Shown: one piece after another, positions 1 to 36,179 of the stretch
Layout: every line of letters starts with the position of its first letter
Position numbering within the stretch: position 1 is the stretch's first letter
Source of the DNA: a virus
Virus record (IMG/VR): IMGVR_UViG_3300021425_000094
Coordinates: 1 to 36,179 of that record
Length of the DNA: 36,179 nucleotides
Reading direction: 5' to 3' (one strand)
Notes under the pieces: generated by a model
What the model was told of the DNA's origin: nothing
The model's database searches: none
What the model saw: only the letters and a program-made list of their open reading frames with translations
Made by a program: the position numbers and the translations under genes

Positions 1-1423
1 ACTCCGTATGTCCATCAACATCGATAGAGGCATTGATATCAATATCAGAACCAAATGTTGATATACCTACGACATTGAGAGTTTCTGAGATATTTGTAGT
101 GTCAAGTTCAGTTCTGCCATCAACATCCAGGTATCCACTTACATCAACATTGGCATTAACATCAACATCGGAATCAAATGTCGAAATACCAGAGACATTT
201 AAGTTAGTACTGGTAAGGTAATCAATTGTACCAGTGGTAGTATCAAGGGATTCTATAGTACCAATACCAGAGGTATTCAAATTGATATTGGTAATGTAAT
301 CAATAGTTGCATCAGTGGTATCTAACGTAGCGATAGTACCAATACCAGAAGAAAGATCAAGGTTACCAATAGCAATAGTCGTTACATCTAATATCGAAAA
401 AGTACCTACACCAGTGTAAGAAATATTAGTACCCTCAAGGTAATCAATAGTACCTGTTGTGGTATCCAGTGTAGCGATGGTACCAACACCAGATGAATTT
501 ATATTTGGTACAGTTAATTTGGTCGAAGATAATACTTCAGTCCCATTAATCTGATATACTTTTCCAGAACTTAAATTTATATTTTCACTAGACTTCAATG
601 ATGGAGCAATTCCACCATTATATGAATATAGGAATGTTGCTTGACTTCCAATTCCAATTCCAGCACCATCCAATAATGCATTTGTTGGAACTGTAGTAGC
701 AATACCAACTACAAAATCAGCAAGTTCAACTGTTGTTGAATTTATAATTGTTTCTGTACCATCTACATATAAATCACCTTTAATTCTCACTAATCCAGTG
801 TTATCTCCAACTCCCGCTGGATCTAAAACTATCTCGGAAGGACCAGTAATTGATACTGATTCTGCACTGCCATTGGAGATATTAACTCCAGAATCAGTAG
901 TTCTAAATTTTTCTAAATTATCGTAATATAATACAGAAGAACCATCTACATTGAATATAGCATAATTTTCTGATCCTAGGGCGTTTTGTATATTGACCCT
1001 CGCTGTTCCCCTGATATTAAGATCACCAACACCAACATCAACAATATAGGAATTAAAACCATCATTATAAATTTGTAAATCTCGAAGAGAACCAAAACTT
1101 AACTTATTTGAATATCCAGTTAATTTAACATCTCCAGCAAACGTGCTTATTCCGCTTACATTTAATCTGTCAAACAGACCACTTTGACCGTATTGTGTAG
1201 TAGCACTGCTAATTCCAGCATATGTTATTCTACCTCCACCAAATTCCTCTTTCCATGGAGTTAATAACGTAACAGTTGTACCAATTCCAACCCCAACAGT
1301 GTCTCTTTTGGCAAATAAATGCCCATCATAACTATTAAAGGCCAATTCTCCCAGTTGAAGATCGGAAAGAGTTGGTCTTTGTCCAGAAACAGAAGACCTT
1401 TTAATTCTTATGATGGTTGCCAT
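1..1423 (-). CDS. Repetitive virion structural / tail fibre-like protein (3' end outside window)
   Basis: The frame is open from ATG at 1423 to the window edge, giving 474 codons with no stop, so the C-terminus is missing. The N-terminus (MATIIRIKRSSVSGQRPTL, then LQLGELAFN) resembles the N-terminal beta domain of phage fibres such as Mtd-type tropism determinants, which ends in a 'GELAFN..dg.lf' pattern; that likeness is from memory. Residues of about 310-410 form tandem 26-residue repeats of the type SGIGTIATLDTTTGTIDYL. Beyond these come shorter motifs rich in DVDVNA and VSGISTF, typical of beta-structured trimeric fibre shafts. There are no signal peptide, membrane segments or catalytic motifs. 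A late-promoter-like motif lies 59 bases upstream, and a terminator separates this gene from the preceding 63-residue gene, so it is probably its own late transcript. Structural protein is fairly sure; the exact virion position is unknown. Confidence 0.75.
   Translation of the reverse strand, partial: MATIIRIKRSSVSGQRPTLSDLQLGELAFNSYDGHLFAKRDTVGVGIGTTVTLLTPWKEEFGGGRITYAGISSATTQYGQSGLFDRLNVSGISTFAGDVKLTGYSNKLSFGSLRDLQIYNDGFNSYIVDVGVGDLNIRGTARVNIQNALGSENYAIFNVDGSSVLYYDNLEKFRTTDSGVNISNGSAESVSITGPSEIVLDPAGVGDNTGLVRIKGDLYVDGTETIINSTTVELADFVVGIATTVPTNALLDGAGIGIGSQATFLYSYNGGIAPSLKSSENINLSSGKVYQINGTEVLSSTKLTVPNINSSGVGTIATLDTTTGTIDYLEGTNISYTGVGTFSILDVTTIAIGNLDLSSGIGTIATLDTTDATIDYITNINLNTSGIGTIESLDTTTGTIDYLTSTNLNVSGISTFDSDVDVNANVDVSGYLDVDGRTELDTTNISETLNVVGISTFGSDIDINASIDVDGHTE
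194..493 (-). repeat. Four tandem in-frame repeats of about 78 bp
   Basis: Within the fibre-like gene, units lie at 416-493, 350-415, 272-349 and 194-271. Three units are 78 bp (26 residues) and one is 66 bp (22 residues) and more diverged. Each unit starts S/T-G-I/V-G-T and most contain LDTT and TIDY. The DNA is clearly similar between units, for example repeated 'aatcaatagt' and 'gtaccaatac' strings, so these look like coding duplications within a fibre shaft. Confidence 0.8.
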
Positions 1424-1482
1424 TTTTGTCTTTTTAGATTAGGTGCGTACCAAAACAGCAGTTATTAACACTACCTTATCAT

Positions 1483-1491
1483 GTATTTATC
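1483..1491 (-). promoter_or_regulatory. T4-type late promoter candidate (GATAAATAC)
   Basis: On the minus strand the motif GATAAATAC differs at one position from the T4 late-promoter core TATAAATA. It is 59 bases upstream of the ATG at 1423 and just downstream of the terminator of the previous gene, where a new transcript would be expected to begin. The same nonamer occurs upstream of the leucine-rich-repeat gene. Confidence 0.55.
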
Positions 1492-1505
1492 TGTTGCCCA
1501 ATAAC

Positions 1506-1528
1506 AAAAAAAGGGACCTTGCGGTCCC
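1506..1528 (-). terminator. Rho-independent terminator
   Basis: On the minus strand GGGACC, loop GCAA, GGTCCC is followed directly by a run of seven T (plus strand 1506-1512 is all A). It begins five bases after the stop codon of the 63-residue gene, so it ends that short transcript and insulates the fibre-like gene downstream. Confidence 0.88.
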
Positions 1529-1533
1529 GTCGA

Positions 1534-1725
1534 TTATTCTGATTGTGCTTCCGATTCTGGTTCTGGATTGGGAGAACCCCCAATGACAGTGAGAGCTTCA
1601 ATAGCACCTTGAATTTTCAAGTATTGTTCCTTTTTGATATTGAATTGTCTTTCTAGTTCAATCAAATCATTTCTGAGTGATTCTTCTCTAGCACTCAGTT
1701 CATTTAGCATTTCTTTTTGTTCCAT
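1534..1725 (-). CDS. 63-residue coiled-coil hypothetical protein
   Basis: This small, highly charged protein (begins MEQKEMLNELSAREESLRND) is predicted to be mostly one amphipathic helix over residues 1-48, with regular Leu/Ile spacing and many Glu/Lys/Arg, then a short acidic Pro/Ser/Glu tail. I recall similar short coiled-coil ORFs in cyanophage genomes but know no function. It starts at ATG 1725, downstream of one arm of a palindromic late-promoter pair at 1754-1773, and is followed at once by a terminator, so it appears to be a one-gene transcript. It could be a small structural or assembly helper. Confidence 0.72.
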   Translation of the reverse strand: MEQKEMLNELSAREESLRNDLIELERQFNIKKEQYLKIQGAIEALTVIGGSPNPEPESEAQSE

Positions 1726-1753
1726 TTTTTATTTCAATGTAAAATGTCTGAAT

Positions 1754-1773
1754 TATTTATTATACAATAAATA
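1754..1773. promoter_or_regulatory. Divergent late promoter pair in a perfect palindrome
   Basis: TATTTATT (1754-1761) and AATAAATA (1766-1773) are exact reverse complements around a 4-base spacer ATAC. Each arm reads AATAAATA on its own strand, one base from the T4 late core TATAAATA. The site lies between divergent genes: the plus-strand ATG is 15 bases from its box, and the minus-strand ATG at 1725 is 28 bases from the other box. Confidence 0.65.
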
Positions 1774-1788
1774 GTAAAAAAAGTCAAA

Positions 1789-4065
1789 ATGGCAAGAAAG
1801 ACATTTAAGAGAAGTGGAATTAGAAGAGATAGAAATCTCTCTGACTTAAGTAATAAACAAGAAGCCTTAAATAATCTCTTAGATACCCTAGTTGATGGTC
1901 TAGATTCTACTTTTATAACTCAGGATTTAGATTCGATTCGAAATTTATTTTCGAATAACATGACTAGTGAAAACTACCAAAGCGTAATTGGAAGTGCGGT
2001 TGAAAATACAACTGCAAATGGAATAAATTTACCTGCTTTTCCTAGGATCACTTATCAAAATCGTTTAGATAGATTTAAAATATATGCAGGAACTCCAATA
2101 TATAATGGTGGAGATGGATTAACTGCAAACTATTTTAATTCTGATCAAGTCGTTTTAACTGGATCTACTGATCCAACAGTTGATAATATTTTTTCTGGGG
2201 TATCAACTGCATTACCTATCCCTAGCGATACATTTTGGGAAAATGGAAATTTTGACTACACGGGAAAATTGCACCCCCAATCAGTAAATTCTAGTGGTGG
2301 AGTGAAATGGGAAGGATTTTTTGTTCCTATCGAAACTGGAGTGCATAATTTTTATGTTGATAGCACTCAAGGTTTTACCGCAGATTTTCAGGCAGATGGT
2401 TACGTTTCTGGAGTAGGAACATATACCGAATATTTAAACATTGGATTCACTACAACTCTTGGTGGTAGTACCGCTGCTCAAGATGGAACTATAACAATAA
2501 TACCAGCAGATTCTATCAAATATATTGGTTTAGGTATGTCTGTAACTGGACCTGGAATTAATCCTGGTTCCTATATTAGTGCAGAATCTGAAGGCGGTAT
2601 AGATAGGACCACTGGAGTAATTACATTATCTAATGATGAATATGAATCTCCCATAGACTACCAAGTTACAACGCCTGGTACATACAACTTTACTTTCTTC
2701 AGAGATTCTGGTGAAAGTGCATCTTCATCTTTTCCCACACAAGTATTGAATGCATTTACACCGTACAGAATAAAATTTAGATTTTATGTTGATCCAAATG
2801 CTAGTACTGGATCTGGAATAGATAGATCAATTAATATAAATTTTAGCACACCAAGTGGTAACACGAGCACCGATTTGAGATATACTTATCTTTATTCACT
2901 GTTTTATGATTTTAACAATCCTGGTTCATTTAATGAATTTGTAAATAAATCAGTTCTTTTTGGTGGGGGATCTATTGGTGGAAATGGATTGAGTCAATAT
3001 GTTAGTGTTGAGACTACAAAAAAGGTTGATATAAAATATCAACCAAAAACAAATTTGGATTCTATTAGGAGGTCTCCTGTCTCATATACTGGATCAGTTG
3101 TCGCTGGTAGTCCCGTAATAAATGTATCGGATACGACAAATTTAGAAATTGGTAATTATGTTTTTTCTAATGAATTGCCATATCAGGGTTCAAGAATAAC
3201 TGACATTATTATCAATGAATCTATTATTGTAGAAACTCTTCCAACTTCGACAAACTCAAATTCAAATCTTACTGTTATTGATCATCGTGGTTTTATACGT
3301 AGAGCAACAACAACTGGAATTTACCAAGATGGAAATGGGAAAGGTGTATTGAGTTTACAAAAAATAACAAATGTGGATTTGCCAGAAGAATGTGTAATGA
3401 TATCGTCGTACACTTCTGCGTATACAGTTGCGAGAAAAAGTTCTTCTACTAATGGTGTGCCATATGGTACAACTTACTTAGAATTTAATCCTTACGTCGC
3501 AGCTGGAGGATCTTATGATACTTACTTTTATTATAGTAGAGGTTTAGTTGACGAATCTCTTACACCATTTTGCAATCCTTCTTTGACGAGGTGCTTAATG
3601 GCATCATCGAATGTTGCCGCTGGAAATATTCAAATTCCAGTTGAAAATACTTATGGAATTCAAACTGGATGGAAAGTTCAAGGATTTCAATTCCAAGACG
3701 GAACAACTATAAATTCGATTGGAAGTAATCCTCCCAGGGTCACATTGAGTAAAGTAACAGCAAAAAATATTGTCACTGGGGGAAATTTTACAGTAACTAA
3801 TGCTAGTGATCCAGTTAGTGATGACAGACAACTTTGTTGTCCACCAACGGATACATCTCCACCATTCAATCCAACTTTGGATGGATTGGAAACTACTCCA
3901 GCAGAACCGAATCTAAGAATAGAAAATGGTAATATAGTCTTCTACGCACTTGGTGGTAATGTTGATGATGCAAAAATATCTGATTACTTAGAAACAGATT
4001 TTGCGAATAATAGATTGCAAATTAAAGTTGGAGATGGTAGAATTTTTAATATTCTTTGTGTGTAA
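1789..4065 (+). CDS. PA14-like virion structural protein (only plus-strand gene)
   Basis: The 758-residue protein starts MARKTFKRSGIRRDRNLSDL, a basic N-terminus that I associate with a conserved cyanophage structural protein. Residues of about 110-350 read like a PA14-type beta domain: a GLTANYF start, VKWEGFFVPIETGVHNFYV, and later TPYRIKFRFYVD. The fold is interrupted by an insert of about 80 residues. Three beta modules follow the pattern 'i.i......i..G..V.G..i..Gt.I......itLs', near residues 235-285, 440-490 and 605-655. There is no signal peptide or membrane helix. PA14 domains usually bind carbohydrate, so a role as adhesin or fibre is plausible but inferred. The gene is transcribed against all its neighbours, has its own late-promoter box 15 bases upstream with no clear Shine-Dalgarno, and its stop abuts the stop of the convergent glycine-rich gene. 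Confidence 0.8.
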   Translation: MARKTFKRSGIRRDRNLSDLSNKQEALNNLLDTLVDGLDSTFITQDLDSIRNLFSNNMTSENYQSVIGSAVENTTANGINLPAFPRITYQNRLDRFKIYAGTPIYNGGDGLTANYFNSDQVVLTGSTDPTVDNIFSGVSTALPIPSDTFWENGNFDYTGKLHPQSVNSSGGVKWEGFFVPIETGVHNFYVDSTQGFTADFQADGYVSGVGTYTEYLNIGFTTTLGGSTAAQDGTITIIPADSIKYIGLGMSVTGPGINPGSYISAESEGGIDRTTGVITLSNDEYESPIDYQVTTPGTYNFTFFRDSGESASSSFPTQVLNAFTPYRIKFRFYVDPNASTGSGIDRSININFSTPSGNTSTDLRYTYLYSLFYDFNNPGSFNEFVNKSVLFGGGSIGGNGLSQYVSVETTKKVDIKYQPKTNLDSIRRSPVSYTGSVVAGSPVINVSDTTNLEIGNYVFSNELPYQGSRITDIIINESIIVETLPTSTNSNSNLTVIDHRGFIRRATTTGIYQDGNGKGVLSLQKITNVDLPEECVMISSYTSAYTVARKSSSTNGVPYGTTYLEFNPYVAAGGSYDTYFYYSRGLVDESLTPFCNPSLTRCLMASSNVAAGNIQIPVENTYGIQTGWKVQGFQFQDGTTINSIGSNPPRVTLSKVTAKNIVTGGNFTVTNASDPVSDDRQLCCPPTDTSPPFNPTLDGLETTPAEPNLRIENGNIVFYALGGNVDDAKISDYLETDFANNRLQIKVGDGRIFNILCV

Positions 4066-6126
4066 TTATAGTCTTAATAGCAGATAATAGGTCTCTTCAT
4101 TAATCTGAATGGGAACCTTATGTGTGAAAGTAGTTACATCAGTTTGCGATAAAGAGTCTACATTAATGCCAGTAATTGTAATATTATCCCCAAAGAATAA
4201 TTCACCCATAGTTACCTCTTCTGAAAGAGTTTTTAATGTAGTTCCATCTTTTGTCCATGGGTTATTATCACTAGAGAATGCTCTAACTCCATTAATAAAA
4301 ATTCCTGGAGATTTATCATTACTTAATTGAGAATAATTATAATTTGTTGAACCAGGATCATCTATCTTTATATTCCCCTCAAACTTTATATCTCTGACAG
4401 CAGACGTATCATCTGTTCCTTTGTATTTTTGTTGAACAAAATAATCAGCAGTCTCTAAATTTGCTTGGGTAGACTCAAAAATACCATTGATAGAACCAGA
4501 CAAATAACCACCAAACTCCTCTGTGTCTTGAATTTCTGGTTCAATATAATTGAGAAGATTTTCTTGAGTTACTTTATCTTGACGCACAAATAAAAATGTC
4601 GAGTCATTAACCGAATCAACTGATACAATCGATCCAACTATGATTGTTTGTGGTGTAGATGTAGAAGTAGCAATGGTAGTATATGTGTATGAAATTTCAA
4701 GATATCCATCGCTACTCTCTGTGTATGTCGATTCTGAAGAAAGAGTGAGATAATCTGAACGATATACAGAAGAACCACCTAAACCACCAAAGGCACGGTT
4801 TGCTGGTGCTGCTCCGCCTTGTTGGTCAAAACCAGCATATTCTCCAGCACTTCCTCCAGGAGCACCACCGCCGCCACCACCGACACCACCACCGTCTCCC
4901 CCAGCGGAAACATAACCGTCACCATTACCACCATCACTAATAGAAATTGTAGAAGTGGTAGACGAAAATGCCCCGCCATCTCCACCTCCATATGCATATG
5001 GGGAATTTACTGGACCTGAATAGTTACAAAGCGATCCACCGCCGCCACCTGCGCCGCCACCAGCAACTGCTATTGTGGTATTATCAAGAGAAACGGAGGT
5101 ATATCCACCTCCACCGCCCCCACCACCAGAGGAACCTCCAGGTCTATCATCACCACCAAGACCACCACCAAATCCACCACCAAGTCCTCCTGCAAAATTA
5201 GTCTGTCCAGAATCTAATCCATTACTGCCACCACCTCCAACGGAAAATAAAAGAGTACCAGAAGTGCCATCTGGAAGTGTGAATTCGGCATATCTACCCC
5301 TACCACCTACACCACCATCTACATTTGGTGCTCCATTAACACAAGCATCCGCTCCCCCAGATCCACCACCACCAGCAGCAATCCTAATGCTAATATTACT
5401 GCTATTAGATGGAAGAGTATATTCGTATGATCCAGGAATGCTCTTGCTATCAGAGACTTGATTTGAAATGACCGTTGTAGTAACTGTTACAGGCGATAAT
5501 CCAACTGATGGTGGAGTTGTAGATAGTTGAAACTTAGTTAGTGTATCCGAGTTGCAAACATAATAATCTTGTGATGTAACTAAATTACTAGATCCAGTAT
5601 TCACATTTTTTGTTACGTTTACAACATCACCATCAGTAAAGATAAAATCATTTTTTGGTTTAAATGTGATAGTTGCTCCAGAAACGTCACTACCACTTGC
5701 GGATGCAGTATATTTTAAATCTGGTATCTCAATTTTATGTACAGTTCCACCATCTGTAGTTACTGTGGTGACAAACTCACCATTATAAACTGTTGATGCA
5801 GATCCAGTCACTCCACTTATAACAACAATATTCGGTGAATATATGTTGTAGGAACTGGACAGAGATACTTCTAGTTCTGTGGAATTTCCTGTTGTAGATG
5901 CAGTAGATACAATGGAATTTATTGGTATTACTTTATCTACATCAAAAACAAAAAAACCATCACGGATATTATTGAAAGGAATGGATGATACATTTCTTAA
6001 ATTATTTTGAATAATTCTCAAATCATTAGCAATTCCAACTCCACCAAGATTACTTAGTGCTTGAGTATCATTGGTGTTCTCTTCTAAATTTAAATCTATT
6101 CTAAATCCTTGATTTTGCTTTACCAT
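4066..6126 (-). CDS. Glycine-rich tail fibre / adhesin-like protein
   Basis: This 686-residue protein has three parts. Residues 1-240 are beta-rich with Ser/Thr-rich segments. Residues of about 245-465 are a glycine-rich domain with many runs such as GGGGGGGGY and VAGGGAGGGGG alternating with short beta segments such as YTSVSLDNTTIAV. The C-terminal 180 residues look like a conserved phage cap (SPGIFINGVRAFSSDNNPW, then MGELFFGDNITITGI). Glycine-rich domains of this type form packed polyglycine-II helices in the phage S16 gp38 adhesin, and a similar region occurs in ALK/LTK receptors, so receptor binding is a reasonable inference. The ATG lies one base after the stop of the leucine-rich-repeat gene, so the two are probably co-transcribed. 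The stop abuts that of the convergent plus-strand gene. Confidence 0.82.
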   Translation of the reverse strand: MVKQNQGFRIDLNLEENTNDTQALSNLGGVGIANDLRIIQNNLRNVSSIPFNNIRDGFFVFDVDKVIPINSIVSTASTTGNSTELEVSLSSSYNIYSPNIVVISGVTGSASTVYNGEFVTTVTTDGGTVHKIEIPDLKYTASASGSDVSGATITFKPKNDFIFTDGDVVNVTKNVNTGSSNLVTSQDYYVCNSDTLTKFQLSTTPPSVGLSPVTVTTTVISNQVSDSKSIPGSYEYTLPSNSSNISIRIAAGGGGSGGADACVNGAPNVDGGVGGRGRYAEFTLPDGTSGTLLFSVGGGGSNGLDSGQTNFAGGLGGGFGGGLGGDDRPGGSSGGGGGGGGYTSVSLDNTTIAVAGGGAGGGGGSLCNYSGPVNSPYAYGGGDGGAFSSTTSTISISDGGNGDGYVSAGGDGGGVGGGGGGAPGGSAGEYAGFDQQGGAAPANRAFGGLGGSSVYRSDYLTLSSESTYTESSDGYLEISYTYTTIATSTSTPQTIIVGSIVSVDSVNDSTFLFVRQDKVTQENLLNYIEPEIQDTEEFGGYLSGSINGIFESTQANLETADYFVQQKYKGTDDTSAVRDIKFEGNIKIDDPGSTNYNYSQLSNDKSPGIFINGVRAFSSDNNPWTKDGTTLKTLSEEVTMGELFFGDNITITGINVDSLSQTDVTTFTHKVPIQINEETYYLLLRL

Positions 6127-6127
6127 T

Positions 6128-8581
6128 TTAACTGTGCGTGATGTTCCAACCCTTCGATCTTAAAAATGCAATTTTTTCAAGAGTGCCTTCATTTGGTGCT
6201 GAATTGTTTCTTAAGTTTATCGTTACTCCTCCACGACTTACTTCTTCATAATTATCAACAAGATCATTAATAATTTGTTCAATTGCTTGTTGTGTAAGAC
6301 TATTATTTGATATATCCATGTATCTAATTCTATATAGTTCCTTAAATGATCCTTGTTTGTAGTTAGTAAATCGGTTATTATATAGAATTAGGTAATACAA
6401 GTATGGGCATTCAGTAAAGTCAGGAATCTCACCAGCAATCTGATTGTTATGTGCGTAGAAGTATCTCAGTCTTGGTAAGTTCTGGAAAGTTCCGATAGAA
6501 GTGAAACTATTATTATACAAAAAGAGATAATAGAGGTTAGAAAGGTTCTTGTAAGAAGGGATCTGTCCAGTCAGTTGATTATAACCAAGTTGTACATAAT
6601 AAATGTTTGGATTTGCAGCAAAGTTTGGAACTGATCCACTAAACCTATTATGATACATCCAAATGTATCTTAGATTTGGATTTGATCCAAAATTTGGAAG
6701 AGATCCTGTTGTTCTTCCACGGGAACGATACCAAAAATAATAGAGAGAAGAGCAAAAAGTTAGACAATTGGGGTGGATTGGAGAAGTCAGAAGATATCCA
6801 GAGTCCAACAAAATATAATATATTGATTTAAGGTCCTTGAAGGTATTTTCTGGAATTACATATGAAGTGTCACCAGATGGGTCTCCACCAGTAATATAAG
6901 TGTATCTCAGATCAAGATAGTAGAGTGATTCATTTGTGAATCGTGGTAATGCTCCAATAACATAAGATGCATAGCAATGAAGATAACGTAATGATGCACA
7001 ATTATCGAATCTATAGGTAGATCCAGAAAAAAGTGATCCAAGACTTCTACAATAATATGCATAGAAAATTTGAAGAGACTGTTTTCCAATCGTATTTTCT
7101 GGAAATTTTAAACCAGTAGAATGGATGTAAATATTAGTGATTGAATTATTATTTGCACTGATTGAAAATGTAGAATCGGTCAAGTAGTAATTTCCTGCCA
7201 AATATAAAGTAGATAAGTTGGTAAGTTGTTTTACGTTATAAGTATTTCCAGATCCACTTGCAGTATTGTCAATGCTTCTAAAATCATTAGATCCAACTCC
7301 ATAATATGTGCATGTATTCGGAACATTTGGCATTTGAGCACTTGGTTGGTACGTATCTGGGTGGAAATATGCGCCTCCACCTCTATTGAAATTAATAACT
7401 CTTAAATTCGGGAACCTATTTGCAATAATATTTTGATCTATGGAACCATAAAAAGTTCCTTCCATATAAAGTTCTCTTAATGATGTTGGGAATTTATTTG
7501 CAACACCAGTACTAAATCTTCTTTCACTTTCTATATCACTTTGATATAAAGGATTTCTCATCAAATAGATGTACAATAAATTTGGAGCAATTATATTGAA
7601 ATTGGGTAATGTTCTTAATTTATTATATGCGAAATCCAGTGTTGATGCATTTATGAATTTTACGACTGGTAACTCTGAAATATTTGCAGATTGAATTTGG
7701 ATTCGAGAAATTCGATCTGGATTGTAATAGAATTGGATATATCTTTCCCTAGATGTAGAAGATCTGTATCTTATTGTAGAAGTTGTATTGCCAACATTTA
7801 CATATTTTGAGTATCTACTTTCATTTGCAGTCTCAACGATTTTCCAACTAGCAGGAGTAGATTTTATCAGTCTGTCAAGATTAACAGTTGCATTTAAATT
7901 TCTAAAAAATCCTGTAAAAATAACAGGAATTCCTTTCATTGCATAGAGAGTTACTGTTTGTCCCCCAATATTGCACTGGATTTTTGAAGTTGGAAACTCG
8001 GATGGAAATTCTTTTTGTTGTGGTACTATTGCTGTTTGTATTCTTGGTCCACTAATTTCTGCAGACTGAGTTCCAAATTGCAAAGAACCGCCACTGATGA
8101 TGGTTGTTCTTGCTCCGTATGATATTCTTGCTTTTCCTTGGATTGTTAGATCTGTACTCGTTGCTCTTGGGTCACTGGAACTCCAAGCACTAATTCTAGA
8201 TGTGGAAATATCACCAATTCTAATTGTTGCAGATCCGCCGAATCCGTCCAAATAACGATATCTAATTGCAAACCCACTTAAAGCTCCACTAATGTTTAAA
8301 TTCCCAAATAAGGTAACATCTGTTCCCGCTCTTTTTTGTAAGATTCCATCATACTGTTCCGAATCCCTATAATATCTGTCTAATGTTTCGTGGAGGGGAA
8401 CACTTAATCTAGAAAAACTAATCCAGTCGTGTCTACTGGCACCAGCATCTGCAGATCCAGCAATAATTTCTAGATCTAAAGGATTTAAATTAAGTTCCTT
8501 TAATGCAGAAGTCTTACTTTCTACATCAGATAAAAAACTTAAAACATTAAGTCCGAATATTTTTGGGTTTCTAATTGCCAT
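6128..8581 (-). CDS. Leucine-rich-repeat virion protein, putative host-recognition adhesin
   Basis: The 817-residue product has an N-terminal structural segment (residues 1-290, MAIRNPKIFGLNVLSFLSDV onward) followed by leucine-rich repeats from about residue 300 to 770. The clearest repeats are 22-23 residues long, for example NLRYIWMYHNRFSGSVP, NIYYVQLGYNQLTGQIP and LRYFYAHNNQIAGEIP, which match the plant-type LRR pattern 'L..L.L..N.l.G.IP'. Many consensus Leu positions are Tyr or Phe. The C-terminus (VTINLRNNSAPNEG, then LRSKGWNITHS) resembles the capping segment of bacterial LRR surface proteins. LRR folds bind proteins or glycans, so a surface-exposed receptor-binding role is inferred. 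There is no signal peptide. It has a modest ribosome site (AGGAAA) and sits 11 bases after a 14-codon relic of a tail-fibre N-terminus. It is the first full gene after the late promoter at 8660-8668. Confidence 0.85.
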   Translation of the reverse strand: MAIRNPKIFGLNVLSFLSDVESKTSALKELNLNPLDLEIIAGSADAGASRHDWISFSRLSVPLHETLDRYYRDSEQYDGILQKRAGTDVTLFGNLNISGALSGFAIRYRYLDGFGGSATIRIGDISTSRISAWSSSDPRATSTDLTIQGKARISYGARTTIISGGSLQFGTQSAEISGPRIQTAIVPQQKEFPSEFPTSKIQCNIGGQTVTLYAMKGIPVIFTGFFRNLNATVNLDRLIKSTPASWKIVETANESRYSKYVNVGNTTSTIRYRSSTSRERYIQFYYNPDRISRIQIQSANISELPVVKFINASTLDFAYNKLRTLPNFNIIAPNLLYIYLMRNPLYQSDIESERRFSTGVANKFPTSLRELYMEGTFYGSIDQNIIANRFPNLRVINFNRGGGAYFHPDTYQPSAQMPNVPNTCTYYGVGSNDFRSIDNTASGSGNTYNVKQLTNLSTLYLAGNYYLTDSTFSISANNNSITNIYIHSTGLKFPENTIGKQSLQIFYAYYCRSLGSLFSGSTYRFDNCASLRYLHCYASYVIGALPRFTNESLYYLDLRYTYITGGDPSGDTSYVIPENTFKDLKSIYYILLDSGYLLTSPIHPNCLTFCSSLYYFWYRSRGRTTGSLPNFGSNPNLRYIWMYHNRFSGSVPNFAANPNIYYVQLGYNQLTGQIPSYKNLSNLYYLFLYNNSFTSIGTFQNLPRLRYFYAHNNQIAGEIPDFTECPYLYYLILYNNRFTNYKQGSFKELYRIRYMDISNNSLTQQAIEQIINDLVDNYEEVSRGGVTINLRNNSAPNEGTLEKIAFLRSKGWNITHS

Positions 8582-8592
8582 ATATTTTCCTA

Positions 8593-8637
8593 TTAGACAG
8601 TTCTCATATTGACTATTAGGGGTCTACGAGATACCAT
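8593..8637 (-). pseudogene. 14-codon relic of a collar-fibre N-terminus, or leader ORF
   Basis: ATG at 8637 opens MVSRRPLIVNMRTV then TAA. The first ten residues are identical to the start of the 207-residue collar fibre (MVSRRPLIVNSAANQ) and nine match the 185-residue one. The DNA is also close: plus-strand 'tattagNggtctacgaga' is common to all three. The rest of the fibre is absent. The mini-ORF has a late promoter just upstream and ends 11 bases before the LRR start codon, so ribosomes could pass from it to that gene. It is either a truncated fibre gene or a reused leader. Confidence 0.7.
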
Positions 8638-8708
8638 ATCGATTGATATTACGATAAAAGTATTTATCAATAACTAGTCAGACAGTTTTCATAGAGATCT
8701 TAGGGTCT
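8596..8708. repeat. Imperfect direct repeat flanking a late promoter
   Basis: Copies at 8596-8625 and 8681-8708 share the frame gacagtt-tcata and end in agGGGTCT or taGGGTCT. On the minus strand both read ATG, a basic codon, ACT GTC, stop (MRTV and MKTV). The starts are 85 bases apart, and the space between holds the late promoter at 8660-8668. The second copy looks like a more decayed version of the fibre-anchor relic. Confidence 0.5.
8660..8668 (-). promoter_or_regulatory. T4-type late promoter candidate (GATAAATAC)
   Basis: The same nonamer as at 1483-1491 lies 22 bases upstream of the mini-ORF ATG and about 80 bases upstream of the LRR gene. It is embedded in a small inverted repeat (GATAAA 8653-8658, TTTATC 8663-8668). 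It would start a transcript covering the mini-ORF, LRR and glycine-rich genes. Confidence 0.58.
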
Positions 8709-8709
8709 G

Positions 8710-9324
8710 TCAAGACAGTGGTAGATACGTCAGGGAATCTATACTCCCTAAACTTTCTTTTGCAAACGTATTAAACGACAAACTAATACGTGTATTATCA
8801 GATGTATTTTTAGATACTGAATGTCTTAGGTCTGAAGGAAATAAAATTAACTCTGCTGTTTTAGCAGGAACTAATCTATAATAATTATTACGTTCATTTA
8901 ATGTGTGATATTTTAAGAGGAGATTGCCAGGATGAGGTCTTTGAAATTTCATACATGGCATATCCTCATCTAACGCAAAGTAAAATACTCCACTTAAAAT
9001 ACTATTTGGATGGGAATGTTCTTGGTGTTCTTGTCCGAAAAAACTTTTATTGATCCACGATTGAGTGATGATCAATTCTGTAGAAGAACCCCAAACATAA
9101 TTCATGTACATTTTAATCCTGTCTTCAAAGAAAGATTTTAATTTTGAAAGAGCAGGATTTTTTAGTACGAAAGTATCTTTAGATTGCATGTTATAATTTG
9201 CAGTTTCACTTTTATTTTCTCTACTACAATCTAAATTATTAACATACTCTTTTTCTTCTTCAAAGTTTTCATCATAGGATGACACCAAAATGGGGGTAGT
9301 AAAAGTTTCAATTAAGTTGTTCAC
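8710..9324 (-). CDS. 2OG-Fe(II) oxygenase family protein
   Basis: This 204-residue protein fits the putative 2OG-Fe(II) oxygenase family (2OG-FeII_Oxy_5 / TIGR02466 type) common in cyanophages. The diagnostic blocks are SWINKS near residue 89, EHSHPNSILSGVFYF at 102-116, and FPSDLRHSV with TRISLSFNTF at 162-187. The likely iron ligands are H103 or H105 with H168, and R179 is the likely 2-oxoglutarate-binding arginine. These assignments come from family pattern, not alignment. The start codon is GTG at 9324 and overlaps the TGA of the previous gene (GTGA). A strong Shine-Dalgarno GAGGAG (9331-9336) six bases upstream supports this start and suggests translational coupling. The substrate is unknown; candidates are virion fibre residues or a host metabolite. 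Confidence 0.85.
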   Translation of the reverse strand: MNNLIETFTTPILVSSYDENFEEEKEYVNNLDCSRENKSETANYNMQSKDTFVLKNPALSKLKSFFEDRIKMYMNYVWGSSTELIITQSWINKSFFGQEHQEHSHPNSILSGVFYFALDEDMPCMKFQRPHPGNLLLKYHTLNERNNYYRLVPAKTAELILFPSDLRHSVSKNTSDNTRISLSFNTFAKESLGSIDSLTYLPLS

Positions 9325-9995
9325 AAGGTTCTCCTCAAAAGGTCATGGGAAATTTGATTTAAATTAAATATTGCTTCAGTTATATATTCATTTGATTCAG
9401 TTCTATCAAGAACTCGTAGAGATTCATTTACTTTATAATGAATCGATCTTAAAAAAGGATCTGAAAATCTGGAGGTAGTCCAAAATACTGCTGCTAATCT
9501 TTCTCCAGATTCTACGGTAGATACCTCATGGAGGATGCCTGTGTCGTATGTTATTGCTTCACCAGCATCAAGTTTTATTTTATGAGAACCAAAATCGTTA
9601 TGTAAGACAAGTTCTCCACCTTCATAAGTATCAGGATCAGATAAAAACACCGTTGTACTATAGTGTCCGTTTAATCCTAAATCGTGATGTAACCTATAGT
9701 AATCACCCATTTTCATCTTTGTTATCATAATAAATCCAGTGGTTTTAGGACAAACCAATAGATCAAAACCACCATCTCTTTCAAGAGCATTAATAATTAT
9801 TGAATTAATATTAGAGTTAATTTGATAATTATTAAGTTGAGTTAATTGTTTAAGTTGTTTTGTATTTTCGTTACTATTAGAAACTGAATGAAGTCCATCC
9901 ATCCAATCAGTTTCTACAGTGCTTGAAAGTAAGTTACAAATTTGTTGTAGTTCATAGTCAAGTAATAATTTTCTAGAATAATGATGTTGAGTCAT
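9321..9995 (-). CDS. PKHD-type 2OG-Fe(II) hydroxylase (PiuC/YbiX-like)
   Basis: The 224-residue protein has the length and layout of PKHD-type hydroxylases (prolyl-4-hydroxylase fold). It carries an HxD iron motif at H103-x-D105 within YRLHHDLG, a TTVFLSDPDTYEGGELVL block at about 114-131, distal His at H156 (GILHEVS) and the 2-oxoglutarate arginine at R166 (SGERLAAVFWTTS). All four expected catalytic positions are present, so it should be active. Homologues are frequent in T4-like cyanophages, with no firmly known substrate. It begins ten bases after the collar-fibre stop and overlaps the next oxygenase gene by four bases. The two enzymes therefore form a coupled pair inside the fibre gene cluster. 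No clear Shine-Dalgarno precedes its ATG. Confidence 0.9.
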   Translation of the reverse strand: MTQHHYSRKLLLDYELQQICNLLSSTVETDWMDGLHSVSNSNENTKQLKQLTQLNNYQINSNINSIIINALERDGGFDLLVCPKTTGFIMITKMKMGDYYRLHHDLGLNGHYSTTVFLSDPDTYEGGELVLHNDFGSHKIKLDAGEAITYDTGILHEVSTVESGERLAAVFWTTSRFSDPFLRSIHYKVNESLRVLDRTESNEYITEAIFNLNQISHDLLRRTL

Positions 9996-10005
9996 AGTTA
10001 AAATA

Positions 10006-10563
10006 TCATAGTTTCATAATGTATGCAAGAGCATAGTAAGGAGGTCTGTTTTCGTGGTAGTTGTTGCCGCCCTGGTTGCCAGTGTATTGATCCCCTGGAT
10101 TGTCGTTTGCCATGTCAGTTTGTGCATTAGGACCAGAACCCTGCTGATAAATTCTTCTTTCATTATAAGTATGATTATGCTGCGGCATTTCAGCAACAGT
10201 CAATTTATGAGCAACTGTACCACCAGTGTTTCCAGGACCATAGTTACCACTAGTAACACCACTTGTTGCATTAAATGTTACACCACTTGCCCCATCACTA
10301 TGAGCACCAACAATAAATTTATCCCTTAAATCTGGTGTACCATTAGAACCATTACATAATGCCCATCCAGATGGAATAGTTGCAATACTTCCAGACCACA
10401 TTACAATGCCTCCAGTTGGAAATATTCCAGTTAGTGATGAACCATCTCCAATAAAACTCTGAGCAGTAATACTACTATTTGGTAGACTTAGGTCATCAGA
10501 ATCAGTTAACTCCTGAATCTGATTAGCTGTACTATTGACTATTAGCGGTCTACGAGATGCCAT
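10006..10563 (-). CDS. Tail-collar domain short fibre protein
   Basis: The 185-residue protein has an N-terminal anchor of about 34 residues (MASRRPLIVNSTANQIQELT to NSSITA), then a phage tail-collar domain starting GGIVMWSGSIATIPSGWALC with the hallmark TPDLRDKFIVGA. It ends in a His-rich stretch (AEMPQHNHTY) and RPPYYALAYIMKL. Collar domains of this kind occur in T4 gp12 short tail fibres and MdpB-like proteins; gp12 binds lipopolysaccharide as a trimer. The protein is short, so it is probably a small fibre or tip. Its anchor is almost the same as in the next fibre upstream, whereas the C-terminal parts differ. A late-promoter box lies 16 bases before the ATG, with no good Shine-Dalgarno. 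Confidence 0.88.
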   Translation of the reverse strand: MASRRPLIVNSTANQIQELTDSDDLSLPNSSITAQSFIGDGSSLTGIFPTGGIVMWSGSIATIPSGWALCNGSNGTPDLRDKFIVGAHSDGASGVTFNATSGVTSGNYGPGNTGGTVAHKLTVAEMPQHNHTYNERRIYQQGSGPNAQTDMANDNPGDQYTGNQGGNNYHENRPPYYALAYIMKL

Positions 10564-10588
10564 TATACTGTTTTTTCTTTATTTATTG
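10463..10588 (-). repeat. 126-bp fibre-anchor repeat, copy A
   Basis: It spans the late promoter, the 16-base leader and the first 34 codons of the 185-residue fibre. It matches copy B (11114-11239) with no gaps and, by my hand count, seven substitutions. Identity stops sharply where the fibre bodies begin. Confidence 0.88.
10580..10587 (-). promoter_or_regulatory. Late promoter box AATAAATA for the 185-residue fibre
   Basis: The box lies three bases past the previous gene's stop codon and 16 bases before ATG 10563. It is one base from the T4 late core. The same box and leader sequence precede the other collar fibre. Confidence 0.6.
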
Positions 10589-10590
10589 AT

Positions 10591-11214
10591 TTAGTACTTG
10601 ATGCAAGCAAGAAGTGCGATGTTACGGGGACGGGTTTCGGGGTCACCACCGTCGATGGTGTGCTCATGAGCACCGCCTCCGCCAGTAGTAGCACCAGTAA
10701 ATGAATCATAAAGAGAATGTTGATCAGGACCATCATCCGTAATACTTGCCACATACTGAAGTATACTATAACCGTGGGTGTGATCACCAGGGTCATCAGT
10801 ACCAAATGGGTTATTAGGTAGTGCAGTAGAGTCAGTTTGACTGCTACCAAACGTACGGCCACTATCTACACCAGCACTATCATCCCAACCACGAAGAAAC
10901 TCACCACGAAGGTCAGGTAGTTTACCAGCACTTCCATAGGTAGAACCAATTATTGCATACAATGCAGAGAAGTCAGCAGTTACACCTTGAACAGTACCAG
11001 AACCATTAGGGATTGTATCACCATTTGCTTTTAAGTATCCAACTGGTGCTGTACTTGCGGCAAAGTGAAATACTGCACCAGCTGGAACTGTTCCATTTCC
11101 AATAAAAATTGAAGCAGTAATACTACTATTTGGCAGACTTAGATCATCAGAATCAGTTAACTCTTGAATCTGATTAGCTGCACTATTAACTATTAGAGGT
11201 CTACGAGATACCAT
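10591..11214 (-). CDS. Tail-collar / long-fibre-tip type protein
   Basis: The 207-residue protein starts with the same 34-residue anchor (MVSRRPLIVNSAANQIQELT) and continues with a collar-like domain: VPAGAVFHFAASTAPVGYLK, then SALYAIIGSTYGSAGKLPDL and RGEFLRGWDD. It has a His-containing segment (DPGDHTHGYS, GGAHEHTIDGG) and the classic ending ETRPRNIALLACIKY. The RGEFLRGWD and RPRNIAL elements are typical of phage side-tail-fibre C-termini, where His pairs coordinate metal ions along a trimer axis. It sits between the 1234-residue structural gene and the second collar fibre. Its late-promoter box overlaps the stop codon of the preceding gene. Confidence 0.88.
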   Translation of the reverse strand: MVSRRPLIVNSAANQIQELTDSDDLSLPNSSITASIFIGNGTVPAGAVFHFAASTAPVGYLKANGDTIPNGSGTVQGVTADFSALYAIIGSTYGSAGKLPDLRGEFLRGWDDSAGVDSGRTFGSSQTDSTALPNNPFGTDDPGDHTHGYSILQYVASITDDGPDQHSLYDSFTGATTGGGGAHEHTIDGGDPETRPRNIALLACIKY

Positions 11215-11239
11215 TATACTGTTTTTTCTTTATTTATTG
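11114..11239 (-). repeat. 126-bp fibre-anchor repeat, copy B
   Basis: This is the counterpart of 10463-10588. It covers the stop codon of the 1234-residue gene, the late-promoter box, the leader and the first 34 codons of the 207-residue fibre. A third, much shorter relic of the same start is at 8593-8637. Confidence 0.88.
11231..11238 (-). promoter_or_regulatory. Late promoter box AATAAATA for the 207-residue fibre
   Basis: The box overlaps the TAA stop of the preceding gene (11234-11236) and lies 16 bases before ATG 11214. The spacing is identical to that of the second collar fibre. Confidence 0.6.
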
Positions 11240-14200
11240 CTCTTTCCAGGTGATACCCGCCTCAATAGTGCCAGAATCACCAGCATCAATTTTTTTAGCA
11301 ACAAAGAAAGTTGCTTCAATATTATTATTGTCTGGAGTTACAACCCTCCTGTCCTGTCCAAAAATTTTAGACATGTCAATTTCTTGAGTTGAATTTGCTC
11401 CAACATAGAGAATATCTCTTTCAACCCCTGGTCTTAATCTCTGTTCATTTTGAACATCTACTAAAGCAGAAGAAAGTCTGCTTACTTCATCGAAATTGGT
11501 TGGCGCTGCTCCAGATATGTCTGCGTTTCCACCAGCATTTGTTATCTCTGCACTTGGAAGATCTCCCCCCTCTTCAAAAACATAAAACTTTGGAGAAATG
11601 GTTCTAACAAAGTCGCCAACAGTTTCTTTTACTGAAATATTATTAATTGCAGCATTATCTTTTAATTTTGCAACAAGGTAGAGGGGATATGGATTATAGT
11701 TATAAAGTTTTACTTTTAATGGAGATCCATTTGCGGTTAATTTTACTGGACGAATCAATATCGTAAAAGGTGTTCCCGACGACCCTCCAAGAGTATCACT
11801 AATCTGAATATAAGAATAAAATGTATTACCACTTGTATATGTAAACACATCTCCTATAAATGTAACGCCAGTTATTTGTGCTGTTTCACCAGAAAGAATA
11901 GCGATTTGTCCACCATCATAATCAACAGTTGGTAATGAACCCTCTACTTGAATGAATGTTCTTCCTTCTGGATCTTGAACTGCTGGATCTCCATCTTCTG
12001 GATGATAATTTAACTCAAAAACCTCTGTGATTTGAGAGGGATCTGAAATTTCAATAGTTACTTTTGAGCAGATTCCAGGGGAAGGAGATGGAAGTGATGG
12101 AATTCTATAGTCAATACCCATTCTTAACGGTGGATTAGTTGGTGCCCAACTTTCACTAATTTCAACACCTTCTTCATTTAATGCAGCATATGAATGTGTA
12201 TGTTCTGCAAATAAAATACTTGATAGTGGTAAAGTAGTTGTAGTTCCAGCACCAGTAGAGAAACCCTCCAAAATATTTGGATCACTGGTGACTGGTTCTA
12301 CATCAGTTACACCGATTAAGAAATCTGACCAATGGGAATAAGAATCTTTTTGATTTGGATTGACAAATTGAATCTCAATTTTAGAACCAGTAAACTTGAA
12401 ATTGGAAGCAGCGCAGTGATCATAATTGCTTAATCTAACACCATATGGGTATGGTCCATTGCCAATACTTGTTGTGAGTCCTGTAATTCTATCTAAAGTT
12501 TCAATTCCTGATATTGGTCTATCTCCATAATCGGGATATCCATCGAGACCAGGACCCCACCCCTTAACAAGTGCAGATTCAAATGAACCTGCCGCTCCAA
12601 CAGGACCATCAACACTTACAATATATGCATTGTAAATTGTAGGGGAAATAAGTTTTGCTCCAATATCAGACTCATAAAAATAAGTATCATTAATTGCAGC
12701 AATGTCATTTGGTCCAACAAATTCAAATTCAACAGTTCTACCCACCGAGGTTGATGCAAGTCCTGGTGTGTATACATGTCCAAATCCAGGGCAACCTTTG
12801 CAAGTTATAACTTTGATTTCTGTTAAGGAATCTGAAGTTACACTGAGTCTTGATGGAATAATTAGTTTTTTATTTTGTATTTCCGTTCCTACACTATTAA
12901 GTATGTAATTTTTTGGTACGATGCCAAAAATGGATCTATAATCTACTGGATTTGTTGCTTTTAGTGGTGATGATTTGGAGTAAATCTGAGTAGTTCCTTC
13001 ATCGCCACCATCAATATAGTAAGAAGCACCGTACTTATATAAGAATTGTGGTGTTCTTACGTCAGATGTATTTTCGATATTTAATGAATACTTTAATCTA
13101 AAATAAGAATCCTGTAAACATGGACTTCCAAGTGAGTTTTCGATGACTAAAGTGTGAATAACAACCCATCTCGCTTCTCCAGGTCCCGCTGGAATATACG
13201 CATAGAATCTGGCACCAATAGCACCATACCAACCAAACTCAATCTTATACATGGTAACTTTTTCTGGTTGAATTAGATAACCAGAAGGTCCATTACCATT
13301 CAGTGGATCGCCATTAAATTTATCTCTGGGAATTTCAATTGTCCAATATTCAGTATCATCAAATGGGTCACCAGATTGCTTTCTAATTTGATCTGCATTT
13401 TCCAAATTACTTCTTCTAAGTGCAGATAATTCTAATGGAATAGTACTTCTGCGAATAATTTTAAGTTGTCCAGCATTAATTTGAAAAACATATTGATCCG
13501 TTGGGTTTGAAATGCCCCATTCCAAAGTCAAACCACTAACTGGTTCAGACGAAGATCTTAAACCAAAAGTAAATCCACTAATTCTTCCCGATTGATATCT
13601 AAAAACTCTTCTAGATTGTAAAAAAGCGTACCTTTGAAAGTTTGCGTTATAACCAGGCCTAGTATTTGTTGAGTCAAATGATCCATCTAAAATTGAATCA
13701 ACTGTACTAAAATTAAACGTAAGTCCAGTTACAGGATCTGTTAAAAGACTGTCTTTTATATCTCTCCAAGTGTCAGTCCAAGTGTCAACTAATCCAAAAG
13801 ATTCGGAAATTCCAACAGAGTAAACAACATCTCCAGTTTTGACATACACTTTAGATGGATCCAAAAATCTATCTTTCCAATCTGCAGGATATCCTAGAGA
13901 TGAACCGTCTCCAGTATCATAGTATTCGTACAAATCATTTCCCAACTGAATGAATGATATGTATTGATTAAATAGTGTCTCATTATACAATCCAACATTT
14001 ACGAATTTCGGACCAAATGGATAAGAATATGGTGGTGGAAATGCTTGTATTTTTATTCCAGATTCTTGTATTTCTTCTGTTCTTGTAGCAAGGTAGCGAT
14101 TTCCATATAAATTATTCGCTCTATTATCCCAACTACCGAAACTAGTACCTGCATTATAAGTATAGAACTCGAATTCATCTGGATCTAATCCATAAGATGA

Positions 14201-14938
14201 AACATTAGAGAATAAACTTAATTGAGTTTCTGCACGAGGAACTCCCAAAAGACTAGAACTAACTTGACTGGTCTCTTTGAATTGTTCTGCAATTTTCCAT
14301 ACGTTATCTGATCTTCTTAAATTACTTGTTGATCTATCTATTCCTACCTCAGCAGTATAAGGAGACCCAGAAATAGTGGTTTCTTTTGATAAAACTAATT
14401 TTGCTGAGTTAGACTTTGATATAAATGTATCATCTGGTATTCCACCACCAGAGATTTTATCGAAGACTTGAATATTATAACTTGAAATATTTTCTTCAAA
14501 ATATATTTTATTATAATCTACTCCAATATCCTCAAATGTCTTGACTATGACATATGGATAGTCATCTAGTGTAACTGTACCACCAGATTGCAGAGATACT
14601 GTCTCGCCAAAACTAACAGAACCGCTTCCCACAGTTAGCACTGTAGTTGATACATATGCATCAAGATCGACTCCATATGTTCCAGTTAAAGCAGCAATTC
14701 TGGAATGATCTACTCTTGTGTAAGTGTCATAAGGTTCACTAGAAAAAGTAATAGAAGTTGATCTATCCATTGATGCATCTGGAACATAATATTCATCAAC
14801 TTCTGTAATTAGAGGAGTTCCAAATTCATCGGTTAAGATTTCACCATTAGCAATATTGTAGAGACTTTGTTCATTTGAGGGAATGATTGAAACTCTACGT
14901 TTATCATCCCCAAATTTTACGTCTTTTCCCCCATTCAT
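11234..14938 (-). CDS. Large virion structural protein, paralogue of the upstream 1191-residue protein
   Basis: This 1234-residue protein has no recognisable enzyme domain. It shares several blocks in the same order with its upstream neighbour: SLLGVPRAETQLSLFSNV near residue 225, FRYQSGRISGFTFG near 450, MYKIEFGWYGAIGARFYAYI near 560, KYGASYYIDGGDEGT near 635, and a C-terminal GTIEAGITWKEQ. The pair therefore arose by duplication. I recall proteins of this family in the structural cluster of T4-like cyanophages, annotated only as virion structural proteins. The ATG at 14938 is three bases past the neighbour's stop, with a GGGAGGAG ribosome site inside the neighbour's last codons. A baseplate-periphery or fibre role is inferred from position. 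Confidence 0.8.
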   Translation of the reverse strand: MNGGKDVKFGDDKRRVSIIPSNEQSLYNIANGEILTDEFGTPLITEVDEYYVPDASMDRSTSITFSSEPYDTYTRVDHSRIAALTGTYGVDLDAYVSTTVLTVGSGSVSFGETVSLQSGGTVTLDDYPYVIVKTFEDIGVDYNKIYFEENISSYNIQVFDKISGGGIPDDTFISKSNSAKLVLSKETTISGSPYTAEVGIDRSTSNLRRSDNVWKIAEQFKETSQVSSSLLGVPRAETQLSLFSNVSSYGLDPDEFEFYTYNAGTSFGSWDNRANNLYGNRYLATRTEEIQESGIKIQAFPPPYSYPFGPKFVNVGLYNETLFNQYISFIQLGNDLYEYYDTGDGSSLGYPADWKDRFLDPSKVYVKTGDVVYSVGISESFGLVDTWTDTWRDIKDSLLTDPVTGLTFNFSTVDSILDGSFDSTNTRPGYNANFQRYAFLQSRRVFRYQSGRISGFTFGLRSSSEPVSGLTLEWGISNPTDQYVFQINAGQLKIIRRSTIPLELSALRRSNLENADQIRKQSGDPFDDTEYWTIEIPRDKFNGDPLNGNGPSGYLIQPEKVTMYKIEFGWYGAIGARFYAYIPAGPGEARWVVIHTLVIENSLGSPCLQDSYFRLKYSLNIENTSDVRTPQFLYKYGASYYIDGGDEGTTQIYSKSSPLKATNPVDYRSIFGIVPKNYILNSVGTEIQNKKLIIPSRLSVTSDSLTEIKVITCKGCPGFGHVYTPGLASTSVGRTVEFEFVGPNDIAAINDTYFYESDIGAKLISPTIYNAYIVSVDGPVGAAGSFESALVKGWGPGLDGYPDYGDRPISGIETLDRITGLTTSIGNGPYPYGVRLSNYDHCAASNFKFTGSKIEIQFVNPNQKDSYSHWSDFLIGVTDVEPVTSDPNILEGFSTGAGTTTTLPLSSILFAEHTHSYAALNEEGVEISESWAPTNPPLRMGIDYRIPSLPSPSPGICSKVTIEISDPSQITEVFELNYHPEDGDPAVQDPEGRTFIQVEGSLPTVDYDGGQIAILSGETAQITGVTFIGDVFTYTSGNTFYSYIQISDTLGGSSGTPFTILIRPVKLTANGSPLKVKLYNYNPYPLYLVAKLKDNAAINNISVKETVGDFVRTISPKFYVFEEGGDLPSAEITNAGGNADISGAAPTNFDEVSRLSSALVDVQNEQRLRPGVERDILYVGANSTQEIDMSKIFGQDRRVVTPDNNNIEATFFVAKKIDAGDSGTIEAGITWKEQ

Positions 14939-14941
14939 GAA

Positions 14942-17900
14942 TCACTGCTCCTCCCAAGTTAAACTTGCTGATATTTCTGCTGACGGACTGCTAGGGTTAT
15001 AAGAAGATTGAGAAGAACCACAAAGGTATAGACTTTCAACTTTATTTGTTAATGGGAATGATAGATATTCTTTATTGTAGTCAAAGTATGGAGAAAGATC
15101 ATATTCTTCACCAGAAGCAGGAACAAAAATACTTGCCACGATTGTTCCAGTTCCTGGAATAGGACTTCTGGTTTGTGGATTCACTTTTACTGAAGACAGT
15201 TGATCTAAAGTAAATTCAGATGTGGTTGATGATGTTCCTTCTCCAATTGGCGTTGAATTTTCTTCTCTTAAAAATGGTTCAGCAGTGGTGAGAATAATAT
15301 TATCTAGTGTTGATTCTAAGGCATAGAAATAATAACCATCTGTTTCAATACCTTTAGTTCTATCTGAACCCCTGTTCTCAAGATATCCAAGAACTGAAAT
15401 TGGTCTTTGTGATGCATCACTTTCAAAGTATCCTCTAAAGTAACCGTAAGTTCCTGTGCCAATATCTCTAATGTATTCGGCTTGCGCCTGGCCAACATTA
15501 ACTGTAAATGTTGTATCATTTATACGAGTTACTGTTAAATTTTGTCCAGAAGTTGGGTCAGTTGATCTTGGATATGAATGTGTGGTTGCGTAATTATCCA
15601 AAGAGCATGTAAGTGTAATTGCACCATTTGCAATAGCAACTGTATCTCCCGTTGTCATCCCATGATTATCGGTAGTTACAACAGTCAAAACTCCAGATGA
15701 TCCATCATAATCAGTTCCAGTTGTTGCAGTTAATGTTCCACCTGCTGCATCACCAGTTTGAATTGAGATTGCGCCAGCAGTTCCAGAACTAAAATTATGA
15801 TTACCAGTATAAACTACTAGAGGTAATTCAACTCTGGTTGGTTTTCCCCTTTTTCCGATATTTACTGAAGATGTTAATGAAGGAATCCCATCATTTGGTT
15901 CAACAATAACAGCGTCTGTTTGGAAGATGGGTGTTTTTAAGAGATCTAACTTGATGACACCAGTTGAACCAGTAGAAAGTCTTGTTGGATAAACTTGTGT
16001 CCTATTTCTTACACTTCTACCAGTACTACTTTGAATGAAGTCTCTGCATTTAATACCAATTAGAGGAGTAACACGTTCTGGAATAATATCAATGGTTGAT
16101 ATTGAACTTGAACTTAATGGTGCATTCAGATGAAGTCGATCGTTTTGTGGATTATAGTAATTAATTTTAATATTTTGATCTAGTGGATTAGAAGTAATAA
16201 CTCTTGCACCAACATAATACGAAGAGGATAATCCAGAAGTTGCGCCTGCGGTCATGTATGGATCTGAAGAATCAGTAGCACTATTAAGTGAAACTTGAGT
16301 TGACCCAGTTCCAACTCCATAAGTTCTTCTCAATCCATAAACATTGGTGCTTGTTGGAGAACCATAACTAAAGAGTTTTACTGTACCACGGTCACCACCA
16401 TCAATATAGTATGAAGCACCATACTTGACAATATGTTCGGAAGAAGATCCATATCCAAATTCAGTTTGGGTTCTAAGTGAATTTGCATAACCCTCTCTAT
16501 TTGGACCACCCCCACCATATACCAGATAAGTGATTGGAAGCGTTGCATTGCCCAGTGAGGAGACCTTCAACTGGTTTGATGCTCTCAGGTGGTGTACTCG
16601 CACCCAACGTGCCTCACCATTGCTTACAGGCACATATGCGAGGAATAGGGCACCAACAGCACCGTACCATGAGAACTCAACCTTGTACATGGTAACCTTG
16701 GTTAGATCAAGATCCCAAATACTTGTATCAGTCAGTTGTTCGCCAGTGTCTGCGTCAGTAACAACTTGTCCTGCTCTCTTGTCTGATACAACATCACTGT
16801 ATAAAAGTCTATCAGTATCACCATCTAATCGGTCACCACTAAATCTAGATCTTGGGATACGATACTCATAAACACCAAAATACTGGATATCAACGTTCTG
16901 ATTTACCCATTTATCGTAATATGCATTCAGTTGGTCAATTTGAGTCTTGAGATCAGAAGTATTTCCAACAGGTAAAGTAGTATCAATATATCCTTCATCG
17001 TTCCCATCTGCATCAAAATACATATAGGGGAACATTCCCGTTGGTTTTACAGTTGTGTAAGCAGTTCTATCACCATTAACAAGAGTTCCAAGAACAGGTT
17101 GAATAAATGGAACAGGAGTCACCAGAACATGTGATGAAATTCCAGCATAACCATTTACATTTGGAAGTCCAGTTACTGTGTTATTGTTAAGTGTATTCAA
17201 TGTGATCGCAGTATTACTATTTGATGTATCGACTGCAACGCTAGTTACTTTATAAATTTGATCATCAACCAAATTAGTAATAACAGTAGAACTAGTTCCC
17301 TTGCTATATGAAACATATTGGCCAGTGGATAAACCTACTGCATGACCACCACTTTGATAGTAAGTTGGCACAGTAGAAACACCAACATTAACGGTGAATG
17401 AAGTTGGGGAATCTACTCTTACAATATTATAACCGTGAGTTCTATTTGGATATATTTTTTGCTCGTTGGTAAAACTACCAACATCACATGTCATGGCGAT
17501 CCCAGTTAATGTAATATATTTTCCATTTTTAAATCCATGCTCACCAGAAGTAGTAACGGTCATTAAACCGTTTTCGATATTGTAGACGGCATTGGTTATA
17601 CTCTTTGCTAATCCTGTTAATGAAATGGTATTTCCATTGTAAATGGAAGAAATTCCAACTTCATATCTTGGTTGTAGCAGTGACCCATCATATACGGCAG
17701 CATGAGTCATCATAAGGTTATCCCTTACTATGACTAAATCTCCCAGTTTTGAATTAGTATATCCACTAGGAACTGAAGTTTCGCCAGCACCGACAGATTC
17801 AGAACCTCTTGGTTCTAAAGGATCGTATGGATTAGTTACTCCATAATCAGAAGTTTGACCAGGATTTGCAGTATTGCTAAACTCTACTGGATTTTTAAAA

Positions 17901-18517
17901 GTAATTGATTGAGTTCTTCTAACTACACAGAAGTTATCTCCTTCACCGTTATTTCTTGATTCCCAGTAATATCCATCATAGTTGTCAAAGATTCCATATT
18001 TACGAACACATGGATTATATATTCCAGCACCATTAGAAGCGATTAGAGTTGTCTTTACACCAAAGGTAGCAGAAGAGACACGACCTGGTTGATATCTGAA
18101 GAATCTCTTTGATGTGAGAACTGCAGTCTTATCTGCAGGAGCCTCAAGAAGAGCACCAGATTCTTCTGGGACGTGCGTAAGTCCCCACCCCATAGTCTGA
18201 GCAACACCAACATAGTTGCCATCGTTACCAACAGTAGCAAACTGTTCTGGTGTTGATGTCCACTCACTTGGGTTTACATCATAAGTATTAACGTCAGCAA
18301 AAATACCAAGAGCAACTTCTGATCTGGGAATTCCAAGAAGAGATAAAGCAACTTCAGATTGGACTTTGTTTTGTTCTTCAACTGGAATTGTTGATTGATC
18401 AACTGCAATAACAACTGGAATTGATTTATCAGAAGTCTGTTGACCAGGAGGAACAGGAGCAGTTCTACCTACAACAGTTACTGCTGAATTATTATTTACG
18501 TTAGTATTGTCTGGCAT
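14942..18517 (-). CDS. Large virion structural protein, paralogue of the downstream 1234-residue protein
   Basis: The 1191-residue protein begins MPDNTNVNNNSAVTVVGRTA. It carries the conserved blocks seen in its downstream paralogue: SLLGIPRSEVALGIFADV near residue 60, FRYQPGRVSSATFG near 140, MYKVEFSWYGAVGALFLAYV near 610, KYGASYYIDGGDRGT near 705, and the ending AEISASLTWEEQ. It also holds two copies of a beta module with 'G-I/A-x-x-x-T-C' followed by SFTVNVG or TFTVNVG, near residues 340-380 and 965-1010. There are no membrane or catalytic motifs. Its start touches the stop of the giant 2296-residue gene without a gap, so the three large genes are probably one late operon. The exact virion location cannot be told. 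Confidence 0.8.
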   Translation of the reverse strand: MPDNTNVNNNSAVTVVGRTAPVPPGQQTSDKSIPVVIAVDQSTIPVEEQNKVQSEVALSLLGIPRSEVALGIFADVNTYDVNPSEWTSTPEQFATVGNDGNYVGVAQTMGWGLTHVPEESGALLEAPADKTAVLTSKRFFRYQPGRVSSATFGVKTTLIASNGAGIYNPCVRKYGIFDNYDGYYWESRNNGEGDNFCVVRRTQSITFKNPVEFSNTANPGQTSDYGVTNPYDPLEPRGSESVGAGETSVPSGYTNSKLGDLVIVRDNLMMTHAAVYDGSLLQPRYEVGISSIYNGNTISLTGLAKSITNAVYNIENGLMTVTTSGEHGFKNGKYITLTGIAMTCDVGSFTNEQKIYPNRTHGYNIVRVDSPTSFTVNVGVSTVPTYYQSGGHAVGLSTGQYVSYSKGTSSTVITNLVDDQIYKVTSVAVDTSNSNTAITLNTLNNNTVTGLPNVNGYAGISSHVLVTPVPFIQPVLGTLVNGDRTAYTTVKPTGMFPYMYFDADGNDEGYIDTTLPVGNTSDLKTQIDQLNAYYDKWVNQNVDIQYFGVYEYRIPRSRFSGDRLDGDTDRLLYSDVVSDKRAGQVVTDADTGEQLTDTSIWDLDLTKVTMYKVEFSWYGAVGALFLAYVPVSNGEARWVRVHHLRASNQLKVSSLGNATLPITYLVYGGGGPNREGYANSLRTQTEFGYGSSSEHIVKYGASYYIDGGDRGTVKLFSYGSPTSTNVYGLRRTYGVGTGSTQVSLNSATDSSDPYMTAGATSGLSSSYYVGARVITSNPLDQNIKINYYNPQNDRLHLNAPLSSSSISTIDIIPERVTPLIGIKCRDFIQSSTGRSVRNRTQVYPTRLSTGSTGVIKLDLLKTPIFQTDAVIVEPNDGIPSLTSSVNIGKRGKPTRVELPLVVYTGNHNFSSGTAGAISIQTGDAAGGTLTATTGTDYDGSSGVLTVVTTDNHGMTTGDTVAIANGAITLTCSLDNYATTHSYPRSTDPTSGQNLTVTRINDTTFTVNVGQAQAEYIRDIGTGTYGYFRGYFESDASQRPISVLGYLENRGSDRTKGIETDGYYFYALESTLDNIILTTAEPFLREENSTPIGEGTSSTTSEFTLDQLSSVKVNPQTRSPIPGTGTIVASIFVPASGEEYDLSPYFDYNKEYLSFPLTNKVESLYLCGSSQSSYNPSSPSAEISASLTWEEQ

Positions 18518-21500
18518 TTAGATGACTCCGACTCTTCCTTTGGCGATTGTGAATGTTCTCCTTATAGATATATATCCACTCTCATTACCATTATTTAAAG
18601 ATGTGATGTTAAATCCAGTTAATCCAAGTTCAACGCTGCTAAAACCAACAACGGTTTTAGTCTGAACAGTAAGTTCATAACTAGCAAGACTTGGAGATAC
18701 TGAGTGATTAACAAGTTTCACAACATCACCAGTGGAAATTCCAGCTGCCTGGTCAAGATCTTTAAGTGTCACTGTGTAAGTGGTTGCGCCTGAACCAATT
18801 GTATTCCAGACACCTGTTCCAATTCCAATATAAGTTGAATAACCAATTGGTTTATCCAAATATTCTTGGGCAACAATATCATAACCAAGAGCACTACTCA
18901 GACCAAGTTGACTTGTTCTCGATTGTGGCATGTACAGTTGAATGTATCCATTCTGTCTGCCAGTTTCTGATGTGTATATATCAAAGTTCAGGAAAGGTGT
19001 TCCTAAAGTTTCATTTGTGGTTCCCTCACCAACAATATTTCCAATTCCTTGTGAAATAATTGCAACACTATCACTGCTAATGTCCTTAACATCACCATTT
19101 TCGAGATAAAGTAATTCTGGACCTAAGAAATCAGTCGATCTATCAATTGTAACATTGATAGAATTAAAATCACTATCGTAAATATCTGGTGATGGGATAT
19201 ATTCATCTGATGGTCCAAGAATAATGTTATTAGTTGTTGTAATCTTACCACTTGCATAAACTCTCAGTCCTGCTCCACAATTACGAATAATATTTCCTCC
19301 AGTAGATACTACGGAAGTAGCGGAAAGATCTACAGGTCCAGGATAATTTTCAAACAAAGAATCATTAATTCTTAGAACTTGGGCATTTTGTGCCAAAAGT
19401 GGTTGATATGCTTCTCTATCGGTTAAGGATCCATCAACAAAAGAACAGTTTTCTATTGAAATTCTACTAGAATCTTCAATATTAAGTCCATCTGCAGGAC
19501 TATTCCTGATTTCCATAGATTTGAAGAGACTTGATCTAATCCCTCTCATATTAACCAAATGACTGTTCTCTTCAGTTTCGAATGTGATATTATTTGAACT
19601 ATTACCATCGATTGTCATATCACGAATAGTAACATCTGTAGGATTTGCAACGTCTGCTCCAATGAAATTACCATCAAATGGTAGATTATTACCACCACCA
19701 TCAGTAGAATCAAGTGCAAAGTATTGTTGTTTGAGAATTGTATTCTTTCCATTTCCATTTAAAGTAAATGAGGTTGGAATAACAACTTTAGTTGCTAAGA
19801 AAGTTCCACTTGGTAAATTCAGATAAGATCCACCAGCATTTACAGTATCATTGATTGCTTGCGATAGTGCATAAGTATTATCATGAACAACTTTTACCTG
19901 ATCGGTAGCAGAGTAAGTTCCATTTAAATTATATGCATTATTTACAGTGATACTATTAACTCCAATAGAAATAATTTCATCAATATCCCATCCCCTTCTC
20001 TTTTGAGTTGATGCTGTATTTGGGAAATGAATTTGATCAGAATCAAATTCATTTTTGGTTCCTTTGGTTGACCAAGTAGGTTGTTCATAAACACCATAAT
20101 CCTTCCAAAGAATTGAAGTGCTATTTGATAATTCTTTATCTCCAAGAATTGCAACCAGTTTAGCATCATTGATATTAGCTGTTCCAGCACCAACTGTTTC
20201 TTGTCGATAAACTAGAACACCATTACTAGTAGAACTTCTAGAGAAAGTCAAGGAAAGATGATCAATGTCATTGAAACTTTCGATTGGTACTGTATCAACT
20301 CCAGTAGTTGGAGTAATTTGAGCAGCAGCACCAACTTTCCCAGTTCTATAGTTATATTCTGCAATCCAATAACGATAGTAGTTAGGACCAGAAGTCGCTC
20401 CAACTCTTGAAATTACACCTCCAGCAACTGGATCTGGAACAACATCTGAGTCTGATGTAAGCGTTACACCAAAAAGTTTTACCTTTTGTCCAACATCAAA
20501 TCTTGCTGTTGATATTCCAGAAATTTGAAGTTTACCATTTACATTAGCACCAGTACCAGTATAAATTGTAGGATCATTACTGATTCCATAACTTCTTAGT
20601 GTATAAGAATCCAATGTATGAACATCAACAAGTTCATACCCAGTTCCCTGTGAATTTGTTTTTAGAATACGATCAGCTTTGAATGTTGATTCTTCTGTAG
20701 AATTATTTGGTAAATCGGAGAACTTGAAATTTTCGTATGTAGTTGCACGAATAGTTCCGTTTACATCCAGTTCATGATTTGGTGATGCTGTTTTAATTCC
20801 TACAAATTCACTTAATTGATCAACAACCAGTGATGGGTTGGTATCTGGACCAACCTGGAAAAATGGATTAATTAAATTATTTCCTTTGATTTGAAGTTTA
20901 ATAGCATTGATTCCATCTATGCTATCAGTCGATGTCAGTTTGTTCGTGAAGTTTACTGGTCCTCTAAATTCCGATGGAAGGTTTCTGTTTGGTCCACCGC
21001 CAACACGAAGAGTATTTCTAATAAAGACATCATCAAAACTTACTGTAGCGTCTGAAGAAATTTCACCAAGGAATGTTTGTCTGGGTGTAGTTCTTTCGCC
21101 AGTGAAGAAATCTCCACGATCATTCATTCCAGAGAAGAATACAATTCCTCCCTTTTCTTCTTTAGTTACAGATAATAACTCCTCTTCTAAAGTGAGAGTT
21201 CTTTGTATTCTCTGTGGAAGAGAAGTAGAATAGTTACCAGGACCATAACCAATATATTCAAAGGTATGACCAGAAGCACGAATACTTGAAAATCTTCTGA
21301 CTTCCGATGGAATAATATTAATTACTCTCACTAAAGAATAATTATCATGTGGTTTTGATAAAGTTCCAAGAACTCCTCTATAGACATTTACTTGAGTTTG
21401 ATCTACAACTGAAGATACTCTTAAAATTTCATCATCAATTTGTAAAAATACTCCTTGTTTAATTGGAGTTGTATTTGCCAAATAAAGATTTTGACTAGTC

Positions 21501-24500
21501 GTATCAATAGAAGATGACATTGTAGTGGTAATGCCAGAATTCATACTAATAAGATTACCACCAATTTTTTCACTTTGTAATGATGTATCTTCACCAAATG
21601 CGCCTATTCCATACTTATAGACCTCTGCTGATGCTACTCCAGTTGTTGTTATTCCTATTGTTGGTTGAATTGTAAAGATAAATTGATTTACTCTTTCCTG
21701 TACAATAAAATCTGAATTATAGATGTCAGCAGATGATCCACTAACTCCAGAAATTTTTATTTTATTACCAACTTGCAATCCATGTGAAGTGGAGGTTGTA
21801 ACTGTGACTATTCCTGCAATAGTTGTTGATGCCGCACCAGCAATGGAAGTAATTGACAATGAATTGTCAACAATATAGAAAATTCCATCTGATGTTGTAT
21901 GAATACCAGAATAACTTCCTGTATTGTAAGTTACTGATTTCGAAGTTGGAACATCAGTAATTTTATAAAGACCATTGTAACCGCTGGTTTTTCTATTTTG
22001 GGTAGTTCCAATACCAACTACTTGAATAACTTTTCCTACACTATTATTAATTGAACTTACGGAAAGTTGACCAGATGTTCCGTTGGGAACAGTTAACGTG
22101 TTTCCTACAGTATATGCAGATCCACCATCAACAATAGATGCATCTGTAATTGTTCCTGCTGCACTTACAGTAATATTAGCAGTTACATTGTTTCCCGATC
22201 CGCCACTGAGAGAAACATTATATAATGTGGTTACAATGCCAGATCCATACCCAGAACCTTCGTTTGCAATTGAAACCTGCAGGACACTATTTAAGTTATG
22301 GTCAAACTCACTATAGATTGTGGTTATTCCAGTATTGTTTGATGTTGCATTTGTAACCGCAAATCCAATTCTATTATCTTTGATGTATGAAACTGTAGAT
22401 TCTTTAGTAATACTATTAAGAGGATCATCAATTACAACCTTTCCAAGTAACTTGTTTGATGATGCAGAAATGGACTGCTCTGGATCATTAACTTGATTAT
22501 CTTTGTCAATGGTTGGATAAAGATAGTTAATATTTTGTGGGAATTTTAAATTAGAAAACTCGGATACTGTTGGTGAAATATTTCCAATCAAACATGTCAA
22601 GTAATAAATTCCATCTTGAATTTCTGAAACATATTCTTGAACAGTCTCGACACCTTTAATTGTATATGTCGTATCATATTCATTTTTTTCAAATGCAGGA
22701 AGTAAAGAACCTCTGTCTGAAATGTTATCTATAAATGATCCACCATTATTTGCATTTGTATATGTAAATACTTTTGTATCTTCTACAGAATCAACATAGT
22801 AATAACCATTAAATCCTGCTTCGTCATCTGCATTTATATTAGTCGAACTCTTTACATTTTTAATGTGAACTCTATCATTAACCGACAACTTGTGGGGTTT
22901 TTCGGTCGTAACAGTGACAGTGGAACCACTTGTGGTAATTCCTGCAATAATTCTAGGATTACGATTTGAATTTACACTAGTGATAGATGATTCTTCAATG
23001 ACTGTCTTTGATTCCTGAAGAACGAAGTTTTCTGTAGGTGCCTTTGCATTTCTAAATTCTTTAGGAACAACATAACGTAATCTATAAATTCTATTATTAG
23101 AATCACGAGATTCATTTGTTCTTCTAATATAAGTTGCAGAGTTATTATCTGAAATTTGAGTGGAAAATCCAACAAATCCCTCATAAATTTTATTAGTCGA
23201 TGTTGATGATCCTGCCAGTATATACCAGTTATTTTGATTTGAATCATATTGAACTGGATGTCCAAATTCTCCTGGAAGCTTGTCTGTAACTCTACTTATG
23301 ACGGTGATAATTCCACCACTTGTGTTTTTAATATCTACTGCTGCCCCATTGTTAGCATTATTTAATGATTTTGCTAACTTAATTTGATTTGAACTTAAAG
23401 AACCTCCAGTAATTGCGTAATAAAGTTGTCCGTTTTCCAGTCCCCCAGGAACGGTTGCATCATCACTATAAATTCGAATTGTTTCTCCAGTATATAAACC
23501 ATGATCGGAATCTAAATTCAGAATGTCATTTGCTGTATCAATTGAATTTAAACCTGCAACTCTAGTTACTGTATATGATTTTTTAGCAGAAGGTCCATCT
23601 CCAGATGGAACTTGCATTAGAATTGGTGAACTATATGTAACGTTTAATCCACCAAGATTTAAGTCAATGTATAAAATTTCATTATCTTTGGAACCAACTC
23701 TAAAACCATTTGTAATATTAGACGGTGGGTTGTCTTGATCAGTTTCACCGAGTAAATAAATTCTTGATGTATTTCCAACTGAAAGTGTGGTAGTTGGATC
23801 TAAAACTCTCCACAGAACGTTGAAATCTGATTCTTGGAGATCTTTTGGTGGAACAATGTGTGTAATATAACCAGTATCGTCACGATCAAATGACTGCTTT
23901 CTGAATCCTTTAGAGATCAGAGACTTTGCACCAAAGTTTGAGTTGGAGTTTGTAATTGATTGATCTGCACCATCTTCAGATAAGAAATGATTGGAAAAAC
24001 CAATTGCAAAAACTGAAACTGCTTGAATTACTGCATCATTAGATGCTTTAATGTGGAAACTTTCATAATCTGTTTTATAAACAGCATCTTGATTAATGTA
24101 AAGTGGTTTTAATGTTCCAGTCGGAGCAGTTTCATTCGTATCATAAAGACCAGTTGTGTCATTATAAATCACAAATGCATTTGTATCTTTCTGGAGACCA
24201 ATTCCAGTGAACTGTGCGACAACCATGGACTTAAATCCAGTCGCCTTGGCACCATCAGCATGTAATCCACACATTCCATAGGTGGATCTCAATGAACAAT
24301 TAAAGATATATGGCGAAGCACCTGTTACATTGTCTGCTTCGATAACAACTCTTTCATTTCCGCCAATAGTGATAATACTATCAATTGGTGTATCTAAAAG
24401 AACATAATTAAATGACGTTGTGCTTGTTACTCCAGCAACTTTATAACTTCCATTATAGAGATCCGATCCAACTCCAGTTATACGGAACGAATCATCAACG

Positions 24501-25408
24501 TTCAAATTGTGTACTATTTCAGTTTCAACAGTGGCGACAGTTCCAGAAGATGACAATGATACAATATTAAAGTCATTAGCGGAAAGATCCCCTACAATCT
24601 TAAATTCTGGACTGTTTGGTTCAAAATCACTTACGTTTGGATAGTCTAAAATTTCTCTATTTCCAGTATCATCTCCATATGCATTCATTAATTTGAAATA
24701 ATACATATCAAGATCTGTAAGACCAGTCAGATCTTTTGCATTAATCCCATCTGCATATTCAAAGCAGGTGAGTTTATGGTGTGAGAAATTTGGATTTGCT
24801 TTTTGCGAAAAATTCTTATTATAGAAGACTTCTCTATCCGCATCAAACATTGTAAATTGCCAAAAATAGCAACCACCAGTTACACGGAATAATGCAGATC
24901 TATCAATTGATGGATTTGATGGATCAGGAACATATAAAGGTCTAACTTTTGTTTTTCTTAAGTCGAGACCAACGATTGAGGTTCCTTTTGGTACAACTAC
25001 ACCACCATCAACGGAATTGAGTTTGTAAAGGACATTCGATGAATTATTTAAATCAAAAATAGTGCTACTTGATAATTCAATATCTGGTGAGGGTACATTA
25101 TTACCATTGACATCCAAATATTGAACACTACCACCATTATTTTTTATATAATATCCAGGTCTATTATCAATTAGATGAGTTCCAGGATAAAGTAAGATTG
25201 TTGTCTTATCAAATCTATCGTTATTCGCACCACTTTGATAAGCAAATCTTGCTGCTTCGATTAACGCTCTTTGGATAGTTCTAAAGGGTCTCGTTAATGA
25301 ATTTCCCTTATTATCAAAACTATCAGTAGCATCTAGATCTGATGGATTTACATAAAGAATATTACCATCTGTGTTAATTAGAAAATTTTCTAACCTGGAA
25401 AGAGGCAT
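18518..25408 (-). CDS. Giant virion structural protein with beta-helix domains
   Basis: At 2296 residues this is the largest gene here. The N-terminus (MPLSRLENFLINTDGNILYV, then LTRPFRTIQRALIEAARFA and ILLYPGTHLI) has the signature of pectate-lyase-like repeats: 'PF.TIq.Al..A ... ..pGt.'. Several Ser/Thr-rich modules follow with the pattern 'vTV.T...H.L...d...i.gv....yNg.Y.V', near residues 290-340, 820-880 and 1190-1240. A 'GSGYGSGI' beta repeat lies near 1055. Residues of about 1850-2090 read as a right-handed beta-helix (LNLPSGTFLATKVVIP, DVTIRDMTIDGNSSNN, RISIENCSFVDGS). Such helices occur in tailspikes, some with glycanase activity, but I see no defined catalytic set. This type is conserved in the structural cluster of cyanomyoviruses. 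It opens the fibre region, downstream of the tRNA island terminator. Confidence 0.85.
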   Translation of the reverse strand: MPLSRLENFLINTDGNILYVNPSDLDATDSFDNKGNSLTRPFRTIQRALIEAARFAYQSGANNDRFDKTTILLYPGTHLIDNRPGYYIKNNGGSVQYLDVNGNNVPSPDIELSSSTIFDLNNSSNVLYKLNSVDGGVVVPKGTSIVGLDLRKTKVRPLYVPDPSNPSIDRSALFRVTGGCYFWQFTMFDADREVFYNKNFSQKANPNFSHHKLTCFEYADGINAKDLTGLTDLDMYYFKLMNAYGDDTGNREILDYPNVSDFEPNSPEFKIVGDLSANDFNIVSLSSSGTVATVETEIVHNLNVDDSFRITGVGSDLYNGSYKVAGVTSTTSFNYVLLDTPIDSIITIGGNERVVIEADNVTGASPYIFNCSLRSTYGMCGLHADGAKATGFKSMVVAQFTGIGLQKDTNAFVIYNDTTGLYDTNETAPTGTLKPLYINQDAVYKTDYESFHIKASNDAVIQAVSVFAIGFSNHFLSEDGADQSITNSNSNFGAKSLISKGFRKQSFDRDDTGYITHIVPPKDLQESDFNVLWRVLDPTTTLSVGNTSRIYLLGETDQDNPPSNITNGFRVGSKDNEILYIDLNLGGLNVTYSSPILMQVPSGDGPSAKKSYTVTRVAGLNSIDTANDILNLDSDHGLYTGETIRIYSDDATVPGGLENGQLYYAITGGSLSSNQIKLAKSLNNANNGAAVDIKNTSGGIITVISRVTDKLPGEFGHPVQYDSNQNNWYILAGSSTSTNKIYEGFVGFSTQISDNNSATYIRRTNESRDSNNRIYRLRYVVPKEFRNAKAPTENFVLQESKTVIEESSITSVNSNRNPRIIAGITTSGSTVTVTTEKPHKLSVNDRVHIKNVKSSTNINADDEAGFNGYYYVDSVEDTKVFTYTNANNGGSFIDNISDRGSLLPAFEKNEYDTTYTIKGVETVQEYVSEIQDGIYYLTCLIGNISPTVSEFSNLKFPQNINYLYPTIDKDNQVNDPEQSISASSNKLLGKVVIDDPLNSITKESTVSYIKDNRIGFAVTNATSNNTGITTIYSEFDHNLNSVLQVSIANEGSGYGSGIVTTLYNVSLSGGSGNNVTANITVSAAGTITDASIVDGGSAYTVGNTLTVPNGTSGQLSVSSINNSVGKVIQVVGIGTTQNRKTSGYNGLYKITDVPTSKSVTYNTGSYSGIHTTSDGIFYIVDNSLSITSIAGAASTTIAGIVTVTTSTSHGLQVGNKIKISGVSGSSADIYNSDFIVQERVNQFIFTIQPTIGITTTGVASAEVYKYGIGAFGEDTSLQSEKIGGNLISMNSGITTTMSSSIDTTSQNLYLANTTPIKQGVFLQIDDEILRVSSVVDQTQVNVYRGVLGTLSKPHDNYSLVRVINIIPSEVRRFSSIRASGHTFEYIGYGPGNYSTSLPQRIQRTLTLEEELLSVTKEEKGGIVFFSGMNDRGDFFTGERTTPRQTFLGEISSDATVSFDDVFIRNTLRVGGGPNRNLPSEFRGPVNFTNKLTSTDSIDGINAIKLQIKGNNLINPFFQVGPDTNPSLVVDQLSEFVGIKTASPNHELDVNGTIRATTYENFKFSDLPNNSTEESTFKADRILKTNSQGTGYELVDVHTLDSYTLRSYGISNDPTIYTGTGANVNGKLQISGISTARFDVGQKVKLFGVTLTSDSDVVPDPVAGGVISRVGATSGPNYYRYWIAEYNYRTGKVGAAAQITPTTGVDTVPIESFNDIDHLSLTFSRSSTSNGVLVYRQETVGAGTANINDAKLVAILGDKELSNSTSILWKDYGVYEQPTWSTKGTKNEFDSDQIHFPNTASTQKRRGWDIDEIISIGVNSITVNNAYNLNGTYSATDQVKVVHDNTYALSQAINDTVNAGGSYLNLPSGTFLATKVVIPTSFTLNGNGKNTILKQQYFALDSTDGGGNNLPFDGNFIGADVANPTDVTIRDMTIDGNSSNNITFETEENSHLVNMRGIRSSLFKSMEIRNSPADGLNIEDSSRISIENCSFVDGSLTDREAYQPLLAQNAQVLRINDSLFENYPGPVDLSATSVVSTGGNIIRNCGAGLRVYASGKITTTNNIILGPSDEYIPSPDIYDSDFNSINVTIDRSTDFLGPELLYLENGDVKDISSDSVAIISQGIGNIVGEGTTNETLGTPFLNFDIYTSETGRQNGYIQLYMPQSRTSQLGLSSALGYDIVAQEYLDKPIGYSTYIGIGTGVWNTIGSGATTYTVTLKDLDQAAGISTGDVVKLVNHSVSPSLASYELTVQTKTVVGFSSVELGLTGFNITSLNNGNESGYISIRRTFTIAKGRVGVI

Positions 25409-25438
25409 TGTATCAGCACACTAATTTTTCTTCTGCTT

Positions 25439-25446
25439 TATTTAGG
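25439..25446 (-). promoter_or_regulatory. Weak late-promoter candidate (CCTAAATA) for the giant gene
   Basis: CCTAAATAAAG on the minus strand lies 30 bases before ATG 25408. It differs from the T4 late core at two positions. I list it because a terminator lies just upstream, so the giant gene needs its own promoter. Confidence 0.3.
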
Positions 25447-25488
25447 AGCATCAAATCTCTTCTGTATTGAAAAAGGTTTTGGGGCAAA

Positions 25489-25518
25489 TTTTTGGCGGAA
25501 TTTTTTTTCCACCAAAAA
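25489..25518. other. 12-bp inverted repeat, hairpin of unknown role
   Basis: Arms 25489-25500 and 25507-25518 pair over 12 positions with one mismatch around a six-T loop. It lies between the tRNA-island terminator and the giant gene. On the minus strand no T-run follows, so it is not a standard terminator for these genes; it might protect or start a messenger. Confidence 0.4.
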
Positions 25519-25540
25519 TGGATTTAAAGTTGCATTTTCA

Positions 25541-25572
25541 AATACAACAAAACCTCTCCTTTCGGAGAGGTT
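25541..25572 (-). terminator. Rho-independent terminator after tRNA-Thr
   Basis: On the minus strand AACCTCTCC, loop GAAA, GGAGAGGTT form a perfect nine-pair stem with a stable tetraloop, followed by the T-rich tail TTGTTGTATT. It lies about 40 bases after the tRNA-Thr 3' end and closes the unit that begins at the sigma70 promoter near 26510. Confidence 0.88.
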
Positions 25573-25613
25573 CTGACGCACACGGAAGGGGATGGTTCGG
25601 CAGTATCGCCAAG

Positions 25614-25687
25614 AGCCAACTAACGGACTTGAACCGTTGACCTGAGCTTTACAAAAACCCTGCTCTATCCAGCTGAGCTAAGTTGGC
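25614..25687 (-). tRNA. tRNA-Thr (anticodon UGU)
   Basis: A full cloverleaf fits: acceptor GCCAACT pairing with AGTTGGC, D arm GCTC/GAGC, anticodon loop TTTGTAA with anticodon TGT, and T arm AACGG-TTCAAGT-CCGTT. The anticodon stem contains two G-U pairs. No CCA is encoded. It would read ACA codons, which are favoured in AT-rich phage genes. It lies two bases after the 89-residue gene's stop codon. Confidence 0.92.
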
Positions 25688-25689
25688 AT

Positions 25690-25959
25690 TTAATCAACAG
25701 GTAATAGTTCTGGGTTCTCCAGATCTAATTCAAACATAAGAGGATGGCAAAGTTCATCAATCAAATAGAATGATGAATAGTATAACTCTTCTGGTTCAAA
25801 TCTTTTTTCATTATCTGCGATTGCTAGAATTTCCCTATCGTAATACAAACTTTCAGGAACTTCATCAAAAGTAAATGGAACTTGGTTTATGAAATACATA
25901 AGAACCAACATTGATTCTTTATTGTACCAAACGTATCTGGTGTCAATACGGTATTTCAT
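25690..25959 (-). CDS. 89-residue acidic hypothetical protein between two tRNAs
   Basis: The protein begins MKYRIDTRYVWYNKESMLVL and ends ENPELLPVD. It is acidic, rich in Glu, Asp and Tyr, and has no membrane segment or recognised motif. Its C-terminal half (FEPEELYYSSFYLIDEL) suggests helices. I do not recognise the family. It is squeezed between tRNA-Leu upstream and tRNA-Thr two bases downstream, within the sigma70-promoted unit, so it is probably co-transcribed with the tRNAs and released by tRNA processing. A purine-rich GGAACAGGA lies just before the ATG. The clean reading frame and position support a real gene; function unknown. Confidence 0.65.
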   Translation of the reverse strand: MKYRIDTRYVWYNKESMLVLMYFINQVPFTFDEVPESLYYDREILAIADNEKRFEPEELYYSSFYLIDELCHPLMFELDLENPELLPVD

Positions 25960-25983
25960 TCCTGTTCCGTACTTTTGTTTATT

Positions 25984-26004
25984 TAGAGATTAAGAAAATC
26001 TCTA
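25984..26004 (-). other. Perfect hairpin abutting the tRNA-Leu 3' end
   Basis: TAGAGATT, loop TTCTT, AATCTCTA gives an uninterrupted eight-pair stem that starts at the base after the tRNA discriminator. No T-run follows, so it is more likely a processing signal or 3' block than a terminator. Confidence 0.5.
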
Positions 26005-26088
26005 TAGGACGAGGGGGACTTGAACCCCCACGGGAATACTCCCAACAGATTTTAAGTCTGGTGCGTCTACCACTTCCGCCACCGTCCC
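26005..26088 (-). tRNA. tRNA-Leu (anticodon UAA)
   Basis: The 84-base cloverleaf has acceptor GGGACGG against TCGTCCT, anticodon stem CCAGA/TCTGT with loop CTTAAAA (anticodon TAA), the long class II variable arm (GGGA/TCCC hairpin) and T arm GGGGG-TTCAAGT-CCCCC. No CCA is encoded. It reads UUA and UUG, abundant in AT-rich phage genes. Confidence 0.94.
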
Positions 26089-26096
26089 ATAAAAAC

Positions 26097-26252
26097 CTAT
26101 TCAGGTTTATAAGTAGATGGATTCATTCTACAATATTCATTGAAAGTAATCTTCATCTCCTTCCAAGTCAGTCCACAATTCTCCGCTGCTTTCGGAACAT
26201 TCCATTTTGCTGTGAACAGCATTTGCATAGATTCCCTTGTTTCTGGGCGCAT
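26097..26252 (-). CDS. 51-residue hypothetical protein, possible helix-turn-helix
   Basis: ATG at 26252 opens a 51-codon frame: MRPETRESMQMLFTAKWNVP, then KAAENCGLTWKEMKITFNEY, ending RMNPSTYKPE. The segment 'AAENCGLTWKEMKITFNEY' has the spacing of a small helix-turn-helix (A..CG.....M...F), and I recall similar tiny ORFs in cyanophages. An AAGG ribosome site lies about ten bases upstream and an in-frame stop precedes the ATG, fixing the start. It ends eight bases before the tRNA-Leu 5' end. Function unknown; a DNA-binding role is only a guess. Confidence 0.6.
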   Translation of the reverse strand: MRPETRESMQMLFTAKWNVPKAAENCGLTWKEMKITFNEYCRMNPSTYKPE

Positions 26253-26305
26253 GTAGATAGTACCTTAAGATTTCTTGGTAGTGTTTGTGTGAGTATTGGA
26301 TCATT

Positions 26306-26476
26306 TCAATCAATCAACATAACATCGCCACGCAGTTCAGCGAGTTTGATCTCTGCGAGAGTCTGAACACAAGTCCAGTATGCTTGACCACTGATGCAAT
26401 TTTCATCACAGAAGTACTCTGCCATGTCTTCTTGCAATTCACGGAGAGGAATCAGATCTTCTCGGTTGATACGCAT
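26306..26476 (-). CDS. 56-residue hypothetical protein, first gene of the tRNA island
   Basis: ATG at 26476 opens MRINREDLIPLRELQEDMAE, then YFCDENCISGQAYWTCVQTL, ending AELRGDVMLID. It is predicted to be mostly helical, with three cysteines (two as C-x3-C) and a central YFCDENC motif that I associate with small conserved cyanophage proteins. It is the first gene after the consensus sigma70 promoter, with about 20 bases of leader, and is followed by the 51-residue ORF and tRNA-Leu. Its codon use looks less AT-rich than that of the flanking structural genes. Function unknown. Confidence 0.7.
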   Translation of the reverse strand: MRINREDLIPLRELQEDMAEYFCDENCISGQAYWTCVQTLAEIKLAELRGDVMLID

Positions 26477-26502
26477 GGTCTCGTTTGATTGATTACCTGC
26501 AT

Positions 26503-26531
26503 ATTATAACAGGTCTGAGTCTTGGTGTCAA
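26503..26531 (-). promoter_or_regulatory. Consensus sigma70 promoter for the tRNA island
   Basis: On the minus strand TTGACA (26526-26531), exactly 17 bases, then TATAAT (26503-26508), with TG at the extended -10 position. Both hexamers match the bacterial consensus perfectly. It starts four bases past the stop of the 254-residue structural gene. It should be read by host RNA polymerase with its main sigma factor, unlike the late boxes around it. Confidence 0.88.
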
Positions 26532-26534
26532 GCG

Positions 26535-27299
26535 TCAGTCAAAGTAGGACTTGTTGGATGGATCACTCACAAAGTTCTTGAGTTGCTCCAATGCGTCTGC
26601 TCTTTCCTGAGTTTTGATCTTTGCGTAGTTGTACGCATGTCTCCTTGTATACTGCTCTTTGAGTTCACTTTTTAGAATCCCAACTCTGAATGTGGTCAGT
26701 CCGACTCTTTCTGCTCTCAACTCTGCCAATTGTCCTGTGAGGACATCCAACTCCGCACTTAATGCCGAACAAGTTTTACCAGGACAGGTAGCAATTCCAC
26801 TAGCATTTGCATCAACAGTGAAGATTGAATTGCCAACACCACTTAATGTTACAATTTGAGTATCAACCCCAACACCATAATACGTTGATGCAGTTGCAGT
26901 ATCAGATCCAATTCCAGTTGTAAGATTTGCCGTTCCTAAGTTATCAGTTCCGTATGGATTGGTTCCAGTAAAGGTTGGGTCTTCAGAATCTTGTCTTGGT
27001 GCCTGGACTCTTTCATAATATGAAGTAGTACCAAGAGCAATTGCAGTTCCCCCAGCACCAGCAACAGTAGTTGCACATCCACAATAGATGATTTCATCAG
27101 ACTTTACATCAATCTCATACATCTTTTGGTTGATTGCAACCGTCAACTCAGCAATCTTTTGGTCATACTTTGCTGCAGGAGCAATCAGATCATCAATCTT
27201 ATCCTGAATTGGAGTAACTAATGTTGGAAGATCTCTAATTTGTTGTGCCTGTATATCGTATTCTTCGCTTGTAAACTTTATGATATTATCCTTAGTCAT
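26535..27299 (-). CDS. 254-residue structural protein with coiled-coil ends
   Basis: The N-terminal 85 residues (MTKDNIIKFTSEEYDIQAQQ to INQKMYEIDVKSDEI) and the C-terminal 80 residues (LSAELDVLTGQLAELRAERV onward) look like long amphipathic helices. A Gly/Thr/Ser-rich middle separates them. Two cysteine pairs sit at the junctions (YCGCATT and CPGKTC) and might form disulfides or bind metal. The ATG overlaps the stop of the upstream fibre gene by one base (TAATG), so it is the last gene of the hub operon. It resembles a conserved cyanophage protein annotated as structural; I cannot assign a T4 counterpart. A trimeric or hairpin coiled-coil linker is plausible. Confidence 0.75.
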   Translation of the reverse strand: MTKDNIIKFTSEEYDIQAQQIRDLPTLVTPIQDKIDDLIAPAAKYDQKIAELTVAINQKMYEIDVKSDEIIYCGCATTVAGAGGTAIALGTTSYYERVQAPRQDSEDPTFTGTNPYGTDNLGTANLTTGIGSDTATASTYYGVGVDTQIVTLSGVGNSIFTVDANASGIATCPGKTCSALSAELDVLTGQLAELRAERVGLTTFRVGILKSELKEQYTRRHAYNYAKIKTQERADALEQLKNFVSDPSNKSYFD

Positions 27300-28114
27300 T
27301 ACTTTGTACCTCCAATCTCAGTTCCTTTATACTCTGGTATTAATTTATTAACATCCTTTCTCTCTGCAAAAACAGTGTAGTGATAATTCAACTGTTTCTC
27401 TCCCTGAACTGCGATCCCACCACCTACTTTGATTTGATTATCTTTGATATATTCTACATAAAGGTTTTGGTTTTGTTCAATAGGAGTTAGATTTACTGTG
27501 ATTGTATCTTCATGAACCAAATCTTTCCAGTAGTCTGGAAGATTAATCACATCGGTTTTAGACTTGCCACGGAAATAAACTCCAATTTCTGGGCCCTCAA
27601 TGCAAGCATGTCTTAATCTGTATCCAGTTTTAGATGGATGTAAAATATCAAATTGCTTAAATGGTGCAGCGACTGATGAAAATGTTGCTAGTCCAGTAAC
27701 AGTAAGTGTTCCATTAATGAATGTTGATCCATTAATTGTTGTTACTCCATTGATTGATACTGCTCCATTAAAAATGCTTGCAGCATTAACAGTATTAATA
27801 CCATTGGTAGTTTGAGTGCCATTAAATATGGATGCACCATTGCAAGTATAAAGTCCCAACTGATTGGTATTTCCAACAAAATTAGATACACCAGTAACTT
27901 CTAATGAGAAAGGTAATGCAGCGATACCTGGAATTGCAGCAGGCGGAGCAATAGTAACTCCTGCTCTAACTGTTCCAATCTGAGTTGATGCGCCGAAAAT
28001 ACTAACTCCAGGGTTGACTAGTAATCCAGCACTTGTATACCCAGCAAAGGTAAATACCGATGCATCATAAGCACCAATAGCAAGTTTCGCTACTTGAATA
28101 CCTGAACCTCTCAT
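27299..28114 (-). CDS. Short beta-rich fibre protein with NG repeats and conserved C-terminal domain
   Basis: The 271-residue protein has a beta-rich N-terminus, then about 50 residues (near 90-145) of short repeats built on N-G every five to seven residues (SIFNGTQTTNGINTV, VSINGVTTINGSTFINGTL). These suggest a beta-helix or trimeric stem. The C-terminal 100 residues begin FDILHPSKTGYRLRHACIEG and include PEIGVYFRGKSK, a domain I recognise from many marine phage fibre-like proteins but cannot name. The ribosome site AGAGGTGA overlaps the upstream spike gene's last codons and stop. Its place next to gp5 suggests a tail-tip or hub-associated fibre. Confidence 0.78.
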   Translation of the reverse strand: MRGSGIQVAKLAIGAYDASVFTFAGYTSAGLLVNPGVSIFGASTQIGTVRAGVTIAPPAAIPGIAALPFSLEVTGVSNFVGNTNQLGLYTCNGASIFNGTQTTNGINTVNAASIFNGAVSINGVTTINGSTFINGTLTVTGLATFSSVAAPFKQFDILHPSKTGYRLRHACIEGPEIGVYFRGKSKTDVINLPDYWKDLVHEDTITVNLTPIEQNQNLYVEYIKDNQIKVGGGIAVQGEKQLNYHYTVFAERKDVNKLIPEYKGTEIGGTK

Positions 28115-28118
28115 CTAA

Positions 28119-28718
28119 TCACCTCTTGAAAAATGATCTTGCCTTCTCTAGAAGATTGAACGCCGTATCAAAAACAGTTGGACCAATGATAGCATCAACC
28201 CCAGCTCCAAGTTGTACTGGTGCCGCTTCAGAATATAAAGATAAGTTACCCCCAGATAATAACATATCTAAAGTAGCACTGGCAGTAAACATTGTACTAT
28301 CTACAGTATATTCTGGACATCTAACATAAACATTTTTCTTAGAATTAATTGATACTGCACCATCAGCATCTGTAGATTCAATTAATACGTTGGCACCCTG
28401 AAGAATTAGGTCTCCAGATTCCGCAACAATTTTAATTTTTCCGTTATCTGCGTTAATTGTTATGCAAATTTCTTTATCATTGGATTTTTCACCAGAGCGA
28501 AATTCCATTGACTTATTAGAAAGTATTTTATAAACACCATCCTTATAAAAATGAAATCCTTGTAGACTATCGGTTGTTAAACAGTAATCACCTTCACCAT
28601 GACCAACTGTCTTATTACCAGAAGTCACTTCAAACCCAGGATGTGTCTCCCTATAATAATCTTTACTAAAAGATTTCAGTTCTTCTTTTATTAGTTTTTT
28701 TACTTCTTCTTCTGTCAT
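28119..28718 (-). CDS. Baseplate spike-like protein (gp5 C-terminal needle counterpart)
   Basis: I choose ATG 28718 because it forms the ATGA overlap with the gp5 stop; a TTG two codons earlier (28724) is possible. The 199-residue product has a charged helical N-terminus (MTEEEVKKLIKEELKSF). A series of short beta strands follows in the middle (ICITINADNGKIKIVAESGD, LILQGANVLIES, VSINSKKNVYV), in the manner of the triple-stranded beta-helix at the end of T4 gp5 and of VgrG spikes. The C-terminus is a short helix. It directly follows gp5, so I infer that the needle is a separate gene here. Confidence in a structural role is high and in the spike assignment moderate. Confidence 0.7.
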   Translation of the reverse strand: MTEEEVKKLIKEELKSFSKDYYRETHPGFEVTSGNKTVGHGEGDYCLTTDSLQGFHFYKDGVYKILSNKSMEFRSGEKSNDKEICITINADNGKIKIVAESGDLILQGANVLIESTDADGAVSINSKKNVYVRCPEYTVDSTMFTASATLDMLLSGGNLSLYSEAAPVQLGAGVDAIIGPTVFDTAFNLLEKARSFFKR

Positions 28719-30955
28719 ATACAATCAATAACACTTGTAATACCAACCAGAGTTCTTCTTGTATCAGCAAGATTATCCGTATTGGATAGTGGCTTGTATG
28801 CCATAATTGGAATCAAGGATGCTCCTTGTCCAGTGTTTGTATTTATGGTGATCTCTGGATAGTCATCAAACTCGAAATCAAATCCATTTGGAATTTTAAT
28901 ATTAATGATAGATCCATTTGAAGTTGTCAGTAATGGGAACTGAACATCACCAATAGATGCCGTATCATTAGTACTATCGTACCCGACACCTGGCGCTTCA
29001 ATGAATATATCTTCTACAGTCGCCCTAACATTTTCATCAACAATACCCTGGTCGGAACCAGAACAATAACCAAGTCCTGGATTTATAACTGCTACTTTAT
29101 CAATAGATCCATCCTTTAATATTAATTGAACTCTTGCCCCAGTTCCATGTCCAGTATTATCAATAACTGCAACTGATGTATCATTATCATATCCAGTTCC
29201 ACCATTAAGAACTTGTACTGAAAGTATAGAACCAAATCTAGAAACAATTGGTCTCAATGATGCACCAACACCATCACCGAATACCTCCATCTCTGGAGGG
29301 ATACACCTATTATATCTGTACCCAAGTGGCATTGGAATCAAATCAAGTTGACTTGTTGGGTTGTTGATCTTTTGATTACATGCATTGAAGATTGAGTTAT
29401 CTCCACCAAATAGACTAGAGGTTGCAACTGCACTTTCAATAGATCCAAGTCCCCTATTAAGTGAACCAGCAGAATTCCCTCCAGTCAATCCATCAACAGT
29501 GCTTAAGATTTTTCCAACTCTCATACCATTATATTCTGGTATTTTATTATCTTCATCTGTCCCAAAGAAGTTAGCAATATCTTTCTCTGCTGTTTTGCCA
29601 AATTGATCAAGGTCTTTTGCAATATTATCAAAGATATCAATCTGATCTAGTTGCTTTTGCCACTTTGTAGCAGCCTGCTTAAGTGCTGCATTTGCTGAAG
29701 AGACCCACTTGCTTGGGGTGGTACACTTCAATCCATCACATCCAATGAAACTGTAGATTGCAGATGCAACGCTGCTTACTTTTCTCAACACATCTCTCAC
29801 CTTTCCGAATCCACCCATTAACCAATTCAATCCAGACATAATTGGTTCCAGTGCCTTCTCTAAAAGATCAAATATCTTTGCAAAAATTCCAGATACGAAT
29901 TGTTCCGCTGCACAAACTGGACCATTGATAATATTACCAATCATAGTCTGGAACAAATTAGTCAAGAATCCAATAATATCTTGAATTAACTTTTCAAAGA
30001 TACAATATATGGTTGCCAGGATTTTCATAAAACCCTTCTGTGCTGCGGGATCAGTTAAGTAAGATGCTGGATTTGTTAAATTTATATTACCCAACCATGT
30101 ACTAAATATAACTGTTAATTTTCCAAATAGTCCATCTCTAACATTATTCATCACACTCTTGACCACAGATTGTGTTGTCCTTACAATCTTTTTGATCTTT
30201 GCTGGCATATCCACAATCTTATTAAGAAGTGGATCTACAAATGCACCCGCAGCAAAATCAAGAGTGTTTGTGAACGCAATAAAGTCCGTAAGTATTTGTG
30301 TCAGTTTGCCAATCGCATCATCACCACAGTTACTTGGAACTATTTCAGTCTTAGTTGCTTTTATTTCGAATGCTCTTGCCGCAGCACTACAGGAACCACC
30401 AATAACAGTGTTTGATTGTTCTGTTTTAGTTGAATCAATAGAAGGTTTTTTTATCTTTCCTTGTTGTCCTGGAGAAACTGGTTCTGTTTCTATTTTCTTT
30501 GCGTTAGTTGGTTTGTTTGCTCTATTACCTGTGAATGGTTGGAATCTAGAACTTTTCTCTAACTTTAATTCTGCGTTTGAGAAACTATTCTCTACATTTT
30601 CATTGCGATGAAGAAGACCAAAGATAACTGGTTGTTGTGCTTCTTCCCCATCCATGAAGAAACCAACGCAGGTTTCTCCACCTTGAAGTGAAAGTGTCTG
30701 TCCTATTCCACCTTGACCACTTCCACTTATTGGATCCATCAACACATCTGCCCAAGGAAGATCTTCCTCCTTAAGTGTGCTGTCAAATGGATGGTAACCA
30801 ATGATCCTAACCTTACATCTCTGACCTTTTTCGCCAGATTGATCCATTACGGTATTGATGGCCTTCCAATAATCTGGATGGGCAACTCTGCCAATCCACC
30901 AGACAAAACCATCTCTACCAAGAAGGTTAGATTTTAATAGAGATTCTTCAATCAT
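28715..30955 (-). CDS. gp5: Baseplate hub protein gp5, without a visible lysozyme domain
   Basis: The N-terminal 130 residues match the gp5/gpV OB-fold: DGFVWWIGRVAHPDYWK, then KVRIIGYHPFDS, DLPWADVLMDP, GGETCVGFFMDGEEAQQPV and IFGLLHRN. The middle (about 210-440) is unusually hydrophobic and helical, with segments such as GFMKILATIYCIFEKLIQDI, where T4 gp5 instead has its lysozyme; I see no lysozyme catalytic motif. The C-terminal 180 residues carry 'vlNGGtGY' and 'NPGLGY' beta repeats. It starts by overlapping one base with the CP12-like gene (TGATG) and ends in ATGA with the spike-like gene. It should form the trimeric hub under the tail tube. Cell-wall cutting is probably done by the two lysins upstream. 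Confidence 0.87.
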   Translation of the reverse strand: MIEESLLKSNLLGRDGFVWWIGRVAHPDYWKAINTVMDQSGEKGQRCKVRIIGYHPFDSTLKEEDLPWADVLMDPISGSGQGGIGQTLSLQGGETCVGFFMDGEEAQQPVIFGLLHRNENVENSFSNAELKLEKSSRFQPFTGNRANKPTNAKKIETEPVSPGQQGKIKKPSIDSTKTEQSNTVIGGSCSAAARAFEIKATKTEIVPSNCGDDAIGKLTQILTDFIAFTNTLDFAAGAFVDPLLNKIVDMPAKIKKIVRTTQSVVKSVMNNVRDGLFGKLTVIFSTWLGNINLTNPASYLTDPAAQKGFMKILATIYCIFEKLIQDIIGFLTNLFQTMIGNIINGPVCAAEQFVSGIFAKIFDLLEKALEPIMSGLNWLMGGFGKVRDVLRKVSSVASAIYSFIGCDGLKCTTPSKWVSSANAALKQAATKWQKQLDQIDIFDNIAKDLDQFGKTAEKDIANFFGTDEDNKIPEYNGMRVGKILSTVDGLTGGNSAGSLNRGLGSIESAVATSSLFGGDNSIFNACNQKINNPTSQLDLIPMPLGYRYNRCIPPEMEVFGDGVGASLRPIVSRFGSILSVQVLNGGTGYDNDTSVAVIDNTGHGTGARVQLILKDGSIDKVAVINPGLGYCSGSDQGIVDENVRATVEDIFIEAPGVGYDSTNDTASIGDVQFPLLTTSNGSIINIKIPNGFDFEFDDYPEITINTNTGQGASLIPIMAYKPLSNTDNLADTRRTLVGITSVIDCI

Positions 30956-31167
30956 CAGTCGTCGTAAACTCTACATTCGGACGCATCAGGATGTGTATCA
31001 CAATAAAGTTCTAATGGTGTGGGGTCATGAGTTTCCCCTGGATGGTTCTCTTTATATGCTTTCAGTGCTTCTAATTCTTCTTCCGTATGTCTTCTTGACT
31101 GTGCAGAAATAGTGGGATCACTCAGAAGATCCTCATCCTTTCTAATGTGCTGATCAATGTTTTCCAT
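30955..31167 (-). CDS. CP12-like small protein inside the hub operon
   Basis: The 70-residue protein ends LELYCDTHPDASECRVYDD, the C-terminal signature of CP12, which shuts off the Calvin cycle by binding GAPDH and PRK. Cys56 and Cys65 have the spacing of the CP12 C-terminal disulfide, and five residues follow the last Cys, as in plant and algal CP12. The helical stretch before it (HTEEELEALKAYKENHP) resembles the CP12 core. The N-terminal cysteine pair of classical CP12 is missing. A very strong ribosome site, GGGAGG (31171-31176), lies three bases before the ATG and overlaps the upstream stop. It is placed between gp27-like and gp5 genes, so it is probably made late with the tail. It could be a true GAPDH-binding inhibitor or a domain reused in the virion. 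Confidence 0.78.
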   Translation of the reverse strand: MENIDQHIRKDEDLLSDPTISAQSRRHTEEELEALKAYKENHPGETHDPTPLELYCDTHPDASECRVYDD

Positions 31168-31175
31168 GTTCCTCC

Positions 31176-32465
31176 CTATTGATTTGGTCCATAAACTCCA
31201 TAAGAATCTCTCATTAGTTTGAGAGATGTTGTGTTTTGTTGAGCAGAAAAATGATGTCTCAACTCCCGTATAACATAATTGCCGCTTGTTTCTGAATCAA
31301 TTTCTCTTGTTTTTCCAGAATTCATTTCGGGGAATTCACAATAAATTATGTCTCCTACTTTTAGATTTATGTTACATGGTATAAGAATATTTAGTGCCTG
31401 TGTGAACAGCAAATTGTATCTAGAATATGCTTTTGCTTGATCTGAAATATCTCTTCCCGATTGTGCAGTACCACCAGCAGGTGATAGTACACCATGATCA
31501 GAAGTCCTAACCATGATTCTAGAGAATGATTTTCCTAATGCTTCAGACACAACAATACTTTCTTGATTACCAAGTTGAGAAGCATTTTTAATTTCATCCT
31601 GGAGATAGTAATCATAGATTGAGAATGTATGATTCTCTCTATTATAAAAGTATGTTTTGTTGGCGTACATTCCAACACGCAATGCTTTTCTTAAATCAAT
31701 ATTCTTTTCAAAGAAGTAATTCAAAATTGAGAAATTATTTTCAATGTTTCCTGCTTCAATTACTTTTCCATTATACTTGTAATTGTACTTACTTTCCGTT
31801 TTTGTTACAATTTTGTCAATACTTCTAAAGTTGAATCCATCTTTATTTTCATAGAATAAAAATCCCGCAGTTCCCTTTGCGAGTCCTTGTTCTGTTTTAT
31901 CTTTTCCGTCAGTTCCAGTTTTCTTTGTGACAGCAGATACAGACTTTGGACCCAACCATTGCAAAACATGCAAAGGTTTCTTCATGTTTCCAATGAAACT
32001 AAAAGTATTTGAGGTCTCTTCTATATTCTCAGACTTAAAGTTAGTTGTCTTTAAATCTTCTCTAAGAATTTTTATTACAGATTGATTGACTTTTCCCGAA
32101 TACTTGGTAGCGCATCTTGCAGTTTCATTTGTAAGAAACTCTCTAGAGACTAAATGTAAAGTAAAGTTCTCGGATGTCTTTTCCGCTTCAAGTCCACTCA
32201 CTTTGTAGACATACATCTGGTCAACAGCGAACTCTCCCGATGCCGTCTCTGCTTCTAGGAACAATCTCTCTCCTCCACGAATAGGAAGTCCATTGAACAA
32301 TCCATATGCATTAGTGATTTGCATTGTCATTGTTACACATGGTTCAAGAATATCTTCAAAATAATCTACTGACAATACAGCATTAGAAATATCAAATGCA
32401 TTATCTCCATCAAGAGATTGCAAGACGACTGATCTATATTGTAAACCCGATACTGCTTCTGCCAT
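31176..32465 (-). CDS. Baseplate hub protein, gp27-like
   Basis: The 429-residue protein starts MAEAVSGLQYRSVVLQSLDG, then VLSVDYFEDILEPCVTMTMQ and LPIRGGERLFLE. Such beta-barrel openings with 'i.yfEdi..P...m...i' and 'L.i.GGE.l.l' are typical of the gp27/gpD hub ring. A near-C-terminal segment (ILIPCNINLKVGDIIYCEFP, then SGNYVIRELRHHF) fits the second barrel of that fold. Its position directly upstream of the CP12-like and gp5 genes agrees, because gp27 forms a trimeric cup holding gp5. The ATG overlaps the stop of the M23 lysin gene by one base (TAATG). Sequence likeness to T4 gp27 itself is weak, so the name rests on pattern and context. Confidence 0.7.
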   Translation of the reverse strand: MAEAVSGLQYRSVVLQSLDGDNAFDISNAVLSVDYFEDILEPCVTMTMQITNAYGLFNGLPIRGGERLFLEAETASGEFAVDQMYVYKVSGLEAEKTSENFTLHLVSREFLTNETARCATKYSGKVNQSVIKILREDLKTTNFKSENIEETSNTFSFIGNMKKPLHVLQWLGPKSVSAVTKKTGTDGKDKTEQGLAKGTAGFLFYENKDGFNFRSIDKIVTKTESKYNYKYNGKVIEAGNIENNFSILNYFFEKNIDLRKALRVGMYANKTYFYNRENHTFSIYDYYLQDEIKNASQLGNQESIVVSEALGKSFSRIMVRTSDHGVLSPAGGTAQSGRDISDQAKAYSRYNLLFTQALNILIPCNINLKVGDIIYCEFPEMNSGKTREIDSETSGNYVIRELRHHFSAQQNTTSLKLMRDSYGVYGPNQ

Positions 32466-34309
32466 TACGTTGAGGAAAGTTTAGTTAAGAGTAGAGTATT
32501 CCACAAACTATTTAATAGGACAACTTCAGGTATTGATGCCACTGCGACACCACCACCTCCACCACCTATTGGAATTGGGATTGGAATTTGTTGTGGTATT
32601 ACTTGTGGTCCTCCACCTTGTCCCTGCGTGATAATTACAGTTTGCCCTCCACTTGATCTGGTGATTGGAACTTCCACCCGAGATCTTGCTTCTGGTGTTG
32701 GTTGTACTCTTGGGACTGATGGTGCAGATAATGGTCTGCTTGGTTCTTCTCCAGGTTTAGATTTAGAAGTAAAGAATGGATCTGATATTTTATATGCACT
32801 CATGGGATCAAAACGACCCGTTATCTGTCCTCCATTCCACCCAGTTCCAGTTTCCCAATGTAGGTGAGGTCCATTTGTTCTTCCAGTCATGCCGACTTTT
32901 CCAATAATATCTCCTTTCTTGACTGGTCCACCTCTTTTGTAACCCTCTTGCATGTGACCATAAAGGTGGTGAGTTCCTCTATCATCTCTAAAAACTAAGA
33001 AGTTACCCCATCCTTTTTCATAGTCAGAATCAACAACTTCACCATCACTAATTGCTCTCAATGGAGTCCCAACCGTTGTTGCAATGTCCTCTCCTTTGTG
33101 GATACGATCTCCACGAAGTTGTCCATAAGAACCTGATGGTGTTAGAGTTATGTTAGTATCTGGATCTGTATATTCATAACCACCACCTTCTTTTGGTGTT
33201 CCGTATAATCTTTGATTCAACGAAATATTATCATCAGTATCACCATCTACAACTTTTTTTCCACTTTGTGCGAATGTCAGAAGACCATCAACTGCTTCAT
33301 TAAATGTTTTAAGTACAGAAGAAAATTGATTTTCACTTTTTTGCTTTTCTTCTGTTATTTTTTTGTTAGCATCTATTGTTTTATTTGCTCCAGTTATTTT
33401 ATCTGATAGACTTCCTGCTGCCTTACCACCAAAATATGATGCAGCAAGTGAACCGAGCATAATCAAACCTGCCACCGTAGTAGATGGTTCTGGTATTACT
33501 GTTAATGCAATCGCAGTCGCAAGAGATCCAGCAACTGCTCCACCAACTGCAGTTGACGTTGCACCACTAATTGCTTGTGTCTCGGTTTGTCCTTCTGTTT
33601 TTCTATCTTGATAATCTAGTCCAGCAAACAAAAGACTTGCTGGTCCAGATGCTCTCCTAGCAAAACCTCCTGCATTTTTAAGAGCGCCACCCATTTTGGT
33701 GCTTCCACCGCCAAGTTTGGGTGCTCCTCCAGTAGCAGTCTGTCCACCTCCAAATCCTGGAAGTTTGAATCCTTGACCCTTTAATGCTCCCTGTGCGTTG
33801 AATCCACCCTTAGTGAACAATCCAGGCAGACCAATTCTTCCTCCTTTAAAAAGTCTGAAACGATCACCAAGATTTGATTTGCCAGCAATATATCTGGAGA
33901 ATGAATCGTTCATTCTACCCAGTTGCTTAGGATTCAACCTTGGTATTCTTGGTCCTCCACCTTTGGATGAACTTGGTTTGGGTTTACCTTTTGGTGGTTT
34001 TGGTCTTCTAATGAATGGGATATCAGGACCACCAAGACCAGGAAGAAACATGCCTGGAAGTAATCCCAGCAATCCACCAAGACCACCACCTCCATCCATC
34101 TCAAGAACTAGTTTTTCTAGTTTCTTGATTTCATTCTTTGATGGAATCTTTATCTTCTCTAGATCTTTAGTACTAGAGTCTATCCATTTGATAAATTTTT
34201 TGTACTCAGACTTCTTATCAAAGTCTAGTGCCTTGACCATTCTAGTCTGAGGAGAGGCAACAATATTATTTGCTGAATTTTTGAGTGGAGACTTTATAAG
34301 AGTAATCAT
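32465..34309 (-). CDS. Tail-associated M23 endopeptidase (lysin)
   Basis: The 614-residue protein has a complete M23/LytM zinc peptidase domain at about residues 385-500. It has the HxxxD motif H404-D408 (HKGED), H452 in HLYGHM, and the HxH pair H482/H484 in GPHLHWE. All expected zinc and catalytic residues are present, so it should cut peptidoglycan cross-links. The N-terminal part is basic and Gly/Pro-rich. A hydrophobic small-residue segment at about 245-300 (VGGAVAGSLATAIAL, GLIMLGSLAASYFGG) could meet a membrane. A short coiled coil (KTFNEAVDGLLTFA) precedes the enzyme. After it comes a Pro/Gly/Gln-rich tail. No signal peptide: it is carried in the virion. It follows the lysozyme-like gene by five bases and overlaps the gp27-like gene. 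Confidence 0.88.
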   Translation of the reverse strand: MITLIKSPLKNSANNIVASPQTRMVKALDFDKKSEYKKFIKWIDSSTKDLEKIKIPSKNEIKKLEKLVLEMDGGGGLGGLLGLLPGMFLPGLGGPDIPFIRRPKPPKGKPKPSSSKGGGPRIPRLNPKQLGRMNDSFSRYIAGKSNLGDRFRLFKGGRIGLPGLFTKGGFNAQGALKGQGFKLPGFGGGQTATGGAPKLGGGSTKMGGALKNAGGFARRASGPASLLFAGLDYQDRKTEGQTETQAISGATSTAVGGAVAGSLATAIALTVIPEPSTTVAGLIMLGSLAASYFGGKAAGSLSDKITGANKTIDANKKITEEKQKSENQFSSVLKTFNEAVDGLLTFAQSGKKVVDGDTDDNISLNQRLYGTPKEGGGYEYTDPDTNITLTPSGSYGQLRGDRIHKGEDIATTVGTPLRAISDGEVVDSDYEKGWGNFLVFRDDRGTHHLYGHMQEGYKRGGPVKKGDIIGKVGMTGRTNGPHLHWETGTGWNGGQITGRFDPMSAYKISDPFFTSKSKPGEEPSRPLSAPSVPRVQPTPEARSRVEVPITRSSGGQTVIITQGQGGGPQVIPQQIPIPIPIGGGGGGVAVASIPEVVLLNSLWNTLLLTKLSST

Positions 34310-34314
34310 ATTTC

Positions 34315-36009
34315 TTACGCCTCAACAATATTGTATAGCATTTTTGCGCTCAACCCAGCATAACTATCAAAATTATTAGAAGGTAAGAATGCAATTGATG
34401 GACCCTTAACTTGAGAAGGTATTGATGGTGCTCCTCCAGATAAAGGTGCCGCCTGAACTCCGCCAGAATCACCAGGTACTTGTATTAATGATACTTCTGG
34501 ATTTGATGGTGTTCTTCCTGGTTGTTGTACTTGAGTTGAACTCGGATTTACACCATACATTCCCTGGATTGTATCAAACCAGTTTCTTGATCTTTGTAAT
34601 GGGATACTTTTATTATAAACAAAATACTTATCTTTGAATAATTGACGAACTTTGTCCCTTTCTGCATCATTAAGTGTTTGTTTCTGAAGGAGACTCAAGA
34701 GTTCAGTATGACCTCTTGATTGAATCTCCTTAATCATTGCAGCGGCATTTGCTTTAATTCCTTCATCACCACTTTCTTTTAGTCCCGCTTCACTTGGATC
34801 AATACCTCTTGCTCTCAATTCATCCATAAGGACTTTTTCTCTGCCACCTTGCCAACTCACTGCACCATAAGCCTTAACACCATTGTCCATGTGAGTGCCA
34901 AGTATTAAATCTTTGCGTAAACTATTCTCTCTACCTATTTCTGCAGTAGCAAGTCTCGCCCCTTCCTCTGACAATCCCTGACGTTTAAATTCACCAGTAA
35001 GAACGTCTGCAACTTGTTTTTGTGATGCACTAGTGGATGCTGCATTTGATTGAGTGGTTCTCTCTCCTCCCATCAATCCACCGCTTGGACTCACACTTTC
35101 ATCACCATTCCCCTTTGCTTTTCCACCAGACAATAATAAATCTACTGCTTGTTTGAACTTATTAATAATTTTTTCAAATGTGTCTGCAGATTTAGTTTGT
35201 TTTTCTACTGTATTTTTTTCTGTATTTCTTTGAATGTCAAGTTCATTTTCTTGTGCTTGAACTTTATTCATAAATGTATCACCAAGTCCAAGAACACCAA
35301 GCACTCCCATACCACCAAGAGCAATCTTTGGTAAAAGACTTTTTGCTGCTCCACCCAATCCTATTCTAGCAAATAGAGAAAATACTGCGCCAGCAACAGA
35401 TCCTATTAATTTTACAACACCACCAATAAGACCCATTATTAAACCTAAGGCACCACCTCCACCACCTCCACCAGAGATGGATGGGATATCTTTTAACTGC
35501 TTGGCAATTCTATTGATTGTGATTCTCAAAAACTTAGCAATCTCAAAAGTCTCTGTTAAAGAATTTCTAAGTCTTTGTACACTCTTTCGTAGTTTTCTTT
35601 CTGTTTTCTTAGATCCAAAGAAGTCTAAGATATCATAACCAGTTGCTCTACCATAAGACTGAGTATTTGAAATATTATTAATTACAGACCCAAGATTATT
35701 CTGACTAGGTGGAGATATATTATTCCTTTGAAAACCGACAATATTATTTTTTGCACCAGAAACTATGGATGCACCTGGTTTGGATCCACCTGATATAAAA
35801 TTAACTGCCGCTGCTAATGGATCACCCTGCTGATCTATAATTTTATCACTATAATCTTTTGGTGAAAGATTTGACGATAAAGGTTTTGGTTTATAAAATT
35901 TTCTAGTGGAGGGCAAAATTGTTTTAAGTCCCTTAAGTCCCGTAGATCCCTTAGGTCCAGTATTCCTAAAGGATCTTTTATATTTTATAATGGGACGTTT
36001 TTTATCCAT
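34315..36009 (-). CDS. Tail-associated lysozyme-like structural protein
   Basis: The 564-residue protein has a basic N-terminus (MDKKRPIIKYKRSFRN) with four collagen-like GXY triplets (residues 18-29). A coiled-coil-like stretch lies at about 130-170. A polyglycine and hydrophobic region at about 178-250 (GALGLIMGLIGGVVKLIG, ALGGMGVLGVLGLG) is followed by a domain at about 330-460. This contains FKRQGLSEEGARLATAEIGR, the likely catalytic E361 (RENS) and YGAVSWQGGRE (W386), matching the style of phage tail lysozyme domains that cut glycan strands. The family match is from memory. Its layout parallels the next gene, which has an M23 peptidase instead. Its ATG overlaps the stop of the gp26-like gene by eight bases. 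Confidence 0.72.
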   Translation of the reverse strand: MDKKRPIIKYKRSFRNTGPKGSTGLKGLKTILPSTRKFYKPKPLSSNLSPKDYSDKIIDQQGDPLAAAVNFISGGSKPGASIVSGAKNNIVGFQRNNISPPSQNNLGSVINNISNTQSYGRATGYDILDFFGSKKTERKLRKSVQRLRNSLTETFEIAKFLRITINRIAKQLKDIPSISGGGGGGGALGLIMGLIGGVVKLIGSVAGAVFSLFARIGLGGAAKSLLPKIALGGMGVLGVLGLGDTFMNKVQAQENELDIQRNTEKNTVEKQTKSADTFEKIINKFKQAVDLLLSGGKAKGNGDESVSPSGGLMGGERTTQSNAASTSASQKQVADVLTGEFKRQGLSEEGARLATAEIGRENSLRKDLILGTHMDNGVKAYGAVSWQGGREKVLMDELRARGIDPSEAGLKESGDEGIKANAAAMIKEIQSRGHTELLSLLQKQTLNDAERDKVRQLFKDKYFVYNKSIPLQRSRNWFDTIQGMYGVNPSSTQVQQPGRTPSNPEVSLIQVPGDSGGVQAAPLSGGAPSIPSQVKGPSIAFLPSNNFDSYAGLSAKMLYNIVEA

Positions 36010-36179
36010 TTACTGCCTGTTGTGCTTTTAGATTTTCCTCTTCAATGTGTTGATTCAGAAGTGCAAGATAGATATCTCGCTCCCATGGCATCATATTTTC
36101 AATCTCTGTTAAGCTGTATTTATGATGCTGCATCAAGGCAAAATTCAATTTATAATATGACTCAAGGTCAATATGAGCC
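36002..36179 (-). CDS. Baseplate hub gp26/gp51-like protein, C-terminal end only
   Basis: The frame is open from the window edge to TAA at 36002-36004, giving 58 residues. The sequence reads LNFALMQHHKYSLTEIENMM, then PWERDIYLALLNQHIEEENL and KAQQAVNG. The 'hhkYsLtEIEnM.PwERdiY' pattern is what I associate with T4-like baseplate hub gp26 or hub-assembly protein gp51, and in cyanophages it precedes the tail lysins. It overlaps the next gene by eight bases, indicating coupled translation. The 5' part lies outside the window, so the exact family cannot be fixed. Confidence 0.6.
   Translation of the reverse strand, partial: AHIDLESYYKLNFALMQHHKYSLTEIENMMPWERDIYLALLNQHIEEENLKAQQAVNG

Follow-up and report, generated by a model that had tools for sequence, protein, structure and literature searches.

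The horseshoe fold of leucine-rich repeat (LRR) proteins is best known from plant immune receptors, and among the phage tail adhesins known so far beta-helices, beta-sandwich and collar-type tips predominate. LRR or LRR-like regions also occur in phage proteins: in Bacillus phage G gp353, in ORF 287 of Vibrio phage pir03, listed as a BspA-type LRR ORF (PMC7765460), and in a tail-module protein of vibriophage P. lipares, which was proposed to be LRR-like on weak evidence (PMC10945359). The S-TIM5-type phages, whose host is Synechococcus, carry a further case. Gp118 of S-TIM5 (YP_007006107.1 / H6WFW9) is, like its S-TIM54 counterpart, annotated as "virion structural protein", a label found on most genes of its cluster, and H6WFW9 is labelled "virion structural protein and packaging".

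We analysed a stretch of 36,179 nucleotides, the whole of positions 1 to 36,179 of the viral record IMGVR_UViG_3300021425_000094 (hereafter the window), in which an LRR protein is encoded among tail genes. This protein, S-TIM5 gp118 and its S-TIM54 counterpart (UYE97282.1) have a homologous N-terminal domain, an LRR region, the I and H genes upstream and a convergent structural gene downstream. The S-TIM5 and S-TIM54 proteins differ from it in sequence (about 20% identity), in length (1193-1217 aa) and by many insertions. For the LRR proteins of the other phages no common N-terminal domain or gene order is shown, and some of them belong to other LRR classes or are weak predictions. While LRRs in phage proteins were already known, the present family with its LRR solenoid, widespread as it is, has apparently not been recognised as such earlier; in the literature searches no paper describing an LRR tail protein in cyanophages was found.

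Gene and predicted fold of the LRR protein

The first-pass annotation of the window had read one ORF as the gene of an LRR protein, and this reading was exact in its coordinates, with LRR matches far above chance in Pfam and PDB (Table 1). In Pfam, the strongest matches were LRR_4 (2.1e-17) and LRR_8 (3.2e-17), both above the cut-off, and LRR_4 was matched in each of the 33 diverse relatives scanned. In the PDB sequence search plant LRR receptor kinases matched over residues 575-765, FLS2 at 3.6e-35. Structure prediction, which the same annotation had suggested as a check, was carried out with AlphaFold2 (AF2) from 13 family sequences and returned an LRR solenoid. The model is confident from about residue 220 on (pLDDT mostly over 85-90 across residues 300-817), the solenoid extending over about residues 300-764 and being closed by a helical cap with conserved "I..DL..NY" and "LR..GW.I" motifs. 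The solenoid was matched to plant receptor ectodomains by Foldseek (E 1.6e-12) and by VIA (Z 28.5, 488 residues aligned, rmsd 4.8), and the best viral structure match was H6WFW9 of S-TIM5 (E 2.3e-17), followed by gp353 of Bacillus phage G. As modelled, the protein is a horseshoe-shaped LRR solenoid.

Table 1. Coordinates, in the window, of the LRR gene, its parts and its neighbours
Feature	Position	Strand	Remarks
Whole LRR tail protein gene	6128-8581	-	single open ORF, ATG start, 817 aa; layout common to about 50 diverged homologues
N-terminal domain, residues 1-217, presumed virion anchor	7931-8581	-	conserved across the family
Beta-rich domain ahead of the solenoid, residues 218-300	7682-7930	-	AF2 pLDDT about 72-93
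LRR solenoid, residues 301-764, about 18 strand units	6290-7681	-	Pfam LRR, AF2, Foldseek, VIA, unit register
Ten repeats with Tyr at each concave x3 (LxYLxLxxN), residues 531-764	6290-6991	-	10/10 Tyr
Two adjacent units with similar DNA (6606-6637 and 6675-6706)	6606-6706	-	81% over 32 nt
C-terminal cap (two helices, last strand), residues 765-817	6131-6289	-	AF2
Gene B, convergent neighbour, 758 aa	1789-4065	+	
Gene C, usual neighbour downstream; in the window it has a large Gly-rich stretch	4066-6126	-	
Gene H, virion structural protein of 1234 aa, usual upstream neighbour in relatives	11234-14938	-	phrog_1645
Gene I, structural protein of 1191 aa, same block	14942-18517	-	
Gene J, tail fibre protein of 2296 aa	18518-25408	-	phrog_529, phrog_4527

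The plant LRR receptor ectodomains (FLS2, BRI1/BRL2, RGFR1, PEPR1, MIK2) have the LxxLxLxxNxxxGxIP repeat and the long solenoid in common with the window protein, which in contrast to them has no kinase and carries a phage-type N-terminal domain; the likeness is one of fold and repeat and is not evidence of descent. Plant-type LRRs with G-x-IP turns had been claimed for about residues 300-770, and while the predicted solenoid does cover this range, the GxIP-type turns (GQIP, GEIP, GSVP, GSLP, GALP) are confined to the C-terminal half. Looked for in all repeats, this second motif is absent from most of them. Since it occurs in only about five C-terminal repeats, the plant-type label suits the C-terminal part and not the whole solenoid. 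The final units are regular plant-type repeats of 22-24 aa and the N-terminal repeats are irregular.

The N-terminal domain has an invariant STSRxS motif and a predicted helix at about residues 63-85. The pLDDT was below 50 over most of this stretch, so that the modelled fold is of low confidence. When the N-terminal part was modelled separately as a monomer the confidence was low and the fold search gave no confident PDB match, and neither was a confident PDB fold match obtained for the beta-rich domain. PDB sequence searches with the N-terminal domain and with H, I and J returned nothing significant.

Relatives and host

Some 50 diverged proteins with 20-76% identity to that of the window were found to be related to it, nearly all in uncultured viral contigs. 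The contig scans comprised 15, 47, 26 and 80 loci in overlapping sets, the last number being that kept from 131 loci in the N-terminal search; 52 members of 786-1618 aa were left once redundancy at 85% identity or above had been removed. In the prokaryote genomes searched no relatives were found. The only cultured phages found to have a relative were S-TIM5, S-TIM61, S-TIM66 and S-TIM54. This group surfaced only through a weak LRR match, and when three family members were searched directly by tblastn against cultured phages there was no match. In HHalign the family matched S-TIM5/S-TIM54 with 96.7% probability (E 3.6e-10) over residues 10-347, that is, the N-terminal part and the first repeats. 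Since this profile match includes the N-terminal domain, the homology is more than a generic LRR resemblance, and it is supported also by the structure match and the common upstream genes. Two PHROGs of unknown function, phrog_6688 and phrog_21719, match the repeats of the window protein only and give no N-terminal match. In all 33 diverse members scanned the N-terminal domain stood together with LRRs, and modular swapping of heads on this domain, a candidate addressed with the N-terminal search, was seen in none of them.

Photo_RC (psbA/psbD-type) genes were present in 8 of the 20 records tested; because of these genes the host is taken to be a cyanobacterium. The capsid region of a relative of 236 kb is closest to Synechococcus phage S-SRM01. 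In this same relative the reading frame of the LRR gene (L012, 10001-10120) seems broken about 37 codons in, through either a sequencing error or pseudogenisation. Two environmental relatives gave a Pfam gp23 match, S-TIM5 and S-TIM54 none; that the LRR module is present whether or not a T4-type capsid protein can be recognised suggests that it may be of old ancestry or have been exchanged.

Gene neighbourhood and conservation

The location in a fibre and tail cluster, noticed at first pass, was borne out by PHROG and Pfam matches, the neighbours being structural, collar and tail fibre genes. Nearly all loci whose flanks extend far enough have the genes in the order I-H-LRR-C, with B convergent and J further upstream. 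H comes before the LRR gene almost throughout, including in S-TIM5, which has the I-H-LRR order (H match, E 3.8e-107); homology of the genes downstream of the LRR gene was not detected there. In the window itself two collar-domain proteins and two 2OG-Fe(II) oxygenases stand between H and the LRR gene. The adjacent oxygenase genes (phrog_81, phrog_61; 8710-9995, minus strand) separate a collar protein from the LRR gene, and since the collar protein directly adjoins the LRR gene in close relatives, the pair looks inserted. The adjacent collar-domain proteins (10006-11214, minus strand) begin with the common N-terminus RRPLIVNSxANQIQELTDSDDLSLPNSSITA, possibly an attachment tag common to both. 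Elsewhere in the window, tRNA-Thr (TGT) and tRNA-Leu (TAA) genes lie between J and gene K (25613-26089, minus strand), and a tandem repeat of 2.1 copies of a 78-bp unit (185-349) is found within a partial gene with tail-fibre-type matches.

The gene C product is 686 aa long in the window and about 200-650 aa, mostly 300-530, in relatives, and it matches virion structural PHROGs (phrog_2155). Since Gly-rich stretches are known to occur in some phage adhesins, gene C is a candidate for a variable receptor-binding part. In profile comparisons the LRR N-terminus resembled that of gene B weakly (E 2.4e-5, only 50% probability) and did not match gene C; a regex for tail-fibre motifs gave nothing useful.

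In mid-distance relatives the LRR protein is 57-59% identical, level with H and J. It evolves slower than B, C and the collar proteins, and greater variation is seen in the neighbours B, C, F and G. Being conserved about as its structural neighbours are, it is unlike a hypervariable receptor-binding tip or a fast host-range determinant, and the raised diversity relative to other tail proteins that is a usual, if not obligatory, trait of receptor-binding proteins was not found in it.

Tyrosines, concave face and repeat variation

The protein had been described as unusually rich in Tyr at the Leu positions of its repeats. The richness is real, Tyr making up 11.2% of residues 311-764 compared with 4.4% of the other window proteins, but the placement is not: family-wide, Tyr occupies 2.4% of the core positions L1/L4/L6 and 39% of the exposed position x3. 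In canonical LRR geometry x3 faces the concave side. In the last ten repeats of the window protein the core holds a single Tyr and x3 is Tyr throughout (hypergeometric p 6e-10 with the regional Tyr content taken into account), which rules out Tyr as a substitute for core Leu. In FLS2, by contrast, the x3 positions are rarely Tyr (about 2 of 23 in the repeats examined). Several close relatives have Tyr at x3 in 8-10 of the ten repeats. Distant members mostly have 0-6 and often carry S, T, R, N or E there with the repeat frame kept, the full ladder being limited to the clade of the window protein.

Entropy by repeat position was 1.30 for the core (L1, L4, L6), 1.88 for the other exposed positions and 2.11 for the concave positions x3/x5/x7. 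As the difference between the two exposed classes is marginal (p = 0.06) and no such excess was seen in close pairs, the concave face was not shown to be hypervariable. What changes between clades is the chemistry of the concave face, on a constant repeat frame: the comparison of repeat number and concave residues among relatives, suggested at first pass, gave no sign of repeat gain or loss and revealed differences in the concave residues at x3.

Variation by repeat gain and loss had also been suggested and was not seen. Across 26 relatives, which are 31-87% identical over residues 631-764, the length of this region differs by only -3 to +6 aa, the exception being S-TIM5, the most distant, with +70 aa. 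Insertions occur at a small number of sites, including those after residues 112, 178, 382, 444 and 570, and also near the C-terminus (after 795); they are loops and tail extensions with no regular LRR units inside. The similarity of the DNA of neighbouring units near 6600-6720, ascribed earlier to duplication, does exist, and the two stretches lie 69 nt apart, that is, one 23-aa unit. In the synonymous-shuffle test, however, the codon-aligned stretch had 79% identity against 71% expected (p = 0.15), and no whole unit pair fell below p = 0.06. The shared amino acids and the codon use of the gene account for the similarity, so that it does not speak for a recent duplication of units, a reading that the test left unsupported.

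Discussion

The analysis yielded an LRR fold prediction, a common N-terminal domain, a fixed gene order, a cyanophage origin, a constant repeat frame and a lineage-specific concave face. The proposal that the LRR protein is a tail component is probable in the light of the predicted solenoid, the fixed order among tail genes and the annotation of the S-TIM5 homologue, and its position together with this annotation makes a virion role likely. In the mechanism that we propose it would be a baseplate- or fibre-associated virion component of cyanobacterial phages. The N-terminal part of roughly 300 residues would dock the protein on the particle beside the I and H products, and a single solenoid with its two-helix cap would be displayed from it. 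The concave face, which in this clade combines the unbroken Tyr ladder with further aromatics, would be the likely binding surface and would most plausibly hold a polymer of the host cell surface, either glycan or protein, as the phage adsorbs. We infer that the protein is present in the virion of this phage, attached at this site, and that it binds the host, perhaps as a receptor-binding protein. Since the concave face is aromatic-lined and changes between clades, host binding is its most plausible use. To the reading as a whole, a conserved tail protein with N-terminal docking and a concave face that most plausibly holds a host surface polymer, we give an even chance. Its wider form, a widespread and unrecognised class of cyanophage adhesins in gp23-type and S-TIM5-type phages, in which the LRR solenoid recognises the host and the concave face is re-lined by each clade on a fixed frame, is put forward tentatively, as somewhat more likely to fail than to hold.

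The same data could be explained by a structural connector, a possible but rather doubtful alternative. The solenoid would then be a virion scaffold whose concave face holds a virion protein (H, C or a fibre subunit), and other genes of the cluster would recognise the host. The slow evolution of the LRR protein, conserved about like H and usually beside it, fits this nearly as well as it fits host binding; in the 33 members scanned the N-terminal domain never carries another head, and B, C, F and G are more variable, C being lengthened here by its Gly-rich stretch. A conserved interface inside the virion would be less expected to change its concave chemistry between clades, though such change could also arise by co-evolution with a partner.

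It is unlikely that the protein acts in the virion at another step, with mucus, particles or another environmental surface, or a phage-carried factor, as its ligand instead of a host receptor. LRRs do bind many ligands, and mucus-associated vibriophages have been proposed to carry an LRR-like protein in the tail module (PMC10945359), but that case has 10% HHpred probability and no demonstrated homology to the LRR protein, and the relatives found here are cyanophage contigs without a shown tie to mucus. Still less credible is a non-virion protein of the infection stage (an exclusion factor or assembly chaperone) lying by chance in the tail block, in view of its place inside the structural block, which is constant whether or not the phage has a gp23-type capsid protein, the virion structural annotation in S-TIM5 and the weak likeness of its N-terminal stretch to that of gene B.

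Among tail scaffolds a conserved LRR horseshoe would be unusual, and the S-TIM5 "virion structural protein" gains a fold from this family. As a core member of the tail block of uncultured marine cyanophages, the LRR family offers a concrete protein for host-binding tests. If the adhesin reading is true, it would be an analogue of the LRR pattern receptors of plants and animals.

Follow-up and report, generated by a model that had tools for sequence, protein, structure and literature searches.

A 14-codon reading frame before an LRR gene of a cyanophage-like contig as a probable remnant of a collar-fibre gene

Translated leaders, or upstream open reading frames that are coupled to the next gene, are short open reading frames (ORFs) that end a few bases before the following start. 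By analogy, a 14-codon ORF in front of an LRR gene (hereafter the stub) may be compared with them, as it is likewise short, has only a few bases between its stop and the LRR start and stands behind a promoter match. The closest loci in gene order are found in related viral contigs, in which a collar fibre lies between a large structural gene and an LRR-family gene. L002 (IMG/VR 3300023180_000109) and L003 (3300033182_000988) resemble the stub locus in having the same kind of start, the same 3′ end and the same downstream LRR gene, to which L002 adds the same Shine-Dalgarno (SD) spacer. They differ from it in carrying a full fibre and in lacking a second fibre, oxygenases in front of the LRR gene and a promoter match immediately ahead of it.

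The stub is located in a viral DNA of 36,179 nucleotides (IMGVR_UViG_3300021425_000094, analysed as a whole and called the window), which, judged from its 429-aa tail-lysozyme/hub-like protein that is closest to cyanomyoviruses (S-SCSM2R, 44% identity), is evidently from a T4-like cyanophage or a near relative. The locus is read from the minus strand. Two intact collar fibres, A (207 aa, MVSRRPLIVN..., 10591-11214; Pfam Collar 7e-11, phrog_523) and B (185 aa, MASRRPLIVN...YIMKL, 10006-10563; phrog_5795 and phrog_1800 tail collar fiber), are followed by two 2OG-Fe(II) oxygenase genes of 224 aa (9321-9995; Pfam PF13640, 3e-10) and 204 aa (8710-9324; Pfam PF13759, 3e-21), by the stub and by the LRR gene (817 aa, 6128-8581; Pfam LRR_8 / LRR_4), which has relatives in L002, L003, L009, L010 and others. 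Both oxygenase genes belong to a 1.4-kb stretch that is present only in the window and in L001 (IMG/VR 3300022200_005414), the only other genome with the stub; searches of viral_contigs for further copies of the two genes returned only L001, for the 8710-9324 gene at the sensitivity used.

The stub occupies positions 8637-8593 of the gap (8582-8709) between the oxygenase gene whose stop ends at 8710 and the LRR gene. It reads MVSRRPLIVNMRTV-stop (MVSRRPLIVN-MRTV-stop; codons ATG GTA TCT CGT AGA CCC CTA ATA GTC AAT ATG AGA ACT GTC TAA) and a TAG follows at once. A first-pass annotation had stated that this frame ends 11 bases before the LRR ATG, that MVSRRPLIVN repeats the collar-fibre anchor start exactly and that the frame has its own late promoter. 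The distance was confirmed on the minus strand (8593 against 8581). The repeat is exact for the protein of fibre A (fibre B starts with MASRRPLIVN) and amounts to 29/31 identical bases for either fibre at the DNA level, and what supports the promoter is a match to the motif, GATAAATA, at 8668-8661, which is 31 nt ahead of the stub ATG.

The fibre-like head comprises the ten anchor codons and one further base of a collar-fibre gene (8637-8607). Its 31 bases match the fibre starts at 10563-10533 and 11214-11184 with E = 3e-8 each in the 36-kb window, and a degenerate anchor pattern gave 0 matches in 100 shuffles. The stub head departs from fibre A at two bases, both synonymous, as would fit selection on a peptide, but two changes are too few for a test. 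The match starts at the ATG: further upstream the fibres have the leader AATAAATAAAGAAAAAACAGTATA in common, and the sequence upstream of the stub is unrelated to it. Compared with the relatives, positions 8638-8730 gave no homology worth noting.

The remainder of the stub, the last four codons and the stop (MRTV-stop, 8607-8593), aligns with the end of the LRR-proximal collar fibre of L002, so that homology to the missing fibre extends to its 3′ end, represented by MRTV, a point that the first-pass annotation did not make. Tail and spacer together are identical to the L002 fibre end in 24/27 alignment columns (ATGAGAACTGTCTAATAGGAAA-ATAT in the stub, ATGAGAACTATCTGATAGGAAAGATAT in L002), with a score of 37 that compares with at most 24 for about 4,000 random segments. 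The spacer (8592-8582, TAGGAAAATAT) contains the SD match of the LRR gene and is the same in L002 (TAGGAAAGATAT) and L018 (TAGGAAAGATAC). The block of L002 homology, which takes in the LRR gene, the spacer and the fibre tail, is unbroken and ends at 8607, where the head match begins, and the two blocks thus meet at one junction. This leads to a reading of the stub as the head and tail of one fibre gene from which the middle was removed in frame. The two ends have at most a base or so in common at the junction, which makes an illegitimate joint likely.

A head that is short, that begins at the start codon, that is close to both resident fibres and that has unrelated sequence upstream could also have arisen as a short copy, by gene conversion or template switch with fibre A or B as the source, placed beside the tail of a fibre that was lost otherwise. 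Such a copy is judged very unlikely, as the MRTV tail with its continuous L002 homology shows that a fibre gene ended there, and one in-frame deletion explains head, tail and frame together.

The relatives were collected by scanning IMG/VR with a pattern of the anchor codons, which gave L001, L002 and L003, and by further scans that gave more LRR-family starts and anchors. The LRR proteins of L002 and L003 are 76-78% identical to that of the window, and their genes are immediately preceded by a complete collar fibre of 173 and 192 aa, which starts with MASRRPLIVN and ends in IMRTI and IMRTT, respectively. An intact fibre with the same kind of start and the ending MRT(I/T/L)-stop precedes the LRR-family gene in 9/9 relatives with a collar fibre directly at this place (L002, L003, L009/L014, L010/L017, L013, L016, L021, L025 and L026). 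These fibres have 170-192 codons, and their stops are separated from the LRR-family gene by 1 or 12 nt (12 nt in L002; 1 nt in L003, L009/L014, L010/L017 and L021). In L016, a 236-kb contig, the LRR-family frame is broken about 100 nt after its start, which is either a sequencing error or a real mutation.

Other contents of the slot were observed as well. L018 (minus strand, 898-1149) has an 83-codon gene there, with a fibre anchor (MANRRPLIIN), a short non-collar body and the spacer TAATAGGAAAGATAC before the LRR-family gene; it has the anchor family and the spacer in common with the window and differs in its 83 codons and its body, which suggests that the fibre anchor is shared between different bodies. 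L019, L020 and L022 keep the LRR-family gene without a fibre separating it from the large structural gene; the LRR start of L022 is immediately preceded by the fibre-type leader. Anchors additionally occur before other genes in L015, L028 and L030 and are cut by the contig end in L027 and L029. All other anchors in the viral contigs continue as a longer gene (83-207 codons) behind a AATAAATA-type leader; the stub alone lacks both the continuation and the leader. Among intact collar-type copies the length is 167-207 codons; 14 codons cannot hold the collar domain, and the functional domain is lost from the stub. The features by which a pseudogene of the collar-fibre family can be recognised, 5′ homology, 3′ homology at the orthologous position and domain loss, are all found in it. 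A tblastn search of isolated phages found no LRR relative, and no isolate was observed to have this arrangement; no LRR relative was found in prokaryote genomes, and the papers searched contained nothing on this locus.

The first-pass annotation had regarded the stub as the scar of a third cassette whose body was replaced by the LRR adhesin. The scar is supported by the relatives, which carry a full collar fibre at exactly that position. The replacement draws on the position of the anchor start directly in front of the LRR gene; it is contradicted by the synteny and by the preserved 3′ end, as nine relatives have the LRR-family gene, with its own complete and conserved N-terminus, downstream of an intact fibre, and the last codons of the fibre survive in the stub, together with the spacer. 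Replacement of a third fibre body by the LRR gene is hence regarded as extremely improbable. Judged by gene order, the slot is evidently variable, and the LRR gene is evidently its steady and ancestral downstream neighbour, which did not replace the fibre body.

The motif NATAAATA has been reported as a late-promoter motif of cyanomyoviruses (PMC2984593). The window has 8 copies of it, every one on the coding strand and no more than 125 nt ahead of a gene start; such regions cover 3.6% of positions (P about 3e-12). Among ten relatives examined, only L022, which has no fibre and keeps the fibre-type leader, has the motif at most 150 nt before the LRR start. The occurrence of GATAAATA upstream of the stub would, by its motif, assign the locus to a late T4-like cyanophage transcription unit. 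Two oxygenase genes separate the LRR gene of the window from the fibre promoters, and GATAAATA at 8668 plausibly serves the LRR gene. For a structured RNA leader or a terminator in the intergenic stretch, fold energies were like those of shuffles (z of -0.09, -0.46 and -0.97). No terminator-like site was found on the minus strand of this stretch, and sigma-70 promoters were no more frequent than in shuffles.

The LRR start has its own SD, AGGA, with a duplex energy of -4.2 kcal/mol, compared with +0.6 kcal/mol before the stub, where no SD match was found. The missing SD is mild evidence against translation of the stub; its weight is only mild because other genes of the phage, including fibres A and B (-1.0), have weak or no SD matches. 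This bears on a reading that assumes the same deletion origin as the preferred explanation and differs from it on present function, in which the stub is retained as a translated leader and ribosomes re-initiate at the LRR ATG 11 nt further on, replacing the coupling by the full fibre; a ribosome-coupling leader was the alternative named in the first-pass annotation. The in-frame deletion, the preserved spacing from stop to start (11 nt, with 12 nt in L002 and 1 nt in others), the promoter match ahead of the stub ATG and the synonymous differences from fibre A all agree with such a leader. Apart from the SD energies, it is opposed by the 1-in-3 chance that a deletion is in frame anyway and by the persistence of the LRR-family gene without any fibre in L019, L020 and L022, while the conservation of the stub is uninformative, as the window equals L001 from 8316 to 9383. 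A translated leader is thus considered unlikely. The same low probability is given to a use for the anchor start and stop that were kept in frame, either as a leader that would set LRR output or as a 14-residue peptide that would cap the fibre attachment site.

Between the oxygenase stop and the promoter match lies an imperfect direct repeat of the stub from codon 5 to the stop (8708-8679, minus strand, AGACCCTAAGATCTCTATGAAAACTGTCT). Its local alignment score of 28 is reached by 0.2% of dinucleotide shuffles and was spotted after the fact; the repeat is suggestive of a second, older and more decayed copy of the stub.

L001 has an identical stub, promoter match and neighbours and is 98.4% identical to the window over 12 kb. 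The 1,068 bases around the stub (8316-9383) are identical in the two genomes and offer no substitutions to test for selection. Fibre B of L001 (2212-2766) is unlike that of the window (10006-10563, minus strand), with a different body after about codon 64: 85/558 sites differ, almost all of them after codon 64, compared with 0-1.8% in neighbouring genes. On this comparison, fibre bodies at the locus are evidently exchanged, and the fibre B difference is apparently a recent cassette exchange; with two intact copies alongside, the loss of a further fibre body is in keeping with such turnover. The head was also considered as a recombination site and rejected as such, since the visible exchange starts after about codon 64 and not at the head. 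Upstream of fibre B (window 10584), 12 nt made up of AATC/AATA-type units are inserted in L001, immediately ahead of the promoter motif of fibre B.

The best explanation is that the stub is a collar-fibre remnant, formed by an internal in-frame deletion and now most likely functionless in the leader of the LRR gene, and this is held to be quite probable. The ancestral fibre would have had the large structural gene on one side and the LRR-family gene on the other. As the comparison with the relatives shows, the deletion fused anchor codons 1-10 with the four final codons and the stop; about 156-178 codons were lost if the ancestor had the fibre length of the relatives (170-192). The sequence upstream of the start has also been exchanged: in place of the usual AATAAATA-AAAGAAAA leader, the stub is now preceded by two 2OG-Fe(II) oxygenase genes and the GATAAATA promoter match. 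The order of events is a reconstruction, as none of the genomes found combines this oxygenase stretch with an intact third fibre. Fibres A and B, the upstream copies, would be the functional fibres of the phage. The stub would now lie in the 5′ leader of the LRR transcript, most likely with no function of its own, and the LRR gene would be read from its own SD site.

The locus provides a clean example of change at a tail-fibre locus in cyanophages that is fixed by synteny. The slot, flanked by two structural genes, is empty in some genomes and in others filled by a complete collar fibre, by a short variant or, as in the window, by a head-to-tail stub next to two further fibre copies and two oxygenase genes. 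The fossil of an in-frame deletion can thus survive as a tiny ORF in a phage leader, where it could pass for a purpose-made leader peptide.
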